Source: Parvularcula sp. (GTDB lineage Bacteria > Pseudomonadota > Alphaproteobacteria > Caulobacterales > Parvularculaceae). Taken from it: 64,000 bases of DNA. The stretch is from positions 417,936 through 481,935 of the forward strand of contig PAIP01000034.1 of the NCBI GenBank assembly GCA_002704915.1, written 5' to 3'. The position numbers and the translations under genes are program-made. The notes beneath the pieces were generated by a model. The model was not told where the DNA came from. It ran no database searches and worked only from the letters and a program-made list of their open reading frames with translations. Positions within the stretch are counted from its first letter, which is position 1; the number at the start of each line of letters is the position of its first letter. Shown here piece after piece: positions 1 through 64,000 of the stretch.

Positions 1-133
1 CATAGCCTTGCATCCAGCGCATCAGGGGCGCGCGCCCCGGCAACATCAACAGGGGCAGGGCGCCGAGAACATAAAAAATCGACGTCGCCCAATAGAGCGC
101 CTGAAACAGGATCGAACGGAGGGTCGCAATCAT
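1..133 (-). CDS. 1-acyl-sn-glycerol-3-phosphate acyltransferase-like protein, N-terminal fragment
   Basis: An open frame begins with ATG at 133 on the minus strand and runs off the left edge, so only the first 44 residues are visible. They read MIATLRSILFQALYWATSIF followed by a hydrophobic stretch and a basic turn. That single N-terminal membrane segment with an LPLLMLP run is typical of alphaproteobacterial PlsC proteins, which acylate lysophosphatidate at the inner membrane. The diagnostic HX4D and EGTR motifs lie outside the window, so the call rests on the N-terminus alone. The gene lies 10 bp downstream of the tetR-like gene on the same strand and is probably co-transcribed with it. Confidence 0.5.
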   Translation of the reverse strand, partial: MIATLRSILFQALYWATSIFYVLGALPLLMLPGRAPLMRWMQGY

Positions 134-143
134 GTCAGCCTCT

Positions 144-773
144 TTACGATTTCAACACGGCGATGACGGCGCGGGCGAGGGCGTCTTCATGTCGGGCGAG
201 ATCGCCCGTGACGCGCCCGTAAATCTTGTGCAGCGCCGCCTGCATCACGACGCCAAGCGCGGCCGCCGCCTTCAGGCTCGCATCGCCTTCGGGGATTTCC
301 TTCGCCGCCATGGCGCCGGCGATCATCTCTTCGACGATGGCGACGATGTTGTGCTCGCGGGCCTTTACGGATTTGTCCGCATAGGGAAGAAAACGATGGG
401 TCGTCAGGAGATGATAGGAAAACAGCGTCCAGTCTTCGTCGGCGATTTTGACATAGGCGCCGACGATGGCCCGCGCCTTGGCCTCGATGCCGCGTCTGTC
501 CTTTGCCGCCGCCGCGACTTCGCGCGCCAGGCGGGCGTGGATCGCAAAGAACATGGTCTGGGCTAAAGATTCCTTGCTGGGGTAATGGCGGTATAGCGCG
601 CCTTCCGAAACGCCGCTCTCCGCCGCCATCTCCCGCGTCGTCACGGCGTCGACGCCCCGCGCGCAGAAAAGGTCGAGCGCCGCCCGTTCGATCTTGGCCT
701 TCGCGCCGGAAGCCCCTTCGGTGACGCCCGCGGCGGGGGTCTTCACGGTCTTCGCCTGACGTCTTGCGCCCAT
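144..773 (-). CDS. TetR/AcrR family transcriptional regulator
   Basis: The protein has 209 residues from the ATG at 773. The N-terminal helix-turn-helix is clear at about residues 25-70 (ALDLFCARGVDAVTTREMAA, then SEGALYRHYPSKESL), and the C-terminal three quarters is a variable helical ligand domain, as usual for TetR proteins. The ORF track extends to a GTG at 818, but that codon lies inside a palindromic operator, so the ATG at 773 is preferred. Two identical 16-bp sites lie upstream, which suggests autoregulation and possible control of the divergent gene. The acyltransferase-like gene follows, so a lipid or fatty acyl ligand is possible; this is inference. Confidence 0.85.
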   Translation of the reverse strand: MGARRQAKTVKTPAAGVTEGASGAKAKIERAALDLFCARGVDAVTTREMAAESGVSEGALYRHYPSKESLAQTMFFAIHARLAREVAAAAKDRRGIEAKARAIVGAYVKIADEDWTLFSYHLLTTHRFLPYADKSVKAREHNIVAIVEEMIAGAMAAKEIPEGDASLKAAAALGVVMQAALHKIYGRVTGDLARHEDALARAVIAVLKS

Positions 774-806
774 GGCCCTCTCCCTCGCGCGGTTGCACAA
801 CCTGAT

Positions 807-822
807 GTGAGCGCTCACTCAC
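807..822. promoter_or_regulatory. Probable TetR operator, copy 1
   Basis: The site gtgagcgctcactcac contains the perfect palindrome gtgagcgctcac with an extra half-repeat. An identical copy lies 51 bp away. It sits just upstream of the tetR-like start codon, the usual place for an autoregulatory TetR site. Binding is inferred. Confidence 0.6.
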
Positions 823-857
823 GCCGGAGATATAGAGCGCTGCCGCACGGCTGTCAA

Positions 858-873
858 GTGAGCGCTCACTCAC
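858..873. promoter_or_regulatory. Probable TetR operator, copy 2
   Basis: This is a second, identical copy of gtgagcgctcactcac, extended on its left by 'a' into agtgagcgctcact. It lies between the tetR-like gene and the divergent membrane-protein gene, so it could affect either promoter. Confidence 0.6.
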
Positions 874-991
874 AATTGGACAGGAGATGCTAGAACGGCC
901 TTATGCAGCAAGCGCATCAAGGGCGGCTGCCGCTGTTTTGCTGCGTCTGCAGGACTCCCCGATCAGCATCAAGGCGCCTTATAGAAGAAAC

Positions 992-1843
992 ATGCCTTGG
1001 CAAACGATCAAATACGGATGGGATAACACGTTCCAGTTTTTGGGCGGCTGGGGCGTGGTTGTCGCTGTTGTGCTTGTACCGCTTGTTGGATTTATCCTGC
1101 ACGCGCGGTTTGGGGAGCCCCAGGCCGTGAAGGAAGAATTTTTCATATGGCTAATTTATGGGCTAGCGGCAACAGGGCTCGTATTTCTCGGGATTCTAGC
1201 CATAAATATTCTTGCCGCTCCGCAACAAATTGAACGCGATAAACGTATAGCGCTTGAAGCGACTAATACGGAGATAAACCAGGAGCTGGAGTCCGCCCGA
1301 CAAGAAATACTGAGGCTTGAAGCCGACGCGCCGGATATTGCTGTTGAAATTACTCAACTGGCTTGGGGTGGTCAGTCGCACGGCATTAATAAAGATGGAA
1401 CGATAACGCCAGCAAAAAACCTATATGGGACCGGCATTTCCTTCATTGCGATGATTACTCTCCGCAACAAAGGAACGATGCAATCGGCCATCCCCGGAGT
1501 CCGGATGTACGTCCGACGAGGCGACAATACCCAAGAGTTGACGCTGCACCGGATTACAACTTCCATATCTGTGGATGCAGGAAATGGAACAACCATAAGT
1601 CTTCCGCCCAGCGAGTGGCTTATAAACAAGGTTTACACCCCGATCCCGGAAGGCGGCATCATCACAGGCTTTTTGGTCGCTACGCTTGATGGAGTTGGGG
1701 AACTTCATCCAGACGACAACGCGGTGCTGGTCGTGTCTGTTGAAGATGTTAAAGGCCGCAAGACGCAGCAGGAAATGGAACTGCGCGGAGAAGGTGGTCG
1801 TATTCCATACTTCCGAGGGGCCGAATATACCTCAAAGCCGTAG
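992..1843 (+). CDS. Orphan two-TM membrane protein with coiled coil
   Basis: The ORF opens at 887, but the ATG at 992 (MPWQTIKYGWDN) is the likely start, giving 283 residues. Two hydrophobic segments are visible at about residues 16-37 and 46-73. A short coiled-coil-like stretch (about 78-107, ending QEILRLEA) follows, then a beta-rich soluble domain of about 170 residues with no motif I recognise. Codon use is more A/T-rich than in every neighbour (many AAT, ATA, ACA, GAA codons), which suggests recent acquisition. The gene stands alone, divergent from tetR. No function is proposed. Confidence 0.7.
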   Translation: MPWQTIKYGWDNTFQFLGGWGVVVAVVLVPLVGFILHARFGEPQAVKEEFFIWLIYGLAATGLVFLGILAINILAAPQQIERDKRIALEATNTEINQELESARQEILRLEADAPDIAVEITQLAWGGQSHGINKDGTITPAKNLYGTGISFIAMITLRNKGTMQSAIPGVRMYVRRGDNTQELTLHRITTSISVDAGNGTTISLPPSEWLINKVYTPIPEGGIITGFLVATLDGVGELHPDDNAVLVVSVEDVKGRKTQQEMELRGEGGRIPYFRGAEYTSKP

Positions 1844-1981
1844 CGTGTCTGAGCCTATCGCTTCCATGCCCTGCGCCAAAAACACCGCGCAAAACTCCCC
1901 ACGCGAAAACTTGTTTTTGATATTCGCCTCTTCCCTTCAACTCCCATCGCCGCCGGTTTTTCCGCTCAGGGCAACATGCGA

Positions 1982-2100
1982 AAAATCTGCATGGCTTCAT
2001 CCTGAGGGGCCATTCCTTCGCCCTTCGAGACGCAAGTCTTTCGGCTCGCTCCTCAGGAAGAAGGAATGGCCGTCTCGAAGGGCGGAGCCATGCAGATTTT
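1982..2100. repeat. Long palindromic repeat, family member A
   Basis: The ends are a perfect 15-bp inverted repeat (aaaatctgcatggct at 1982-1996 and its complement at 2086-2100). Inside are nested complementary blocks (ccattccttc / gaaggaatgg and cgtctcgaaggg). The core words ttcatcctgagg and tctcgaagg recur in the elements at 16887 and 20543, so this is a dispersed family. Confidence 0.75.
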
Positions 2101-2271
2101 AGCCTTCGTACCGGCCCGGCATCGGTGACGCCTTTCCCGCGCACGCATGAGGCGAAAAACACCTCAAAAATGTTGAATTCTTCAATATTTCCCAGTGTCG
2201 GTGAAGAGTTATCCACCGTTTCCGCCGCGGCCTTATCATCGTCTTTATGGAAACTGAAACGCCTGCCCTTG

Positions 2272-2378
2272 CGCCTCGCCACGGCTTGACCGTGGCGTCC
2301 ATCTCCTGAGCGATCCTTACGCGCTGCGTTTGCGGCGAGGGCGGGAGATGGGCCCCACGCTTGAAGCGTGGGGAGGCG
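2272..2378. repeat. Nested multi-hairpin palindromic element
   Basis: Outer arms cgcctc/gaggcg and ccatctcc/ggagatgg enclose two small hairpins, gccacggcttgaccgtggc and ccccacgcttgaagcgtggg. As RNA or single-stranded DNA it would fold into a branched structure. It lies between convergently oriented genes and could act as a transcription or mRNA-stability element; the role is unknown. Confidence 0.55.
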
Positions 2379-2499
2379 AGCGAGAGCGACAGGTAAGAGA
2401 ACGGGTCGTCGGATGAAGAAAAGGATACGACAGAAAATGCCAAATGGCGCCACATCGGCCGGAACGCCAGCAACCATGCGGGCTCGGAAAAGCGGGCTG

Positions 2500-3996
2500 C
2501 TATTCCGCCGCCTGGCTCGCCGCGGGGTGCGACATGGAAGGGGCGTTGGCCCGGACGGCCTCCATGACCGGGACCGTGATGTGTTCGGGAAGCGTGACGC
2601 CGTCACCGGGCGCATCGGGCGGCGCCCAGAAGAAACCGTAAGGGCTGTGATCGCCGGTGCGCCCCACGGGCTCCAGATCGATCTCGCCGTAAATGTCGGA
2701 AACGATCTTGCGGAATTTTCCCGGCGCGTCGGCGCGGTTCCATTCGACGAAGAGATCGGGCAGGACCTCCGCATGGGGCCCGGGAAAGGCGGCGCGCGCC
2801 GGCACGGTCCGCGCCACGATCGGCTGTCCCGTCTCGGCGTTCTTGAAGGTCATCACCGCCTTCGTGATCTCTTCAATCACCGCGTCATAATCGGCGCCGG
2901 GCTCGATGGTTCCGTATTTTTCGCGGCCTTTGACATTGAGGCGCACGGCGCCGGAATTGTCATTATGCGGAACGGCGAAGAACCGGCGGCGCGCAAAATC
3001 ATTGATGGCGACCTTGCGGCGCAGGGCGCGCACCAGCGGCGCAAAGCGCCGGCGCAGATTGAGCGGCACAAGCGAATGAAAACTTTTCCTGGCGGTTTCG
3101 GCGACTGTCGGCGGCGCGTCAACGCCCCAATCGATGCGCCGCAACATTTCGTCGAGCGCGCCGTTGGCGCTGACAAGCCGCCCCATGCCGGGCCCGCCAT
3201 AAACGAACACCTTTGCATCGCCGCCCGCCGCGTCAAGGATTTCGCCGACAGCTTGATCGATGCGGCGGTAACTCTCCGTCAGCGGCTTTCTCACCTTGTC
3301 GGCAAGCGCCGGATCGTATTCGGCGTGCGTTTCATCTTCGAGATGATAGACGTGATGGCCCACATCATGCGCGTCGGAAAAACACGCGATGAAAAGATCC
3401 CACTCGCGGGCGCGCAACTGATCGCAGCAAAACGCCGTCTTGGCTTTGATGCGGTTAAAAAGATCGGTGAGGTAAGCGTTGATGTCGTCCGCCGTCTTTC
3501 GCGGCCTGAGTTCGAATCCGCCGCCAATCGAGTCCCCTTGAAAATATTTTTTGCCTTCTTCGGCAAGGGAAGGCGGCATCCAGATTGTGTCGGTCAGCGG
3601 GTCATGACCAAGCCAGTTGTCCACAAGATGGCCGTGTTTGAGCGGCTTCGGCATCATGCGGTGCCAGTCGACGACGGCGACGCGATAGCCTTCCTCATCC
3701 AGCCGGTTCCAGAAAGGCGTGATGTCCGGCAGCGAGGATTCGTGATTGGGAATGATGTCGTAGGTGTCCGGTTTGAAATGCATGTAGAAATGATGGCCGT
3801 GATGGCCGGGACCGGCGCCGATGGAGGCGCTGTTCCAGAATTGCGCGGCTCCCTGGGCGGCGTCGTTTTCGATGGCGTGGACGGCGGCGCGCGCGCGCAG
3901 GCGTTTGAACGCGGGCAATTCGCCCGCCTCAATCAGCCGATCCATGAACGCCGGATCTGCGCCGTCCAGCCCGAACATCACTATTTTCGCCGTCAT
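2500..3996 (-). CDS. Alkaline phosphatase superfamily protein (COG3379-like), paralogue 1
   Basis: This 498-residue protein is the third gene of a minus-strand trio. The fold is recognisable from the N-terminal metal-site strand MFGLDGADPAF, the block GHHGHHFY, the late signature LNVKGREKYGTIEPG, and the C-terminal GDHSPYGFFWAPP, matching the GTHR-type metal His region of the family. However, the position where this superfamily normally has its Thr/Ser nucleophile (before PAW) reads GAAQFW, and the usual SDHG metal motif reads GGPG. Activity as a phosphohydrolase is therefore doubtful. No signal peptide is visible, so it is probably cytoplasmic. The gap to the upstream paralogue is 87 bp. Confidence 0.75.
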   Translation of the reverse strand: MTAKIVMFGLDGADPAFMDRLIEAGELPAFKRLRARAAVHAIENDAAQGAAQFWNSASIGAGPGHHGHHFYMHFKPDTYDIIPNHESSLPDITPFWNRLDEEGYRVAVVDWHRMMPKPLKHGHLVDNWLGHDPLTDTIWMPPSLAEEGKKYFQGDSIGGGFELRPRKTADDINAYLTDLFNRIKAKTAFCCDQLRAREWDLFIACFSDAHDVGHHVYHLEDETHAEYDPALADKVRKPLTESYRRIDQAVGEILDAAGGDAKVFVYGGPGMGRLVSANGALDEMLRRIDWGVDAPPTVAETARKSFHSLVPLNLRRRFAPLVRALRRKVAINDFARRRFFAVPHNDNSGAVRLNVKGREKYGTIEPGADYDAVIEEITKAVMTFKNAETGQPIVARTVPARAAFPGPHAEVLPDLFVEWNRADAPGKFRKIVSDIYGEIDLEPVGRTGDHSPYGFFWAPPDAPGDGVTLPEHITVPVMEAVRANAPSMSHPAASQAAE

Positions 3997-4083
3997 CGTC
4001 CGCCCGTTTCCCCCGCACTCACGTCAAAGCTCGACTGCAGCAAATATTCTGCCACGCCCTGCAAGGTTAACAAAGCGCGGCGA

Positions 4084-5550
4084 TTAAAGGGCGGGAGGGG
4101 ACGTGTGGACGCTCGCCATGACGGCGCCGGCGACGTCTTCGGGTTTCTTCGCGGGCTCGGTGAAATGAACCGCCGGTCCCCAGAAAAACCCGAATGGGGT
4201 GTGATCGCCGGTGCGGGTCTTCGGTGAAACCATGACCTCGCCGAATTTTTCCGACACGACTTTGCCGAAATCGCTGCGCGTTCCTGCGCGGTCCCACTCC
4301 ACAAAAAGATCGGGAAGAATATCGCGATTAGGCCCCTCGATTTCCCTGGAGACATCGACCACGCGCTTGACGATGGAGCGCCCCGTGGCTGGATTGAGGA
4401 AAGACGAGACCCCGTCGCGGATTTCCGCGACCAGCGCGTCATATTCCGCACCCGGAGAGATAGTTCCGAATTTCTCGCGGCCCTTCAGATTGATGCGGAT
4501 CGCGCCCGCATTGTCATTATGGGGCACGGCGAAAAACCGCCGCTGATGATACTCGCTTTTGGCGAGGCGGCGCCGGAAAAGCCTGGCGAGGGGCGCAAGC
4601 CGTCCGCGCAGGCCCTTCGGGATAAGAGAGTGATAGGTTCTTTTTGCGCTTTCGGAACTCGAAAGCGGCGCGCCGACGCCCATATCGATGCGCCTCACGA
4701 TTTCATCGAAGGCCGTATTGGCGCTGACAAGCGGCTCCATGCCGGGTCCGCCCAGGACAAAAACGGAGGCGTCAGGGCCTGCGGCGTCTATGAGATCGCC
4801 AATCGCGTTGTCGAGCCGGCGATAACATTGCTTCAATGGATGGGGAATCGCGCGCGCGATATCAGGGTCGTAAAGCGCGTTCTGTTCATCCTCCAACTGA
4901 ATATAATAATGCCCGACATTATGGGCTTCGGAGAAGCAGGCGATGTAGAGATCGAAGTCGCCGTCTCGAATATGGTCTGCAAAGAAAGACGCCTTGATGT
5001 CGATCCGTCCAAGAATCCGATCATAAAACTCTTTCATGGCGTCAGCGCCGTCGCGCGGCTGGCTGCCGAATCCTTCCGCAATCGGATCGCTCGGGGCGTA
5101 TTTTGCGACGATTTCGGCCATCTCAGGGGGATGAAACACCGAAGGCGTATAAGGGTCCTGGGCGAACCAGCGATGCATGACGACGCCGTTCTTCAACGGA
5201 TCGGACGGCATCCCGTACCAGTCGACGACAGCCGCGCGATAGCCTTCGTCATCCAGCTTTCGCCAGAAGGCCGTGATGGCGGGAAGATCGAATTCATAGT
5301 CGAGGACGATGTCGTAATTTTCCGGATTGAAATTCAGATAGAAATAGCGCGCGTGATGACCCGGTCCTGCGCCCGTGGCTGCGGAGGTCCAGAACTGCAC
5401 ATTGCCTTGCGCCGGGTCGTTCTCGATTTCGAACGCTGCCGATCTGTCTTTAAGCCGCCGAAAATTCGGCAATTCGCCGTCGGCGATCATGGCGTTCACA
5501 AACGCGGAGTCCGCGCCGTCAAAGCCGAGTACCAGAGTTTTTGTTGGCAT
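4084..5550 (-). CDS. Alkaline phosphatase superfamily protein (COG3379-like), paralogue 2
   Basis: The ORF is open to 5712, but the ATG at 5550 (MPTKTLVLGFDGADSAF) aligns exactly with the starts of the two sister genes, giving 488 residues. It keeps the same landmarks: LGFDGAD at the N-terminus, QFWTSAATGAGPGHHARYFY, a HNVGH motif, INLKGREKFGTISPG and GDHTPFGFFWGP. The nucleophile position reads GNVQFW and the DHG motif is replaced by GGPGM, as in the other two copies. It starts 13 bp after the stop of paralogue 3 and is probably translated from the same transcript. The substrate is unknown. Confidence 0.75.
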   Translation of the reverse strand: MPTKTLVLGFDGADSAFVNAMIADGELPNFRRLKDRSAAFEIENDPAQGNVQFWTSAATGAGPGHHARYFYLNFNPENYDIVLDYEFDLPAITAFWRKLDDEGYRAAVVDWYGMPSDPLKNGVVMHRWFAQDPYTPSVFHPPEMAEIVAKYAPSDPIAEGFGSQPRDGADAMKEFYDRILGRIDIKASFFADHIRDGDFDLYIACFSEAHNVGHYYIQLEDEQNALYDPDIARAIPHPLKQCYRRLDNAIGDLIDAAGPDASVFVLGGPGMEPLVSANTAFDEIVRRIDMGVGAPLSSSESAKRTYHSLIPKGLRGRLAPLARLFRRRLAKSEYHQRRFFAVPHNDNAGAIRINLKGREKFGTISPGAEYDALVAEIRDGVSSFLNPATGRSIVKRVVDVSREIEGPNRDILPDLFVEWDRAGTRSDFGKVVSEKFGEVMVSPKTRTGDHTPFGFFWGPAVHFTEPAKKPEDVAGAVMASVHTSPPAL

Positions 5551-5563
5551 CTGCTTTCCGGTC

Positions 5564-7042
5564 TTAACGATTTTGCCTATTGCGCGGCGCCGCGGTGCGG
5601 ATAGCGGCGAGCATTGGCGCGGCGACGTCGCGCGGACGCGATATCGCCGTCTCTGAAAACGCAGGCGGCGCCCATAAAAACCCGAAGGGGCTATGATCGC
5701 CGGTGCGCGCATGCCGCGCTACGGTCACCTCGCCGAACAGTTCCGAGACAAGCGTTCTGAAATCCCCGCGGGTGTCTGTGCGGTCCCACTCAATGAAAAC
5801 ATCGGGAAGCATGTCGCGATAAGGCCCGTCGAATTCCTTTGACGTGTCGATAACGCGCTTCACGATGGAGCGTCCGGTTGCCGGATTGATGAAACTGGAG
5901 ACTCCTTCGCGGATTTCCTCGATGACGGACTGATATTCATTGCCGGGCGCAACGGTTCCGAATTTCTCCCGGCCTTTGAGATTGATGCGGACCGCGCCGG
6001 CATTGTCATTATGGGGGACGGCGAAAAAGCGCCGGTCACGGTAAGCATTTCGCGCAAGCAGCCGGCGTCCCCATTGCGCAAATGGGCGGAGATGGCCGCG
6101 CAAAGATGCGGGGATCAGCGAATGGTAGGTTTCCTTCGCCGCATCGGCTGTCGTCAAGGGCGCTTCATAACCCACATCGACGCGCCGGATCATTTCGTCA
6201 ATCGCGCCATTGGCGCTGATGAATTCCTCCATGCCCGGCCCGCCGAGCAGGAAGACATTCGCTTCGTCGCCGGCGGCGGAAATGACAGCGCCGAGGACCT
6301 TGTCGATCCGGCGATAGCATTCGCGCAGGGGTTTGCCGATCTCGGCCGCGAGCGTCGCATCGTGCAGGCCGTGGCGATCATCCTCCACGTCCATATAATA
6401 GTGCCCAACATTATGCGCTTCTGAAAGGCAGGCGATATAAAAGTCGTAGTCCTTGTCGCGCAGGTGATCGGTGAAAAAAGACCCCTTGATATCGATGCGC
6501 GAAAAAACACGGTCGAGAAATTCCTGCCGTTCCGCCGCGCTGCGCCGGGGGCGGCTGGCGTAGCCTTCCGCGATCGGATCGCTTTCAGCATAACGGGCGG
6601 CAAGCTCGCCCAGCGCTTCGGGGTGAAAGACGGTCTTCGTCAGCGGCTCTTCGGCGAACCATCGGTGGATGACCTCGCCATGGGTCAGGGGGGTGACCGG
6701 CATTTCGTACCAGTCGACGACCGCCCCGCGATAGCCTTCTCCGTCAAGCTGCTTCCAGAAAGGCGTCACCGGCGGGAGGGGAAAGTGAGGTTCGGATATG
6801 ATGGCGTAGCTGTCGGGGTCGAACTGCATGTAAAAGTAATGGCCGTGATGGGCCGGGTTCTCGCCGATGGCGGCGGAGGTCCAGAACTGGACATTTCCCT
6901 GGCCGGGGTCGTTTTCAAACTCAAACGTCGCCGAGCGCTCCTTCAGGGCCTTGAAATGGGGCAGCTCGCCCTCGGCGATCAGCCGGTCGATGAAACGGCG
7001 ATCGGCGCCGTCGAGGCCGATAATCAGGGTTCTGGCCGCCAT
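5564..7042 (-). CDS. Alkaline phosphatase superfamily protein (COG3379-like), paralogue 3
   Basis: This is the promoter-proximal gene of the trio, 492 residues from the ATG at 7042 (MAARTLIIGLDGADRRF); the longer ORF to 7423 runs back into the divergent yajC leader. It shows the same conserved blocks: GNVQFWTSAAIGENPAHHGHYFY, HNVGHYYMD, GGPGMEEF, INLKGREKFGTVAPG and GDHSPFGFLWAPP. All three proteins are close in sequence throughout, so they arose by tandem duplication. Members of COG3379 are annotated only as predicted phosphohydrolases or phosphomutases, so even without the altered active site the reaction would be uncertain. Confidence 0.75.
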   Translation of the reverse strand: MAARTLIIGLDGADRRFIDRLIAEGELPHFKALKERSATFEFENDPGQGNVQFWTSAAIGENPAHHGHYFYMQFDPDSYAIISEPHFPLPPVTPFWKQLDGEGYRGAVVDWYEMPVTPLTHGEVIHRWFAEEPLTKTVFHPEALGELAARYAESDPIAEGYASRPRRSAAERQEFLDRVFSRIDIKGSFFTDHLRDKDYDFYIACLSEAHNVGHYYMDVEDDRHGLHDATLAAEIGKPLRECYRRIDKVLGAVISAAGDEANVFLLGGPGMEEFISANGAIDEMIRRVDVGYEAPLTTADAAKETYHSLIPASLRGHLRPFAQWGRRLLARNAYRDRRFFAVPHNDNAGAVRINLKGREKFGTVAPGNEYQSVIEEIREGVSSFINPATGRSIVKRVIDTSKEFDGPYRDMLPDVFIEWDRTDTRGDFRTLVSELFGEVTVARHARTGDHSPFGFLWAPPAFSETAISRPRDVAAPMLAAIRTAAPRNRQNR

Positions 7043-7152
7043 TGAAGTCCTTATACGCCCGTTAAAGTCCGGGTTTTCCGTCAATCCGCGCCCGATCCCC
7101 AGCAAATCCGGCGCCGCCGGGCGCGGGGCCGGGAAAAGGGCGGAGGGGCGCA

Positions 7153-7180
7153 TTGCAACCGCACCTTGGATCGCTATATA
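7153..7180 (+). promoter_or_regulatory. Putative promoter for yajC-secD-secF
   Basis: ttgcaa (7153-7158) and tatata (7175-7180, within gctatata) are spaced by 16 bp. The -10 resembles the gCTATA form seen in alphaproteobacterial housekeeping promoters. It lies about 100 bp upstream of the yajC start. Confidence 0.4.
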
Positions 7181-7282
7181 TCCCGCGGACCTTGCCGGGC
7201 CAATGAATCTGGAAGACGGGGCCAGAACAAGATAAATCGTCCGGCTGTCCGATCTCATGCTTCCCGAGGGAGTTACCTGCCG

Positions 7283-7612
7283 ATGTTCTTTTCGCCCGCT
7301 TATGCGCAGGCCGCCGACGCCGCCGCGCCGAATCCGCTTCTCAATCTTGCGTTTCCGGTGCTGATCTTCGTGATTTTCTGGTTCCTGCTGATCCGCCCGC
7401 AAATGAATGCGCGCAAAAAACATCAGGAAATGGTGTCCAATGTGCGCCGCGGGGATGTGGTGGTGACCGCGGGAGGCATCGTCGGCAAGGTGACCAAGGT
7501 GCTCGAGGGCGAGGAGGTCATGGTGGAGCTCGCCGACAATGTGACGGTCAAGGTTGTCAAATCCACCTTGAGCGACGTGCGCACCAAGCCTCAGCCCCCG
7601 GCCAACGACTAG
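7283..7612 (+). CDS. yajC: Preprotein translocase subunit YajC
   Basis: The protein has 109 residues from the ATG at 7283; the upstream extension of the ORF is non-coding leader. A short periplasmic N-terminus is followed by one membrane helix (about residues 21-39, ending LLIRPQ) and a cytoplasmic beta-rich domain with the family signature RRGDVVVTAGGIVGKVTKV. YajC accompanies SecDF at the Sec translocon. The gene directly precedes secD and secF on the same strand, the standard order, and is most likely the first gene of that operon. Confidence 0.95.
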   Translation: MFFSPAYAQAADAAAPNPLLNLAFPVLIFVIFWFLLIRPQMNARKKHQEMVSNVRRGDVVVTAGGIVGKVTKVLEGEEVMVELADNVTVKVVKSTLSDVRTKPQPPAND

Positions 7613-7667
7613 ACCGCGCCGCTAAAAATCATACGGCGCGCGAAGCGCCGAAAACGGGCCGACAGCC

Positions 7668-9302
7668 ATGCTTCAGTTTTCAAAATTCCAGATCGCCGGC
7701 GTTGCGTTCATTGTTTTTCTCGGCGCCCTTTTTGCGCTTCCCAATCTCCTGTCCGAAGATGCAAGGGAAAGCTTGCCGGGCTTTCTGCCCAAGGGAACGA
7801 TCAATCTCGGTCTCGATCTTCAGGGCGGGTCTCACCTGCTCCTCAGCGTCGATACGGCCAAGGTTATCGACGACCGCATGAAGGCGCTTTTGGGCGACGT
7901 GCGCCGGGAATTGAGGCCTAACAGGGCGGCCAATCGCGAGCGGGTTTCCATTGAAAGTATTTCCTATGACGAGGAAGAAAACGTCATCTCCCTGCTGATC
8001 GCTGATCCGGCGGATGCAGAAGAAGCCGAAGAGCGATTGCGCAGCCTGACCCGCGGCGGTGTGGGCGGCGCGCTGGGGCTCGGCATTCGCGCATATTCGT
8101 TGAGCGCTGACGGCCAGCGTTTCGAGATCGCCATGACGCCCGAAGCCGAGCGGTTTTACGCCGACGGCGCGGTGCGCGATTCCATCGAAGTCATTCGCCG
8201 CCGCATCGACCCCGCCGGCAACAAGGAAGTGCTGATCGCGCCCCAGGGCGTCGACCGCATCGTGGTCCAGGTGCCGGGCGACAATGACCCGGAAGCCTTG
8301 AAGGCGCTGATCGACGTTGAGGGCCAGCTTAGTTTCCATCGTCACGATCCGACGGTAAGCCTTGCGGATGCGCAGGCGGGACTGCTGCCGCCGGGCCGCA
8401 TGTATCTTCCCTTCGTCGAAGGGGAAGGATCGGGACGGCCGGGCCTCGTTCTTTACGAAGACCCTGAAATCACCAGCGACATGGTCGTCGATGCGACGGC
8501 GGGTCTTAATTCCGACGGCATTGGCTTTCAGATCAATTTTGAATTCGACAATCGCGGCGCCCGCCGCTTCGGCGAATACACCCGCAACAATATCGGGGCC
8601 GTGTTTGCGATTGTGCTCGATGGCGAGATCATCTCCGCGCCGACAATCCAGTCCGCGATCACGCAAGGGCAGGGGCGCATCACCGGTAATTTCTCTGCTC
8701 AGGAGGCGGACAATATCGCGCTCTTGATCCGCTCCGGCGCGCTGCCGGCGCAGTTGCAGACAATCGAACAGAGGTCTGTCGGCGCGCAGCTTGGCCAGGA
8801 CTCCGTTGAAGCGGGTGCCAAGGCGCTGGTCATCGGCTTTGTCGCCGTCATTCTTTACATGATCATCAGCTATGGCCGGTTTGGCGTTTACGCAGACTTT
8901 GCGCTGATCGCGAATGTCATCCTGATTGCGGGCATCCTGTCGCTTCTCGGCTCGACGCTGACCCTGCCCGGCATCGCCGGCATCGTCCTGACCATCGGCA
9001 TGGCGGTGGACGCCAATGTGCTGATTTTCGAGCGTATTCGCGAGGAAATCATCGGCGGCAAGTCGCCGATCAAGGCGGCCGAAACGGGCTATGACAAGGC
9101 TCGCTCGGCCATTATCGACGCGAACATCACGACCTTCCTCGCGGCGCTGATCATGTTCCAGCTCGGCGCGGGGCCGGTGCGCGGTTTTGCGATTACCCTT
9201 GCGGTGGGCGTCGTAACCTCGGTCTTCACGGCCTATGTGCTGACGCGGCTTTTCGCGGGGGGCTATCTCCTCGCCAAACGGCCGCAAGAAATCAAACTTT
9301 AA
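7668..9302 (+). CDS. secD: Protein translocase subunit SecD
   Basis: This 544-residue protein has the SecD layout. An N-terminal membrane helix (about 8-25) is followed by the motif NLGLDLQGGSHLLL near residue 50 and a large periplasmic P1 domain. Five further membrane segments lie from about residue 380 to the end, including the conserved TIGMAVDANVLIFERIREE. SecD with SecF uses the proton gradient to pull exported proteins out of the SecYEG channel on the periplasmic side. The size fits the alphaproteobacterial form. yajC lies 55 bp upstream and secF 12 bp downstream, so the three form one operon. Confidence 0.97.
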   Translation: MLQFSKFQIAGVAFIVFLGALFALPNLLSEDARESLPGFLPKGTINLGLDLQGGSHLLLSVDTAKVIDDRMKALLGDVRRELRPNRAANRERVSIESISYDEEENVISLLIADPADAEEAEERLRSLTRGGVGGALGLGIRAYSLSADGQRFEIAMTPEAERFYADGAVRDSIEVIRRRIDPAGNKEVLIAPQGVDRIVVQVPGDNDPEALKALIDVEGQLSFHRHDPTVSLADAQAGLLPPGRMYLPFVEGEGSGRPGLVLYEDPEITSDMVVDATAGLNSDGIGFQINFEFDNRGARRFGEYTRNNIGAVFAIVLDGEIISAPTIQSAITQGQGRITGNFSAQEADNIALLIRSGALPAQLQTIEQRSVGAQLGQDSVEAGAKALVIGFVAVILYMIISYGRFGVYADFALIANVILIAGILSLLGSTLTLPGIAGIVLTIGMAVDANVLIFERIREEIIGGKSPIKAAETGYDKARSAIIDANITTFLAALIMFQLGAGPVRGFAITLAVGVVTSVFTAYVLTRLFAGGYLLAKRPQEIKL

Positions 9303-9314
9303 AGGGGCGCGCCC

Positions 9315-10280
9315 ATGTTGCTCAAGCTGATCCCCGACAACACCCATATCGGCTTTACGCAGATGCGTTTCGCCGCAATGGTTTTTTCCGCCATCCTCGT
9401 TGTCGGCTCGCTGCTCGCGCTTTTCACCATCGGTCTTAATTTCGGCGTCGACTTCAAAGGCGGCGTCACCATTGAGGTCGCCGATGACGAGCCCATCGAT
9501 ATCGGCGAGGTGCGCACGGTCGTCTCCGATCTCGGGCTCGGCAGCGTGGACGTTCAGGAAATCCAGGACTTTTCAACCTCCGATGAGGCGGTGCTGATCC
9601 GCATCGCGCAACAGGAAGCCGAGAACAGTGAGGACGAGACCGCCGGGGAAACGGCGCAGCAGGCAGCCTCGCTCGCGGTGCAGGACGCGTTGCGTGAACT
9701 GCTTGGCGACGGCGTTGATTTTCGCAAGGTCGATGTCGTCGGTCCGACAGTTTCGGGCGAACTCGTGCAGAAAGGCGCGCTCGCCGTTGCGCTCGCCATC
9801 GGCATGATGTTGATCTATATCTGGCTTCGTTTTGAGTGGCAGTTTTCCCTCGGCGCCATCGTCGCGCTGATCCACGACGTCATCATTACGCTCGGCATGT
9901 TCTCGGTGACGCAGCTTGAATTTAACCTCGCGATCATCGCAGCTATTTTGACGATCGTCGGCTATTCCATGAACGATACGGTGGTTGTTTATGACCGCGT
10001 TCGGGAGAATTTGCGCAAGTTCAAGCAAAAGCCCCTGGCGGAGCTTCTGGACCTGTCGATCAACGACACGCTGACGCGCACCATCATGACGTCGGGAACG
10101 ACCATGCTGGCGCTGTTTGCGCTGGTGATTTTCGGGGGAGAGGTGCTGCGCGGCTTCACGCTGGCGATGATCTGGGGGATCGTGATCGGCACCTATTCGT
10201 CGATCTTCGTCGCGTCGCCGTTCCTGTTGGCGACAGGCGTGAAGCGCGATTGGTCGAAAGCCGTTCCGGTCGGCGCTTAG
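9315..10280 (+). CDS. secF: Protein translocase subunit SecF
   Basis: The protein has 321 residues. An N-terminal helix leads into FGVDFKGGVTIEV, the SecF counterpart of the SecD GLDLQGG motif. A small periplasmic domain follows, with an acidic insert (EAENSEDETAGE) near residue 100. Five C-terminal membrane segments contain the signatures GYSMNDTVVVYDRVRENL and TLTRTIMTSGTTML. It starts 12 bp after secD and completes the SecDF complex. A convergent sodB gene ends 40 bp downstream. Confidence 0.97.
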   Translation: MLLKLIPDNTHIGFTQMRFAAMVFSAILVVGSLLALFTIGLNFGVDFKGGVTIEVADDEPIDIGEVRTVVSDLGLGSVDVQEIQDFSTSDEAVLIRIAQQEAENSEDETAGETAQQAASLAVQDALRELLGDGVDFRKVDVVGPTVSGELVQKGALAVALAIGMMLIYIWLRFEWQFSLGAIVALIHDVIITLGMFSVTQLEFNLAIIAAILTIVGYSMNDTVVVYDRVRENLRKFKQKPLAELLDLSINDTLTRTIMTSGTTMLALFALVIFGGEVLRGFTLAMIWGIVIGTYSSIFVASPFLLATGVKRDWSKAVPVGA

Positions 10281-10320
10281 CGCGTCCCTCGCGTCACGGC
10301 TTTCGACGAAGCATCGGCGG

Positions 10321-10920
10321 TTACGCCTTGCGCAGATTGTCGCTGGCGAAATCCCAGTTCACCAGCTTGTCCAGAAATGTCGAGATATAGTCGGGCCGTT
10401 TGTTCTGGTAATCGAGGTAATAGGCGTGCTCCCACACATCCATGGTGAGGAGCGGGGTGACGCCCGCCTCGGTCAGCGGCGTTTCCGCGTTCAGCGTCTT
10501 GCGCACTTCCAGCTTGCCGTCCTTGGCCACGAGCCAGGCCCAGCCTGAGCCGAACTGCGTCGCGCCGGCGTCTGAAAACGCCTTCTTGAAGCCTTCATAG
10601 TCGCCGAAAGCCGCATCGATCATTTCTGCAATCTGACCGGACGGGGCGCCGCCGCCTTTGGGGCTCATGGAGTTCCAGTAAAAAGTGTGGTTCCAGGACT
10701 GGGCGGCATTGTTGAAAAGGCCCTGATCGCCTTTTTCTTTCGCTGCTTTCACGATCTCTTCAAGGGACGCCTTGTCGAGATCGCCGCCTTTGATCGCCGC
10801 ATTGGTCTTGTCCACATAAGCGGCGTGGTGTTTGTCGTGGTGGAATTCGAGGGTTTGTTTGGAAATGTGCGGCGCAAGCGCGCCTTTGTCATAGGGAAGA
10901 TCGGGTAGTTCAATCGCCAT
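10321..10920 (-). CDS. sodB: Superoxide dismutase, Fe type
   Basis: The protein has 199 residues from the ATG at 10920; the ORF's 19-residue extension upstream lacks family similarity. Metal ligands are visible in LEFHHDKHHAAYV (first His), SWNHTFYWNSM (second His) and MDVWEHAYYLDYQ (Asp and His). GSGWAWLV and the Q-S-W-N-H context favour the iron form over the manganese form, though cambialism cannot be excluded. There is no signal peptide, so it is cytoplasmic. It is a single-gene unit convergent with secF and divergent from the phytoene-synthase-family gene. Confidence 0.95.
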   Translation of the reverse strand: MAIELPDLPYDKGALAPHISKQTLEFHHDKHHAAYVDKTNAAIKGGDLDKASLEEIVKAAKEKGDQGLFNNAAQSWNHTFYWNSMSPKGGGAPSGQIAEMIDAAFGDYEGFKKAFSDAGATQFGSGWAWLVAKDGKLEVRKTLNAETPLTEAGVTPLLTMDVWEHAYYLDYQNKRPDYISTFLDKLVNWDFASDNLRKA

Positions 10921-11093
10921 GTTCGCCTCTCTACTTTCTATGCAGGGGTATCTATGCAAGCGGGCCTTCTCGCGCAAGCAGGGCCGTAAAAACGCGGCGC
11001 TCGCCTCTGAGATGGAAGCTGATGCAATTATTGCCGCGCCATTGAAAACCCGCTCTCTTTACAGCGTTATCAACCTGTCATTGATTGGCCCGC

Positions 11094-11813
11094 ATGACCG
11101 AAACGTCAACACATGGCCGCGACCATTGTTCCACTCTTGTTCGCAGGCAGGACGAAGATCGCTGGCTCGCAGCACAATATGCGAAAACGCCGCTCAAGAA
11201 GTCGCTTCTGGCCCTGGCGGCGCTCCGCATTGAGCTGCGGCGCATTCCCGCGCAGGTGAGCGCGCCCCAGCTTGGCGAGATCCGGCTGCAATGGTGGCGG
11301 GAAGGGCTCGAAGCCATTCAGGCAGGCGGTCCGCCGCGCGCTCATCCCGTTCTGGAAACGGCGGCGGCGACCATGCTCGCAGACAAGCGCTGGGCGGCGC
11401 ACATCGATGCGGCGATCGATGGGGCGGCGCGCCCGCTCTATGGGGAAGGGTTTTCCACAGCCGATGATCTCGCCGGCTGGTTCCGTGAAACCGACGGCGC
11501 CCTCGATGCGATTGGCGCGCTGATGGCCGGCGGAGATGAGGCGTTGGCTGACGCGGCGGCGAAAGCAGGTGCGGCCTTCGCCATGGCGCGCGAAGGGCGG
11601 GTGATGGCTCCTAAGCTAACGGAAGACATCGTTCCTTATGCTGAGCGTATGTATAAAGGAGCAGCGCCCGAATTGTCCAAAGCTGAGACTGAGGTTGCGC
11701 CCGCGCTGTTGCATCTTTCGCTGACGCCGGTCTATTTGCGAAAAGGCGAGCGGCGCGCGCCATTGCGCAAGCGCATGAAGCTTTTTTCAGCGATGGCATT
11801 CGCGCGCTTCTGA
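11094..11813 (+). CDS. Squalene/phytoene synthase family protein (NDUFAF6-like)
   Basis: The protein has 239 residues from the ATG at 11094; a TTG at 11085 is an in-frame alternative. It matches the short alphaproteobacterial branch of the squalene/phytoene synthase family often found downstream of secDF, with LAALRIELRRIP, LGEIRLQWWREGLE and a C-terminal LTPVYLRKGE. True phytoene synthases carry two DXXXD prenyl-diphosphate motifs; neither is evident here, which fits the NDUFAF6-like branch linked to respiratory complex I assembly in mitochondria. Involvement in carotenoid synthesis is unlikely, and no other carotenoid gene is nearby. It is convergent with the ClC gene, with 4 bp between stops. 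Confidence 0.8.
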   Translation: MTETSTHGRDHCSTLVRRQDEDRWLAAQYAKTPLKKSLLALAALRIELRRIPAQVSAPQLGEIRLQWWREGLEAIQAGGPPRAHPVLETAAATMLADKRWAAHIDAAIDGAARPLYGEGFSTADDLAGWFRETDGALDAIGALMAGGDEALADAAAKAGAAFAMAREGRVMAPKLTEDIVPYAERMYKGAAPELSKAETEVAPALLHLSLTPVYLRKGERRAPLRKRMKLFSAMAFARF

Positions 11814-11817
11814 GAAC

Positions 11818-13452
11818 TTAGGTGTGATGTTCGATATTCTCTTCAATCAGCGCCCGGTTATAGGCGGCGAGCGCTTTGACGCGTGAGAGATAGCCGACGA
11901 CCTGATTTTCGTCTGATGGATCCACGACGGGAAGGCCGTGCTCTTCAGCTTCATTCAGTTTCGCCAGCGCTTCGCCCAATGACTGGCCGGCGCCGAGGCG
12001 TTCCGCATCGGCCGGAAGCGGCGCGCCCGGCGGCATTTTCTCCATCACTTCGCGCACGCGCGTGGTCTTGAGGATGATGCCTTGGGGGCCTTCGGAAAGA
12101 TCATAGCCCCGGCGCGACAATTGCCAGTGGAAGAACGACTTGCCGCAGGTCCATTGCGTGATCAGCGTGGCAATGGCGACCGCGACCATGAGCGAGATTG
12201 TGATGCCATATTCGCCGGTCAGTTCGAACGCGATCAGCGTGGTCGAGATGGGTGCGCCGAGAATGGCGCCCGAGACCGCACCCATGCCGATCATTGCGTA
12301 ATAAACCGGACTTGCGGTCACGTCGGGGAACAGCTCGCTGAGCCCGGCGCCGAAAGCCGCGCCCATAAAGGCGCCAATCACGAGACCCGGTGAAAAGACG
12401 CCGCCGCCGAAACGGCAGGACAGCGTCACCGCCGTCGCCACGCCTTTCATCAGCACGAGGATCGCGAGCAGGTGAATTGTGTAATCGCCATTGAGGGCTT
12501 TCGTGACGGCTTCATATCCGACGCCGAAAACTTCCGGATAGAAGACGCCGATCAAACCCACAATGACGCCGCCGATAGGCGGAAGCAAAAGATAGGATAT
12601 TTTTCTTTTCTGCGCGAACTCCCGAACGCCCACCGTCATGCGTTCGACCGTTTGTAAAAACCCGGACGCGACGAGACCGCAGAATACGCCTAGAAGCGCG
12701 GCGAGCGGCACGTCAATCGTTCCGATCACGCCATATTCCGGCGGCGCGAAAGCGGGAAAGTCGCCGAGATGAATGCGCGTGATGATCGCCGCGGAGACGC
12801 TCGCCGCCGCAATAGGCCCGAAGACGGACAGGGCGTAGTTGCCGAGAATGACCTCGAGCGCGAAGAGGACGCCGGCCACGGGGGCGTTGAAGCTCGCCGA
12901 GACTGCCGCTGCTGCGCCGCACCCTAGGAGCGCCCGCCGGTGCTTCGCAGTGAAACCGAGCTTTCGATAAAGGATAGAGGCGATCGTCGCGCCGAGATGG
13001 ACGGCCGGACCCTCGCGCCCGGCGCTGCCCCCGGCGCCGATTGAGACCGCCGAGACGGTCGCCGCCGCAAGACCGGCCCGCAGCGAGATATTGCCGCCCG
13101 AAACGGCTCTCGCCTCGATAACGTCGGCCACCCCCTGGCCGCGGCCGCCGGCGAGCCATTGGAAGCGATGGGCGAGAAATAAAAGCCCGGACACGACGAA
13201 CCCGCCGATCACCGGCGCCGCCCAGGCGCGCCAGGCGGTGAGCGAGGAGGCGCCGCTCACGACGCCGCCCTCGTCCTCGCCAAAGGCCAGGCTCGATACG
13301 GCGTCGATGGCGAAGCGGAAGGCGATCACGCCATAAGCGGCGGCGATGCCGATCACGACCGCCAGAATCCATACGCGAAGCACATCGACGCCCTGCAGCC
13401 GGCGGCGAATCTTCCTGAGGGCAATAAGGATGCGAGCGATTTTCCGCGGCAT
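11818..13452 (-). CDS. ClC family chloride channel/transporter with C-terminal CBS region
   Basis: The 544-residue protein has about ten or more hydrophobic segments in residues 25-440. The ClC selectivity-filter motifs are present in order: GRGQGVADVIEA at the GSGIP position, GSAGREGPAVHLG with the gating Glu, and GGGVFSPGLVIGAFMGA. The first motif deviates from GSGIP, as in many EriC-like proteins, so Cl-/H+ exchange versus channel activity cannot be told. The last ~80 residues (TRVREVMEKMP... GLPVVDPSDENQVVGYLSR) form a CBS domain, a nucleotide-sensing regulatory module. It is a stand-alone gene divergent from glnE. Confidence 0.92.
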   Translation of the reverse strand: MPRKIARILIALRKIRRRLQGVDVLRVWILAVVIGIAAAYGVIAFRFAIDAVSSLAFGEDEGGVVSGASSLTAWRAWAAPVIGGFVVSGLLFLAHRFQWLAGGRGQGVADVIEARAVSGGNISLRAGLAAATVSAVSIGAGGSAGREGPAVHLGATIASILYRKLGFTAKHRRALLGCGAAAAVSASFNAPVAGVLFALEVILGNYALSVFGPIAAASVSAAIITRIHLGDFPAFAPPEYGVIGTIDVPLAALLGVFCGLVASGFLQTVERMTVGVREFAQKRKISYLLLPPIGGVIVGLIGVFYPEVFGVGYEAVTKALNGDYTIHLLAILVLMKGVATAVTLSCRFGGGVFSPGLVIGAFMGAAFGAGLSELFPDVTASPVYYAMIGMGAVSGAILGAPISTTLIAFELTGEYGITISLMVAVAIATLITQWTCGKSFFHWQLSRRGYDLSEGPQGIILKTTRVREVMEKMPPGAPLPADAERLGAGQSLGEALAKLNEAEEHGLPVVDPSDENQVVGYLSRVKALAAYNRALIEENIEHHT

Positions 13453-13592
13453 GATAATCGTTATAGTTAACGGATTTTGTTCATATCAGCATTAAGAGCG
13501 AAGTCTAAATGTCACGAATAGTTTAACGGCGAATTCACCCTGCTTTGCCATGATCCGCTTCGTATCCATCGATGAGACCTGCGGGGAAGTTT

Positions 13593-16412
13593 ATGGCGGC
13601 GCCGACGACGCAATCAGCACGCAATACGGCCGACAAAATCGATCCGGCGCGCGCGCCGGCGGCGCTTGAGCGCTGGCGCCGGGCCGTGGCCGAAGCTATG
13701 GGCGGTGATCCGGGCGCCCCGCTCGACAGACCCGACCGCCGCCTTTTGATGCTGCGCGTTTTTGGCGCAACCCGGCGGCTCGCAGAACTTTGCATGACGC
13801 ATCCGGCCGCAGCAGCGACGGCGCTGATCGAAGGCGCTTCGCCCGTGCTTGCCGAAGCGGCGCGCGATCTGACAGCGCTTGATCGGGGGGTCGGGGGACC
13901 TGATGCGCTTCATGCGGCGCTTGCGCCGCTGAAAAACCGCGTCGATGTCGCGATCGCCATCGCCGAAATGAGTGGCGAGTGGAGCGTCGCTGACGCCACG
14001 GCGGCGCGCGTCGACTTCGCCGAACGCATGGTGGAGACGGGGCTGCGCTGGCTAGTGCGCGCCGCCGTCAAGCGCGGCGAGCTGACGGTCGATGACCCGG
14101 ATAATTTCCTGCGCGGCGTTTTTGTCGTGGCGGGCAGCGATTTCGCCCATGAAGACCTTTCCCCCTTCGGTCCGCTGGACCTCATCATTCTTTACGATGA
14201 ACAGGCGTTTGCCGCGCCGGCGGCCCGCGGCGCCGACCGCATCTTCGTGCGCATCGGCGCCGAACTTCGTGAAGCCTTCGAGGGCAAGCCCGGCGAGTAT
14301 CCGCTTTACGGATTGAGGACGCCGATCGGTTCCGGCGTGGGCGGCGCCGGCTATGCGGACTCAGTCGCTCGCGTCAAAGCGACGGCCGCCGGTCCGCAGG
14401 CCGATACGCTGAAAATGTGGCTCGGCGCGGCGCGTGTTGTTGCGGGCGACCGCACGGCCGGCGGCGCGTTCCTTGAGGACATAGAGCAGATCGTCTGGTC
14501 CGATAATCCCATCGCCATTGAAGCGCTGCGGAGCTTCGTTGAGCAAAAAGACGCCGATCCGCGAAGCGTGTTCCGGCGGGTGGCGGGCCTGTGCCGTCTC
14601 GCCATTGGCGGATTGCGCCCGATCTTCAGGACTGCGTCCGCGCGGGAGATTTTCGACAACGCATCGCGCTCGCGCACGCTGTCCAAGGATGCGGCGCGTC
14701 GTCTCGTCGCCGGCGAAGAACTGGCGCATATCGCTGTCTCGCGCCTGCAGATAATGAAGGGCGCCCCCGTCACCAGTGTCGAACGCGAAGACGAACAGCG
14801 CGCGCTGGCGCTGCTTTGCGGCTACAGCGATTACAAGGATCTCGAAGCCGCGCTGAATGGCGCCTGCACCGATGCGGCCAACACGCTGCGCCGCCTCGCC
14901 GCCGGTCCTCAGGAGGAAATTTCGCTCTATCGTCACGGCGAAGACGAAACAGAAGGCGACGCCGACAAGCTGGAGGATCTTGGCTTCCTCAACGGACAAA
15001 GTCTCTCCGAAGCTGTCGACAACTGGGCGCGCCGCGCCGAAGCGCGCCTCGGCGGCAAGCGTTTCTCCTCCCATGCGCCGGGCCTCCTGACGGCGTTCGG
15101 CGAGACGCAGCATCCGAACGACGCCGTGCGTCTGTTCGATCAGCTTCTGGCGAACGCCAGTGAAAAATACGACGTTTTCTCGCTGGTCTCCGACGGCGCC
15201 GAGCGCCGCGACGGTCTCGTCGACGCCTTCGGGTCTTTCGGCGCGGTGATGGAGCCGCTGACCTCTTCGGAAGCCCTCGCGGAAACGTTTTTCGAATCGA
15301 CTGGCGCCGAGACGCCGCAATCGGGCAAGGAATGGCTGAGCCGTTACACGCCGCCCCCGGCGAAAGGCAAGACGGCCCTCGCCGATCTCGCCGAATGGCG
15401 CCGCGAATTGCTGGCCCGGGTCGCGTATAACGCGGCGAGCGGCTCAACGAGCTTCGACGCCGCGGTTGAGGCCTTTGAAGATATTCATATCCGTACCCTG
15501 ACGAATGTTTTCGAAACCACGCGCGATGCCGCGCCGGCGGCAGAAGCGAAAGCGGGCGCCAATATCGCGCTTCATGTTTTCGAATCCGACGGGCCGCACC
15601 TGCCGGGCGCTGCGACCCATCTCGGTTTTATCGCCGGCGAGGATCTGGGCGAGGCGGGGGAAGCGTTCGCCAAGCGCTATCTGCAAAGCCTCAGCGAAGC
15701 GGGCGAGGGCGTTTTCGCCGTCACCCCCGATGCGACGCACCGTCCGGGCGGCGTCGCGGGGCCGGTCGTGTCGGCGCTCGCCGCCTTCAAATCCTATGTT
15801 CAGTCCGAAGCCGTAGCTCATGAACAGATCATGCTGGCGCGCGGCCGCGTTATCGCCGCCGGCGACGACAAGATTGAGGAAAGCGCGCGTGACGCGCTGA
15901 GGAGCGCCATCGCCGGCGCGCGCCGCGCCGACATTCTCTTCCGCGATCTCGACCGCGCCCGCGCCCAGCGCATGCGCCGCGAGCGTCCGTCCTCCGACTG
16001 GGATATCGACCGGCTCGAAGGCGGCCGCGCCGATGTGGAGCTCGTCATCTCGACGCTGATCTACAAGCATGCGTCGGCCCATCCTTTCGTTCAGGATGTG
16101 AGCCCGGCAGAGGCGCTCGACGCCATGGCGCGCTCCGGCCTCATTTCGGAAGAAACAGCCAAGACGCTGGCCTCCGCCCGGAGCTTCTGGGCGCGGCTGC
16201 AGCTTGTGCGCGCCCTTTCCGGCTGGACCGATCCGTTAAAAGCGCCGGTGCGCCGTCGCTTTGGCGGGATTATCGCGCGGGCCGCGGGCGTTCAGAAGTT
16301 CGAGCAGGTGCGACCGATGATGCGTGGCTATGCGGATGAAGTGACGCGCAGCTATGCGCAGATCGTCCTCGGGCGCCCGTCGCTGAATGTGGCGTCGCAT
16401 GCGGCGGGCTAA
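13593..16412 (+). CDS. GlnE-family (glutamine synthetase adenylyltransferase) homologue with eroded active sites
   Basis: The start is ATG 13593, with ggggaag just upstream; ATG 13572 is an alternative. The frame is open for 939 residues, the normal GlnE length. The overall pattern matches GlnE: LERWRRAV at the start, IAIAEMSGEWSVADATAARV, a central ARVVAGDRTAGGAFLEDI and a late SDWDIDRLEGGRADVELV. The catalytic blocks are degraded. The first SDIDLI site reads FGPLDLIILY, the DLRLRP block reads YGLRTPIGSG, RGGIREIEF reads IGGLRPIF, and the second SDLDL site is unrecognisable. GlnE normally adenylylates and deadenylylates glutamine synthetase. This one is probably a pseudoenzyme or has a changed role, although the frame is intact. 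Confidence 0.8.
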   Translation: MAAPTTQSARNTADKIDPARAPAALERWRRAVAEAMGGDPGAPLDRPDRRLLMLRVFGATRRLAELCMTHPAAAATALIEGASPVLAEAARDLTALDRGVGGPDALHAALAPLKNRVDVAIAIAEMSGEWSVADATAARVDFAERMVETGLRWLVRAAVKRGELTVDDPDNFLRGVFVVAGSDFAHEDLSPFGPLDLIILYDEQAFAAPAARGADRIFVRIGAELREAFEGKPGEYPLYGLRTPIGSGVGGAGYADSVARVKATAAGPQADTLKMWLGAARVVAGDRTAGGAFLEDIEQIVWSDNPIAIEALRSFVEQKDADPRSVFRRVAGLCRLAIGGLRPIFRTASAREIFDNASRSRTLSKDAARRLVAGEELAHIAVSRLQIMKGAPVTSVEREDEQRALALLCGYSDYKDLEAALNGACTDAANTLRRLAAGPQEEISLYRHGEDETEGDADKLEDLGFLNGQSLSEAVDNWARRAEARLGGKRFSSHAPGLLTAFGETQHPNDAVRLFDQLLANASEKYDVFSLVSDGAERRDGLVDAFGSFGAVMEPLTSSEALAETFFESTGAETPQSGKEWLSRYTPPPAKGKTALADLAEWRRELLARVAYNAASGSTSFDAAVEAFEDIHIRTLTNVFETTRDAAPAAEAKAGANIALHVFESDGPHLPGAATHLGFIAGEDLGEAGEAFAKRYLQSLSEAGEGVFAVTPDATHRPGGVAGPVVSALAAFKSYVQSEAVAHEQIMLARGRVIAAGDDKIEESARDALRSAIAGARRADILFRDLDRARAQRMRRERPSSDWDIDRLEGGRADVELVISTLIYKHASAHPFVQDVSPAEALDAMARSGLISEETAKTLASARSFWARLQLVRALSGWTDPLKAPVRRRFGGIIARAAGVQKFEQVRPMMRGYADEVTRSYAQIVLGRPSLNVASHAAG

Positions 16413-16476
16413 TTGTCGCTGAGAATCGCGTTTGGTGCGATTTGCTGGAAATTGGAACGGCCAATGTAGTATGCAT

Positions 16477-16518
16477 CAAGCTGCAAGTTAAATATCACGT
16501 TTAATACCTTGCAGCTTG
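16477..16518. terminator. Imperfect hairpin after glnE-like gene
   Basis: caagctgcaa (16477-16486) pairs with ttgcagcttg (16509-16518) across an A/T-rich loop. It begins 64 bp after the glnE-like stop and may end that transcript. There is no strong T-run after it. Confidence 0.35.
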
Positions 16519-16534
16519 CGACACACTCCGACAA

Positions 16535-16611
16535 CCCCGGCGAAGGCCGGGGTCCAGTCGAGATGGGCTTCGCCCGGCATTTTCTTTAGCTGGATCCCGG
16601 CCTTCGCCGGG
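16535..16611. repeat. Inverted repeat of the ccccggcgaaggccggggtcc type
   Basis: ccccggcgaaggccgggg plus tccag is followed about 35 bp later by ctggatcccggccttcgccggg, so each arm is a hairpin and the two arms pair with each other. Intergenic palindromes with this wording are frequent in alphaproteobacterial genomes. Only one copy occurs here. Confidence 0.6.
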
Positions 16612-16644
16612 ATGACCGGATGAGGGATGTGTAAGGGCGTTGGT

Positions 16645-16866
16645 CTAAGACGTCTTACTTGAAAGACGCTTCAACACATAAACCCTGATCGCCGACGCCA
16701 ATCCCGGCGGCGGGGTCTGCTTCAAACGATTGCGGTCAATGGAGTCGATCAGCGCGGGGAGGGTGCGCTTTTCCGTCTCGACGATGGCGTCGAGGGCGTC
16801 CCAGAATTCAGGCTCCAGCGCGATTGAGGTGCGGTGGCCTTTTAAGGTGATCGATCTCTTGCGCAT
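16645..16866 (-). CDS. Ribbon-helix-helix domain protein
   Basis: This 73-residue protein matches the small alphaproteobacterial ribbon-helix-helix family. It has a basic start (MRKRSITLKGHRTSIALEPE) forming the DNA-contacting strand, then FWDALDAIVETEKRTLPALI as the first helix, and a C-terminal SAIRVYVLKRL helix. Such genes often lie downstream of fumC with one or two small orphans between, as here. It is likely a DNA-binding regulator; the target is unknown. Confidence 0.8.
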   Translation of the reverse strand: MRKRSITLKGHRTSIALEPEFWDALDAIVETEKRTLPALIDSIDRNRLKQTPPPGLASAIRVYVLKRLSSKTS

Positions 16867-16886
16867 GGCTTAATGAACGGCGCGAT

Positions 16887-17016
16887 AAATTTCCATCCCT
16901 CCGATCCTTCGAGACAACCATGTTCCTTCATCCTGAGGGCGACCCCGGACTTGATCCGGGGGAGCATCTCGAAGGACGAAGGAACATGGTTCCTCAGGAT
17001 GAAGGCATGGAAATTT
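16887..17016. repeat. Long palindromic repeat, family member B
   Basis: The ends aaatttccat (16887-16896) and atggaaattt (17007-17016) pair. Inside, aaccatgttccttcatcctgagg pairs with its complement on the right, and a central ccccggacttgatccggg hairpin caps the structure. It shares ttcatcctgagg and tctcgaagg with members A and C. Confidence 0.8.
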
Positions 17017-17042
17017 ATTGCTCGAAACTCCAAAAACAACGA

Positions 17043-17076
17043 AACCGGCGTTCTCTCTGATGAGAAGACGCCGGTT
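17043..17076 (-). terminator. Hairpin terminator of the small orphan gene
   Basis: aaccggcgt (17043-17051) pairs with acgccggtt (17068-17076), with tctc/gaga pairing continuing inward. Read on the minus strand the stem is followed by cgttgtttttgg, a T-rich tail that fits an intrinsic terminator for the gene ending at 17110. Confidence 0.6.
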
Positions 17077-17109
17077 CGCCGTCTTGGTGCAAGCAGTGAC
17101 TTTTGAAAT

Positions 17110-17328
17110 TTAGCTTTTGGCCCAGTTGTCGAGGCCGTGGGCGCGGATTTTCGACGTGGCGAGGGTGACGCCGTCGATGATGCCCGCCATGTGCGAGACC
17201 GCTTCGCTATCGGCGCTGGAGAGATCGGCGCCGAGGGCGTTGTAGAGCGTCTCGATATCCACATCATGCGCAAACAGGAATTGCGCGAGGAGGAGCCGGA
17301 GCTGGCTGTCGGAAGGTTTGTCGGCCAT
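17110..17328 (-). CDS. Small hypothetical protein
   Basis: The protein has 72 residues from the ATG at 17328 (MADKPSDSQLRLLLAQFLFA); the ORF's upstream 25 residues look non-coding. It is soluble, helical in appearance and acidic in the middle (DVDIETLYNALGADLSSADSE), with no cysteines or known motif. It lies between fumC and the ribbon-helix-helix gene on the same strand and is followed by a hairpin terminator. I do not recognise the family. Confidence 0.6.
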   Translation of the reverse strand: MADKPSDSQLRLLLAQFLFAHDVDIETLYNALGADLSSADSEAVSHMAGIIDGVTLATSKIRAHGLDNWAKS

Positions 17329-17460
17329 GATCTTGTCGTCCTTGTCCCAAAATGCGTCACGCGCCGGGCGCGTTCGTGGAAGATAAGGCAAGAACCGGTC
17401 CAACGCCGCCGGAAAACGGGAACAGGAGAAAAATGGCGGATAATCCCCTGAAATCCCAGC

Positions 17461-18852
17461 CTATTTGGGGCCGATCATTTTTTCCGGCCGGACGATGCGG
17501 TCGTAATCGGCGGCGCTGACGAGTCCCATCTTCACCGCTTCTTCCTTGAGGGTTGTGCCATTCTTGTGCGCCGTCTTGGCGATCTTGGTGGCGTTGTCAT
17601 AGCCGATTTCCGGCGCCAGCGCCGTGACCAGCATCAGCGACTGCTCCATCAGCGACTTGATGCGGTCTTCATTCGCCTCGATGCCGACAACACATTTGTC
17701 GGTGAAGGCGCGCGACGCGTCGGCGAGAAGGCGGATCGATTGCAGGGTGTTGTAGGCGATCACCGGCTTGAAGACGTTGAGCTCGAAATGCCCCTGGCTG
17801 CCGGCGAAGCTCACCGTCGTATTGTTGCCCATCACCTGCGCGCACACCATGGTCATCGCTTCGCACTGGGTCGGGTTCACCTTGCCCGGCATGATCGACG
17901 AGCCGGGCTCGTTTTCGGGCAGCGCGATTTCGCCGAGGCCCGAACGCGGGCCGGAGCCGAGCAGGCGAATGTCATTGGCGATCTTGAACAGGCTCACGGC
18001 GATTTCGTTGAGCGCGCCGTGCGCCTCGACCATGGCGTCATGGGTCGCCAGCGCCTCGAACTTGTTCGGCGCCGTGACGAAAGGAAGTTTAGTGTAGGCG
18101 GCGACTTCGGCGGCGAACATTTTCGCGAATTCTTTTTTGGAATTGACGCCCGTGCCCACCGCGGTGCCGCCCTGCGCCAGCGCGTAAACCGCAGGCAGCA
18201 CGCCCTTGGCGCGCTTGATCCCGTTTTTCACCATGGCCGCATAGCCGGAAAATTCCTGACCCAGCGTCACCGGCGTTGCATCCTGCAAATGGGTGCGGCC
18301 GATCTTGATGATTTTGGCGAAGGCTTTCTGTTTCGCGGCGAGCGCTTCATGGAGATGTTCCAGCGCCGGGATCAGTTCATGTACGATCTGCTCCGCCGCC
18401 GCGATGTGCATGGCTGTCGGGAAGGTGTCGTTCGAAGACTGGCTCATATTCACATGATCGTTCGGATGCACCGGATCTTTCGAGCCGATGACGCCGCCGA
18501 GAAGCTCGATGGCGCGGTTGGCGATCACTTCATTGGTGTTCATGTTGGATTGCGTGCCCGAGCCTGTCTGCCAGACAGAGAGCGGGAAATTGTCGTTGAA
18601 TTTTCCTTCCGCGACTTCGCGCGCGGCTTTCTCAATCGCCTTGCCGGTTTTCGCGGGCATCGACTTCAGCGCCATGTTCGTGCGCACCGCCGACAGTTTG
18701 ACGATGCCGAGCGCGCGGATCAGCGGCGCCGGCATGGTCTCCTCGCCGATGGGGAAGTTGATCAGCGAGCGCGCGGACTGCGCGCCGTAATATTTATCGG
18801 CGGGGACGTCGAGTTTGCCGAAGCTGTCGGATTCGGTGCGGGTTTTGGCCAT
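17461..18852 (-). CDS. fumC: Class II fumarate hydratase
   Basis: The protein has 463 residues, the standard length of FumC. Family signatures are in order: [14 protein letters not shown] near residue 97, [14 protein letters not shown] near 128, [16 protein letters not shown] near 185 with the active-site His, and [15 protein letters not shown] near 315, carrying the catalytic serine loop. It interconverts fumarate and malate in the TCA cycle without an iron-sulfur cluster. It is followed on the same strand by two small genes and preceded by sspB in the same orientation, 100 bp away. Confidence 0.97.
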
Positions 18853-18952
18853 GAGATGCTCTTTCGGCAGGATTTAGACAAAAGGAAGGTGTTTCGGCCC
18901 CGGGTTTATGATGGCTCACAAGAAAGGCGCAAGCCGCGCGGGCGTCGCACCT

Positions 18953-19450
18953 TTACTTCTTGCGGAAGGAATCGAGGCTGACGATGTCGGCCCCTTCGCC
19001 CTTGTCGGCCTCATCGTCTTCGGCTTCAGCTTCCGGCGCGTCTTGTTCCTGTGAGCGGTCGTCTTCGGCTTCGGGCGGGGCGATGTCGAAATTGACGCCG
19101 AACTGGGCGCTCGGATCGGCGAACTGGGTGACAGCGTCGAAGGGGATCTCAAGCCGTGCCTCCTTGCCTTTGAACCAGAGGGTTACGCCCACCTCGTCGT
19201 CCGTGACGGTGAGATTTTCGAACTGATGCTGGAGCACGATGGTCATCCGCTCAGGATATTGCTCTTTGAGATGATCGGGAATGGAGACGCCAGGCGCGCC
19301 GGTCAGGAACTCGATGAAGAAATGATGCTCTCCGGGCGCATCCCCGAGCTCGGCCACCAGTTTCAGGACATCGCGCATGAGAAAGCGGTAGGCGCGCTTC
19401 TGGGCTTCCTGAATGAGGTCGTTGTAATCAAGCTCGATGTCTTCCGTCAC
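18953..19450 (-). CDS. sspB: ClpXP adaptor SspB, alphaproteobacterial type
   Basis: The protein has 165 residues. The substrate-binding domain covers about residues 5-125, with YPERMTIVLQHQFENLTV and VGVTLWFKGKEARLEIPFDAVTQFADPSAQFG matching the alpha-type SspB family. A long acidic, disordered linker (about 125-150) leads to the terminal IVSLDSFRKK, the short tail that docks on the ClpX N-domain. SspB delivers ssrA-tagged proteins to ClpXP. The ssrA gene itself lies 300-650 bp further on the same strand, so tagging RNA and adaptor are neighbours. Confidence 0.92.
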   Translation of the reverse strand: MTEDIELDYNDLIQEAQKRAYRFLMRDVLKLVAELGDAPGEHHFFIEFLTGAPGVSIPDHLKEQYPERMTIVLQHQFENLTVTDDEVGVTLWFKGKEARLEIPFDAVTQFADPSAQFGVNFDIAPPEAEDDRSQEQDAPEAEAEDDEADKGEGADIVSLDSFRKK

Positions 19451-19554
19451 CGTGAAACTGCCTTTCGGATATCAACTATATCGGCGCACTTTGTAGCGAG
19501 GTTGCGGGCGAGAGGCCAGCGGGACCGGGAGCAACGGAATTTGGAGGGATGAAA

Positions 19555-19790
19555 AATAAAATCCCCGGCTTCTGGTGCCCCGCGGGCGAAGGCCCGCAAT
19601 TCTCAAGAATCCCGGCGCGTGAATGCTATACCGGTAGTTAGTTTTATGGGGAATAAAGTCCCCGGCTTCTGTTGCCAGGTGCTCCCCGCGCCCGAAGGGG
19701 CGCAGATCAAAGATTCCCCGGCGCCTGCGCGCCGTAAAGATGGACGGATTTACGGGACATAAAGTCCCCGGCTTCTGTTGCCAGGCGCCG
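19555..19790. repeat. Three tandem partial repeats downstream of ssrA
   Basis: ccccggcttctgttgccagg, preceded by taaagt, occurs exactly at 19654-19679 and 19760-19785, with a diverged copy (ccccggcttctggtgcc) at 19563-19579. The spacing is about 95-106 bp. The first two units also carry a small hairpin (cgcgggcgaaggcccgc, cgcgcccgaaggggcgc). The copy nearest ssrA may form the 3' end of the coding RNA, in which case the others are duplicated ends. Confidence 0.6.
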
Positions 19791-20097
19791 GGGGGCCCCG
19801 CCTAGCCTTGGAAAGGGGCTAGGGCTTTAAAAAGCGAACTGCTCAGCCGCGTTACGCAGCGAGAGCGAGTTCTTCCGAGTAGTTGTCGTTGGCAACTATT
19901 CAGTTGTAGCCAAATAACGGAGGCAAACCGGGCGAAAACATCGTCTTTAGACGCTCGTCGATCCTATTTCGGCCCCGCCGAAGCCTCCCCCCAAAGCTTT
20001 TCGGGAGAGGGGTTTTGGTGGAGCCGCCGGGTACCGCCCCCGGGTCCGATACGGTTATTGCACGCGTCATTTATCGCCATAGCCCGCTTGCGCGAGC
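19770..20097 (-). ncRNA. ssrA: Two-piece (circularly permuted) tmRNA
   Basis: Read on the minus strand, the acceptor piece comes first and ends cggctccACCA, with its CCA at 20018-20016. A short intervening segment (20015-19977) follows. The coding piece then begins at 19976 with ggggccg, which pairs with the acceptor strand cggctcc (six Watson-Crick pairs and one G-U), followed by aggatcgacgagc, resembling the usual ggaUUCGACgg block. The tag frame at 19893-19852 encodes ANDNYSEELALAA and a UAA stop, ending in the LAA needed by ClpXP. The outer ends (19770, 20097) are estimates. A tatatt -10-like box at 20109-20104 fits a start near 20097. Confidence 0.9.
19852..19893 (-). CDS. tmRNA-encoded proteolysis tag ANDNYSEELALAA
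   Basis: Thirteen codons plus TAA lie inside the coding piece of ssrA. With the alanine carried by the tmRNA itself the appended peptide would be AANDNYSEELALAA. The AANDN start and the hydrophobic LALAA end match known alphaproteobacterial tags recognised by SspB and ClpX. Confidence 0.9.
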   Translation of the reverse strand, partial: ANDNYSEELALAA

Positions 20098-20243
20098 ACA
20101 AGAAATATAGGCTCCGGGGGTAAAGATTTAAAGACCCGTGGCCCAAAGGCCGCGAAAAAGCGCAGGAATGTCAAGATTCTGTAATATCCATGCATTAAGT
20201 GCGCATAGCATCGGCAGGCGTTTCAGGCTGGAGCCAGGCGGCT

Positions 20244-20519
20244 ATGGAATCGGGCGACTTCAAGAAGTGGCGCAAATCGCTGGGCCTGTCCCAGAAAGAC
20301 GCAGCCAATCTCCTCGGCCTCAAGCGCCGAATGATCCAATATTACGAAAAAGGCGAGCGCGACGGGGAAAAAGTGAAAATTCCCCGTTCGGTCCGGCTTG
20401 CCTGCTATGCGATCGCGCAAGGGGTCGAAGATTACAACGGTCCAAACCGCAAGCTTCACCTGCGGGACAAAACCGATAAAGAAATAAAGATAGAGGCGAA
20501 GGAAGCCGAGCCGGCCTAA
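20244..20519 (+). CDS. XRE-type helix-turn-helix protein
   Basis: The protein has 91 residues from the ATG at 20244 (MESGDFKKWRKSLGLSQKDA). Residues 5-50 form a Cro/C1-type helix-turn-helix (LGLSQKDAANLLGLKRRMIQYYEKGER). The rest includes a helical LACYAIAQGVEDY segment and a charged lysine/glutamate tail. It is a monocistronic gene between the divergent ssrA and the convergent DUF4153 gene. Small proteins of this layout are common in alphaproteobacteria, with unknown targets. The longer ORF starting at 20199 adds residues without family support. Confidence 0.8.
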   Translation: MESGDFKKWRKSLGLSQKDAANLLGLKRRMIQYYEKGERDGEKVKIPRSVRLACYAIAQGVEDYNGPNRKLHLRDKTDKEIKIEAKEAEPA

Positions 20520-20542
20520 AGCAGTCGCCGGGTTGCGTTCAC

Positions 20543-20615
20543 GCCTTCGATCCTTTGAGATGTAAAAATCTCTTCATCATGAGGGACGCGCAGCGCCGTC
20601 TCGAAGGATGAAGGC
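20543..20615. repeat. Palindromic repeat, family member C
   Basis: gccttcgatcctttgaga (20543-20560) pairs with tctcgaaggatgaaggc (20599-20615) around a centre containing ttcatcatgaggg. This is a shorter relative of members A (1982) and B (16887). It lies between convergent genes, where it may also serve as a bidirectional terminator. Confidence 0.65.
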
Positions 20616-20645
20616 TATATAGGCCGAAATAATATTTTTTGAGAA

Positions 20646-22151
20646 CTACTCGCCTGGCGCTCCAGCATCCGGGTCGTCTGGGCCCGTATCCGCGTCCGGC
20701 GGATTAAAGGGCAGGGTTTCGGGCGTATCCGCCTCGCCTTGTTCATGCCCTGAGATTTCAGGAGCGGGCGCGACGTTCGGGTTTTCATAATGCCAATAGC
20801 TGTTTGCTTCCCGGGCGCGCGAAACGCCATCGCGAATGGCGGCGGCTTCGGGGTGGTTGTCGAGGGCCAGCAATTTGTCGAGCGCATCATCGCCATAATC
20901 GCCGAGCCGGAAACGCAGATATCCGTAGTCGAAATCCTCCGCTGTGATGCGCTCTTTGGCGAGGAGATTGTATTGGCTTCTCGCGCTGATCGCCCAAGGG
21001 TTGGCGAGCGGCGTTGCAAGCAGGATCAACACCGCCACCCACAGCGCCGCCATCGCCGTGTTCAAGGGGCCCACAAGCGGCATCCATTTTTTGCCGCGCC
21101 AGTTCGCTTCAGTCGCCAGGCCGGCAAGGCAGACGATGGAATAAGCGGCGACGAGAGCGTTGACGGCGAGACCTGCGATCCGCGGCGGCGTCAGGCCGTA
21201 ATCCTCAACCCGCAGGGAAAAGGCGTAGAAGGCGAGAAGGGCGTAGACCGGGAATCCGATCAGCGTGATGAGCGTGGGTATCCGCAGCCACAGGGGCGGC
21301 GGCCCGCCTTCGCCGTTTTGATAGACGCCGTTGAAAATCAGCATGCCGAGAAGGGCGAGCCCCATCATCCATGCGCTCGGATAAGGCCGGTCGAAAACGA
21401 CGCCAACCCCTTTGACGGCGAAAACGATGAGCAAAGTCACCGTAAACACCGCAGTGATGATCATCAAAATGCGCGCAAGCAGCAAAAGAACATAGCGCAG
21501 CGCGCCGAGCAGCGACTGCAGTCCGCGCATCATCGCGATCGACAATCCGCCAATGGCGCCCAAAAACGGCAGGATGAACCAGGGTTCCTGAAACAGCTTA
21601 TTGAAGAAGCTGACATCGAGCTGCTTCAAAAGAAGCGCCCAGGCGAACAGGAGCAGGAGCGCCAACAAGGCGAACAGTTTCGCGCCGCCGGCGATCAGGG
21701 GCATGGTGACGCCGTGAAAGAAGACATTCCCATAGGCGGGGGGGACGCCGGTCTCCTGCGCGGCTTTGACAAGCGTCACAAGCAAATAAGCGCAGAGAGC
21801 GCGGCTGACGAAAAACCAGAAGAAGGTTGGAAAATCCGTGAGGTTTTGCGGATCGCTCGCGGCGACGCTGGCGATGAACAAGTCGGGGGGCGCCAGCAGT
21901 GCGGCGATTGCAAGAGCGCCGGCGCCAGCCTTGAAAAATGCGCCTTTTTCGGCAAGCAGCAGATAAGACGCCGCCAGGGTTCCAATGAAGAACAGCGCCG
22001 TGATCGCCAGCGGCCGGTCGTCATGGCCGTCGATCCAGAATTCGGTGATGCCGTAAACCGCAAGGCCGGCGAGGAAGCCGATGAGGAGGCCGGGCAGGGC
22101 GAGACCCTTGCCGCCGGTCTCAGGCGCAAACGCCTCGTTGTCTTCCGCCAT
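20646..22151 (-). CDS. DUF4153 family polytopic membrane protein
   Basis: The protein has 501 residues with about eleven hydrophobic segments between residues 17 and 385. The block [20 protein letters not shown] near residue 320 is the recognisable DUF4153 signature. The C-terminal ~110 residues are soluble and end in an acidic, proline-rich tail ([20 protein letters not shown]). It acts in the inner membrane; no biochemical role is established for the family. The gene is a single unit divergent from thyA. Confidence 0.75.
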
Positions 22152-22277
22152 GTCACCCCTCTATGCGGCCCCGTCGCGCCCGGCGACACTACCATCGGGA
22201 GCGCCGGGGAAAAAGCGGCATTGGCCGCGCAGCCTGACACGCTATGCTGCGCAGGAAACAGGAGATTCGCGGCGTTT

Positions 22278-23072
22278 ATGCGACAATATCTTGACCTTCT
22301 GGCGCGTGTTCTGGAAGCGGGCGATGCGCGCATCGACCGCACCGGCGTCGGCACGCGCGCCGTTTTCGGCCATCAGATGCGGTTCGATCTCGCCAATGGC
22401 TTCCCGCTTTTGACGACGAAAAAGCTCCATACGAAATCCATCGTGCATGAACTTCTTTGGTTTCTCTCCGGCGACACCAATATCCGTTATCTGAAAGAGC
22501 ATGGCGTTTCCATCTGGGACGAATGGGCGGATGAAAACGGCGACCTCGGTCCGGTCTATGGCCGGCAGTGGCGGTCATGGGCGGCGCCGGACGGCCGAGC
22601 GATCGATCAGATCGAGTGGGTCGTCAATGAAATAAAGACCAATCCGTCATCGCGACGGCTCGTGGTCAGCGCATGGAACCCGGCCGATCTTGGCGCCATG
22701 GCCCTCGCGCCGTGTCACTGTCTGTTTCAGTTCTTTGTCGCCGATGGGCGTTTGTCGTGCCAGCTCTATCAGCGCTCCGGCGATGTTTTTCTCGGCGTGC
22801 CGTTCAACATCGCTTCTTACGCGTTGCTCACCGCGATGGTCGCGCAGGTCTGCGATCTTGAACAAGGGGAATTCATCCACACGCTCGGCGACGCGCATCT
22901 TTATTCAAATCATGTGGAGCAGGCGCGCGAGCAACTGAAGCGCAAGCCCGGCCCTTTGCCGAAACTTGTTCTCAATCCGGACGTCAAAGACATTTTTGCT
23001 TTCCGTTTTGAAGACATCGCCATCGAAGATTACAAGGCGCAGGCCCATATCAGGGCGCCGGTGGCGGTATGA
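22278..23072 (+). CDS. thyA: Thymidylate synthase
   Basis: The protein has 264 residues from the ATG at 22278, the same length as E. coli ThyA; the ORF track's extension to 20790 is antisense to the DUF4153 gene. Visible motifs are the dUMP phosphate-binding [19 protein letters not shown], the catalytic cysteine in [31 protein letters not shown] and [11 protein letters not shown]. It methylates dUMP with methylene-tetrahydrofolate, releasing dihydrofolate. Its stop overlaps the acetyltransferase start by 4 bp, and folA is third in the operon, which recycles the dihydrofolate. Confidence 0.97.
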
Positions 23073-23551
23073 ACATCACGATCCGGCGCGCCCTCGCGGG
23101 GGATGAAGGGCTGATTCTCAGCTTCATCCGCGAGCTGGCGACCTATGAAAAACTCTCCCACGAAGTCGTCGCCACGGAGGAGCATCTGGGTCGCACGCTG
23201 TTTTGCGATGCGCCGAAAGCCTTTGCCCTGATCGCGGAAGAGGACGGCGAGCCGGTCGGCTTTGCACTTTATTTCTTCAACTATTCGACCTTTCTCGGAA
23301 AGCACGGGCTCTATCTGGAAGATCTTTACGTGCGCGAAAGCGCGCGCGGGCGCGGCGCCGGCAAAGCGCTTCTGGCGGCGCTGGCGCGCATTGCACTCGA
23401 CCACGATTGCGGGCGCATGGAATGGTCTGTGCTCGACTGGAATGCTCCGTCGGTCGCTTTTTACAAATCCCTCGGCGCCGAGCCCATGGACGAATGGACG
23501 GTGTACCGTCTGACCGGCGCATCGCTTGAGCATCTGGCGAAGGGCGAATGA
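23069..23551 (+). CDS. GNAT acetyltransferase, diamine/thialysine acetyltransferase-like
   Basis: The 160-residue GNAT protein carries the acetyl-CoA motif [14 protein letters not shown] at about residues 90-103. The surrounding LYLEDLYV, the [16 protein letters not shown] block and the final [16 protein letters not shown] match the spermidine/spermine-thialysine acetyltransferase (SAT) subfamily. This suggests acetylation of a small amine or lysine analogue; the substrate cannot be read from sequence. Its ATG overlaps the thyA stop and its stop overlaps the folA start, 4 bp each, so the three genes are translationally coupled. Confidence 0.85.
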
Positions 23552-24063
23552 AGGGCGCGCGTCTTTGTCACGCCGTCGCCGTTGCGCGCAATGGCGTCAT
23601 CGGCGCCGATGGCGGCCTCGCCTGGCGGATTTCGGATGACTTGAAACAGTTCAAGGCGGCGACCGTCGGCAAGCCGGTCATCATGGGCCGCAAGACATTC
23701 GAATCCATCGGCCGGCCGCTCCCCGAAAGGGACAATATCGTGATTACGCGCTCGCCGGATTTTCTGAAGGAAGGCGTGTTCATCGCCCGCACAATCGACG
23801 GCGCCGTCAAACTGGCGAGGGAGCTTGCGGCGGAGCGGGGCGTTGACGAAATCCCGATCATTGGCGGCGCTGAAATATACGCTCAGACGCTCGCCCGGAC
23901 CGAGCGCATCTATCTCACCCGGGTCGATGCTGATGTGGAAGGCGATGTTCGCTATCCCGACCTTGATTCGCGCCGGTGGCGCGAAAAGCTTGTGGGCGCC
24001 TGCGAAAAAAATGCCCGGAATGAGTATGCTTGCGAATTTTTCATTCTCGACCGCAAGTCCTGA
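23548..24063 (+). CDS. folA: Dihydrofolate reductase
   Basis: The protein has 171 residues. It shows the DHFR order: VAVARNGVIGADGGLAWRISDDLKQFK with the active-site Asp near residue 31, VIMGRKTFESIGRPLPERDNIVITR for NADPH binding, and IIGGAEIYAQTL. It reduces dihydrofolate to tetrahydrofolate. As the last gene of the thyA-acetyltransferase-folA operon it restores the cofactor oxidised by ThyA. Confidence 0.96.
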   Translation: MKGARLCHAVAVARNGVIGADGGLAWRISDDLKQFKAATVGKPVIMGRKTFESIGRPLPERDNIVITRSPDFLKEGVFIARTIDGAVKLARELAAERGVDEIPIIGGAEIYAQTLARTERIYLTRVDADVEGDVRYPDLDSRRWREKLVGACEKNARNEYACEFFILDRKS

Positions 24064-24242
24064 ACCAACTCCAAAAAGGCCCAATTTTTAGGAATTTTGG
24101 CGACCCCGCATTCACAGATCATGCGTTAAAATAGGCCGTTTCAGTCTTAAGGCTCCAACCTGCCAGTTATATAGCGTAAGTTCGAGATTTGAGGCGCCTT
24201 GACGGACAAGCTGGGGCGCAACGGAAGACGGAGGAGGGGGAT

Positions 24243-25442
24243 ATGAGAATTGCGGCGACAGCATTGGCGCTAGTCGGTGCGCTTGCTGCAACGGGCGTGG
24301 TCGAAAGCGCAGAGGCGAAAGCCGTCTGCACGCGCGGCGCCGATGCGCGCACCATCGAAATCATATCGCCGGGCGTCGTCGGAGAAAGCTGCGATGTACG
24401 CTACACCCGTTCCGGCAACGCGTCCGTTCCCTATCACGCCGACAACGCCTCCGATTTCTGCGCCCGAAAAGCAAGAGAGTTGGCGACGCGTCTGGCTGCG
24501 TCGGGCTTTGTCTGCGTAGAGGCCGCCCCGGCCTTGCGTGCTGACACATCGCCACCGGCCTCTGACTTTGTGGTTGAGGCAAAGCGCGCCGAGACAGAAC
24601 CGGAAGCCGCAGCGTCGGACCCCGCGCCGCAGGAGACGCTGATGGAAGAGCCCGCCCCGGTCGAGGTTGCGGCAGCCGAACCCGCGCCCTCCGAACCGCC
24701 AGCGGCGGCTACAGAACCTCTTGCGGCAAATCATGTTGCAACTGAAGACGAGACTGGCGCGCTCGAAGATGAAATGAGCAGGATTCTCGCGCAGCCTGTT
24801 GCTGAACCGATCACAGGCGAACCTGCGCAATTGGTGGCGCAACGTTCGCCGCCGCCCTCGCAGCCGCAAGCAACTCCCGTGGGGCGCATGGTTGGCGCCG
24901 AACCGGAAGAACCGCGTCCCGCGATTGAGGTGACGCAGGCAAGCTTGCAGGAGACTGCCCCCGCGCCTGAGGCCAACCCAGAACCCGAGACGAAAACCGA
25001 GCCTGCGCCGCAGCCGGCAGCCGCGCCGCAGCAGGCGAAGAAGACGGAAGCGTCAAAACTGCGCGAACCGGCCGATGTCATTCGCGCCACGCTGCGGGCT
25101 CAGATCGCGGCCTGGAATGAGGGCGATCTTGACGGCTTTATGGACGCCTACTGGAAAAGCGATGATCTGAAATTCGTATCCGGCGTGAATGTCACCAAAG
25201 GCTGGAACGCCACCATGAAACGCTATCGCGATCGTTACGCGGGAGGCGAGGGTCTTGGCCAGCTTGGCTTCGAGAAGCTCGATGTGGAAATGCTCACGGA
25301 TGACGTTGCGACGGTGACAGGGCGTTTCAATCTTGCGCGTGGCGGCGAAACTTCAAGCGGGGCCTTTTCGCTTGTGATGCGCCGCGACGCAGGCGCCTGG
25401 AAGATCGTCCACGATCATACGACGCCCGATCCTGCGCCGTAA
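24243..25442 (+). CDS. Secreted protein with Pro/Ala/Glu-rich linker and C-terminal NTF2-like domain
   Basis: The protein has 399 residues from ATG 24243, with ggagg upstream. A signal peptide (ALALVGALAATGVVESAEAK) is followed by a small cysteine-containing domain (VCTRGADARTIEII to GFVCVEA) and then about 190 residues of low-complexity sequence rich in P, A, E and T. The C-terminal ~125 residues (VIRATLRAQIAAWNEGDLDG to WKIVHDHTTPDPAP) are a SnoaL/DUF4440 NTF2-like domain. These domains bind small molecules or are enzymes, so no reaction is proposed. It stands 179 bp after folA and is probably a separate unit. Confidence 0.75.
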   Translation: MRIAATALALVGALAATGVVESAEAKAVCTRGADARTIEIISPGVVGESCDVRYTRSGNASVPYHADNASDFCARKARELATRLAASGFVCVEAAPALRADTSPPASDFVVEAKRAETEPEAAASDPAPQETLMEEPAPVEVAAAEPAPSEPPAAATEPLAANHVATEDETGALEDEMSRILAQPVAEPITGEPAQLVAQRSPPPSQPQATPVGRMVGAEPEEPRPAIEVTQASLQETAPAPEANPEPETKTEPAPQPAAAPQQAKKTEASKLREPADVIRATLRAQIAAWNEGDLDGFMDAYWKSDDLKFVSGVNVTKGWNATMKRYRDRYAGGEGLGQLGFEKLDVEMLTDDVATVTGRFNLARGGETSSGAFSLVMRRDAGAWKIVHDHTTPDPAP

Positions 25443-25449
25443 GTCGCGC

Positions 25450-26544
25450 TCAGGCGAGTTTCACGAATTTCGCGATGTCTTCCGCGAGCTCATGGAACGT
25501 TTTCGCGGCGGCATGATCGGTTGCAGCGACAGGCCGTCCGTCATCGGAGGCCTGACGCAAATCCGGGAACAATGGAATGGCTCCCATAAACGGAGCGCCT
25601 AATTCTTTCGCCGCGCGTTCTGCGCCGCCTTCTCCGAACAGAAACTGTTTCGCGCCGTCCGGCCCTTCGAGCCAGGACATGTTTTCAATCACGCCGATCA
25701 ACGGCGTCTCGGTCTGGCGGAAGAGATGCACGCCCCGGCGCACATCTGCCAGCGCCATTTCCTGCGGCGTTGAGACAATGACCGCGCCGGAGAGCTTTTT
25801 CGATTGAATGAGCGAGATATGCGCATCGCCCGTGCCCGGCGGCGTATCCACGAGAAGAATGTCGAGCTCGCCCCAATCCACATCGCTCATGAGCTGACGC
25901 AAGGCCCCCATCACCATGGGGCCGCGCCAGGCGACGGCCTGGTCCGGATCGAGAAGAAAACCGATGGACATGAGCTTGACGCCAAACGCCTCGAACGGGA
26001 CGATCTTGTTGTCGCGCATTTGCGGTTTGCCATCGATGCCGAACAGGGTCGGCAAGGACGGCCCGTAAATGTCGGCGTCGAGAAGGCCGACTTTCAGTCC
26101 GCGAGCCGCAAGCGAAACGGCGAGATTTGCAGCAACGGTCGATTTGCCGACGCCGCCCTTGCCCGAGGCGATGGCGACCATGGATTTGACGCCGGAAAGC
26201 GCCTCGCCGGCGGTCTCAATGCGAGGCTTTTGTTTCAAGCCAAAAGGATTGTCATGGCCGCCGCCAGAGGGCTTTTGCTTTGCCTGCCCGGCGCTGTGGG
26301 CGGTGGCGACGGCGGAGACGCCTGTGACGCCCGGCACGGAGCGGGCCGCGTCTTCGGCGGCTTTCAGCAGTCCTTCGGCGGCCTGCCTGTCCCGATCCGG
26401 GACTTCCAGCGTGAAGCGGACACGGCCGCTGTCATCCGCGGAGAGCCCTCCTACGGCCCCGGCGGAGACGATATTGCGCCCGGAAGCCGGGTCTCTTATG
26501 GCGGAGAGGGCGGCGCGAACGCGCAGGATCAGGCTGTCAGGCAA
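25450..26544 (-). CDS. apbC: Mrp/ApbC-type Fe-S cluster carrier ATPase
   Basis: The protein has 364 residues. The N-terminal ~90 residues are a MIP18 (DUF59) domain. The MinD/Mrp ATPase follows, with the deviant Walker A SGKGGVGKSTVAANLA near residue 130, LLDADIYGPSLPTLFG, and LLVDTPPGTGDAHISL. In many Mrp proteins a CXXC follows VIENMS and holds the bridging cluster; here that spot reads SWLEGPDGAKQFLFG, so those cysteines are missing. It is probably still a cluster-assembly factor of the cytosol. It is convergent with the NTF2-like gene and divergent from hflK. Confidence 0.9.
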   Translation of the reverse strand: MPDSLILRVRAALSAIRDPASGRNIVSAGAVGGLSADDSGRVRFTLEVPDRDRQAAEGLLKAAEDAARSVPGVTGVSAVATAHSAGQAKQKPSGGGHDNPFGLKQKPRIETAGEALSGVKSMVAIASGKGGVGKSTVAANLAVSLAARGLKVGLLDADIYGPSLPTLFGIDGKPQMRDNKIVPFEAFGVKLMSIGFLLDPDQAVAWRGPMVMGALRQLMSDVDWGELDILLVDTPPGTGDAHISLIQSKKLSGAVIVSTPQEMALADVRRGVHLFRQTETPLIGVIENMSWLEGPDGAKQFLFGEGGAERAAKELGAPFMGAIPLFPDLRQASDDGRPVAATDHAAAKTFHELAEDIAKFVKLA

Positions 26545-26700
26545 GCGAGTATCCCTTGAAATCCTTCAAAAAAGCGCAGCGGGCGCGTTGCGCCCGGCAG
26601 ATTCGGTAACATATATACGGCGCAAATCTGGTTCTTCCACCGGCGCCCGCCCAACAAAGGGTCGCGAGGGCGCTAAAATCTTCACGAGAGAGAGGCTTGA

Positions 26701-27879
26701 ATGCCCTGGCAAGACAATTCCGGCAATCGCGGCGGCGGCCGCGGACCCTGGGGGCAACCGCCCCGCGGCGGCAATGGCGGCTCCAACAATAATGGCGGCG
26801 GCCGAGGCGAGCCGCCCGATCTCGAAGATCTGCTCCAGGCATCCCGTCAACGTCTGAAGCGCGCGTTCCCGCAAGGCGGGCGTGGCGGCGGCGGTCAAGG
26901 CGGCGGCGGCGGTTTTCAGCTCAACAAATCTACTGGCGGATTGATCGCCGGCGGTCTCGTCGCCCTGTGGCTGATCAGCGGCTTCTATCAGGTCGACACA
27001 AAGGAGCTCGCGGTCGTCACAACCTTCGGCGAGTATCAAAGGGTGACCGGGCCGGGCCTGCATTGGCGGTTTCCATCGCCCATTCAGAATGTGCGCAAGG
27101 AGCCGGTTGAAACGCAGAATGAAATGTCGATCCCGGCAACGACGCGCCGCGGCGGCGCTATTCCCGAAGGTCTCATGCTCACCGGCGACAAGAATATTGT
27201 CGACGTAGCTTTTGTCGTGCAGTGGAAAATCAAATCCGGCCGCGTGGCTGACGAGGGCGACGACCTGCCGGGTGTCGCGCAGTATATTTTCAATATCGAC
27301 AATCCTGAAGATTTGGTGCGCACGATCAGTGAAGCCTCCATGCGTGAGGTCGTCGGCCGCAACACGCTTGATTACGTTCAGACGGAAGGGCGCGCGGAAG
27401 TGGCTCAGGAAAGCAAGGAGCTTATTCAGTCCGCTCTCGACGCTTATGAAGCCGGCATTGAAATCAACCGCGTCAACCTCACCCTGGCGGAGCCGCCCAC
27501 CGATGAGGTTAACGAGGCGTTTCGCGACGTTCAGGCTGCGGAACAAAACCAGGCTACGGTTATTCAACAGGCGCGTCAGTACACAAACCAGGTCGTGCCG
27601 GAAGCGCGCGGTCAGGCGCAGCGTATTCTCGAAGAAGCCGGCGCCTATGCGGCGGAACGCACAGCCGATGCCCGCGGTCAGGCCGCTCGCTTCAACGAGA
27701 TTTACGCCGAATACGCCCAGGCGCCGGAAGTCACGCGCCAGCGCATGTATCTGGAAACCGTGGAGCGCGTTTTAGGCGACATGGACAAGATCATTGTCGA
27801 GGAAGGCGCGGGCTCGGGGGTGGTGCCTTATCTGCCTCTTGATCAGGTGCGCCGACAGCAGCAAGGAGGGAGCAACTAA
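26701..27879 (+). CDS. hflK: FtsH protease modulator HflK
   Basis: The protein has 392 residues. An N-terminal Gly/Asn-rich cytoplasmic stretch (about 1-75) is followed by one membrane helix (about 80-96, GLIAGGLVALWLISG) and an SPFH/band-7 domain (TFGEYQRVTGPGLHWRFPSP onward). A helical tail with AEQNQATVIQQARQYTNQVV follows. HflK and HflC form a ring around FtsH and restrain its degradation of membrane proteins. It is the first gene of hflK-hflC, with degP 125 bp after hflC. Confidence 0.96.
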   Translation: MPWQDNSGNRGGGRGPWGQPPRGGNGGSNNNGGGRGEPPDLEDLLQASRQRLKRAFPQGGRGGGGQGGGGGFQLNKSTGGLIAGGLVALWLISGFYQVDTKELAVVTTFGEYQRVTGPGLHWRFPSPIQNVRKEPVETQNEMSIPATTRRGGAIPEGLMLTGDKNIVDVAFVVQWKIKSGRVADEGDDLPGVAQYIFNIDNPEDLVRTISEASMREVVGRNTLDYVQTEGRAEVAQESKELIQSALDAYEAGIEINRVNLTLAEPPTDEVNEAFRDVQAAEQNQATVIQQARQYTNQVVPEARGQAQRILEEAGAYAAERTADARGQAARFNEIYAEYAQAPEVTRQRMYLETVERVLGDMDKIIVEEGAGSGVVPYLPLDQVRRQQQGGSN

Positions 27880-27880
27880 A

Positions 27881-28756
27881 ATGAACAGATTATCTCTTCC
27901 CCTCATAGGCATCGTTCTTGCCGTGGTGCTCGTCATCCTGTTCAACTCGGCGTTCATCGTTCCTGAAACGCATTCGGCGCTGGTGTTCCGGTTCGGCGAA
28001 CCGAAAAATCAGTACACGGAGGCGGGATTGCGGTTCAAAACGCCTTTCATCGAAAATGTCCGCTTTATCGACCAGCGAAACCGCAATCTCGATCAGGAGC
28101 CGACGGAAATTATCGCCCGCAATCAGGAACGCCTGATTGTCGACGCCTTTGCGCGTTATAAAATTACCGATCCGTTGCTGTTCTATCAGCGCGTCAGCAA
28201 TGAAGAGCGCGGCGAGCGGCGCCTCGGGTCCATTCTCGAAGACTCGATCCGCGCCGTGCTCGGCTCCGTCACGGTTGACGAAATCATCTCCGAACGGCGC
28301 AGCGAGCTGATGGGGCAGATTCAGGAGCAGCTCACGACATCTGCCCGTCCCCTTGGCGTCGAAATTATTGATGTGAAGATCCGCCGGGCTGATCTTCCGC
28401 AGACGAACTCTGAGGCGGTGTTTCAGCGCATGATCGCCGAACGCCGGCAGCTCGCCCAGCAATATCGCTCCGAAGGTAATGAGCGGGCGAACCAGATTCG
28501 CGCCCAGGCCGACCGTCAGGTCATCGAGATCAAGGCCCAGGCCGAAGAAGAAGCGCAGAAAATTCGTGGCTCCGCGGACGCGCAGCGAAACGCGATTTTC
28601 GCCAGCGCCTACGGCAAGGATCCGGAGTTCTTCGCCTTCTACCGCTCGCTGCTCGCATACGAAGAAGCGCTGCAGGACGGTGAAACCACAATCCTGCTCT
28701 CGCCGGAAAGCGAATTTTTCCGGTATTTCAATAACTTGCAAGGAAACCGTCAATAA
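27881..28756 (+). CDS. hflC: FtsH protease modulator HflC
   Basis: The protein has 291 residues from ATG 27881, preceded by a strong aaggaggg site in the last codons of hflK. A membrane helix (about 5-25) precedes the SPFH domain (ETHSALVFRFGEPKNQYTEAG), the conserved IRRADLP, a RRQLAQQYRSEGNERANQIR helix and a C-terminal FRYFNN tail. It pairs with HflK in the inner membrane. The start lies one base after the hflK stop, so the two are coupled. Confidence 0.96.
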   Translation: MNRLSLPLIGIVLAVVLVILFNSAFIVPETHSALVFRFGEPKNQYTEAGLRFKTPFIENVRFIDQRNRNLDQEPTEIIARNQERLIVDAFARYKITDPLLFYQRVSNEERGERRLGSILEDSIRAVLGSVTVDEIISERRSELMGQIQEQLTTSARPLGVEIIDVKIRRADLPQTNSEAVFQRMIAERRQLAQQYRSEGNERANQIRAQADRQVIEIKAQAEEEAQKIRGSADAQRNAIFASAYGKDPEFFAFYRSLLAYEEALQDGETTILLSPESEFFRYFNNLQGNRQ

Positions 28757-28792
28757 ATCCGCTGTGTTCGGTCAAATTGATGCGAAATCGGC

Positions 28793-28826
28793 CCGCCCGC
28801 CCGCAAGAAAGTTTGCGGGCGGGCGG
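28793..28826 (+). terminator. Strong GC hairpin between hflC and degP-like gene
   Basis: ccgcccgcccgcaa (28793-28806) and ttgcgggcgggcgg (28813-28826) form a 14-bp stem with a 6-nt loop, followed by cttt. It lies 36 bp after hflC and probably reduces read-through into the protease gene. Confidence 0.65.
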
Positions 28827-28881
28827 CTTTGCGTTAACCTGATAAATCTAAGGTTTGGTTCCGGGGAAAGAAGAGGCGGTT

Positions 28882-30264
28882 ATGGCTCGTTTGGGAGTTG
28901 TTCGGGGGCTCTTGGTTGGAATTCTGGCGACGGCGGCGCTTTTGGCTGGCCCCGTTGCTGCGGCGCCAGGGCGCGGCGCGCCTGACAGTTTCGCCGATCT
29001 TGCTGAAAAGCTGACGCCGGCAGTGGTCAATATCTCTTCGGCCCAGCGTGCGCGCGGCGGCCGCGCCAGCGGCGAACTGGCGCCGCTTCAGCGCAAGTTC
29101 AATCAGCCCGCAGTCTCGCTGGGCTCGGGGTTCATCATCGATCCGGAAGGCATTGTGGTCACCAATAATCATGTGATCGACAACGCCGAGAACATCACCG
29201 TGACGCTTTGGGACGGCCGCGAAATTTCCGCGGTTGTGAAGGGACGCGACCGTGAAACAGATCTTGCGGTTCTTCAGCTCGAAGGCGGCGGCCGCTTTCC
29301 TTATGTGGAGTTCGGCGATTCCGATGCGGCGCGCGTGGGCGACTGGGTCATCGCCATCGGCAATCCTTTCGGTCTTGGCGGGACGGTGACGGTGGGCATC
29401 GTGTCGGCGCGCAATCGCGACATTAATTCGGGCCAGTATGACGATTTCATCCAGACGGACGCCGCCATCAATCGCGGCAATTCCGGCGGCCCGCTTTTCG
29501 ATATGGACGGCAAGGTCGTTGGCGTGAACACCGCCATCTACTCCCAGACCGGCGGTTCGGTCGGCGTCGGCTTCGCTGTGCCGGCCGATCTGGCGGATAC
29601 CGTGGTCACGCAGCTTTTGGATTACGGCGAAACCCGGCGCGGCTGGTTGGGCGTGTCTATAGATGACGTGACGCCGGAACTTGCATCGTCGTTGAAGCTG
29701 CGCACGCCCGTGGGCGCGGTCGTCACGGTCGTTCGTCCGAACAGCCCGGCCTCCGACGCCGGGCTTGAGCCCAACGACGTCATTCTGGAATTCAACCGCC
29801 GTGAGATCGAAAGCGTTCGCGACCTGACGCGGGCGGTCGCGGACACGCCCATCGGCACGACTGTACCCATGGAAGTCTTGCGCGACGGCCGTCGTATGAC
29901 GGTTCGGGTGAGGGTCGATCGCCGGGAAACGAGAATGCTCGCCGCAAACAGCGCGAACATCTTGCCGGCCAACGCGGCGCGCGGCTCCGGCCTGACATTG
30001 CAGGAAGCGACCGATGACGTGCGCCAGGCCTATGGCTTGCCGCCGACAGTGCAAGGGGTGGTCGTCACGGCTGTCGATCCTGAAAGCGCCGCCGCAATCG
30101 TTTTGCAGCCGGGCGATGTCATTCTCGAAATCGGCTGGGAGCGCGTGACGCGTCCTTCCGCCGCTGTCGACAAGCTCGGCAAGCTGAGAAATCTCAATAG
30201 CGGTCCGGTGCAGATCTACGTGCAGCGCGGCGATCTTCTGTTTTACGAATCGCTGCGGCCGTAA
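28882..30264 (+). CDS. DegP/DegQ-type periplasmic serine protease
   Basis: The protein has 460 residues from ATG 28882. A signal peptide (GLLVGILATAALLAGPVAAA) leads to the trypsin-like domain with a complete triad: His in VTNNHVIDNAENI, Asp in RDRETDLAVLQL and Ser in INRGNSGGPLFD. Two PDZ domains follow (about 260-350 and 365-460). It degrades or refolds damaged envelope proteins. Its position after hflKC is common in proteobacteria. DegP, DegQ and DegS cannot be separated by sequence alone, although two PDZ domains exclude DegS. Confidence 0.93.
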   Translation: MARLGVVRGLLVGILATAALLAGPVAAAPGRGAPDSFADLAEKLTPAVVNISSAQRARGGRASGELAPLQRKFNQPAVSLGSGFIIDPEGIVVTNNHVIDNAENITVTLWDGREISAVVKGRDRETDLAVLQLEGGGRFPYVEFGDSDAARVGDWVIAIGNPFGLGGTVTVGIVSARNRDINSGQYDDFIQTDAAINRGNSGGPLFDMDGKVVGVNTAIYSQTGGSVGVGFAVPADLADTVVTQLLDYGETRRGWLGVSIDDVTPELASSLKLRTPVGAVVTVVRPNSPASDAGLEPNDVILEFNRREIESVRDLTRAVADTPIGTTVPMEVLRDGRRMTVRVRVDRRETRMLAANSANILPANAARGSGLTLQEATDDVRQAYGLPPTVQGVVVTAVDPESAAAIVLQPGDVILEIGWERVTRPSAAVDKLGKLRNLNSGPVQIYVQRGDLLFYESLRP

Positions 30265-30269
30265 GGCTT

Positions 30270-31166
30270 CTAGGCTGCAAATTCCGATTTTGGGATGCCC
30301 TGAAGAAAGAGCAGGGCGGTGAGATCGCCATGAGTGATCCGCGCCTCTGCCGATTGCGCGACCGCCGGTTTCGCGCGGAACGCAACGCCCAGCCCTGAAC
30401 GCGCCATCATGGCGAGATCGTTGGCGCCGTCGCCCACTGCTATGGTCTCGGCAAGCGGCACGTCATGTTTTGCAGCGATCGCCTCCAGCGCTTCGAGTTT
30501 CGCAGCCTGGCCTAAAATGGGGTGTTTGACCTTGCCGGTGAGCTTTCCGTTCTCGATCAGCAATTCATTGGCCTGCTGATGAATGAAGCCGGCCCGCTGC
30601 GCCACTCTGGATGTGAAAAAGGTAAAGCCGCCGGAAACGAGCGCCGTGACGGCGCCCCTTTCATTCATGGTCTGGACAAGCGTCTGCGCGCCTGGCGTCA
30701 GGGAAATGTGCTTGGCGAATGTTTCTTCCAGGACGCTTTCGGAAAGTCCCTCCAGCATGGCGACCCGTTCCGTAAGCGCGCCTTCGAAATCGAGTTCGCC
30801 GCGCATGGCTTTGCCGGTGATCTCCGAGATTTCTTTTCGCTTGCCGGCGAATGCGGCAAGTTCGTCGATGCATTCCTGCTCGATAATCGTGGAATCCATG
30901 TCCGCGATGAGGAGCTTTTTGCGGCGATTGTCGGCCGGGACGATATTGGCGTCGACCCGCGCATGAATGGCGATCTCGGCGATTTTCGGCAGGAAATCCG
31001 GTCTCGGATGCTCCTCAAGGGCGATGTCGTAGGCCTCGCCAGGGGCGAGTTCCGAGGGCGCGTCCGCCGCGCGATAGGGCTCGACAACATGAAGAAACCG
31101 ATCCAGCAACGCAGGGCTGATCGGCTCTTTCGACGGGTTCGTGATAAGCGAAAGAACAAATTTCAT
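30270..31166 (-). CDS. serB: Phosphoserine phosphatase
   Basis: The protein has 298 residues from the ATG at 31166; the ORF's upstream residues are antisense to miaA. The HAD phosphatase domain starts near residue 85, with the catalytic LIADMDSTIIEQECIDELA, the motif-II serine in VSGGFTFFTSRVA and the Mg-binding GDGANDLAMM. The N-terminal ~80 residues form the small regulatory-type domain common in SerB. It makes serine from phosphoserine. It ends 5 bp from the convergent degP-like gene and starts 13 bp from the divergent miaA start. Confidence 0.96.
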   Translation of the reverse strand: MKFVLSLITNPSKEPISPALLDRFLHVVEPYRAADAPSELAPGEAYDIALEEHPRPDFLPKIAEIAIHARVDANIVPADNRRKKLLIADMDSTIIEQECIDELAAFAGKRKEISEITGKAMRGELDFEGALTERVAMLEGLSESVLEETFAKHISLTPGAQTLVQTMNERGAVTALVSGGFTFFTSRVAQRAGFIHQQANELLIENGKLTGKVKHPILGQAAKLEALEAIAAKHDVPLAETIAVGDGANDLAMMARSGLGVAFRAKPAVAQSAEARITHGDLTALLFLQGIPKSEFAA

Positions 31167-31179
31167 ACGGGTTTGATTC

Positions 31180-32109
31180 GTGAAAACACCGGGCCTCATC
31201 TTCATCGCAGGACCGACCGCCAGTGGCAAATCGGCGGCCGCGTTGTCGCTTGCCCGGGCCCTTGACGGCGAGGTCGTCAACGCTGACGCCATGCAAGTCT
31301 ATGGTGATTTGAATGTTATAACAGCCCGACCAACAGCCGATGATCGGGACCAAGCGCCGCACCATCTTTATGGTGTAATTCAAGGGTTTGAACGTTTCTC
31401 CGCCGGGCGCTGGGCGCGGCTGGCCAAACAAGTGTTATATCAATGCGATGCGCACGGGAAAGTTGCGCTGGTGTGCGGCGGAACCGGTCTTTATTTCCGC
31501 GCCCTGGAAGAAGGGCTCTCGCCCATCCCTGACATTCCCCAAGAGACACGGGCTGCGGCCGAGGCGCGGCGGCGCGAGGTTGGGCCGGAAGCCTTTCGTG
31601 AAGAAGTTGTCGCCCGCGACCCCGCTATGGCGCGATTGCCGGCGGGGGACGCCCAGCGGCTGATGCGCGCCTGGGAGGTCCTTGAGGCGACGGGCAAGCC
31701 GCTCTCATGGCATCAGGCGCAACCGCGCGTTCCGCTGATCGATAAGGTCGATGCGCGCATCGTCATCGAACCGCCCCGGGACGTTCTTTACGCCCGCTGC
31801 GATGCGCGCGCTGCAGCTATGATGGCGGAGGGCGCCGTGGAAGAGGTTAGGGCTCTTCTTGAGCGAGATCTCGATCCTGACCTGCCGGTGATGAAGGCGC
31901 TTGGCGTGCCGGAAATCGCCGCCATGCTGCACAGTGAGATCGACGAACAGGGGGCGCTGGAAATGTTGCAGCAGAATACCCGTCGCTTCGCCAAGCGACA
32001 GCTCACCTGGTTCCGAAATCAGGCGTCCGACTGGCCGCGCGCTGAAAATGCTAAAGAGGCGGAGTCCCGCATTCTCGAACAGCTCAGAGCGTTTTCCGCG
32101 AAAGTGTGA
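31180..32109 (+). CDS. miaA: tRNA dimethylallyltransferase
   Basis: The protein has 309 residues, starting with GTG. It has the P-loop IFIAGPTASGKSAAALSLA, the substrate block VNADAMQVYGDLNVITARP, VCGGTGLYFRALEEG and the C-terminal RRFAKRQLTWFRNQ. It transfers the dimethylallyl group to A37 of tRNAs that read UNN codons. It is divergent from serB, and only 13 bp separate the two start codons, so any promoter must lie within the opposite gene. Confidence 0.95.
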   Translation: MKTPGLIFIAGPTASGKSAAALSLARALDGEVVNADAMQVYGDLNVITARPTADDRDQAPHHLYGVIQGFERFSAGRWARLAKQVLYQCDAHGKVALVCGGTGLYFRALEEGLSPIPDIPQETRAAAEARRREVGPEAFREEVVARDPAMARLPAGDAQRLMRAWEVLEATGKPLSWHQAQPRVPLIDKVDARIVIEPPRDVLYARCDARAAAMMAEGAVEEVRALLERDLDPDLPVMKALGVPEIAAMLHSEIDEQGALEMLQQNTRRFAKRQLTWFRNQASDWPRAENAKEAESRILEQLRAFSAKV

Positions 32110-32219
32110 GCGTGTCGGGTTTTCGAGAAGGCGACCAGACAAAACCCAGCTCACCACAACGTGACGCGGCGTTGCGACGATCTGCGCTAAACTCGCGCCA
32201 GCGGCAGGAGGAGACGACC

Positions 32220-32675
32220 ATGAAAAACATACTGACCGGCGCGGCGTTCGCCATCGCGTCGATGATCTCGACGGCCTATGCAGGCCCTGTGGAAGAGATG
32301 CTGGATGTGGATCGTGCATTCGCCGCAATGGCGCAAGACCAGGGTGTTCCAGCCGCCTTCGCCGCTTATGCGGCCGAGGATGTGCGCATGTTCCCTGAAG
32401 GCGGCGCTCCTTACACAGGCCGCGACGCGCTGATTGAACGCTTTTCAAGCTGGCCTGAAGGCGCAACGCTTTTATGGACCCCCATGGACGGCGTAGCGGC
32501 GCCCGGCGGCGACTTCGGTTATACTTGGGGCGCCTATGTCTTCACAGCGCAGGGCGAAGATGGCGAAACATCCTCATACGGAAAATATGTCTCCATCTGG
32601 CGCAAGGATGACGGCGAATGGAAATTCATCGCCGATATCGGCAATCAGGGGCCGGCGCCTGAAGCGGAAGATTAG
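32220..32675 (+). CDS. Periplasmic DUF4440/SnoaL-like protein
   Basis: The protein has 151 residues from ATG 32220, which follows a clear caggagg site; the ORF's first 38 residues are leader. A signal peptide (ILTGAAFAIASMISTAYA) is followed by an NTF2-like domain (EEMLDVDRAFAAMAQDQGVP to VSIWRKDDGEWKFIADIGNQ), the DUF4440 pattern. Substrate and role are unknown. The gene follows miaA by 110 bp and its stop overlaps the convergent lysozyme gene by 4 bp. Confidence 0.75.
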   Translation: MKNILTGAAFAIASMISTAYAGPVEEMLDVDRAFAAMAQDQGVPAAFAAYAAEDVRMFPEGGAPYTGRDALIERFSSWPEGATLLWTPMDGVAAPGGDFGYTWGAYVFTAQGEDGETSSYGKYVSIWRKDDGEWKFIADIGNQGPAPEAED

Positions 32676-33382
32676 GCCGGCGTCAGGAAAAGGTCGCGCT
32701 CTTTTTGCCGGCGTTCTGTCAAATACGGGACCGACTGGAGCTCGCCATTCACGCGCACGCGGTTATGAATAAGAAATCCGTCCGCCGCGCCGTCGTAGTC
32801 GCCGGCGTTAATCCGTTCAAGGACGGTCGTCCGTGAAAAGCCGCTTTCTCCGAGATTGTAGGCGAGCGACACCATGGCGGAAAACTGGTTCTCGTTCACG
32901 GGGACCGTCACCAGTCTTCTGACCGTATCTTCCGATGCGCGCACGTCTTCGCGCAGCAATTGCTCAGCCTCTTGTTCGGTGATGGTCATGCCGGCTTGCG
33001 CCGTGCGTCTATGGCCGTAGCCGATGAGCCATTCCCCGCCCGCCTCGTAAGCTTCCAGACGCAACCCTTCGCTATCCTTGATGATTTGAAGCCCGGCGTC
33101 ATTGATGCGCAGCTCTGAAGTCGCTGTCGCGCCCTGATCGTCCGAAGCGGGTTGGCGCGCCGGCGGCGCCGGGTCGCTGGCTGAGGGCTCAGCGTCGCTT
33201 GTCTGGTGTTCCGTTTCGACGCCGCTTTCCGGGATCGGTTCATCGAGCTTGTCGAACCATGCGTCGATAGCGGAAAAACCGCCATCGGCGGCGGACCTTG
33301 CCCAGCCCGGCAGGCCGTAGCGATCGCCCATAAACATCCCCAGAACGAAAAACAGCAGCCACAGAACCAGTCTGAAACGCAT
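32672..33382 (-). CDS. Membrane-anchored GH24 (T4-type) lysozyme-like protein
   Basis: The protein has 236 residues from the ATG at 33382. An N-terminal signal anchor (LVLWLLFFVLGMFMG) and a Pro/Asp/Glu-rich linker precede a lysozyme domain from about residue 93. IIKDSEGLRLEAYEAGGEWL aligns with the T4 lysozyme catalytic start, and GYGHRRT, NQFSAMVSLAYNLG and LTERRQKERDLFL with later family motifs. The catalytic Glu is present, but the usual Asp (YxD) and Thr (T-I-G) positions read Glu and Leu. No phage gene lies nearby, so this is a chromosomal wall enzyme or a binding derivative. Confidence 0.8.
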   Translation of the reverse strand: MRFRLVLWLLFFVLGMFMGDRYGLPGWARSAADGGFSAIDAWFDKLDEPIPESGVETEHQTSDAEPSASDPAPPARQPASDDQGATATSELRINDAGLQIIKDSEGLRLEAYEAGGEWLIGYGHRRTAQAGMTITEQEAEQLLREDVRASEDTVRRLVTVPVNENQFSAMVSLAYNLGESGFSRTTVLERINAGDYDGAADGFLIHNRVRVNGELQSVPYLTERRQKERDLFLTPA

Positions 33383-33673
33383 GGAACTCCCCCTCCTTAC
33401 CCCGGCCCGCAGGGCGCAGACTTTCCCCATCTGAATGCTGGCCTTTTGCCGCAGAAAGCGCAATTCACGCTTTTAGCAGGTTAATGCTTGATTGCTTTCA
33501 TGGGGTGCTGGCGTTATTAAATCACATCATATGGCGGGCCGTCCGGGGATGGAGAAGACCGGTCCTTTGGGTAGAATGGCGTCTGGTCTGGGATTCGGTC
33601 GGGCGCGCCGGACTTAACTGCGCGGCGGGGAGCGCTATGGCCGGTTCAGCGTAAAAGCGGGACCCATCAGGGT

Positions 33674-34447
33674 ATGGTCGAGTTTCTGCGCCGTCTGGGG
33701 CGCTTTTTGACATCCATGGACGCCAAGGCGATCACCTCCCTTGCGGTGTCCCTGTTTCTGTTGGCGTTCGTCATCTTGATGCTCGCCTATGGCCAGCAGT
33801 GGCTTAATCTTGAGCAGGAAAACCAGGACAAGCTGAACCGCATGCTGGCCGAGGTTGCGGAGTCGCCCTTCGCCGTGCTCGGCGTGATGTCGATCTTCGC
33901 CTTTCTGGCGCTGACGGGTTTCCCTCAAATCCTCCTGATTACAGCGACTGTCATTGTCTTCGGACCCAAAAACGGCGCATTTTATTCGTGGTTGGCGACC
34001 ATGGCGAGCGCGACGCTGACCTTCGGGCTCGGCCATTTTCTCGGGGGGCGCTGGGTCCGGCGCTTTGGCGGCGAGCGGGTGCAGCGCACCATCGACTTCA
34101 TAGGCCGGCACGGCATTCTCGCGAGCGGTCTTGTGCGCGTCGTGCCGTCGGCGCCGTTCATCGTCGTCAACGCCGCCGCCGGCGCGGCGCATATCCCCAT
34201 GTGGAAATACTGGGCCGGCACGGGCGTCGGCATAATTCCGAAAATTCTTTTGGTGGCGGGGCTTGCGGCCTTCACGCCGGATGCGAACGCGCTGAAAGAC
34301 GGCGTCGCCGGTCTGGTCGATTTCTTCACCACCAGAGATCCGGCCCATCTGTCGATCGTGGCGCTGATCGTCATCGGCTGGCTTGGCTTCCTGATCCTGG
34401 TGCGCTGGCTTTACCGCCGGCTTCGAAAGCAGGACCATGGGGATTAA
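33674..34447 (+). CDS. VTT-domain (TVP38/DedA-like) membrane protein
   Basis: The protein has 257 residues. A first membrane helix (SLAVSLFLLAFVILMLAYGQQ) is followed by the VTT domain, with FLALTGFPQILLITATVIVFGPKNGAFYSW, GHFLGGRWVRRFGGERVQRTI and the re-entrant-loop block GLVRVVPSAPFIVVNAAAGAAHIPMWKYWAGT. Members are thought to act in lipid scrambling or transport and membrane homeostasis. It is monocistronic, 159 bp upstream of mreB. Confidence 0.85.
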   Translation: MVEFLRRLGRFLTSMDAKAITSLAVSLFLLAFVILMLAYGQQWLNLEQENQDKLNRMLAEVAESPFAVLGVMSIFAFLALTGFPQILLITATVIVFGPKNGAFYSWLATMASATLTFGLGHFLGGRWVRRFGGERVQRTIDFIGRHGILASGLVRVVPSAPFIVVNAAAGAAHIPMWKYWAGTGVGIIPKILLVAGLAAFTPDANALKDGVAGLVDFFTTRDPAHLSIVALIVIGWLGFLILVRWLYRRLRKQDHGD

Positions 34448-34576
34448 GAAAGTCTGCGGGCGTTAAAGAATCTTGGTAGACCGTAAATGGAACAGCGCCG
34501 AAAATACCGGAAAAAGCCAGCGTTTCGGGCTTTTGTTGACGATTTAGGAACGCATTAAGGATAAGACCGTCCGTGA

Positions 34577-35647
<1,071 letters not shown>

Positions 35648-35707
35648 GGCGCGACCCGGATGTAGCGAGCGTGAACGGCGCGACCAAACGGAATACGTTC
35701 GCTAGGC

Positions 35708-36667
35708 ATGGAATATCTGGGGCACGACCGTAGGGAAGGGCTGGGACGCAAGGCGCATTCCCGCTTCGTCCTGATTTTGCTCATTCTCGTCTCGGTGTTG
35801 TTATTGCTGTCGAGTCTTTACTCGGCGCAGGCCTCGGTTTTCAAAAAAGCGCGCGAAGGCGTGATGGATGCGGCCTCGCCCGTGCTCACGCTCTTTTCCG
35901 GTCCCATTTCCTATGTGAACGGCGTCTTCGGATCGGTCGGCGACTATTTCAATGTGATGGAGCAGAACAAGGCGCTGCGTGAGGAAAACGCGGAGCTTCG
36001 CCAGTGGATGAACGAAGCGCTTGAGCTGCGCGAGACGATAGCGACTTATGAAGCCCTTGAAGGTTATATGGCGCCGCCCGAGGCGCAGCCCATCAGCGCT
36101 TTCGTGATCGGCGAATCCAATGACGCCTTTGCGCGCTCGATGATCGTCAATGCCGGGCGAACCAACAATGTGGAGGTCGGACACGCCGTCGTCGATGAGA
36201 ACGGCCTCGTCGGCCGGATTGTTGAGGCGGGCGGCGACGCCTCGCGCGTCCTCCTTCTGACGGACATTCAAAGCCGCATTCCTGTCTATATCGAGGGCGC
36301 GGATGTGGAGGGCATTCTCGTCGGCAACACCCGCGCCCGCCCGGTCATCAGTGTTACGGCGCGGGCCGATGAGGTGGATGTTGAAACGGGCGAGCGAGTG
36401 CTGACCTCCGGCGCGGGCGGGGCCTTGCCGCGCGGGCTTCCCGTCGGCGTGGTGACGGGGCAAAATCGCAGCGAAATCACCGTCGACCTTTACGCCAATT
36501 ACGCCCGCACGCGCATGGTGCGGGTCATCAATTACGAATTCCCCGCCGTCGATCCGGTCGCTGACGAGGCTGCAGACGACGCTGCAGATGACGCCGGCGA
36601 TGGGGCTGAAGATGCGGCCGGCGGCGCTTCTGTTGAAGCTGGCGGGCAAACGCCGGCGGAGGGCTAG
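35708..36667 (+). CDS. mreC: Rod shape-determining protein MreC
   Basis: The protein has 319 residues. A short basic cytoplasmic tail and one membrane helix (LILLILVSVLLLLSSLYS) are followed by a coiled coil (about 82-118, EQNKALREENAELRQWMNEALELRE) and the MreC beta domain (VVDENGLVGRIVEAGGDASRVLLLTD, LPRGLPVGVVTG). The end is an unusual low-complexity tail rich in Asp, Ala and Glu (about 283-319). It links MreB to the periplasmic elongation machinery. It starts 60 bp after mreB. Confidence 0.96.
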   Translation: MEYLGHDRREGLGRKAHSRFVLILLILVSVLLLLSSLYSAQASVFKKAREGVMDAASPVLTLFSGPISYVNGVFGSVGDYFNVMEQNKALREENAELRQWMNEALELRETIATYEALEGYMAPPEAQPISAFVIGESNDAFARSMIVNAGRTNNVEVGHAVVDENGLVGRIVEAGGDASRVLLLTDIQSRIPVYIEGADVEGILVGNTRARPVISVTARADEVDVETGERVLTSGAGGALPRGLPVGVVTGQNRSEITVDLYANYARTRMVRVINYEFPAVDPVADEAADDAADDAGDGAEDAAGGASVEAGGQTPAEG

Positions 36668-36671
36668 GCCC

Positions 36672-37184
36672 ATGGGCTATCGCGCCGAAAATCTTTTCCG
36701 GCTCATGAAGGCTGCGGCGCCGACCTTTCTCGGCCTCTTGGGCGTGCTCGTGCTTGCAGCGCCCATCCGCCTGTTCGAAGGCTTTGCACCGACGCCCATT
36801 ATTCCGCTGGTCATCGTTTTTTTCTGGTCGGTTTACGGGCCGGATTACCTGCCCCCCTTGAGCGTCTTTTTCATCGGTCTTTTACAGGATTTGTTAACCG
36901 GCGGGCCCCTGGGGCTTTGGCCGGCGGTTTACCTTGTCACGCAATTCATCGTGATGTCCCAGCGCGCCTATTTCCTCGGACGCGAACAAAAGGTCGTCTG
37001 GATCGGTTTCGCCTTTGCAGCGCTGGGCGCAGGCCTTATCTTATGGCTTGTTATGAGTTTGATGTCCGGCGTGTTGTTGCCTTTGCGTTTCCTGTTGCTG
37101 CAGCTTGCGGCCACGATCGCCATCTATCCGCTATTCGGCGCTGCTTTCGGCGAACTGCACCGCCGCGTTCTGGTGGAGGTGTAG
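36672..37184 (+). CDS. mreD: Rod shape-determining protein MreD
   Basis: The protein has 170 residues from ATG 36672, which begins 4 bp after the mreC stop; the longer ORF overlaps mreC and is not supported. Five or six hydrophobic segments span the protein, including VFFWSVYGPDYLPPLSVFFIGLLQDLLTGGPLGLWP, which carries the GLxxDxxxxxPLG motif of MreD. It is the membrane partner of MreC. Confidence 0.93.
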   Translation: MGYRAENLFRLMKAAAPTFLGLLGVLVLAAPIRLFEGFAPTPIIPLVIVFFWSVYGPDYLPPLSVFFIGLLQDLLTGGPLGLWPAVYLVTQFIVMSQRAYFLGREQKVVWIGFAFAALGAGLILWLVMSLMSGVLLPLRFLLLQLAATIAIYPLFGAAFGELHRRVLVEV

Positions 37185-37187
37185 AAA

Positions 37188-39131
37188 ATGGCTGGCGTCA
37201 ACACCCATGATCCCGAACGTCAGGAAATGGTCTCCCGCCGCACCATGTTGTTCGGCGGCGGGGTCACGCTGCTATTCGGCGGGATCGCCACAAGGCTCTA
37301 TCAGCTTCAAATCGCCAATCATCAGAAATATCTCGATCTCGCGCAGGAAAATCAGTTCAATCGCAGGGTGCTGACGCCCTTGCGCGGCGAGATCGTCGAT
37401 CGTTTCGGCGACCCGCTCGCCTCGAACCGCAAAAATTTCCGCGTTCTCCTCGTGCCCGAGCAGGCCCGTGACGTGGACGCCATTCTCGACAAGATCAACA
37501 AGATCACGCCCGTCAGTGAAGAAAAACGCGCGCGCATCATGCGGGAAATCCGCCGCCGCGGCGCCTTCACGCCGGTGCAGATCGCCGACAATCTCTCCTG
37601 GGAGAATTTCTCGAAACTGAATTTCGAATTGCCGCATCTGTCGGGCGTGCTTCCCGATGTCGGCGAGACGCGGGACTATCCTTACGGCGCCGATGCGGCC
37701 TTCGTGATCGGCTATGTGGGCGCGGTCACCGAACGCGACCTGGCTTCGGAAGAAAGCGATGAAGAGCGCGTGTTGTTGCGCCAGCCTGGTTTCAAGGTTG
37801 GCCGGGAAGGGCTCGAGCGCACCTATGAAGAGGAGCTGCGCGGCGAAGCCGGCGCAATGAACGTCAAGATCAACGCCCATGGCCGCGTGATCGAGGAACT
37901 GGCCAATAGCGCCGTGCCGCCGGTGCAAGGAAAAACGCTGACGCTGACCATCGATTCCGAGTTGCAGGCGCAGGCCATGGAGATTCTGTCGAAGCCTGGC
38001 GAGCGCATGCCGGACGAGCCGCAAAGCGCGGCCGCGGTCGTGATGGATGTGGTGACCGGCGACATTCTCGTTCTCGCCTCGACGCCGGCGTTCAATCCGA
38101 ATGATTTCAATGTAGGCATCGACCCCGATCTCTGGAAAGAGCTTAATCAGAGTCCTTACAAACCGCTCTTGAACAAGCCCCTGTCAGGCGTTTATCCGCC
38201 AGGCTCCACTTTCAAGCTGATCTCGGCGATTGCCGCCCAGCGGGCCGGCGTCAAACCGAACCACAGCGTCTATTGCAGCGGCCGCGTCTGGTACGGAAAC
38301 CGCTATTTCCACTGCTGGAAGCGGGGCGGCCACGGCAACGTCAATATGAAAGACGCGTTGAAGCATTCCTGCGACACGTTCTTTTACGACGTCGCAAAAA
38401 CGCTCGAGATCGATCTCCTTGCGGAAACGGCGCGCAAATTCGGTCTCGGCCAGACCTATGAGCTCGGCATTCCGGGCCAGCAGCGCGGCGTCATTCCGGA
38501 TCGTGACTGGAAACGCGAATATTTCGCCGGCAACCCGGCCCAGCAGCCCTGGTTTCAGGGCGAGACGCTCTCCTGCATCATCGGTCAGGGCTATGTGACG
38601 TCGACGCCGCTGCAGCTTGCGGTCATGTCTGCGCGTGTTGCGACGGGAAGGGCCGTTCGACCGCGCCTAGTGCGCGCCGTGGGCGATCTAATCTTGCCGG
38701 CGCCCGAGGCGCCGCTCGTCGATGTCGATCAGGATTATCTCGCCGTGGTGCGCGCCGGCATGAATGCGGTCACCAATGAATATGGAACGGCCGCGCGCTC
38801 GCGCATCGACGATCCCGACTGGCAACTCGCCGGCAAGACCGGCACCAGCCAGGTTTACGCCATTACCGCGGAAGACCGCGCACGCGGCCTCGCCGAACCG
38901 GAAGACCTGCCCTGGGCGCGGCGCGATCACGCCCTCTTCGTATGCTACATGCCGTATGAAAATCCGCGTTACGCCTGTTCTGTGGTTGTCGAGCACGGCA
39001 TTGGCGGCTCGCGCGCCGCAGGGCCGAAAGCGCGCGACATCATGAAGGCTGTCGCGGAAAAAGATCCTGCATCCCGCGCGCCGCTCGATCCGCGCACGCT
39101 CGCCCGCGCAGCCGGCGTCAGGGAGAGTTAG
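37188..39131 (+). CDS. mrdA: Penicillin-binding protein 2 (elongasome transpeptidase)
   Basis: The protein has 647 residues. A cytoplasmic tail and one membrane helix (TMLFGGGVTLLFGGIATRLYQ) are followed by the non-catalytic pedestal (RVLTPLRGEIVDRFGDPLASN, then GREGLERTYEEELRGEAG). The transpeptidase domain follows with PPGSTFKLISAIAA (catalytic Ser), KHSCDTFFYDV (SxN-type motif as SCD) and AGKTGTSQ. It crosslinks peptidoglycan with RodA during elongation and is a beta-lactam target. It starts 3 bp after mreD. Confidence 0.97.
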   Translation: MAGVNTHDPERQEMVSRRTMLFGGGVTLLFGGIATRLYQLQIANHQKYLDLAQENQFNRRVLTPLRGEIVDRFGDPLASNRKNFRVLLVPEQARDVDAILDKINKITPVSEEKRARIMREIRRRGAFTPVQIADNLSWENFSKLNFELPHLSGVLPDVGETRDYPYGADAAFVIGYVGAVTERDLASEESDEERVLLRQPGFKVGREGLERTYEEELRGEAGAMNVKINAHGRVIEELANSAVPPVQGKTLTLTIDSELQAQAMEILSKPGERMPDEPQSAAAVVMDVVTGDILVLASTPAFNPNDFNVGIDPDLWKELNQSPYKPLLNKPLSGVYPPGSTFKLISAIAAQRAGVKPNHSVYCSGRVWYGNRYFHCWKRGGHGNVNMKDALKHSCDTFFYDVAKTLEIDLLAETARKFGLGQTYELGIPGQQRGVIPDRDWKREYFAGNPAQQPWFQGETLSCIIGQGYVTSTPLQLAVMSARVATGRAVRPRLVRAVGDLILPAPEAPLVDVDQDYLAVVRAGMNAVTNEYGTAARSRIDDPDWQLAGKTGTSQVYAITAEDRARGLAEPEDLPWARRDHALFVCYMPYENPRYACSVVVEHGIGGSRAAGPKARDIMKAVAEKDPASRAPLDPRTLARAAGVRES

Positions 39132-39137
39132 GCCCCC

Positions 39138-40286
39138 ATGTCCTCCATCATCCTTCCCGGCCGGCGTCGCGGATTTCGCGACAAGTTCTCCCGCCTTCAC
39201 TGGCCGCTGATCATACTGCTCACCATGATCGCAGGCGCGGGCGTCATCACGCTTTACTCCGTCGCGGAAGGCAACTGGCAGCCCTGGGCCATGAAGCACG
39301 GGCTGCGTTATCTGGCCGCCCTGGGCATTCTGATCGGCGTCGCGATGGTTCCGATCCGTTACTGGATGGCGCTCGCCTATCCCACCTATTTTGCGGCGCT
39401 GATTGCGCTGGCGCTTGTGCCGTTCATCGGCGAAGTGAATATGGGCGCGCGGCGCTGGATCGAATTCGGCGGTTTGCAGTTCCAGCCCTCCGAAGCCATG
39501 AAGATCGGCCTCGTCCTGGGGCTCGCGCGCTATTATCAGGGGCTGCGCGCCGAGCAGGTGTCGCATCTTCTCTATCTTATTCCCCCTGCCTTGATGGTCG
39601 GGGCGCCCGTGGGACTGATTTTCATTCAGCCCGATCTCGGCACGGCGCTTCTGCTTGCAGCGACGGGCGCCATTATGATCTTTGTGGCGGGTCTTTCCTG
39701 GCGCATCGGCTTTCTCGGCATAGTCGGAGCCATCGCCGGGGGCTACGCTGCCTACCGGTTCGATGTCTTGAAAGAATATCAGCTTAGACGGATCACCACC
39801 TTTCTCGATCCCGAACGCGATCCCTTGGGTCAGGGCTATCACCTGTTGCAGTCGAAAACCGGGATCGGCTCCGGCGGTTTGACCGGCAAAGGTTTTATGG
39901 AAGGCACGCAGGCGCAGCTAAAATTTCTGCCGGAAATGCAGACCGACTTCATCTTCACAGTTTTCGGCGAAGAGTTCGGCTTTGTGGGCGCTGTAGGCCT
40001 CTTGTTGCTTTATCTCGCTGTCATTTTCGCGGGTCTGTCCATCGCCATGCAGTCGAAGCTGCATTTTGCGCGCATGATGACGATCGGCGTCGTGGCGACC
40101 TTCACGCTGTATGTGCTCATCAATACGGGCATGGTCATGGGACTGGCGCCCGTGGTTGGCGTGCCCTTGCCGCTCGTCTCCTATGGCGGCACGGTGATGC
40201 TGACGATTATGGCCGGCTTCGGTCTGGTCATGAGCGCCTATGTCCATCGCGATCAGGACATGTATCGCTCAGGCGATTCTCTATAA
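39138..40286 (+). CDS. rodA: Peptidoglycan glycosyltransferase RodA
   Basis: The 382-residue SEDS-family membrane protein has about ten membrane segments. Signatures are IQPDLGTALLLAATGAIM, LPEMQTDFIFTVFGEEFGFVGAVGLLLLY and VGVPLPLVSYGGTVMLTIMAGFGLVMS. RodA polymerises lipid II and partners with the PBP2 encoded immediately upstream (6 bp gap). It closes the mreBCD-mrdA-rodA operon and ends 2 bp from the convergent HPt gene. Confidence 0.97.
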   Translation: MSSIILPGRRRGFRDKFSRLHWPLIILLTMIAGAGVITLYSVAEGNWQPWAMKHGLRYLAALGILIGVAMVPIRYWMALAYPTYFAALIALALVPFIGEVNMGARRWIEFGGLQFQPSEAMKIGLVLGLARYYQGLRAEQVSHLLYLIPPALMVGAPVGLIFIQPDLGTALLLAATGAIMIFVAGLSWRIGFLGIVGAIAGGYAAYRFDVLKEYQLRRITTFLDPERDPLGQGYHLLQSKTGIGSGGLTGKGFMEGTQAQLKFLPEMQTDFIFTVFGEEFGFVGAVGLLLLYLAVIFAGLSIAMQSKLHFARMMTIGVVATFTLYVLINTGMVMGLAPVVGVPLPLVSYGGTVMLTIMAGFGLVMSAYVHRDQDMYRSGDSL

Positions 40287-40288
40287 GA

Positions 40289-40657
40289 TCAATATTGCGC
40301 AAGATGCGCTTCGAAATGCACGCAGAAAAGGTCGAAACACGTTTGGGCCTCGGTGAGCATTTCAGCGGCTGCCGCGGCGTCGCCGGCCCGGCAGGCCTGT
40401 TCGATGGCGGCGGCTGTTTCGGCCAGCATCTGGGCGCCGACATTGGCGGCGGATCCCTTCACCGCATGGGCGGTTCTATAGGCGTCTTCGAGGGCGCCGC
40501 CGCGCACCCCATCAGTGAGCATTGTCAAAAGGTCGGTCGTAGAACGCTGAAACGCTTCCAGAATCGCCCGCGTGCCATCGACGCCGGCAGCCGAAATCAG
40601 GCTGTCGATCTGCTCCATTTCGATGGTCGCTGTGCTGTTCGCCTGCGCTTCTGTCAC
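40289..40657 (-). CDS. Stand-alone HPt phosphotransfer protein
   Basis: The 122-residue HPt domain has the phospho-accepting His in YRTAHAVKGSAANVGAQML at about residue 64 and surrounding helices of the four-helix bundle (EQIDSLISAAGVDGTRAILE before, AAAIEQACRAGDAAAAAEML after). It would shuttle phosphate between a hybrid kinase and a response regulator, but no partner gene is adjacent; chvIG, 5 kb away, is an ordinary two-component pair. It is monocistronic and convergent with rodA. Confidence 0.85.
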   Translation of the reverse strand: MTEAQANSTATIEMEQIDSLISAAGVDGTRAILEAFQRSTTDLLTMLTDGVRGGALEDAYRTAHAVKGSAANVGAQMLAETAAAIEQACRAGDAAAAAEMLTEAQTCFDLFCVHFEAHLAQY

Positions 40658-40837
40658 CCTCTTTGTCCCCGTTCTCCGCGTATCAGCGCTTATTTTGCGC
40701 CTTTTTCGGTCTCTTGCCCGAGACCTGCCACCCTTTTACGAGTGGGCAATTGAGCAATATTTGCTAACAAACGTAAAAATTTGTCTAAAATCGCGGAATA
40801 CGCCACTTTGGCGTCCAAGATTTAAGGGGAACTCTCT

Positions 40838-42385
40838 ATGCAAGGTACAGCGGGCGAAGGCGCCCATTGGTCCTCACGGGCCGCCTTTATTATGGCCGCC
40901 ATCGGCTCCTCAGTGGGGCTCGGCAATCTCTGGCGCTTTCCTTATGTGGCGGGCGAAAACGGGGGCGGAGCGTTTGTCCTGTTTTACGTCATCTGCGTCG
41001 CGGTGATCGGCGTTCCGGTGCTGGTCGCCGAGCTGTTTATCGGCCGGCGGGGCGGCATGTCGGCGGTGGGCAGCGTCGTCAAGATCGCAAAAGCCGAAGG
41101 GCGCTCGCCGCTCTGGTCCTTACAGTCCTGGATCGGCATGCTGGGCGCTTTCATCATCTTAACCTTTTATTCCGTCATTGCCGGCTGGGTGCTCGCCTAT
41201 GTGGTCATGATCGGCGGCGGCCTTATCACGTCCATCGGGGCGAACGGGCTGGCCGGGATCGCGGCGCCGGCTTTTGAAAGCCTGACCGAAGAGCAGGTGA
41301 GCGCCAAGCTCGGAGAACTCCTGAACGATCCGACGCGGATGATCATCTTTCACGGGATCTTCATGGCGATCACCGTCATGATCGTCATGCGCGGGATCAA
41401 GGGCGGCATCGAGGCGGCCGTGACCTATCTCATGCCCACCTTTTTCATTCTTCTGATCGTCCTGTTCTTCTATGCGCTCGCCACCGGCGACCGGGGGCAG
41501 GGGCTCGACTTCCTGCTCGGCGTGCGCCTCAGCGACACCGTGCTTGAAGACGGAACCATACGTCGCGGCCTCCTTCATGGTATTCAGGACGGCTCGGTGA
41601 TTTCCGCCGCGTTGGGGCAGGCCTTTTTCTCCATTGGCCTTGGCTCTGCGTTGATGGCGACATACGGCGCCTATATGCGCGAGGATCAGGACCTGCCGCG
41701 GTCGTCCCGCCTCATCGCGATTGCCGATACGGGCGTTGGCATCGTCGCCGGTCTTGCGATTTTTCCGATTGTCTTCGCCATGGGCCTCGCCGCCGGCTCC
41801 GGTCCGACGCTGATGTTCCAGACCCTGCCGCTGGCCTTTCACGGCATGCCGGTGGGCGGGCTCTTCGGCCTGGCTTTCTTTGTGCTGGCTTTCTTCGCGG
41901 CGATCACGTCTTCGATTGCGCTTCTCGAAACCTCCACGAAATGGGTCGATGAACAAACAAAGAGCGATCGGCGGATTCTGTCGGCGGGCGGCATCGGTTT
42001 GACCGCTTTCCTGATCGGCGTCGCGAATGCGTTGAGTCAGGTGCCCGCTACGGGCCCCAATGGCGAAGACCAGTCGACATTTTGGAACACATGGCATCCT
42101 TTCGGCGATGTGACGCTGTTCCGTGACATGGAGCTGTTGAGTTTCCTCAGCGCGACAACGGACATCATCCTGCCCGTCGCCGGCTTCATTACGGCGGTCT
42201 TTGCAGGCTGGATCGTCTCCAGTTCTACAGCGCGCGAAGCCATAGGTTTCAAATCGGAAATCTGGTTCAAACGCTGGCGTTTTCTGATCCGCTGGGTGTG
42301 CCCGGTCGGCATTTTCGTCGTGATTTTCTATTCCGTCTTGTGGTTGCCTTACCTCGCGCCGATGGTTGGCGTTGGAACGGACTAA
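40838..42385 (+). CDS. Sodium-dependent transporter of the neurotransmitter:sodium symporter family
   Basis: The 515-residue protein has about twelve membrane segments. The first, MAAIGSSVGLGNLWRFPYVA with GENGGGAFVLFY, is the LeuT-type substrate and sodium site. FSIGLGSALMATYGAYM and LPLAFHGMPVGGLFGLAFFVLAFFAAITSSIALLE are further family signatures. Bacterial members take up amino acids or related amines with Na+, but the substrate cannot be read. It stands alone, preceded by an A/T-rich leader with an aagggga site and followed by a strong terminator. Confidence 0.92.
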   Translation: MQGTAGEGAHWSSRAAFIMAAIGSSVGLGNLWRFPYVAGENGGGAFVLFYVICVAVIGVPVLVAELFIGRRGGMSAVGSVVKIAKAEGRSPLWSLQSWIGMLGAFIILTFYSVIAGWVLAYVVMIGGGLITSIGANGLAGIAAPAFESLTEEQVSAKLGELLNDPTRMIIFHGIFMAITVMIVMRGIKGGIEAAVTYLMPTFFILLIVLFFYALATGDRGQGLDFLLGVRLSDTVLEDGTIRRGLLHGIQDGSVISAALGQAFFSIGLGSALMATYGAYMREDQDLPRSSRLIAIADTGVGIVAGLAIFPIVFAMGLAAGSGPTLMFQTLPLAFHGMPVGGLFGLAFFVLAFFAAITSSIALLETSTKWVDEQTKSDRRILSAGGIGLTAFLIGVANALSQVPATGPNGEDQSTFWNTWHPFGDVTLFRDMELLSFLSATTDIILPVAGFITAVFAGWIVSSSTAREAIGFKSEIWFKRWRFLIRWVCPVGIFVVIFYSVLWLPYLAPMVGVGTD

Positions 42386-42406
42386 ACGAGAGATAATGGA
42401 TTGTGG

Positions 42407-42436
42407 AAAGGCCCGGCTGCAACAGCCGGGCCTTTT
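42407..42436 (+). terminator. Intrinsic terminator of the sodium symporter gene
   Basis: aaggcccggctg and cagccgggcctt form a 12-bp stem with a 3-4-nt loop, followed by a TTTTT run. It starts about 22 bp after the stop codon and is a textbook Rho-independent terminator. Confidence 0.9.
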
Positions 42437-42580
42437 TAGTCTGTGTAAAGATTAATTCTGACTGGCGCGCAATTCAGGCCGTGTTGATCGTCACACAAAA
42501 AAATCGCCCCGCGTTAACCTTTCACCCCTTGCCATCGGGCTCGGCGCAGCGCATCCTGTTTTCAGGTTTCAATCAACGAG

Positions 42581-42592
42581 AGGAGGTGATCC
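42581..42592 (+). promoter_or_regulatory. Extended Shine-Dalgarno sequence, perfect 12-nt match to the 16S 3' end
   Basis: aggaggtgatcc is the exact complement of ggaucaccuccu, the universal 3' end of bacterial 16S rRNA. It ends one base before the ATG at 42594, and its GGAGG core is spaced normally (7 nt). Ordinary genes in this window pair with 4-7 bases only. Confidence 0.75.
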
Positions 42593-42593
42593 G

Positions 42594-42671
42594 ATGTCTA
42601 GTGATTTCTTAAAGCCTGTGAGGTCTTTGCGGAAAGAACACGCTTCGGAGCAGCCTTCGGGCGCTGTTTGA
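42594..42671 (+). CDS. 25-codon small ORF with extreme ribosome-binding site
   Basis: ATG to TGA encodes 25 residues, MSSDFLKPVRSLRKEHASEQ followed by PSGAV. The peptide is soluble and basic in the middle, has no signal or membrane segment, and resembles no family I know. The ORF is too short for the ORF track. Evidence for translation is the 12-nt perfect Shine-Dalgarno match right upstream and a terminator hairpin 72 bp after the stop, which delimit a compact transcript of about 200 nt. It could be a small protein, a leader peptide, or a regulatory RNA whose ribosome-binding site is the active part. Confidence 0.5.
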   Translation: MSSDFLKPVRSLRKEHASEQPSGAV

Positions 42672-42742
42672 CCGCCGGATTTGACGAGATCTTGAGGCCT
42701 CTGGGCTGAGGAAATCGCGGGAGCCCCGCAAACGGGTTCTTC

Positions 42743-42775
42743 AAGGGCCGCCTTTCAAAAGGGCGGCCCTTTCCT
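42743..42775 (+). terminator. Intrinsic terminator after the 25-codon ORF
   Basis: aagggccgcc (42743-42752) pairs with ggcggccctt (42762-42771) around a tttcaaaag loop, followed by tcctttt. It lies 8 bp beyond the end of the convergent TonB receptor gene and may serve both strands. Confidence 0.75.
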
Positions 42776-42783
42776 TTTCAGGC

Positions 42784-44883
42784 TTAGAGCCTTGCGGTGA
42801 TCGTGAACCGTGCGTTGATGGGCGCGCCCGTCGAGATATTGTCGTTGCTGTGGGCGTCCGGGAAGTAATCTTCGTTGAGAAGGTTTTCCAGATTGACCTG
42901 CAGGCGCAGGCGATCGCTCAGGTCGTAATAAAGCGCGGCGTCGACGCGCACGAAGCTCGGGATCTCGACGGCGTTGTCCTCTCGGACGAAGAAGCTGTCC
43001 TGATAGGTGACGCCGGCGCCGAGGCCCAGCTTTTCCGTAATGCTGAACCTGTTCCACATGGAAAACATGTGCTCTGGGGTCTGGCGTGTCTTGTTGCCGT
43101 CGGTCCCGCCGCCGCCGACTATCGCAACCTCGCCGTCGAGATAGCTGTAGCCGGCGGAAACGGACCACCTGTCGGCAAGTTCGCCCGTGAGGCCGATCTC
43201 CAGGCCTTTCGTTTCCGAGCCGTCGATGACGATAATCTGCGCCGGGTCTTCCGGATCGACAGAGGTGAAGCTCTCGCGGTCGAGTTCGAAGATGGCGGCG
43301 GTGAAACTCAAATCGGGATTGATGTCCCACTTGGCGCCGATTTCCTTGTTCTTGAAGAATTGCGGGCGCGTGCTCGCGCTGTCCAGATCCAGAGAAAGAA
43401 ACTGATCGCCGGAGCGCGGCAGGAATGTTTCGCTATAGCTTGCATAGAGTGAAATATTGCTCGCAGGTTTGATGATCGCGCCGAGCCTCGGCGTGATTTC
43501 CTCATCGGTCCGGCTGAACGCGCCAGCGCTCGCGAAGTCGTTTGCGTCGATCTCAAAGCGGTCATAACGGCCGCCAAGAATCAGAATGAAACGGTCGGTG
43601 ATATCGATCTGGTCCTGAAGATAGACCGAGGTGAAGGTGACATTGGAAGCGGTGTTGCGCGCCGGATCGGAAAACGCGAAAGCCGGGATGACCAGCGGAT
43701 CGGTAAAAGGAATAACAAGCTGATCATCGTCATTGACGGCGAAGACATTGTCGTTGCGCGCGTTGGTCGTATCCTGATCGCCATATTCGGCGCCGAAAAG
43801 CACCGTGTGCCCGAAGGGGCCCGTCTCGAATTCGCTTACAAGATTGGCCTGGATGATCAGGTTCTGGCGGTCGGTCACGTCCTGATATCCGTCAAGCGTG
43901 ACCATGGCGGCGGCGGCGTCGAAACCGGCCGCATAGAGGTTTTGATAGAGCTTATCGTAGTCGGCATATTGGGCGGTGATATTGCCCCGCAGGAATTCCG
44001 AGAAGGAATGGTCTATCCGGCCACGCACAATATGGGCCTCTAGGGTGGTGCGGTTTTCGTCGGGAGACCCGAAGAACGTACTGTCAAACCCTTCAAGGGG
44101 AATGTCGGGACCGTTTGCGACAGAGACGGACGGCACGCCGCGATCGACGACGCGATCGTCGTTCACATATTCATATGACAACAGAAGTTCCGTATCGGGC
44201 GTCGCCTGGAACGAAAATGTCGGGTTCACCGCGTAACGCTCGCCATCGAAGAAATCGCGATGGTTGTTCAGGCCTTCATAGAAAGCATTCAGCCGGAAGG
44301 CGGCATTCTCGCTCAACCCATAATTTATGTCGGCCGAGACGTTATAAGCGCCGAAGGTGTCGATGCTTGTTCTTAGTCCTGTAAAGGTCCCGTCATAGTC
44401 TGGCTTTTTTGTCACGCGGTTGATGACGCCGCCGCCGCCGCCACGCCCGAACAGGAGAGCGTTCGACCCGCGCAGGATCTCGATCTGTTCGAGATTGTAA
44501 AGCGGGCGGAAATATTGAACGTCATCGCGCAAGCCATCGATAAAGAAATCGGCGGTCGTCTCATTGCCGCGAATGATGATGGCGTCGCGGTGGCCTTCGC
44601 CCTGGCTGATGGACAGGCCCGGCGTGTACCGCAACACATCGCCGATGTTCGAAAATGACTGGTCCTCGATCTGATCTTCCGAAATGATCGACAGACTCTG
44701 GGGGACATCGATGATGGGCGTCGGCGCCTTGACCGCATTGAGCTTGTCGAGGGAAAGATACCGGCCTTCCACTATGACTTCGTCTACGGCCGCAAGCTGA
44801 ATCAGCGGCGCTTCCTCAGCGGCGGCGGTTGAGGCGGCGAGGGCCATGAGGGCGGCGGCGCCGTAAAGGCTGGATTTGATCAT
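42784..44883 (-). CDS. TonB-dependent siderophore receptor
   Basis: The protein has 699 residues from the ATG at 44883; the longer ORF runs through the regulatory region. A signal peptide (YGAAALMALAASTAAA) precedes the plug domain (about 45-160: IIDVPQSLSIISEDQIED, VLRYTPGLSISQGEG, IEILRGSNALLFGRGGGGGVIN). A 22-strand-type barrel follows and ends INARFTITARL. The FpvA/FhuE-like plug pattern and the Fur-type box upstream indicate uptake of a ferric siderophore across the outer membrane. The ligand is unknown, and no siderophore biosynthesis gene is nearby. Confidence 0.93.
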   Translation of the reverse strand: MIKSSLYGAAALMALAASTAAAEEAPLIQLAAVDEVIVEGRYLSLDKLNAVKAPTPIIDVPQSLSIISEDQIEDQSFSNIGDVLRYTPGLSISQGEGHRDAIIIRGNETTADFFIDGLRDDVQYFRPLYNLEQIEILRGSNALLFGRGGGGGVINRVTKKPDYDGTFTGLRTSIDTFGAYNVSADINYGLSENAAFRLNAFYEGLNNHRDFFDGERYAVNPTFSFQATPDTELLLSYEYVNDDRVVDRGVPSVSVANGPDIPLEGFDSTFFGSPDENRTTLEAHIVRGRIDHSFSEFLRGNITAQYADYDKLYQNLYAAGFDAAAAMVTLDGYQDVTDRQNLIIQANLVSEFETGPFGHTVLFGAEYGDQDTTNARNDNVFAVNDDDQLVIPFTDPLVIPAFAFSDPARNTASNVTFTSVYLQDQIDITDRFILILGGRYDRFEIDANDFASAGAFSRTDEEITPRLGAIIKPASNISLYASYSETFLPRSGDQFLSLDLDSASTRPQFFKNKEIGAKWDINPDLSFTAAIFELDRESFTSVDPEDPAQIIVIDGSETKGLEIGLTGELADRWSVSAGYSYLDGEVAIVGGGGTDGNKTRQTPEHMFSMWNRFSITEKLGLGAGVTYQDSFFVREDNAVEIPSFVRVDAALYYDLSDRLRLQVNLENLLNEDYFPDAHSNDNISTGAPINARFTITARL

Positions 44884-44951
44884 GGTCTTGATACTCTCTC
44901 GGGAGGAAAGGCGCAGAAATTGCGAGTAATTCGCATTTCCGCTAACTTTCT

Positions 44952-44966
44952 TGAGAATGATTGTCA
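44952..44966 (-). promoter_or_regulatory. Fur-type box upstream of the TonB receptor
   Basis: TGAGAATGATTGTCA fits the 7-1-7 inverted-repeat form (TGANAAT-N-ATTNTCA) of Fur boxes with one mismatch between half-sites. It lies about 70 bp upstream of the receptor start, as expected for iron repression. Confidence 0.65.
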
Positions 44967-45098
44967 ATTGCGGCAGATCAACCAAGCGATTTTGCCGCGC
45001 GGACTGTCCAAATCGGCGGCCGAAGCAGGCCCGCCGAGGCATGACAAAACTCCCGGTCCCCCCTACATCAGGCGGCGACACGAATTTGCGGAGGACCC

Positions 45099-45398
45099 AT
45101 GGTCGCGAAACTGACGCCAGAAGCACGGAACGCTTTTTTCAAGGATCATCCCGGCTGGGCCGAAGTTGAGGGCCGGGACGCGGTCAAAAAGAGCTTCGCC
45201 TTCGACGATTTCAACGAGGCCTGGGGGTTCATGACCCGGGTGGCCCTCGCCGCGGAAAAGGCGGATCATCATCCAGAATGGTTCAATGTCTATAACCGGG
45301 TGGAAATCACGCTCACGACCCATGACGCCGGAGGCTTGTCCGAGCGCGATGTGAGCCTTGCGGGCTTTATCGAGGCCGCGGCAGGAGAGGGTGAGTAA
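45099..45398 (+). CDS. phhB: 4a-hydroxytetrahydrobiopterin dehydratase
   Basis: The protein has 99 residues, the size of pterin-4a-carbinolamine dehydratases. The active-site block [20 protein letters not shown], with two adjacent histidines, and the later [13 protein letters not shown] are diagnostic. It dehydrates the hydroxypterin made by aromatic amino acid hydroxylases and may have other roles, since no hydroxylase gene lies nearby. It is a single gene between the divergent TonB receptor and chvI. Confidence 0.92.
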
Positions 45399-45497
45399 CG
45401 GCGGACGCGCGGCCACAAAAACGCCTTGCCCGCGCCTTCTATACGCCCGCGACGGCATCTAGTAAGATTTTGAATTCACAAGGGGATTGAATAAAAG

Positions 45498-46193
45498 ATG
45501 GCGACAATCGCGCTTGTCGATGACGACGAAAACATCCTGACCTCCGTGTCCATCGCCCTTGAGGCGGAGGGGCACACGGTAAAGACATTTGAGGACGGCG
45601 CGGCGGCGCTTGAATATATCAACGCCACGCCGCCGGATATGGTGGTCTCCGATATCAAGATGCCCACTATGGACGGGATGGAGCTGTTGCGGCGCATCCG
45701 TCAGAATTCCAGCCTGCCGCTGATCTTCCTCACCTCCAAGGACGAGGAAATTGACGAAGTCCTGGGGCTCACCATGGGCGCCGACGATTATGTCAAAAAG
45801 CCCTTCTCCCAGCGGCTTCTCCTGGAGCGGGTGAAGGCGGTCTTGCGCCGCGGTCAGGCCGGCGAAACGCCAACCGAAGAAGAAGAAAAGAAAATCATGC
45901 GCCGGGGCGAGCTCACGCTCGATCCCATGCGCCACGCCTGCACCTGGAAAGGCCAGCCGGTGGTGCTGACCGTGACTGAATTCCTGATTCTTGAATCCCT
46001 CGCCCAGCGGCCGGGCTTCGTCAAAAGCCGCGACCAGTTAATGGATGCGGCCTATGACGATCAGGTCTATGTGGACGACCGCACCATCGACAGTCACATC
46101 AAGCGGGTGCGCAAGAAATTCCGTCAGGTCGACAAGGAATTCGATTCCATCGAAACGCTTTACGGCGTCGGCTACAAATATAAGGACGCCTGA
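45498..46193 (+). CDS. chvI: Response regulator ChvI
   Basis: The protein has 231 residues. The receiver domain (1-120) has the acidic pair in [13 protein letters not shown] and the phospho-Asp in [17 protein letters not shown], with the Lys in [13 protein letters not shown]. The C-terminal OmpR-type winged helix ends [27 protein letters not shown]. ChvI, paired with ChvG, controls envelope and acid/osmotic stress genes in alphaproteobacteria. It lies 6 bp upstream of chvG. Confidence 0.93.
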
Positions 46194-46199
46194 TCGGCA

Positions 46200-47945
46200 A
46201 TGGATGAAGAGGGCGGCATCGGGCGGCGAAGGCGCGCGCCTAACCGTGCGCCCCCTCGCGCACCCATGGCGGTGTCGCGTCTGACGCTGACCATCGTCCT
46301 CGCCAATCTCATCGGCCTTGTCATTCTGTTGCTCGGTTCTTTTGCGCTGACGCAATATCGCGACGGTCTCATCCAGGCGAAGCTTGAAGGCGTGCGCGCT
46401 CAGGCGCAGATTATCGCTGACGTGCTGGCGCAGGTCGCCATCGACGAAACAACCTGCCAGCCGGTCGAGGCCTCCGACATCGCCCGGCAGGAATCGGAAG
46501 CCGTCTGCGCGCTTTCTTTGAGCCAGCGGGATGTGCGCGAAGTCTTCAACCGCGTCTGGGACAGCTTCGAAGGCCGGGTCCGCATTTTCAACGCGCCACA
46601 GACCTTCGCCGATCCGCCAGTGACGGATGCGCGGCAGTTGCTTCTTGAAGACGTGGTTTTGCGTCAGGATGAAATCGTTGCGCAGACATTGCCGCCCATA
46701 GACCAAACCGCATCCTTAATCGACAAGATCGAGGAGGAAGGTTTGTGGCGGCGCGTCTCCCGCTTCTTTTCGCAAGGCTATCGCGCCGAAGCGGCGCGGC
46801 GGACGCTGGAGGATGAGCTGAATGCGGCGCTGGCCTCATCGCCTTTCGCGGCGGAAAGAGGAGCGGCCTCGGTGCGCCTTGATGAGGAAGGCGAACTGGT
46901 CGCCTCTGTTTCCGTGCCCATCAGACGGGTGCAGGCGATCTATGGCGTCGTTACGGCGGAAAGCGGCGGCATCGATGCGCTGGTTGAGGATGCGCGCCTT
47001 TCTATTTTGCCTTTCTTCGGGTGGGCCGTGGCGGCGGCGATCTTGTCGTCTCTTTTGCTGACGACCATGATTGCGCAGCCCATTCGCCAGCTTGCCGTCG
47101 CGTCCGACAAGGTGCGCGAGGGCATCGCTGCGGCGGGGCGCGCGCGCATACCCGATTTCACCAACCGCAAGGATGAGATCGGCGAATTGTCAGCGTCTTT
47201 AAAATTGATGACGCAAGCGATTTATGCGCGTATCGACGCGATCGAAAGCTTTGCCGCCGATGTCTCTCATGAATTGAAAAACCCGCTGACGTCGATCCGC
47301 AGCGCCGCGGAAACCTTGCAGATCGCCAAGACGCCGGAGCAGCAGGCGAAGCTTCTGGCTGTCATTCAAAAAGACGTCGCCCGCATGGACCGGCTGATCA
47401 CCGATATCTCCAACGCCTCGCGTCTCGATGCGGAACTTGCGCGCGAGAGCCGTGAGGCGATCGATCTGGCGAAACTGATCAAGGACATCGTCTCCATGTA
47501 TGGCGAAACAACCAAAGAGGGGCAGGCGAACGTCATTTTCAACGAGCCGTTGAGCGCCGCTTACGTGCTCGGCAATCCGGGTGCGCTCGGTCAGGTCATC
47601 CGCAATCTCATTGACAATGCGCGGTCCTTCTCGCCGCCGGACGGCGAAGTCCGGGTCAGGCTCGATCCGCCCACAACGCGCACCGGTCTCGCCCGCATCA
47701 CTGTTGAGGACGATGGTCCCGGCATTCCGCCGGACAACCTGGAATCGATTTTCAAGCGATTTTACACCAAACGGCCGGCCGGCTCGGCCTTTGGCAACAA
47801 TTCGGGGCTCGGCCTCGCGATTTCGCGACAAATTGTCAATTCCCATGGCGGCCACATTCATGCTGAAAACAGGCATGCCGATCCGGAAAACCCTGACAGC
47901 GAGCGTAAAGGCGCGCGGTTCGTTATTGAGCTGCCCAGCAGTTAA
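46200..47945 (+). CDS. chvG: Sensor histidine kinase ChvG
   Basis: The protein has 581 residues; ATG 46266 (MAVSRLTLTIVLANL) is an alternative start that drops a basic, proline-rich N-terminus. Two membrane helices (about 27-50 and 270-295) flank a periplasmic domain of about 220 residues, followed by a HAMP segment, the H-box FAADVSHELKNPLTSIRSA, the N-box RNLIDNARSFSPPDG and G-boxes DDGPGIPP and NSGLGLAIS. It phosphorylates ChvI. The kinase is followed by EIIA-Man and HPr genes, as in most alphaproteobacteria. Confidence 0.93.
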   Translation: MDEEGGIGRRRRAPNRAPPRAPMAVSRLTLTIVLANLIGLVILLLGSFALTQYRDGLIQAKLEGVRAQAQIIADVLAQVAIDETTCQPVEASDIARQESEAVCALSLSQRDVREVFNRVWDSFEGRVRIFNAPQTFADPPVTDARQLLLEDVVLRQDEIVAQTLPPIDQTASLIDKIEEEGLWRRVSRFFSQGYRAEAARRTLEDELNAALASSPFAAERGAASVRLDEEGELVASVSVPIRRVQAIYGVVTAESGGIDALVEDARLSILPFFGWAVAAAILSSLLLTTMIAQPIRQLAVASDKVREGIAAAGRARIPDFTNRKDEIGELSASLKLMTQAIYARIDAIESFAADVSHELKNPLTSIRSAAETLQIAKTPEQQAKLLAVIQKDVARMDRLITDISNASRLDAELARESREAIDLAKLIKDIVSMYGETTKEGQANVIFNEPLSAAYVLGNPGALGQVIRNLIDNARSFSPPDGEVRVRLDPPTTRTGLARITVEDDGPGIPPDNLESIFKRFYTKRPAGSAFGNNSGLGLAISRQIVNSHGGHIHAENRHADPENPDSERKGARFVIELPSS

Positions 47946-48022
47946 CGTCTTCCATTTTTTTGTGGACATCCGGGCGCAAACACGCACCATATCGGCTGTT
48001 TGAAGGAGTGGATGCGAACCGC

Positions 48023-48433
48023 ATGATTGGTCTTGTCGTCGTCACCCATGGCCGCCTCGCGGAGGAGTTTTTGTCCGCCGCCGAGCATGTCGTCGGACCG
48101 CAGGAACAGGTGAAAGCCGTTTCCATCGGACCTGATGACGATATGGAAAAGCGTCGTCAGGATATCCTCGACGCGGCGAAAGCGGTGGAAAGCGGCGAGG
48201 GCGTCATCATTCTGACCGACATGTTTGGCGGCACGCCTTCGAATCTTGCGATTTCGGTGATGGAAAAAGCCAATGCCGAAGTGATCGCCGGGGTCAATCT
48301 TCCCATGTTGATCAAGCTTGCGTCCGCCCGCGCGGAGGACGATCTGCCCGAAGCGGTGAAAGCCGCGCAGGAAGCCGGCCGCAAATACATCAATGTCGCC
48401 TCCTGGGTGCTTTCGGGAGAGGCGGCGGATTAA
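48023..48433 (+). CDS. PTS mannose-type EIIA protein (regulatory PTS)
   Basis: The protein has 136 residues from ATG 48023. The fold of EIIA-Man is evident from MIGLVVVTHGRLAEEFLSAA (phospho-His near residue 9), VIILTDMFGGTPSNLAIS and VIAGVNLPMLIKL. No sugar-transport EIIB/EIIC genes are near, so it is part of the regulatory phosphorelay found in alphaproteobacteria. It starts 77 bp after chvG, and its stop directly abuts the HPr start. Confidence 0.92.
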   Translation: MIGLVVVTHGRLAEEFLSAAEHVVGPQEQVKAVSIGPDDDMEKRRQDILDAAKAVESGEGVIILTDMFGGTPSNLAISVMEKANAEVIAGVNLPMLIKLASARAEDDLPEAVKAAQEAGRKYINVASWVLSGEAAD

Positions 48434-48724
48434 GTGTCCGAGGAAAAAGAAGAGCCGGTCGTCGCCACCGTTGAGGTCTGCAACAATCTCGGCCTGCACA
48501 TTCGCCCCTCGCGTCATCTTTCAGCGCTCGCCAAATCCTATGACGCGGAAGTCACCGTGCGGAATAACGACCGCACCGCGCTTGCCGATTCACAGCTCGA
48601 CCTGTTGATGCTGTTGGCGAGCAAGGGCGCCAAACTTGAAATCTCCGCTACCGGTCCGCAGGCCGGCGAAGCCGTCGATTCCATCGTCAAGCTCGTGCAG
48701 GACAGGTTTGGCGAAAAGGATTAG
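48434..48724 (+). CDS. PTS phosphocarrier protein HPr
   Basis: The protein has 96 residues, starting with GTG immediately after the EIIA stop. It shows VCNNLGLHIRPSRHLSALA with the active His near residue 20 and the regulatory-type serine region LADSQLDLLMLLASKGAKLEI. The start is about 10 residues longer than E. coli HPr (MSEEKEEPV). It carries phosphate from EI to EIIA-Man. The kinase HprK, which would modify the serine, is not in the window. Confidence 0.92.
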   Translation: MSEEKEEPVVATVEVCNNLGLHIRPSRHLSALAKSYDAEVTVRNNDRTALADSQLDLLMLLASKGAKLEISATGPQAGEAVDSIVKLVQDRFGEKD

Positions 48725-49842
48725 GCGGACGGTTCAACCGTAATCGCCGACATGCTGACTGGCTGGCCATCGCGCAGGCGCTCGCCGCCGCGAATGACCA
48801 CATTGTCGCCGGGCGCGATCTCGCCGATCACCTCGATGTAACCGCCATCCGCGGCGCCAAGCTCCACATCGACGCGCTTGGCGGTCTTATCTTCGCTGAT
48901 GACGAAGACGCTAATGCGATCAGCACGCAGAACAAGCGCGTCCCGCAGCACCGCCGTCACCGTGCGGGGGCGGTCGGAGGGGAGGTTCACGCGCACCGCC
49001 GAGCCGATATACCAATCGGTTTCCGGCAGTTCGAGACGGATTTCGAGCATGCGCGAGCGTTCGTCGCCAACCGGCACAACGGCGCGCACTTTTCCTTCGA
49101 GCGTATCGGCCCCGTTCGCAACCCGAATGGTTTCGCCCGGCGCGATATTGCGCGTAAGGCCAGCGGGGGCGCGCGCCGTCACTTCCAGATGGCGCGTATC
49201 CACGAGGCGAATGATATCCGTGCCCGGATTTGCAAATTCGCCAATTTGAGCTTCTTGCGAAACGACGCGTCCTGCAAAAGGCGCCTTCACTTCGGTGCGC
49301 TCAAGATTGACGTCCGCGCGTTCCAACGCGACTTCCGCCTGTCGCAGCGCCTGAATGGCTTCATCGCGATTGGACCGCATTTCATCCATCGTCGCTTCGG
49401 ATTCCCCGGCTTCTTCAAGACCGACATAACGCTGATACAGGCTGTCGAGATAGTCGGCGCGGGCGCGCAGGCGCCGCACCTGGGCCGCCGTGTCATCGCG
49501 CGTAAGTTTTGCGTCCGCCTTGTCGAGACGGGCGATCACATCGCCTTCCTCAACTTCCGCGCCCACTTCCGCAACCCATTCGATTTTCCCCGCGGTGGCG
49601 GCGGCGACGCGACTGTCACGAAGCGAAACGACGGCGCCGGGGGTTTCAGCGCGCGGGGCGAGGTTTTTCTGTTCGGCTTTGGCGACGGTGACCGGGGCGG
49701 GCGGCGGCCCCTGTTGCGCCTGCGCATCTTCGGCTGCGTCTGCGGGCTGCGCGCCGACAAAGCCGCCGTAAAGATAGGCTGCGGCCGCTGCGGCGATGAG
49801 GGCGGCGCCGGCGCCGCTGGCGAAAAGGAATTTGCGGGTCAT
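48721..49842 (-). CDS. RND efflux periplasmic adaptor (MFP) subunit
   Basis: The protein has 373 residues from the ATG at 49842. A signal peptide or anchor (FASGAGAALIAAAAAAYLYGG) is followed by the biotinyl-lipoyl half-motifs (AGKIEWVAEVGAEVEEGDVIARLD and VKAPFAGRVVSQEAQIGEFA) on either side of a helical hairpin (about 108-180), then beta-barrel and membrane-proximal domains. It bridges the pump encoded upstream to an outer-membrane channel not encoded here. The gene order is pump first, adaptor second, with a 16-bp gap. The stop overlaps the convergent HPr gene by 4 bp. Confidence 0.9.
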   Translation of the reverse strand: MTRKFLFASGAGAALIAAAAAAYLYGGFVGAQPADAAEDAQAQQGPPPAPVTVAKAEQKNLAPRAETPGAVVSLRDSRVAAATAGKIEWVAEVGAEVEEGDVIARLDKADAKLTRDDTAAQVRRLRARADYLDSLYQRYVGLEEAGESEATMDEMRSNRDEAIQALRQAEVALERADVNLERTEVKAPFAGRVVSQEAQIGEFANPGTDIIRLVDTRHLEVTARAPAGLTRNIAPGETIRVANGADTLEGKVRAVVPVGDERSRMLEIRLELPETDWYIGSAVRVNLPSDRPRTVTAVLRDALVLRADRISVFVISEDKTAKRVDVELGAADGGYIEVIGEIAPGDNVVIRGGERLRDGQPVSMSAITVEPSA

Positions 49843-49858
49843 AGTCGACGGCTCCTTT

Positions 49859-52800
49859 TTATTCCGCCGGTTGCATGGCGATGCCATGCGCCGACGTTGT
49901 TTTTTGTTTTTCTGCGCCGAGCTGAAGGAGCGCCGGCAGGAGGAAGAGGGTGAAAAGGGTCGAGACCGCCATGCCGCCGACAATGACGGTGGCGAGGCCG
50001 CGATAGATGAGGCTGCCGGCGCCGGGCGCGAGCACCAGCGGCAGCATGCCCATGAGCGAAGTCGATGTGGACATGAAGATCGGGCGGATGCGTAAAGAGA
50101 GAGCTTCGCGCACGGCTTCGGTGCGAGGCTTGCCTTCCGCTTCCGAGGCGCGGGTCTGCGCCACCAGCAGGATCGCGTTATTCACCACAAGGCCGAGCAG
50201 GATGATGAAGCCGATCATGCCGAGCAGGTCGAGCGGCGTCGATTTCACGAGATCCAGAAGCCGGATGGCGAGGACGCCGCCGACGGCCGCCATGGGCAGG
50301 GTGACGATGACCAGCGCGGAGTCCTTCACCGATTTAAAGAGCGCGGCCATGATGAGAAACAGGATGATGACGGCCAAAAGGAAGTTTGAGCCGAGATTGG
50401 AAACGGCGCGGGCGAGGGCGTCGGCGTCGCCGCCCCATTTCAGCGAGGCGCCGGGTGGCAGCACTTTATAAAGCTCCGACTGCGCACCCGCTTTCAGCGC
50501 ATCGACTGCGGGTCCGAGCGCCATGCCTTCGGGCGGATTGATGCCGAGGGTGATGGTGCGGCGCGCATCGACGCGGCGAATCTGTTGTGGTCCGACATTG
50601 CGCGTGATGGTGACAAGCTCGCCGAGGGGCACGACAACGCCGGAGGGCGTCGCGATGGGCGCGGTTTCAAGATATTCTGGCTCCGTCCATTGCTTGGCCT
50701 GAAGAATGACGTCTATGCGGCCATCTTCATGGAAGAATTCGCCGAGCCACTGTCCGTCGCCGAGCGAGCGCACGGCGCGGGCGACGCTGTCGCGGGTCAT
50801 GCCCACTTCGGCGATGCGCCGGTCATTGGGAAGGAGGCGAAGCTCCGGCGTCACGATCTGCGGGTCCGGGTTCGGCCACACCTGGGCGCCGGGCAGGGCG
50901 TTCTGGATGACTTCGGTCGCGGCCGGGATCGCGGCGCCGAGCGCATCGAAATCCGCCGCCTGCAATTCAAGATTGATCGCGCCGCCGCCGCCGAAATTGC
51001 CGAAGAGATCGCCCTGGCGTGCAAAGACCCGCGTATCCGGAAAACCGGCGAGAATTTCCTCATTGACGATCTGGACCATTTCCTCGATGCGCGACTGGTC
51101 GAGAATCCTGACGCCGATATTGCCGCCCCAATTGCCGGAATAGAGATAGTAATTTCTGAGGGCGGGCTCCTTTTCGCCGTCCATGTAAGGCTGCAGCCGG
51201 TCGACGACGACTTCCGCCCATTCTTTCTTGATCATGTCGGCGCTGGCGCCGGAGGGGAAACTGACAAAGGCGTCGACGGCGTCGCGTTTCACCGGCGGCA
51301 GGTAATTGAGCTGCGGCCAGAGAAGGAAAGCGACCGCGATCGGAACGATTGTCAGTCCGCCAATAATGCCGAGGCGCCGATTGCGGGACGAGGTGAGGCG
51401 CACGATGAAATCGGCAAGGCGTGCGGCGGTTTTTTCGCCATGATTTTTGCCGCCTGCATCTTTTTTGATGAAATAGCGCGCGCCCGTGGGCAGAAGCGTC
51501 ACGGCGACCACAAGACTGAAGGAAACGGCGATGGCGATGGTCAGCGCGAGGTCCGCAAAGAGCTGTCCCTCCACATCCTCGAAAAACATGATGGGTATGA
51601 AGATCGCGACTGTCGTCACGGTCGACGCGAAAAGCGCGCCGAACACCTGGCCGACGGCCTTTTCCGCAGCTTCAAAAGGCGAAAGACCTTCTTCGCGCAG
51701 GCGCACGAAATTTTCCAGAACCACGATCGCCGCATCGAGCACCATGCCGGTGGCGAAGGCGAGCCCGGCAAGGGATATGACGTTAATGGACCGGCCGAAC
51801 ATGTTCAGCATAATGATGGTCGCCATCAGGCAGATCGGAATGGCGGCGGCGATGATGAATGTCGCCATGGTGCGACGCAGGAACAGCCACAAGGCGCCGA
51901 CGGCCAGCATGATGCCGATGAGAAGATTGCTTGTCAGAAGCGAAATGGCGCGCTTGATGAAGACCGACGGATCGAAACTTTTGTGAATGGCGTAGCCCAT
52001 CTCCGCCAAAGGCCCGCCGTTCAGCTCGTCGAGGACTTCGGTAAGCGTGTCGATGGCTTCCAACGTATTGGCGCCGGGTTCGCGCAGGACGCGCATGCCG
52101 ATCGCCGGATTGCCGTTCTGATAAACAACGCCGACGCTGCGCCGGTCGGGGCCAATGCGGACATCGGCGATATCGCCAAGCGTCACCGGCGCGCCGTCGC
52201 GCCAGGCGAGAATGGTTTCGCTGAGCTGGTCGGCGGTGAAGCGGCCTTCAAAGCGCATCGTGTAATTGCGCCGGCCGACTTCTACAGAGCCGCCGGTGAT
52301 ATCCGAGGAGCGGTTCACATTCTGCGCAATTTCATCGAGGGAGATGCCGAGCTGCGCGGCGAGAAACGGATCGAACTCAATATTGAGGATCTGTTCGCCG
52401 TCGTCGGAATTGACATCAACGCTGGCGACGCCCGGAATGGCTTCAAGCTCGGGCTGAATGCGTTGCTTGGCGAATTCGCTGAGTTTGACATTGGTGTTTT
52501 GATTGGTCGGCAGGCGCTGAAGAAACAGGAAGATCAGCGTCTCGCCGCTATCGCCGCCGCCGCCGATATTGATCCGCGGACGGTCCGCTTCCGCCGGAAG
52601 GCCGCGCACCTGTTGCATGCGCGCATTCACTTCGGAGAACGCCTTGTCCATGTCGGTGCCGAGGCTGAATTCAAGAGAGATCCAGGCGCCGCCCTGATTG
52701 GAAAAAGACTGCATCACCGTGACGCCCGGAATGCCGCGAAGTTCGCGTTCGATGGGTTCGGTGATTTCGCTTTCCACCTCGCGGGGAGAGGCTGCGCGCC

Positions 52801-52951
52801 ATCCGGTCCAGATGCTGATTTGCGGCCGCTCGATCGCCGGAAAAAGCTGTACGGGAAGCTGCGATATGGACAGCGCGCCAAGAAGCGTAATGAGCGCAAG
52901 GACGACCGCAGCCGCTGCGGGGTTCTTCAGGCAAAGCCGGGTCAAGCCCAT
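49859..52951 (-). CDS. RND efflux pump permease (HAE-like)
   Basis: The protein has 1030 residues from ATG 52951, preceded by a caggag site; an upstream TTG is not needed. The RND layout is clear: TM1 (AAAAVVLALITLLGALSISQLP), a large periplasmic loop, TM2-6 with the proton-relay motif GLAFATGMVLDAAIVVLENFVRL, a second periplasmic loop and TM8-12 ending in a VGGMAVSTLFTLFLLPAL segment. The class is AcrB/MexB-like hydrophobe/amphiphile efflux rather than heavy metal. It operates with the adaptor encoded downstream. Substrates are unknown. Confidence 0.92.
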   Translation of the reverse strand: MGLTRLCLKNPAAAAVVLALITLLGALSISQLPVQLFPAIERPQISIWTGWRAASPREVESEITEPIERELRGIPGVTVMQSFSNQGGAWISLEFSLGTDMDKAFSEVNARMQQVRGLPAEADRPRINIGGGGDSGETLIFLFLQRLPTNQNTNVKLSEFAKQRIQPELEAIPGVASVDVNSDDGEQILNIEFDPFLAAQLGISLDEIAQNVNRSSDITGGSVEVGRRNYTMRFEGRFTADQLSETILAWRDGAPVTLGDIADVRIGPDRRSVGVVYQNGNPAIGMRVLREPGANTLEAIDTLTEVLDELNGGPLAEMGYAIHKSFDPSVFIKRAISLLTSNLLIGIMLAVGALWLFLRRTMATFIIAAAIPICLMATIIMLNMFGRSINVISLAGLAFATGMVLDAAIVVLENFVRLREEGLSPFEAAEKAVGQVFGALFASTVTTVAIFIPIMFFEDVEGQLFADLALTIAIAVSFSLVVAVTLLPTGARYFIKKDAGGKNHGEKTAARLADFIVRLTSSRNRRLGIIGGLTIVPIAVAFLLWPQLNYLPPVKRDAVDAFVSFPSGASADMIKKEWAEVVVDRLQPYMDGEKEPALRNYYLYSGNWGGNIGVRILDQSRIEEMVQIVNEEILAGFPDTRVFARQGDLFGNFGGGGAINLELQAADFDALGAAIPAATEVIQNALPGAQVWPNPDPQIVTPELRLLPNDRRIAEVGMTRDSVARAVRSLGDGQWLGEFFHEDGRIDVILQAKQWTEPEYLETAPIATPSGVVVPLGELVTITRNVGPQQIRRVDARRTITLGINPPEGMALGPAVDALKAGAQSELYKVLPPGASLKWGGDADALARAVSNLGSNFLLAVIILFLIMAALFKSVKDSALVIVTLPMAAVGGVLAIRLLDLVKSTPLDLLGMIGFIILLGLVVNNAILLVAQTRASEAEGKPRTEAVREALSLRIRPIFMSTSTSLMGMLPLVLAPGAGSLIYRGLATVIVGGMAVSTLFTLFLLPALLQLGAEKQKTTSAHGIAMQPAE

Positions 52952-53152
52952 GGTGATCGCTCCTGACAAATCTGTCTTGCAGCGCGCGTCGCACCGCGCA
53001 CCCTGGCGCCGGTTTGCAACCGCGCCTGTATTTAAAGTATCGCTTTTTTCAGGTCGCCGCGCATCTTCAAATCGACGGGACGCTTGTCTGTTGCGGCAAG
53101 CCGAGACCTTCCCGGCAGTCCTTAATCGGGGATTAATTCATCCCCTTACGTC

Positions 53153-55459
53153 CTATTCAGACTTGCTTAACTCTTTGCGGCGGCGCTCAATCTCGCTGAG
53201 CTGGAGTTCGAGACTTTCCTTTGCATTACGCAACGCCTGTTCCTGCTGCTCCAGCATTTCGCGTTCGTCGGGGATTTCATTATATCGATAGGCCCATTCG
53301 CGTTCAGCCTCGGCGATATCGCGCTCGGCCTCATGGCGCATTCTTTTCATTTCCGCGTTGAAGCGTTTGCGTTCGCGCTTAAGTTCGCGCTCGCGCTCTT
53401 TCTGCTCGCGGGCGCGTTCACGGGCCGCCTCGCGCGCTTCCTGCATCGCTTCTCTGCGCTCGTCGCGCTGTTCTTCAAGGCGGTCTCTCATTTCCTCCAT
53501 CGCGTCGGCCGCGGCTTCGATGGCGTCCTCGCGGGCGTCGCGCCGTATTTCTTCCAGCTCTTCGCGGCTCAGAAATTCTTCGCCGTCAAGGCCCGACATA
53601 TCCGGCGTTACGAACGCGAAGTTGCTGAGTTCTTTCAGCTCCACTTGGCTATTCTCGAGGGCTTTCGCCCATTCCTCTGCGCCGTCAAATCCATCCAGAT
53701 CGACATCGCCAAAACGGATGGTCATGTCTTCGAGACCTTCAAACGCGTCGAATTTTTCGAATTGTTTGCGCAGACGCTCTTCAAGCTTTTGCATCTTTTT
53801 CTCAAGCTTGCGCTCATCTGCGCGATCGCGGCGGCTTTCTGACGAAGCGGACGCCGATGCCGACGCTGAAAACGAAGAGGATGCGGAGGCGGCGGCCTTG
53901 GCGGTAGGCGCTACAGGGGCAAGGGGTGCAAGGTTCGTCGGCGCCGGCGCCAATTGAACCTCGCGCTTCATCGTGGCGCGGGCTTTAGGGGCGGCGGCGG
54001 GCGCCGGCGCCACGACCGGCGCCGGGTCAATGATTTCGCCATCTGCGATGACTTCGAAATGGAGATGCGGCCCGGTCGCTTTCCCGGTGGAGCCGACAGC
54101 GCCGATGATCTCTCCGGCGCCGACGCGCTCGCCCTTGCGCGCCACATAGCTGTCGAGATGCGCGTAGCGTGTAATGAGGCCATGACCGTGATCGATGACG
54201 ACGACCTTGCCCCAGGCGTCATTGTTATTGTACCGGTCGGTCGCTTCGAGCACCTTGCCGTCGCCTGCCGCGCGCACGGGTTCGCCGCGCGGCGCCCTGA
54301 TGTCTATGCCGTCATGGGCGGGGAGCGCTTCTCCCATAATTGTTCTTTTTACGCCGAATTCCGACGTGATTTCGCCTTTGACCGGAGCGACGGTCAACGC
54401 CAGGCGCGGTTCCGGCGGCGCGACGGCCAAAGCGGCTTGAGCAAAAGCGAGGCCGGAGGCGGCGACGGCGCCGGCGGCGAGACCGATTTTCGACGTCAGC
54501 GACAAGACGCCGGTTTCGCGAGAGCCCGACAGGATCGCATCGAGACGCTGACGGCGCGAGCGTTTGTCGAAAGGCGTGAAGGAAGGAACCAGGTCCCCCG
54601 CAAAGCCTGAGCGCGCATCGGCGGCGAGGCGCAGGCCCTGCACGAAACAATGGGCGTATTGGCGCCGGTTGACGCCGCGGGCGAGCACAAGCGCGTCAGC
54701 GCCCTGTTCCGCCGCGAGATTGGCGCGGTTGCAGATCTGGTGCATGAACGGATTGAACCAGAAGACCGCCTTGGCGACGGAGCAAAGTAAAAACAGCGCT
54801 ACGTCTCCGCGCTTGATATGCGCCATTTCATGGGCGCCCATCAGCGCCGCATCTTCGACGGGCACCCGATCGAGCAGGTGCATGGGCATGACGATCACGG
54901 GACGGAACAAACCGTAGACGCATACGCTCGAAACCACATGCGAGAAGACATAGCGCGGACGCTGCGTGACGCCGATGCGCATCCGCCAATTTTCGAGTTC
55001 GGCTTCAAGCCGCGGCTCGTCGAGCCTGAAGGCGTAATTCAGCCGATAGGCGAACCAGATATGGCGCACGGCCGCCAGCACGAGCAGCATGAGAAAGCCG
55101 TAAAAGTACAAGATGGCCGTCATGCGCAGAATGTCGGCGATGGAAACGGTTCTCGGCGCCTCATAGACCGGGGTGAGGGCCGGCTCTGTCGCCGCGATGG
55201 CGGGACCGGCCGCGTCCGCCATGGGCGGCAGCGGTTCGGGGGCGCGCAGGGAAAGGCCGAGGGCCGCCGCGACCGGCGCCAGAAGAACCGGCAAGGCGGC
55301 GATGATGAGAGCCGCGGGCCAGATCTTGCCGGAGAGAGCGCTCGCCGTGAGGCGGTTTTTTTCGTCGCCTGCGAGAATGGAGGCCGCAAAAAAAACCGCG
55401 GGCGCCCAGATCAGGGACGCCAGCAGGCAATAGAAAAACGGTTCGATCAACGTGGCCAT
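53153..55459 (-). CDS. BlaR1-like M56 membrane protease fused to an M23 (LytM-type) domain
   Basis: The protein has 768 residues. Membrane helices occupy about 1-140 and 300-345. Between them lies the M56 zinc site MGAHEMAHIKRGDVALF. Next comes an M23 domain (about 360-470) with HDGIDIRAPRGEPV, TRYAHLDSY and GPHLHFEV, so all zinc ligands are present. The last ~250 residues are a charged coiled coil (KKMQKLEERLRKQFEKFDAF, then RDRLEEQRDERREAMQEARE). In classical BlaR1 the C-terminal sensor is a beta-lactamase-like domain; here an M23 fold takes its place. Its start overlaps the blaI-like stop by 1 bp. Confidence 0.88.
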   Translation of the reverse strand: MATLIEPFFYCLLASLIWAPAVFFAASILAGDEKNRLTASALSGKIWPAALIIAALPVLLAPVAAALGLSLRAPEPLPPMADAAGPAIAATEPALTPVYEAPRTVSIADILRMTAILYFYGFLMLLVLAAVRHIWFAYRLNYAFRLDEPRLEAELENWRMRIGVTQRPRYVFSHVVSSVCVYGLFRPVIVMPMHLLDRVPVEDAALMGAHEMAHIKRGDVALFLLCSVAKAVFWFNPFMHQICNRANLAAEQGADALVLARGVNRRQYAHCFVQGLRLAADARSGFAGDLVPSFTPFDKRSRRQRLDAILSGSRETGVLSLTSKIGLAAGAVAASGLAFAQAALAVAPPEPRLALTVAPVKGEITSEFGVKRTIMGEALPAHDGIDIRAPRGEPVRAAGDGKVLEATDRYNNNDAWGKVVVIDHGHGLITRYAHLDSYVARKGERVGAGEIIGAVGSTGKATGPHLHFEVIADGEIIDPAPVVAPAPAAAPKARATMKREVQLAPAPTNLAPLAPVAPTAKAAASASSSFSASASASASSESRRDRADERKLEKKMQKLEERLRKQFEKFDAFEGLEDMTIRFGDVDLDGFDGAEEWAKALENSQVELKELSNFAFVTPDMSGLDGEEFLSREELEEIRRDAREDAIEAAADAMEEMRDRLEEQRDERREAMQEAREAARERAREQKERERELKRERKRFNAEMKRMRHEAERDIAEAEREWAYRYNEIPDEREMLEQQEQALRNAKESLELQLSEIERRRKELSKSE

Positions 55460-55842
55460 TATTCAGCCTCCGTCTTTTTCAGAACGTCTTCGAGTTCAGC
55501 CAGCTCTTCTTCGCTGAGGAGTTTGGAGTCCGCAAAGAACGCCGTCGCCGGCGTCGTGTCGAGTTCGAGAACGCGTTTTGAAAAATCCGCAATCATGCGC
55601 GACAGCATCGCCACTTTGCCCACTTGCGGCTCATACATGTTGACGCCGTCCACCGGCGTTTTGGAAATGAGCTTCTTGTCCGCCATCCGCTCGAGGACGG
55701 TTCTGACCGTGGAGTAGGACCAGCCGAACTCGCTTTCGATTTCGCGGTGAATTTCCCGCGCGCTCATTTCCTTCGAGCGCCACAGCAGTTTCAGGATCGC
55801 GAGTTCGGGTTTGGTGGGGTCGGTTCCCTTGAGATCGGTCAT
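55459..55842 (-). CDS. BlaI/MecI/CopY-family repressor
   Basis: The protein has 127 residues from ATG 55842 (MTDLKGTDPTKPELAILKLL); an ATG at 55902 would add 20 residues but overlaps a probable operator half. The winged helix covers about residues 9-75 (WSYSTVRTVLERMADKKLIS), followed by a dimerisation helix region with an acidic tail (LLSEEELAELEDVLKK). In this family the partner protease cleaves the repressor to induce the operon. The gene overlaps the M56-M23 sensor gene by 1 bp, so both are co-expressed. Confidence 0.9.
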   Translation of the reverse strand: MTDLKGTDPTKPELAILKLLWRSKEMSAREIHREIESEFGWSYSTVRTVLERMADKKLISKTPVDGVNMYEPQVGKVAMLSRMIADFSKRVLELDTTPATAFFADSKLLSEEELAELEDVLKKTEAE

Positions 55843-55921
55843 AAGCGGCAGCCCTGTTTCCAGCATGGAGAGCAGAGGGCGCCTATGCTCCCCCTGCGAC
55901 ATTTGTGGCTACTCTAGCGCT

Positions 55922-55939
55922 TTGCGACAGTTGTCGCAA
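55922..55939 (-). promoter_or_regulatory. Probable BlaI-type operator
   Basis: TTGCGACAGTTGTCGCAA is a perfect palindrome of two 8-bp arms around GT. A degenerate second site, tgcgacatttgtggc, lies at 55895-55909, nearer the gene. The rACA-TGT core matches the style of BlaI/MecI operators, so autorepression of the blaI-blaR-like operon is likely. Confidence 0.65.
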
Positions 55940-56014
55940 GGAAACTTGAGGGTTTCCGCGAGGCTTATGCGGTGAGTTGAGCGGGTTCTGCGGCGAGCCG
56001 GAGACGGAATTCGA

Positions 56015-56773
56015 TCAGAGCCTGTCGAGAACGCGCGTCAGGCGCTCCAGATCCGGCGGCGTCGACAGCCGGTGATCGCCGTGAGGGGTCAGCAGGATCT
56101 CCACGTCATCGCTCTTCAACAATTCGGCGAAAGCAAGCGCATGGGCGTAGGGGACAGCGTCGTCCTTCATGCCCTGCAGGATGCGTACGGGACAGCTTAT
56201 GTCGACTTGTCCTTGCGCCATGATCAGGTGATTGCGGCCGTCCTCGATCAGTTTGCGCGTATAGATTTCAGGCTCGTCCGAATAGTCCGACGGCATTTCC
56301 AGTTTGCCGTCCCGCATCAATGTCTCCTGCTGTTCGGCAGAGAAGGACGGCCACATCAGTCTTTCGGTGAAATCCGGGGCAGGCGCGATAAACACGATCG
56401 CCGCGGCCTTTTCAGGCCTTTTCAGGGCGATGAGGGCGGCGATCCATGCGCCCATGGAAGAGCCGACGAAAATTTGCGGGCCGTCGGTTCTGGCGTCGAT
56501 CATGGCGAGCGCGTCAGCGGCCCAATCGCCGATGCATCCGTCTTCAAACCTGCCGTCGGATTCTCCGTGGCCGGAATAGTCGAAGCGCAAATAGGCGCGC
56601 CCCTGTTCCTCAGCCCATTGGTTTAGATGCTCCGCCTTCGTTCCCAGCATGTCGGACCGGAACCCGCCCAGCCAGACAATCCCGGGCTCGCCCATGGCAT
56701 TCCCGGTCAGGCGGCGATAGGCGAGGCGGCCATGGGGCCCGTCGATAAACTCTTTGGGGGCAGTCATGATCAT
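56015..56773 (-). CDS. Alpha/beta hydrolase, ABHD10-like
   Basis: The protein has 252 residues from ATG 56773 (aagga site just upstream). ATG 56767 is also possible, but the ORF track's longer form runs antisense through the tRNA gene and is not real. The fold shows GIVWLGGFRSDMLGTKA (oxyanion region), LRFDYSGHGESDG, the nucleophile elbow IFVGSSMGAWIAAL, the Asp in LQGMKDDAVPY and the His in TPHGDHRLS. Sequence style is that of ABHD10-type thioesterases/esterases. It is monocistronic; its substrate is unknown. Confidence 0.88.
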   Translation of the reverse strand: MIMTAPKEFIDGPHGRLAYRRLTGNAMGEPGIVWLGGFRSDMLGTKAEHLNQWAEEQGRAYLRFDYSGHGESDGRFEDGCIGDWAADALAMIDARTDGPQIFVGSSMGAWIAALIALKRPEKAAAIVFIAPAPDFTERLMWPSFSAEQQETLMRDGKLEMPSDYSDEPEIYTRKLIEDGRNHLIMAQGQVDISCPVRILQGMKDDAVPYAHALAFAELLKSDDVEILLTPHGDHRLSTPPDLERLTRVLDRL

Positions 56774-57033
56774 GCAGTCCTTTTCGGCTGGCGGCTCGCT
56801 GCTGCGCGCGCCTTTTCGGGGAAAACCCGTTAACCAAGGCGGGGCGGATGACAGCGCTGGCGATCTCACCGGATTCCGGGAAATAGTGCAAATTTCACGG
56901 GACTTTAGGGCCAAAAGGCGACCCGGCGGAGATGATTTTTCAAAGCGGCCGGATTTGCGCCGAATTCCCGCTTGACGCCCGCCGCCCCCTATCTTAAACC
57001 GCGCGCTCCGACAGGCCGCGAGGCCAGTCCATT

Positions 57034-57111
<78 letters not shown>

Positions 57112-57750
57112 GATTTTCTTTCAAATTCCAATGTTTACTTGGTCCGGTTTAGGGACGCACCTGCCCAAAGGCTGTTGGGTAAGCACAGGGTAAGCGGCTC
57201 AAATCCAAAGTCGACAACACTGGACAGGTGTGAACAAAGTCATAGCAATCGACCGACAGTATCGAACGGGCGCGCCCGGCTTGGTGACGGACAATAGCGC
57301 GCGCTAAATTTGATCTGCGAATCGAGCTCGTGCTGTCAGAGTGTTTCGGTAACGCCATGTTTGAAGTCGGCTTGTCATACCCTAGCTGTCCGAAAGCGCG
57401 CTCAAAGAAGCTCGGGTAAGGCGCTTTGGTTGCTTTCCTACGGGCAAGGGCAACGCTGCGCTTTCTCTTCCGGCGGGGATACTGGTGAAGCGCGACGGAT
57501 CGAAACGCGGACATGTCGGCATTTCGGTGGCTGCCAGCGCGGCGTTTGCCGCAGGTGGCGCAACATCCGCTTCAGTAATTGTTATAACGTATCATTTGAC
57601 GGGGCGTATCAGCAGGCCGCCATTGGAAAATCTTGTGGGTCTAGTTTGAGGTAGGGCCAAGGCTATTTCGGGCCATCGTCCCGGCGCTCCTGCGATGTGA
57701 TGAAAAAACATAATGATTTGTCAGGGGTTTTGCAGTAGGACGCGATTGAG
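57112..57750. other. Gene-poor patch between tRNA-Asp and the metal efflux operon
   Basis: No ORF over these ~640 bp has convincing coding character or family similarity. It contains direct words such as gggtaagcacagggtaagc (57178-57196) and a Zur-like dyad at 57580. Its position next to a tRNA 3' end suggests eroded mobile DNA, but no integrase remnant is recognisable. Confidence 0.5.
57580..57594 (+). promoter_or_regulatory. Weak Zur-like dyad upstream of the czc-type operon
   Basis: tgttataacgtatca, within taattgttataacgtatcattt, resembles the TGTTATAnTATAACA type of zinc-uptake-regulator site, but the right half matches only partly (4 of 7). It lies 157 bp upstream of the first gene of the metal block. 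Confidence 0.25.
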
Positions 57751-58107
57751 ATGATGTCAGCCATTCGACATATGCGCCGCGTCATTGCGGTATTTATGGT
57801 TGCGCTGTGGGGCGCAGTCGGCATTGTCGCGCCTGCTCACGCAGCAGAAGAAGACATTCATCATGCGACACAACACGAAGCAGACAGCGAGCGGCTGGTC
57901 TCCCAAGGCGAGCCATCCGATGAAGGATCGACACACCCGGAACATGCAGTGCATTGTCATTCGGGCGCATGCCATTATCACGCGCTTGCACGTACTGGGG
58001 TCGACCCCTCTTCCATAGCGCTCTTTGCAAGCAAGATTGTCGCGCCGCAAGACGGCGTGGTCCCTCAAACATCGATATTAACTCTGTTTCGTCCTCCGCG
58101 AATCTGA
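57751..58107 (+). CDS. Small His-rich periplasmic protein preceding czcCBA
   Basis: The protein has 118 residues; ATG 57772 is an alternative start. A signal peptide (VIAVFMVALWGAVGIVAPAHA) is followed by a short His- and acid-rich mature protein with DIHHATQHEADSE and the cluster HPEHAVHCHSGACHYHA, including a CHxxxCHxH arrangement that could bind Zn, Cu or Cd. Small proteins of this type often precede CzcCBA-like operons. The next gene starts 60 bp downstream, so it is probably the first gene of the operon. Confidence 0.7.
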   Translation: MMSAIRHMRRVIAVFMVALWGAVGIVAPAHAAEEDIHHATQHEADSERLVSQGEPSDEGSTHPEHAVHCHSGACHYHALARTGVDPSSIALFASKIVAPQDGVVPQTSILTLFRPPRI

Positions 58108-58167
58108 CTGATCGCGCGCGCCCTTGCGCGCCCATCAGTAATTTTGATTCCTAGAGGACAATGACCA

Positions 58168-59403
58168 ATGACCATCAGATTATGCGGGCTCGCGCTCGCC
58201 GCTATCGCGGCGTGCGGGCTCGGCGCCGCGGCGGCGCAAGAGAACGCCGTTGATACTGGCCTGACGATAGGACAGTTTCTAGAAGACGCCGCGCGCAATC
58301 ATCCAAGACTCGAAGAAGCGCGCGCCGAACTTGATGCGGCGGAAGCGCGTGGGCGCGCCAATTCTCGACCGCTATATAATCCAGAATTCGAAGGCGAATT
58401 CTCTGACAGCGAAGACGATGCGGATGACAGTCGTTCTGTGGGCCTGTCAAAAGCCTTCGACATCACTAACAAGCGCGCGACGCGGGCGAAGGGCGCGCGT
58501 AGCGCCGTCGAAGCCGCAAGGTTTGCCTATGAAGCGGAAAAGCGTGCTTTCTTCGCCGAACTCCTGACCGCGCTGGCGGATTATCAGGCGAGCAAACGCC
58601 TTTCCGAACTGGCGGCTCAAAGGGCCGAAGTCGCGCGCGAGTTTTCGTCTATCGCGGACCGCCGCGCGGAAGCCGGCGACCTGTCAAAGCCGGAGCGTCT
58701 TGCTGCGCGCTTGAGTCTTTCGCAGGCTACCGCCGAGCAAACGACAGCCCGCACCGAGTTTTCGGAAGCGCGACAAACTCTGACGGCGCTTGTGGGCGAA
58801 GTGATGCCGGCCTGGCCTGTGCTGCCTGACCCGCCGGCAGGGGCGCCGTCGCTCGATATGACGCTGGTCCGCCGCTTGCCGGAACTACGCGCGGCGGAAG
58901 CGCGCGCCGACGCGCTGTCGGCCGAAATCCGGTTTGCAAAAAAAGCGCGCATTCCCGATCCGACCATCGGCGCGGCTTATGGCCGCGAAGGGGACGCCGA
59001 TTTCGCCGGCGTCCGATTGTCCGTACCCATTCCGGTTTTTGCGTCCGGTCAGGCCGAAGTCGATGAAGCGCGCGCCGAACGCATTGCCGCGGAGCAAGCG
59101 ATCCGCAATCAGTTGCGCAATGCCGAAGCGCGGCTCGTCGAAGCCAGCGGGCGCTACGCCGTCGCGGACGGGACTTGGCGCGCGTGGATGCGGGATGGGT
59201 CGGACGTCCTCGAAGAGCAACGCCGCGTGCTCGATCAGCTTTGGCGGTCGGGCGATATCACGGCGGTCGAATATCTCGTGCAGCTCGATCAAACCTACAG
59301 CGCGGAACGCGCAGGGATAGAACTTCAAGGGTCGTTATGGCGCGCCTGGATCGATTGGCTCGATGCATCCGGGACACTCAACGAATGGATGGAGACTTTG
59401 TAA
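58168..59403 (+). CDS. czcC: Outer-membrane efflux channel, CzcC-like
   Basis: The protein has 411 residues. A signal peptide (LCGLALAAIAACGLGAAAA) leads to the two long helical OEP repeats of the TolC family (NHPRLEEARAELDAAEARGR and later IRFAKKARIPDPTIGAAYGR). The length and the SKAFDITNKRATRAKGARSA block fit the CzcC branch. It forms the exit duct of the tripartite pump. Its TAA overlaps the start of the adaptor gene (TAATG). Confidence 0.88.
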   Translation: MTIRLCGLALAAIAACGLGAAAAQENAVDTGLTIGQFLEDAARNHPRLEEARAELDAAEARGRANSRPLYNPEFEGEFSDSEDDADDSRSVGLSKAFDITNKRATRAKGARSAVEAARFAYEAEKRAFFAELLTALADYQASKRLSELAAQRAEVAREFSSIADRRAEAGDLSKPERLAARLSLSQATAEQTTARTEFSEARQTLTALVGEVMPAWPVLPDPPAGAPSLDMTLVRRLPELRAAEARADALSAEIRFAKKARIPDPTIGAAYGREGDADFAGVRLSVPIPVFASGQAEVDEARAERIAAEQAIRNQLRNAEARLVEASGRYAVADGTWRAWMRDGSDVLEEQRRVLDQLWRSGDITAVEYLVQLDQTYSAERAGIELQGSLWRAWIDWLDASGTLNEWMETL

Positions 59404-60569
59404 TGCGTAACTATCGAAAACTGAATTCAGGCCTTGGGCTGGCGATTGTCGCTCTTGGGACGCTGGCGATTGCGGGCTGCTGGGCGTCCGACGCTGAAGA
59501 AAAGCCAGCTTCAGTTGGGCAGCCGGAAGGCGGCCATGGTGAGGAAGGCGGCGGTCACATCGAAATGACGGCGGCGGAGCGAAGCGCCAAGGGGGTCAAA
59601 TCCATTGCGCTTGGCATGCGAGGGCTGACCGGTGAGTTCATTGCGCCGGGCGAGGTGACGGCGAACCGGTACAAGACGGCGCAGGTCGCGCCGCGCATCA
59701 GCGCGCAGATTGTCGAGCGACATATCGTGCGCGGAGAGAAAGTCGAAGAAGGCGCGCCGCTGGTTACGCTCTCCAGCGTCGAAATGGCCGAAGCGCAAGG
59801 CGCACTCATCATCAACGATAAAGAATGGCGCCGCGTTCGAAATCTCGGACGGGACGTCGTTTCTGAAAAGCGCTTTGTCGAGGCGGACGTTGCGCGCCAG
59901 CAGGCTCACGCCAAACTCCTCTCGTTCGGCATGGCGGAACAGGAAGTCGCCGCACTTCTGAAAACCGGCGACGCTAGCAAGGCGACAGGCCGCTTTTTAT
60001 TGTTTGCGCCGCAAGCCGGCACTGTCGTCCGCGACGATTTCACCCTGGGAGAGTTTGTCGATCCCGGCCGGGTGCTGGTCGAAATCAGCGACGAAACGAC
60101 GGTCTGGGTTGAAGCCCGATTGACCGCCGAACAGGCGCAACGAATAGCCGTCGGCGCAGCCGCACGCGTCAAATCGAGCGTCGGCCACTGGGAGGAAGGC
60201 AAAGTCATCCAGCTCCAGCATGCGCTCGATGAAACGACGCGCACTTTAATGGCGCGCATAGAGATCGGCAATGCAGATGATGATTTTCACGCTGGTCAAT
60301 TCGTTGACGCTGCGATCTCCGTTGGCGCTGGCGATGAAGCCTTGGCCTTGCCGGAAAGCGCGGTCGTCCTGATGGACGGCGCGCCGACGGTTTTCCGCAT
60401 CGAGGGCGATGAAATCGAACCCGTCAGTGTTGAAACCGGCGCCGCCAGCGGCGGCTGGATCGAAATTGCCTCCGGCGTTGCTGAAGGCGACGAAATCGTC
60501 ACCGAACAAACCTTTCTCCTCAAATCGCTCATTCAAAAGACGAAAATGGGCGAAGGCCACGGGCATTAG
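59403..60569 (+). CDS. czcB: Heavy-metal RND adaptor, CzcB-like lipoprotein
   Basis: The protein has 388 residues from the ATG at 59403. A signal sequence with lipobox-like LAIAGCWAS suggests lipidation. A His/Gly/Glu stretch (GGHGEEGGGHIEM) follows, then the adaptor body: YKTAQVAPRISAQIVERHIVRGEKVEEGAPLVTL, a helical hairpin (about 135-180), FLLFAPQAGTVVRDDFTLGEFVDPG and the beta-barrel domain. The C-terminus ends GEGHGH, a possible metal ligand. It links CzcA and CzcC in the periplasm. Confidence 0.88.
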   Translation: MRNYRKLNSGLGLAIVALGTLAIAGCWASDAEEKPASVGQPEGGHGEEGGGHIEMTAAERSAKGVKSIALGMRGLTGEFIAPGEVTANRYKTAQVAPRISAQIVERHIVRGEKVEEGAPLVTLSSVEMAEAQGALIINDKEWRRVRNLGRDVVSEKRFVEADVARQQAHAKLLSFGMAEQEVAALLKTGDASKATGRFLLFAPQAGTVVRDDFTLGEFVDPGRVLVEISDETTVWVEARLTAEQAQRIAVGAAARVKSSVGHWEEGKVIQLQHALDETTRTLMARIEIGNADDDFHAGQFVDAAISVGAGDEALALPESAVVLMDGAPTVFRIEGDEIEPVSVETGAASGGWIEIASGVAEGDEIVTEQTFLLKSLIQKTKMGEGHGH

Positions 60570-60580
60570 GAGCGCGACCC

Positions 60581-63500
60581 ATGTTGAACAAACTCGTTGA
60601 ATTCTCGCTCCAGTATAAATTCCTGGTGCTCATCATTTTCGCCGTCGTCGGCTTTCTGGGCTGGCGCGCCGTCACAACCGTTCCCATCGACGCGTTCCCG
60701 GACGTAACGCCCGTGCAGGTCAACATTTACACGGAATCGCCGGGCCTCGCCGCAGAAGACGTTGAACAATTGCTGACATTTCCTGTGGAGTCGGCGATGG
60801 CGGGACTTCCCGACGTTTCGGAAATCCGCTCAGTGAGTCTGTTCGGCCTTTCCTATGTCGCGGTCTACTTCAAGGACAGCGTCGATATCTATTTCGCACG
60901 CCGACTTGTCATGGAACGGCTTGCGGAAGTTCGCGACCGGATACCGGAAGGCTACGGCTCACCGGAAATGGGTCCGAACGCTTCCGGTCTCGGGCAGGTC
61001 TTCTGGTACACGCTCGAACGCGTCGATGATTCCCTTAAAGGCGACATCAGCGATATGGATTTGAGGACCCTGCAGGACTGGAACGTGCGCCTCATCCTGC
61101 GCACGGCGGCGGGTGTCGATGACGTCATGTCCTGGGGCGGGCAGGAGCGCCAGTTCCAGGTCCAGATCGATCCCTTGCAACTTATCAAATACGAGCTTGG
61201 GTTTTCTGATGTCGTCGAAGCGCTTGAGGCGAATAACCGGCAGGTCGGCGGGCAATATATCGATCAGGGGCCGGAGCAATATCTCGTTCGCGGGCTTGGT
61301 CTTGTGCGGAATGAAGCCGATATCGGCAGTATCGTCGTCAAGGTTAAAGATGGCGCTCCCGTCTATATTCGCGATGTCGCGAAAGTCGAACAGGCGCCGG
61401 CGCTGCGCTTCGGCGCCGTCACCCGAGACGGTGAAGAAGTCGTGCTCGGCATGGCGCTCGCGCGTATCGGCGAGAACGCCAAAAATGTCGTCGATGCGGT
61501 AAAGGAAAAAGTCGAAACGGTTGAAGGCGCTCTGCCCGACGGCGTCATAATCAAGCCGATCTACGACCGCACCGAACTCGTTGAGAAAGCGGTCGGCACG
61601 GCGGAGAAGGCCTTGATCGAAGGTTCGATTCTCGTGGCTATCGTGCTGTTCCTTTTCCTTGGTGAAATCCGCTCGGCTCTGGTCGTGATCACCGCGCTGC
61701 CGCTCGCCATGCTCATCGCCTTTATTTTCATGGGGCAGGCGGGACTCTCGGCCAATCTCATGTCGCTTGCGGGCCTCGCCATCGGCATCGGCATGATGGT
61801 CGATGGCGCCGTCGTCATGGTCGAAAACTCATTCCGGATCATGGCGGAACGCAAGGAGGACGGGGGCGAGGTCAACCGCACCGCCGCCGTTTTGCAGGCC
61901 GCGCGGGAAGTCGCCAATCCGATCGCCTTCGCGATCATGATTATTATCGTCGTCTTCCTACCCCTGTTCAGTCTTGAAGGGCTTGAAGGAAAACTCTTCA
62001 AGCCTATGGCGTTTAATATCAGTTTCGCCATGGCCGGATCGTTAATCCTGACGCTGACCATCATTCCGGTGCTGGCGGCGATGATCCTGAAGCCCAAGGA
62101 AGAGCGCGACACCATGCTGATGCGCGTCATCAAACGCGGCTATCTGCCCCTGATCGCATGGTGTCTCGACAACAAACAAAAGGTAGGCGTCGCCGCCGGC
62201 GGCCTCCTTGTCGCCAGCCTCGCGCTCTTTCCCTTCCTCGGTAAAGAATTCATGCCGCAATTGCAGGAAGGCTCGATCATGTGGCGGGTGACTTCGATCC
62301 CGTCGACCTCGCTCGATCAGTCGGTCGAGATTTCGAAGGAGATCGAACTCGCTCTTGGCGAGTTTCAAGAAGTTGAAACCACCATCGCCATGATCGGCCG
62401 GGCCGAAAAGGGCGAAACCGCCGACGTCAATTACATGGAAATCTACACGGCCTTGAAACCGCAAAGCGAATGGCCGCGCAAGCGTTCCGTCGCTTCGCTC
62501 GCCGACGATATGCGCGAGAAACTTGAAGAAACAGTGCCGACATCTGTCGTCGCCTTCACCCAGCCGATCCAGATGCGCGTCGAAGAGTTGATCTCCGGCG
62601 TGCGGGCGACGCTGGCCGCCAAGATCTACGGTCAGGATCTTGCCGAACTTGACCGGCTCAGTCAGGAAATCAAGGAGGCGATATCCGGCGTGCCGGGCGC
62701 AGCGGACCTCTCTCTTGAAGCCAATATCGGAAAGCCGCAAATCCGTATTCGGGTCGATCGTGCCGAACTCGCGCGTTACGGCATGAATGCCGATGACGTT
62801 CTCAATGTCGTTCGCACCGGCATCGGCGCAGAGCCCGTTGGCACCCTTATCGACGGCGTCAGGCGGTTCGACATTACGGCGCGCCTTCAAGATGCATCGA
62901 AAGCGTCCATGGAGTCGATCCGCAATATTCCGCTGCAGACGGCGGATGGCGCGATCATTCCGCTGGGCCGGGTTGCGACGGTTACGTCGGCGGAAGGCTA
63001 TTCCTTCGTCCGACGTGAACAGTTGCAGCGCTACGCCGTCATCCAGATGGATGTGCGCGGGCGCGATGTTGATGGTTTCGTCAAGGACGCCAACGAGGTC
63101 ATCGCGGCGAATGTGGACTTGCCGCCGGGCTACTGGATCGAATGGGGCGGCGCCTTTGAAAACCAGCAGCGGGCGCTTGCGAAACTCTCGCTGATTGTCC
63201 CGGCGACGATCTTTTTCATCTTCGTACTGCTCTACACCGCATTCAACTCAGTGAAATACGCTGCGTTGATTATCGCCAACGTACCTTTCGCGGCGAGCGG
63301 CGGGCTCTTCGCTCTCTTCATCACCGGGCAATATTTGTCGGTGCCGTCGGCGATCGGCTTTATCGCCGTCTTCGGCGTCGCAATGCTGAACGGGATCGTT
63401 CTGGTAAGTTTCATCAACGAACAACGGGACGCGGGCTTCTGTGTTCGCGACGCCGTACGGCGAGGAACAGAACTGCGTTTGCGGCCCGTTCTGATGACGG

Positions 63501-63736
63501 CGAGCGTCGCGATTCTCGGTCTGATCCCGATGCTTCTGTCTTCGGGCGTGGGCGCTGAGACGCAAAGGCCGCTGGCTTCTGTCGTCGTTGGGGGTTTGCT
63601 GACGTCGACGGCGCTGACGCTGATCCTCCTGCCGGTCATCTATGAATGGATGGAAACGCGGGGCCGCAAGTTTCAGTCGTCTCCGGTCCGAGGCGATCTC
63701 GACCTCGCAGACCCGCACGCAAAAGCAGCCGAATGA
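60581..63736 (+). CDS. czcA: Heavy-metal RND permease, CzcA/CusA-like
   Basis: The 1051-residue protein has the RND fold. It has TM1 with FLGWRAVTTVPIDAFPDVTP, the large periplasmic loop, TM4 with LAIGIGMMVDGAVVMVENSF, the second loop and ATIFFIFVLLYTAFNSVKYA onward. Members export Zn/Co/Cd/Ni (DFG...VDGA...VEN in TM4) or Cu/Ag (AIG...VDAA...IEN). Here the motif is mixed: AIG as in CusA but VDGA...VEN as in CzcA, so metal specificity is not settled. It is the third gene of the czcCBA operon, 11 bp after czcB. Confidence 0.92.
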   Translation: MLNKLVEFSLQYKFLVLIIFAVVGFLGWRAVTTVPIDAFPDVTPVQVNIYTESPGLAAEDVEQLLTFPVESAMAGLPDVSEIRSVSLFGLSYVAVYFKDSVDIYFARRLVMERLAEVRDRIPEGYGSPEMGPNASGLGQVFWYTLERVDDSLKGDISDMDLRTLQDWNVRLILRTAAGVDDVMSWGGQERQFQVQIDPLQLIKYELGFSDVVEALEANNRQVGGQYIDQGPEQYLVRGLGLVRNEADIGSIVVKVKDGAPVYIRDVAKVEQAPALRFGAVTRDGEEVVLGMALARIGENAKNVVDAVKEKVETVEGALPDGVIIKPIYDRTELVEKAVGTAEKALIEGSILVAIVLFLFLGEIRSALVVITALPLAMLIAFIFMGQAGLSANLMSLAGLAIGIGMMVDGAVVMVENSFRIMAERKEDGGEVNRTAAVLQAAREVANPIAFAIMIIIVVFLPLFSLEGLEGKLFKPMAFNISFAMAGSLILTLTIIPVLAAMILKPKEERDTMLMRVIKRGYLPLIAWCLDNKQKVGVAAGGLLVASLALFPFLGKEFMPQLQEGSIMWRVTSIPSTSLDQSVEISKEIELALGEFQEVETTIAMIGRAEKGETADVNYMEIYTALKPQSEWPRKRSVASLADDMREKLEETVPTSVVAFTQPIQMRVEELISGVRATLAAKIYGQDLAELDRLSQEIKEAISGVPGAADLSLEANIGKPQIRIRVDRAELARYGMNADDVLNVVRTGIGAEPVGTLIDGVRRFDITARLQDASKASMESIRNIPLQTADGAIIPLGRVATVTSAEGYSFVRREQLQRYAVIQMDVRGRDVDGFVKDANEVIAANVDLPPGYWIEWGGAFENQQRALAKLSLIVPATIFFIFVLLYTAFNSVKYAALIIANVPFAASGGLFALFITGQYLSVPSAIGFIAVFGVAMLNGIVLVSFINEQRDAGFCVRDAVRRGTELRLRPVLMTASVAILGLIPMLLSSGVGAETQRPLASVVVGGLLTSTALTLILLPVIYEWMETRGRKFQSSPVRGDLDLADPHAKAAE

Positions 63737-63749
63737 AAGGAGGCGCATC

Positions 63750-64000
63750 ATGATTGAGATCAAAGCGTTCATTCATCGTAGTCGGGCCGCGAGCGTCGTT
63801 CGCGCGTTGCGAAAGAGCGGTTTCGTCAACATGACGGCCGTAGACGTCAAAGGCATGGTCAAGGCGCTCGATGAGAAAGACCAGCAGTATTCAACGGAGC
63901 TTGGCGACCGCGTGATCACGGAGGTGAAGCTGGAGCTTGTCTGCGAAGACGACAGGCTCTCGGAAGCCGCGGATCTCATACGCGCCAGCGGGAAAACCGA
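63750..64000 (+). CDS. PII-like nitrogen-regulator-fold protein, partial at right edge
   Basis: The first 83 residues are visible before the window ends. MIEIKAFIHRSRAASVVRALRKSGFVNMTAVDVKG and TEVKLELVCEDDRLSEAADLIRASGKT match the ferredoxin-like PII core. The T-loop segment (about residues 37-55, MVKALDEKDQQYSTELGDR) lacks the YRG with the uridylylated tyrosine of true GlnB. It starts 13 bp after czcA behind an aaaggagg site. PII-like proteins next to heavy-metal RND pumps are a known association, and may sense metal or a nucleotide rather than nitrogen. Confidence 0.8.
   Translation, partial: MIEIKAFIHRSRAASVVRALRKSGFVNMTAVDVKGMVKALDEKDQQYSTELGDRVITEVKLELVCEDDRLSEAADLIRASGKT

Follow-up and report, generated by a model that had tools for sequence, protein, structure and literature searches.

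An old clade of alkaline-phosphatase-superfamily proteins with a putative three-histidine metal site

The 64,000-nucleotide stretch of Parvularcula sp. DNA analysed here (the window) contains an array of three tandem genes whose products belong to the alkaline phosphatase (AP) superfamily. These proteins probably represent an old clade of the superfamily in which the two-metal covalent site was reduced and rebuilt, giving a mononuclear metal-1 protein (we put the probability of this reading at about 0.55). The clade protein is more likely to be an enzyme using a metal-bound water than one relying on the covalent chemistry of AP.

The array genes and their active-site columns

The three genes (P0001, P0002 and P0003) are arranged head to tail, separated by 13 and 87 nt, and contain no internal stops (Table 1). 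P0002 and P0003 exceed the PF01663 cut-off. P0001 has no Pfam match at E≤1; it is 59% identical to the PF01663-matching P0002 and 48% identical to P0003 (48-59% within the trio), and 82% identical to its orthologue in the same genus. The three proteins align gap-free up to the C-terminus, and one numbering is used for all of them. Since each protein opens with the first strand of the domain and no signal peptide is apparent by eye, a cytosolic location is likely. Scanning the array for promoters and terminators yielded no signal exceeding chance.

Table 1. Positions in the window of the array genes, their active-site segments and the genes bordering the array
Feature	Positions	Strand	Remarks
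TetR-family regulator, border of the array site	144..818	-	PF00440, E 7e-14
AP-superfamily gene 3 (P0003)	3996-2500	-	498 aa; frame intact; PF01663, E 6e-13
AP-superfamily gene 2 (P0002)	5550-4084	-	488 aa; frame intact; PF01663 Phosphodiest, E 3e-12
AP-superfamily gene 1 (P0001)	7042-5564	-	492 aa; frame intact
Nucleophile segment, gene 1	6881..6895	-	N50-V-Q-F-W54; hhalign against ordinary members
Nucleophile segment, gene 2	5389-5403	-	NVQFW
Nucleophile segment, gene 3	3835-3849	-	AAQFW
Metal-1 motif, gene 1	6401..6421	-	E208-A-H210-N-V-G-H214
Metal-1 motif, gene 2	4909-4929	-	
Metal-1 motif, gene 3	3355-3375	-	DAHDVGH
Former metal-2 Asp-His, gene 1	6233..6244	-	G267-G-P-G270; SDHG in ordinary members
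Former metal-2 Asp-His, gene 2	4741-4752	-	GGPG
Former metal-2 Asp-His, gene 3	3187-3198	-	GGPG
R352-R358 block, gene 1	5966..5989	-	R352-I-N-L-K-G-R358-E
R352-R358 block, gene 2	4474-4497	-	
R352-R358 block, gene 3	2920-2943	-	
Third metal-1 ligand position, gene 1	5693..5701	-	G448-D-H450
Third metal-1 ligand position, gene 2	4201-4209	-	GDH
Third metal-1 ligand position, gene 3	2647-2655	-	GDH
YajC, other border of the array site	7166..7612	+	PF02699, E 1e-25; border conserved
SecD, then SecF, downstream of YajC	7668-9302 (SecD)		SecDF domains

The original prediction had described proteins that keep the fold signatures of the superfamily (LDGAD, an INLKGRE-type block and a final GDH) and carry replaced residues at key sites, and these residues were correct in all three. 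Its assignment of the motifs to catalytic positions, made by eye, was borne out by profile-profile alignment with ordinary members. When the 38-member family alignment was compared by hhalign with that of six ordinary COG3379-type proteins having a Ser/Thr nucleophile, a probability of 100 and an E-value of 2e-61 were obtained over 472 columns. In this alignment, the Ser/Thr nucleophile corresponds to N/A50, the metal-1 Asp to H210 and the two metal-1 His residues to H214 and H450; for metal 2, the Asp corresponds to D11 and the Asp-His to G268-P269. When the family profile was aligned with phosphonoacetate hydrolase (PhnA), the nucleophile column fell on the Thr of SFTNPN. Full-length homology to the AP superfamily is thus detectable by PF01663 (P0002 and P0003), by hhalign and by the profile match to PhnA (E 1.6e-9), which is the best solved relative (3szy, 3t02, 1ei6). 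The AF2 model, built from five sequences, was poor (mean pLDDT 52) and unusable for the active site; Foldseek on this poor model again placed phosphonoacetate hydrolase first, with a TM-score of just 0.28.

In the window trio, the [LF]DGAD motif occupies positions 10-14. The nucleophile segment, ending at W54, reads GNVQFW in P0001 and P0002 and GAAQFW in P0003; no Ser/Thr or formylglycine Cys nucleophile is present at this site in the three proteins, which have N50, N50 and A50. The metal-2 Asp-His (DHG) is missing and all three read GGPG. Positions 210-214 read HNVGH or HDVGH, and the metal-1 Asp/His/His is replaced by His/His/His, two of the three ligands being unchanged. Positions 353-359 read [IL]N[LV]KGRE. 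The pattern [ED]xHxxxH...RxNxxGR[ED]...GxH, together with the loss of the metal-2 Asp, is present in all the window proteins. That H210, H214 and H450 occupy the metal-1 triad, site 1 being apparently rebuilt and not lost, had been missed in the original prediction, as had a fourth paralogue, P0004, located about 300 kb from the array on the same contig. The genome is without an ordinary member of the family, and the ordinary-member profile retrieves just P0001-P0004. A TetR-family gene, different from the one adjacent to the array, lies directly downstream of P0004 (8298-8897 of locus L072, minus strand).

Conservation across the clade and age of the substitutions

The clade comprises 40 proteins from 15 genera, and seven further held-out members that were not used for building the family profile; it includes Alphaproteobacteria and Cyanobacteria. 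H210, H214, H450, R352 and R358 are invariant in the 40 members, all of which have Glu or Asp at position 208; D11 (36 of 40), D110, K186, W128 and E/D208 are near-invariant. The held-out members all keep E208, H210, H214, R352, R358 and H450 and have all lost the metal-2 Asp. In the ordinary outgroup, which is small (six or seven rows), position 210 is Asp in 7/7 and H450 is also found in 7/7, and R352 is missing from all seven. Eight different residues occupy the nucleophile column of the 40 members (N9 A10 S8 H5 D3 T2 P2 V1); ten members, including both cyanobacterial ones, have Ser or Thr there. The metal-2 Asp is gone in 39/40 members and the metal-2 His in 26/40. In terms of column entropy, position 50 lies at the 61st percentile, and positions 210, 214, 352, 358 and 450 at zero.

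A maximum-likelihood tree was built with the active-site columns masked. On this tree, the 40 members were found on one side of a branch with a support of 100/99. A single change was counted at each of positions 210 and 208, against 16 in the nucleophile column and nine and eight, respectively, in the metal-2 columns 268 and 269. Members belonging to other families of the class also carry the Gly-Pro that replaces the metal-2 Asp-His; relatives on more distant branches often have SHG or LHG at this position. Because H210 has a single origin, is invariant across the clade and the column entropies are in agreement, the shared substitutions are older than the array, which inherited them and did not make them. 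The metal-1 Asp became His in a single event, at the root of a family spanning the class, and this His was then kept. Furthermore, the frozen state of His210, His214 and His450, set against the 16 changes in the nucleophile column, suggests that metal site 1 was rebuilt as a three-His site and that the nucleophile and metal site 2 were abandoned. The selection for a new function that was first suggested for the paralogues is upheld in so far as altered catalysis or ligand binding is likely; its supposed origin together with the duplication is not, as the changes predate it.

Within the family to which the window belongs, two divergent members (L014:1036-2535 and L015:1387-2910) carry SASVW, EIHRAGH and ALHGM; they have Ser at the nucleophile column and have kept the metal-2 His and lost the metal-2 Asp. 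Ser433, conserved in 38/40 members, is the sole Ser, Thr or Cys of the clade conserved at 90% or above. Its codon is shared by P0001, P0002 and P0003, and the position is unconserved in the ordinary rows.

Chromosomal site and distribution

Pairwise comparison of orthologues and paralogues gave dN/dS values of 0.07-0.22; dS was close to 1 or higher, its upper values being rough owing to saturation. Decay is excluded by the purifying selection that these ratios reveal. Together with the intact frames and the same-locus orthologues in the genus, this agrees with the earlier view of the genes as otherwise intact.

In four genomes of the genus (G003, G004, G017 and G027), one to three array copies lie between yajC-secDF and tetR-plsC-MFS, and the same interval is without an array gene in eight other genus members. 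The TetR neighbour is present in 12/12 other genus genomes examined, whether or not they carry the array. As an accessory cassette, the array occupies a fixed site, and it has undergone duplication within the genus; on the tree, its NVQ-type and AAQ-type lineages are each strongly supported. A functional link to tetR-plsC-MFS was considered and is weakened, since these genes stay together in the eight array-less members; the AP genes are an insert beside this trio. In genome G011 (L106:8000-10588), a large histidine kinase gene takes the place of the array between tetR and yajC, and the interval may accept different inserts. In the window itself, positions 887-1843 (plus strand), between the array and tetR, encode a 318-aa protein unrelated to the array, with membrane segments visible by eye; it has no Pfam match, and no counterpart was found at the site in the genus members checked. 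The SecD gene of G027 is broken up into three frames (L070:6191-7781), probably by sequencing errors, and the in-frame stops reported in the AP genes of this genome are to be read with such probable errors in mind.

Relatives were detected in about 5% of the sampled Alphaproteobacteria (at least 15/289 and at least 19/385, in overlapping samples), these figures being lower bounds with few candidates scored per genome. They also occur on cyanobacterial plasmids. Among the matches examined from 399 genomes of the phylum, there were no further clade members; no relatives were found on viral contigs. A phage origin was rejected, phage records giving no match. The genome-contig scan for relatives returned a single locus. 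A role in anti-phage defence, where AP-like domains such as PglZ are used, was also considered and dropped, no PADLOC model being matched at E≤0.01. The one haloarchaeal plasmid match examined, from Halorussus (L057), was rejected as a clade member because it keeps PDNVLH and SDHG and is of the ordinary type; it was used as an outgroup.

Proposed mechanism, rival explanations and known systems

Three-His centres, with or without a Glu, are found in carbonic anhydrase, in the first site of metallo-beta-lactamases and in cupins. AP catalysis relies on metal 2 to activate the nucleophile and on metal 1 to bind the phosphate. For NPP3, a second half-reaction by a Zn1-bound water has been proposed (PMC6052110). 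In the clade, site 2 and the Ser/Thr nucleophile would have been given up and site 1 kept with an Asp to His change. The resulting active site would consist of the three His (210, 214 and 450), the acidic Glu/Asp208, the retained Asp11 and the invariant Arg352 and Arg358. One divalent metal in site 1 would activate a water molecule or hold the anionic group of the substrate, and the reaction would proceed by direct attack with no phospho-enzyme; Glu/Asp208 and Asp11 could provide a further ligand or a base, and Arg352 and Arg358 could bind the anion. We infer that a metal is bound, that it is single and that the clade proteins are enzymes; a single water-carrying metal at the three-His site would be the simplest working model.

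A parallel to this arrangement is offered by the PorX effector domain (APS, a type IX secretion regulator), which has a two-site AP fold. Wild-type PorX, a zinc phosphodiesterase, retains the Thr together with the full set of ligands. Its T271V variant carries 1.22 Zn per chain, with metal in site 1 and none in site 2 (PMC11320123). In the clade, this T271V state seems to have become natural and permanent, with His in place of one site-1 ligand.

The main rival is a metal-holding pseudoenzyme, in which the AP fold would bind a ligand or partner (a lipid, a glycan intermediate or a protein) and the His residues would hold a structural metal or shape the pocket, with no catalysis. The free drift of the nucleophile and metal-2 ligands would suit such a protein, and a non-catalytic AP fold was argued earlier for PbgA/YejM, for which another group reports a magnesium-dependent phosphatase (PMC7576196). 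However, the three His and two Arg that are invariant, with D11, D110, K186, W128 and E/D208 nearly so, are what a functioning polar site would show, unlike a bare scaffold, and we hold the pseudoenzyme to be possible but doubtful. It is unlikely that covalent phosphodiesterase or phosphatase activity was retained, whether through another nucleophile, Ser433 being the sole candidate, or through a mechanism tolerating Asn or Ala. The conservation of Ser433 at a position that varies in the ordinary rows and the retention of D11 would favour it, but in the window proteins the nucleophile-activating metal has lost both Asp268 and His269 as ligands, and S433 is located in the segment leading up to GDH, a long way along the chain from the nucleophile loop. 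Furthermore, S102, the nucleophile of AP, is needed for its measurable activity (PMC4438272), and PorX T271V is inactive (PMC11320123).

Two other explanations have very little left to support them. An origin of the substitutions in the window duplicates themselves would accord with the one to three copies seen within the genus and with a nucleophile column that varies between paralogues (NVQ versus AAQ); for the shared substitutions it is refuted by their occurrence in genera of other families and in Cyanobacteria and by the single origin of H210, and we consider it highly improbable. Even less probable are decaying or spurious genes, for which nothing specific speaks except that P0001 is without a Pfam match, and which are refuted by the low dN/dS, the intact frames and the syntenic orthologues.

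The ordinary relatives, the COG3379-type AP phosphohydrolases (NCBI 'alkaline phosphatase family protein', PF01663), have the same D11, H214, H450 and DHG-loop positions; the window proteins have other residues in place of their Ser/Thr nucleophile, their metal-1 Asp and their metal-2 Asp-His, and, unlike the ordinary rows, the clade conserves R352, E/D208, D110 and K186. The nucleotide pyrophosphatases/phosphodiesterases (Xanthomonas NPP 2gsn, NPP3) belong to the same superfamily according to the ordinary-member profile search. In motif order, D168, T206, D326, H330, D373, H374 and H483 of NPP3 correspond to positions 11, 50, 210, 214, 268, 269 and 450; these seven residues are described as strictly conserved in the NPP and AP families (PMC6052110), and the window proteins keep three of them (11, 214 and 450) and have His for a fourth. 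The Thr of PhnA is Ala in the 3t02 structure, a phosphonoacetate complex, and Ala is natural at this position in P0003. The periplasmic domain of PbgA/YejM shares the AP-superfamily fold and a doubted enzymatic status; unlike the window proteins it is membrane-anchored and periplasmic, has a Thr near the metal and is closer to LtaS and EptA (PMC7576196). No description of the clade was found in the open-licence literature on AP pseudoenzymes, on COG3379 or on the combination of pyrophosphatase, exopolysaccharide and asparagine synthase. The AP superfamily is a standard case of one active site used across many reactions, usually with a metal-held nucleophile; a large natural clade in which site 1 was frozen anew and the nucleophile and site 2 discarded would show the dismantling of this machinery and offer a clean test of metal site 1 acting alone.

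More tentatively, the clade may be an AP-fold family whose three-His (plus Glu/Asp208) single-metal chemistry has taken over from covalent phosphoryl transfer and serves the assembly of envelope glycans or lipids, perhaps with a substrate other than a phosphate ester; the substrate would be an envelope glycan or lipid precursor. The gene neighbourhoods of many members outside the window's family give a lead only in this direction. At L075, L076 and L085, asparagine-synthase-like amidotransferases are found with glycosyltransferases, a sugar transferase or flippases; other members adjoin a flippase (L087), glycosyltransferases (L083 and L084) or a carbamoyltransferase (L074), and the Nostoc member adjoins an exopolysaccharide cluster. 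No envelope-glycan neighbours were seen by eye at L077-L082. Within the genus of the window, the array has no glycan gene as a direct neighbour; genes for a UDP-sugar dehydrogenase and a sugar transferase are located several kb away.

The name 'alkaline phosphatase family protein', as in the Nostoc and Planktothrix records, is probably misleading for the clade. On plasmid p1 of Planktothrix agardhii PCC7805 (L142:4761-6403), the clade gene is broken into three 'hypothetical protein' pieces. In Planktothrix strain No.365 (L055) it is intact and adjoins genes for a phytanoyl-CoA dioxygenase, an L-aspartate oxidase and an asparagine synthase.

Follow-up and report, generated by a model that had tools for sequence, protein, structure and literature searches.

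We analysed a 64,000-nucleotide stretch of DNA from Parvularcula sp. (the window), which carries a GlnE-like gene, here called pseudo-GlnE, arranged head-to-head with a CLC chloride channel gene, clcA (Table 1). The frame encodes 939 amino acids from the ATG at 13593, or 946 from an in-frame upstream ATG at 13572; the start conserved throughout the family is the ATG at 13593, the same start as in the original prediction. On the one hand, the protein belongs to the GlnE superfamily, as it matched the Pfam GlnE family (E 1.2e-16, 61 bits against a gathering score of 24) and has a GlnE fold. On the other hand, it scored 167 bits with the curated NCBIfam GlnE equivalog PRK14108, whose cut-off is 724, and thus lies outside that equivalog. 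The GlnD_UR_UTase family (PF08335) scored weakly on the C-terminal helical segment. The AlphaFold2 model had a mean pLDDT of 78 and a pTM of 0.52. In a Foldseek search with this model, the only matches at E < 1e-3 were the two E. coli GlnE half structures, 3k7d (E 3.8e-12) and 1v4a (E 3.1e-11), and the Legionella DrrA AMPylase domain (6yx5, E 5.6e-4). Farther along the window, the tmRNA gene lies close to sspB, and SspB is the adaptor that delivers tmRNA-tagged proteins.

Table 1. Features of the pseudo-GlnE locus in the window. Residue numbers are counted from the ATG at 13572.
Feature	Residues	Position	Strand	Remarks
Short squalene/phytoene synthase family protein		11085..11813	+	Pfam E 1.5e-15; adjoins clcA; position shared by most family loci read
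CLC chloride channel gene (clcA)		11818..13452	-	Pfam Voltage_CLC; conserved head-to-head neighbour by synteny
TTAA-N7-TTCA conserved upstream element		13523..13539	+	Lies between clcA and the divergent pseudo-GlnE gene
Pseudo-GlnE paralogue		13593..16412	+	Open frame; Pfam GlnE; fold match to 3k7d and 1v4a
N-terminal helical domain	63-178	13758..14105	+	Most constrained part
Dead nucleotidyltransferase fold 1	179-300	14106..14471	+	SSDxD now FGPLD; GK-loop Lys and DLRLRP lost
Dead nucleotidyltransferase fold 2	664-765	15561..15866	+	Without Asp dyad
C-terminal helical domain	766-936	15867..16379	+	PF08335; contains WDIDRLEGGRADVELVIS
Ribbon-helix-helix domain protein		16645..16866	-	PF13467; between pseudo-GlnE and fumC
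97-aa open reading frame		17110..17403	-	No Pfam match; between pseudo-GlnE and fumC
sspB		18953..19450		
Alphaproteobacterial tmRNA gene		19763..20136	-	Rfam RF01849 (251 bits); permuted tmRNA model matched as well

The catalytic motifs were compared in a joint alignment of 34 full-length paralogues and 36 canonical GlnEs. In the N-terminal half (AR), SSDxD has become xGP[LVM][DE] in the 34 paralogues, except for KPIE and APIE in two genomes, G063 and G064. The first Asp is replaced by Pro in every paralogue copy aligned, so that the SDxD dyad of the AR site is absent, and the second carboxylate is retained as D or E. The carboxylate of DLRLRP in this half is absent from the paralogues, and the GK loop is lost too. 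Both the RGGIREIEF segment and the EHRLQM..DEQTH block are missing from all 34. In the C-terminal half (AT), the Parvularculaceae copies lack both Asp residues of the dyad, and with them the SDxD motif of the AT site; DMQLRP reads DATHRP in the window copy, where the Asp aligns and the LRP context is lost. No paralogue has retained D[LM]xLRP, including its third carboxylate, in both halves. The Asp of the C-half RPGG block is retained in most copies, WDI..GG..DVEL is still present, and most members share a conserved signature of their own, [GS]DFAHEDLxPxGP. At the level of sequence, both nucleotidyltransferase active sites of pseudo-GlnE are dead. The original prediction had described a full-length, open GlnE-type frame in which nearly all catalytic signatures of both halves are eroded and WDI..GG..DVE is kept, and both parts were confirmed, the first by the open frame, the Pfam match and the fold, and the second by the alignment. 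Intact Asp dyads in both domains had been named as evidence against it, and the dyads are lost in all members aligned. The qualifier "almost every" is justified, because the second N-half carboxylate and the RPGG Asp survive.

GlnE is a textbook bifunctional enzyme by which glutamine synthetase is turned on and off. The genome of the window encodes a canonical, motif-complete GlnE at C36:341089-344049, 90 kb from pseudo-GlnE, which scored 942 bits with PRK14108. Therefore, the window protein is a paralogue; it is not the sole GlnE of the genome, and it does not replace the canonical enzyme in this organism. GlnD, PII and GlnA are all present, and GlnA keeps the adenylylation tyrosine (DLYDL). 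The original prediction had proposed a search for a second glnE, glnD, glnB and the GlnA tyrosine; a canonical GlnE, GlnD, a PII protein and the tyrosine were all found, and its idea of a different control of glutamine synthetase in this organism is unsupported.

The paralogue and canonical GlnE coexist in nearly all genomes, including six of six outside Parvularculaceae, and pseudoenzymes often regulate their active paralogue. Both points would fit a pseudo-GlnE that regulates canonical GlnE or forms a heteromer with it, for example to tune access to GlnA. However, where the two genes share one contig, they lie about 60-90 kb apart and form no operon. In addition, G063 and G064 (genus g17; 96 and 99% complete) keep the paralogue, at 38% identity and thus much diverged, whereas canonical GlnE was not found in these two assemblies, in which GlnD, PII and GlnA were found. 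We therefore consider a partnership with canonical GlnE unlikely. Downstream of the tyrosine, GlnA reads DLYELSEHE and DLYELDNAA in G063 and G064, compared with DLYDLPPEE, and such drift would be expected after a loss of adenylylation. Canonical GlnE is present in a third genome placed in this genus. Considering how far the copies of G063 and G064 have diverged, they may do something else. In genus g18, no GlnE-family match was found in four genomes (G067, G069, G070 and G072). GlnA is kept in G067 and G070 (both 99% complete), in which searches for PII and GlnD found neither; judging from gene content, the PII cascade appears to have been lost there.

The region upstream of pseudo-GlnE could point to a partner that has nothing to do with nitrogen control, possibly one tied to the CLC gene or to cell-cycle control. 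The paralogue is divergent from clcA across Parvularculaceae, and clcA lies nearby in f127, one of two other alphaproteobacterial families, f95 and f127, in which orthologues were found. The TTAA-N7-TTCA element was present in the 200 bases preceding the gene in 28 of 33 paralogues but in none of 36 canonical glnE genes, against a shuffle mean of 0.07, although the 28 occurrences are not 28 independent events because the sequences are related. In the window, the extended form TTAA-N7-TTCAYC has one match, with 0.13 expected. CtrA sites have the form TTAA-N7-TTAA, and the similar spacing is only a lead. On the other side, G048 keeps the paralogue with no clcA match at the site, the f95 locus read has neighbours other than clcA, and a common promoter region is no proof of a common function. 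Accordingly, we regard a partner outside nitrogen control as improbable. Two other candidates were rejected: no convincing box was found for a sigma-54 promoter upstream of pseudo-GlnE, and an anti-phage defence role had no PADLOC match.

Among the 62 Parvularculaceae genomes searched, 39 carry the paralogue, in four of nine genera, and it was not found in the other five. All frames of the full-length copies aligned are open. A named close relative, Marinicaulis flavus (now Hyphococcus luteus), has 82% identity in pseudo-GlnE. In close pairs, dN/dS was 0.05-0.16 for the paralogue, whereas the canonical GlnE of these genomes gave 0.10-0.23. The paralogue was also the more identical of the two in 98% of 351 genome pairs. 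The N-terminal helical domain had a mean identity of 78% in the paralogue versus 48% in canonical GlnE, and the C-terminal helical domain 73% versus 48%, each being higher in 100% of pairs. In the former catalytic cores, paralogue identity was the higher in 76% (first nucleotidyltransferase fold) and 24% (second fold) of pairs, with no consistent excess. Thus, constraint has shifted away from the catalytic cores and towards the helical domains at the N- and C-terminus. With purifying selection on the one side and dyads lost in all members aligned on the other, pseudo-GlnE qualifies as a pseudoenzyme, and that it is both dead and under selection is strongly supported.

Across the order, 398 genomes were searched, and the paralogue turned up in four genera, all of them Parvularculaceae. 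The wide searches used profiles built in this analysis on a sample of the class; beyond the orthologues of f95 and f127, the paralogue was not found in nearly all other alphaproteobacteria sampled. All dead copies grouped in a single clade (SH-aLRT 100) in a quickly built tree whose branches are long, and a more careful tree, limited to the Parvularculaceae copies, agreed (100/100). In f127, the loci contain the paralogue and the CLC gene together with fumC, sspB, thyA and folA-like genes. Two of these neighbours, fumC and sspB, also occur at the f95 locus of G487, and a CoA-transferase family III gene lies near the paralogue in both families. This partly shared gene order favours descent from a common ancestral locus followed by many losses, the alternative being transfer of the whole locus. 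A broader profile (A2) run on the whole class returned mostly other GlnEs, and among its best matches below the paralogues, 15 of 15 loci checked have two SDxD and two DxRLRP motifs. Besides its dead paralogue, G487 encodes two GlnE copies (G487:C5 and G487:C69) in which both halves match strongly. Spread of the paralogue on plasmids was rejected, as only four weak plasmid matches were obtained (21-28% identity). A spread to Ectothiorhodospiraceae was likewise rejected, because the single match (CAKZQS010000022.1), a metagenome contig labelled with that family, reads as chimeric, with a paralogue fragment followed by unrelated coding sequence from about base 1080.

The f95 and f127 orthologues have also lost both dyads, with Pro in place of the first Asp of each half. 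They retain a fuller, DxRxRPGG-like C-half block with a third Asp, which looks like an intermediate state. This Asp, or new conserved residues that took the place of the old ones (A-H-E-D-L, or the [DE] after GP), could mean that pseudo-GlnE gained a different catalytic activity. However, the Pro that has displaced the first N-half Asp in every aligned copy and the lost GK loop argue against this, as do the absence of the A-H-E-D-L motif from G063 and G064 and the fact that the cores are not where constraint is concentrated. A new activity is therefore unlikely. That pseudo-GlnE is a decaying duplicate heading for loss, as its missing motifs and its absence from five family genera and from nearly all other alphaproteobacteria sampled might suggest, is extremely improbable, since the frames are open, most of the proteins have a signature of their own, and neutral decay is rejected by a dN/dS below that of the working enzyme and by conservation over several genera.

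Considering that both sites are dead, and that the protein is nevertheless kept and conserved more tightly than the working enzyme, its role is probably protein binding rather than catalysis. We think it probable that pseudo-GlnE is an ancient GlnE pseudoenzyme kept as a non-catalytic binding protein. In this reading, an ancient GlnE paralogue lost its catalytic residues, as the sequences show, and purifying selection, likewise demonstrated, keeps it as a non-catalytic protein. Pseudo-GlnE most likely binds its partner through the N- and C-terminal helical domains, as the shift of constraint suggests. The target might be found in the nitrogen-control module of its descent, PII or glutamine synthetase, for which it would serve as a decoy or scaffold, and it would not modify GlnE itself. 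PII or GlnA as the target is a tentative guess, and another partner is about equally likely. Against a target in this module, the divergent neighbour is a chloride channel gene, and no nitrogen genes are adjacent to pseudo-GlnE. It is possible, although rather unlikely, that these proteins form an undescribed ancient alphaproteobacterial regulator family, in which a GlnE-derived pseudoenzyme senses PII or glutamine synthetase, or sequesters it, and leaves it unmodified. Such a family would add to nitrogen control a second layer, non-covalent in nature, which would have outlived GlnE in the lineage of G063 and G064. The dN/dS values, the distribution and the synteny support the earlier view of a maintained but catalytically dead GlnE, and a role as binding partner or regulator, as it proposed, is the best remaining reading, although an inferred one. 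That an inert-looking copy is under tighter selection than working GlnE suggests that the GlnE scaffold has a function so far unrecognised. Automated annotation may call such proteins GlnE by domain match.

A search of open-licence papers turned up no account of a GlnE pseudoenzyme, and none is described in the part consulted of an in silico survey of AMPylating enzymes (PMC4454073). Compared with GlnE (PRK14108; 1v4a and 3k7d), pseudo-GlnE has the same length, the same succession of helical domains and two nucleotidyltransferase folds, and a residual match in sequence and fold, but it has no Asp dyad in either site, lacks the RGGIREIEF and QTH segments, and scores far under the family cut-off. 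With the PII uridylyltransferase GlnD, it shares the weak PF08335 match in the C-terminal helices, whereas no other GlnD domain was matched and the genome has a separate GlnD. The fold match to DrrA has 10% identity, and DrrA, in contrast, is an active effector enzyme. MiD49 and MiD51 are nucleotidyltransferase-fold pseudoenzymes in which the scaffold is reused for protein binding; unlike pseudo-GlnE, they are eukaryotic, belong to an unrelated subfamily and have a single fold.
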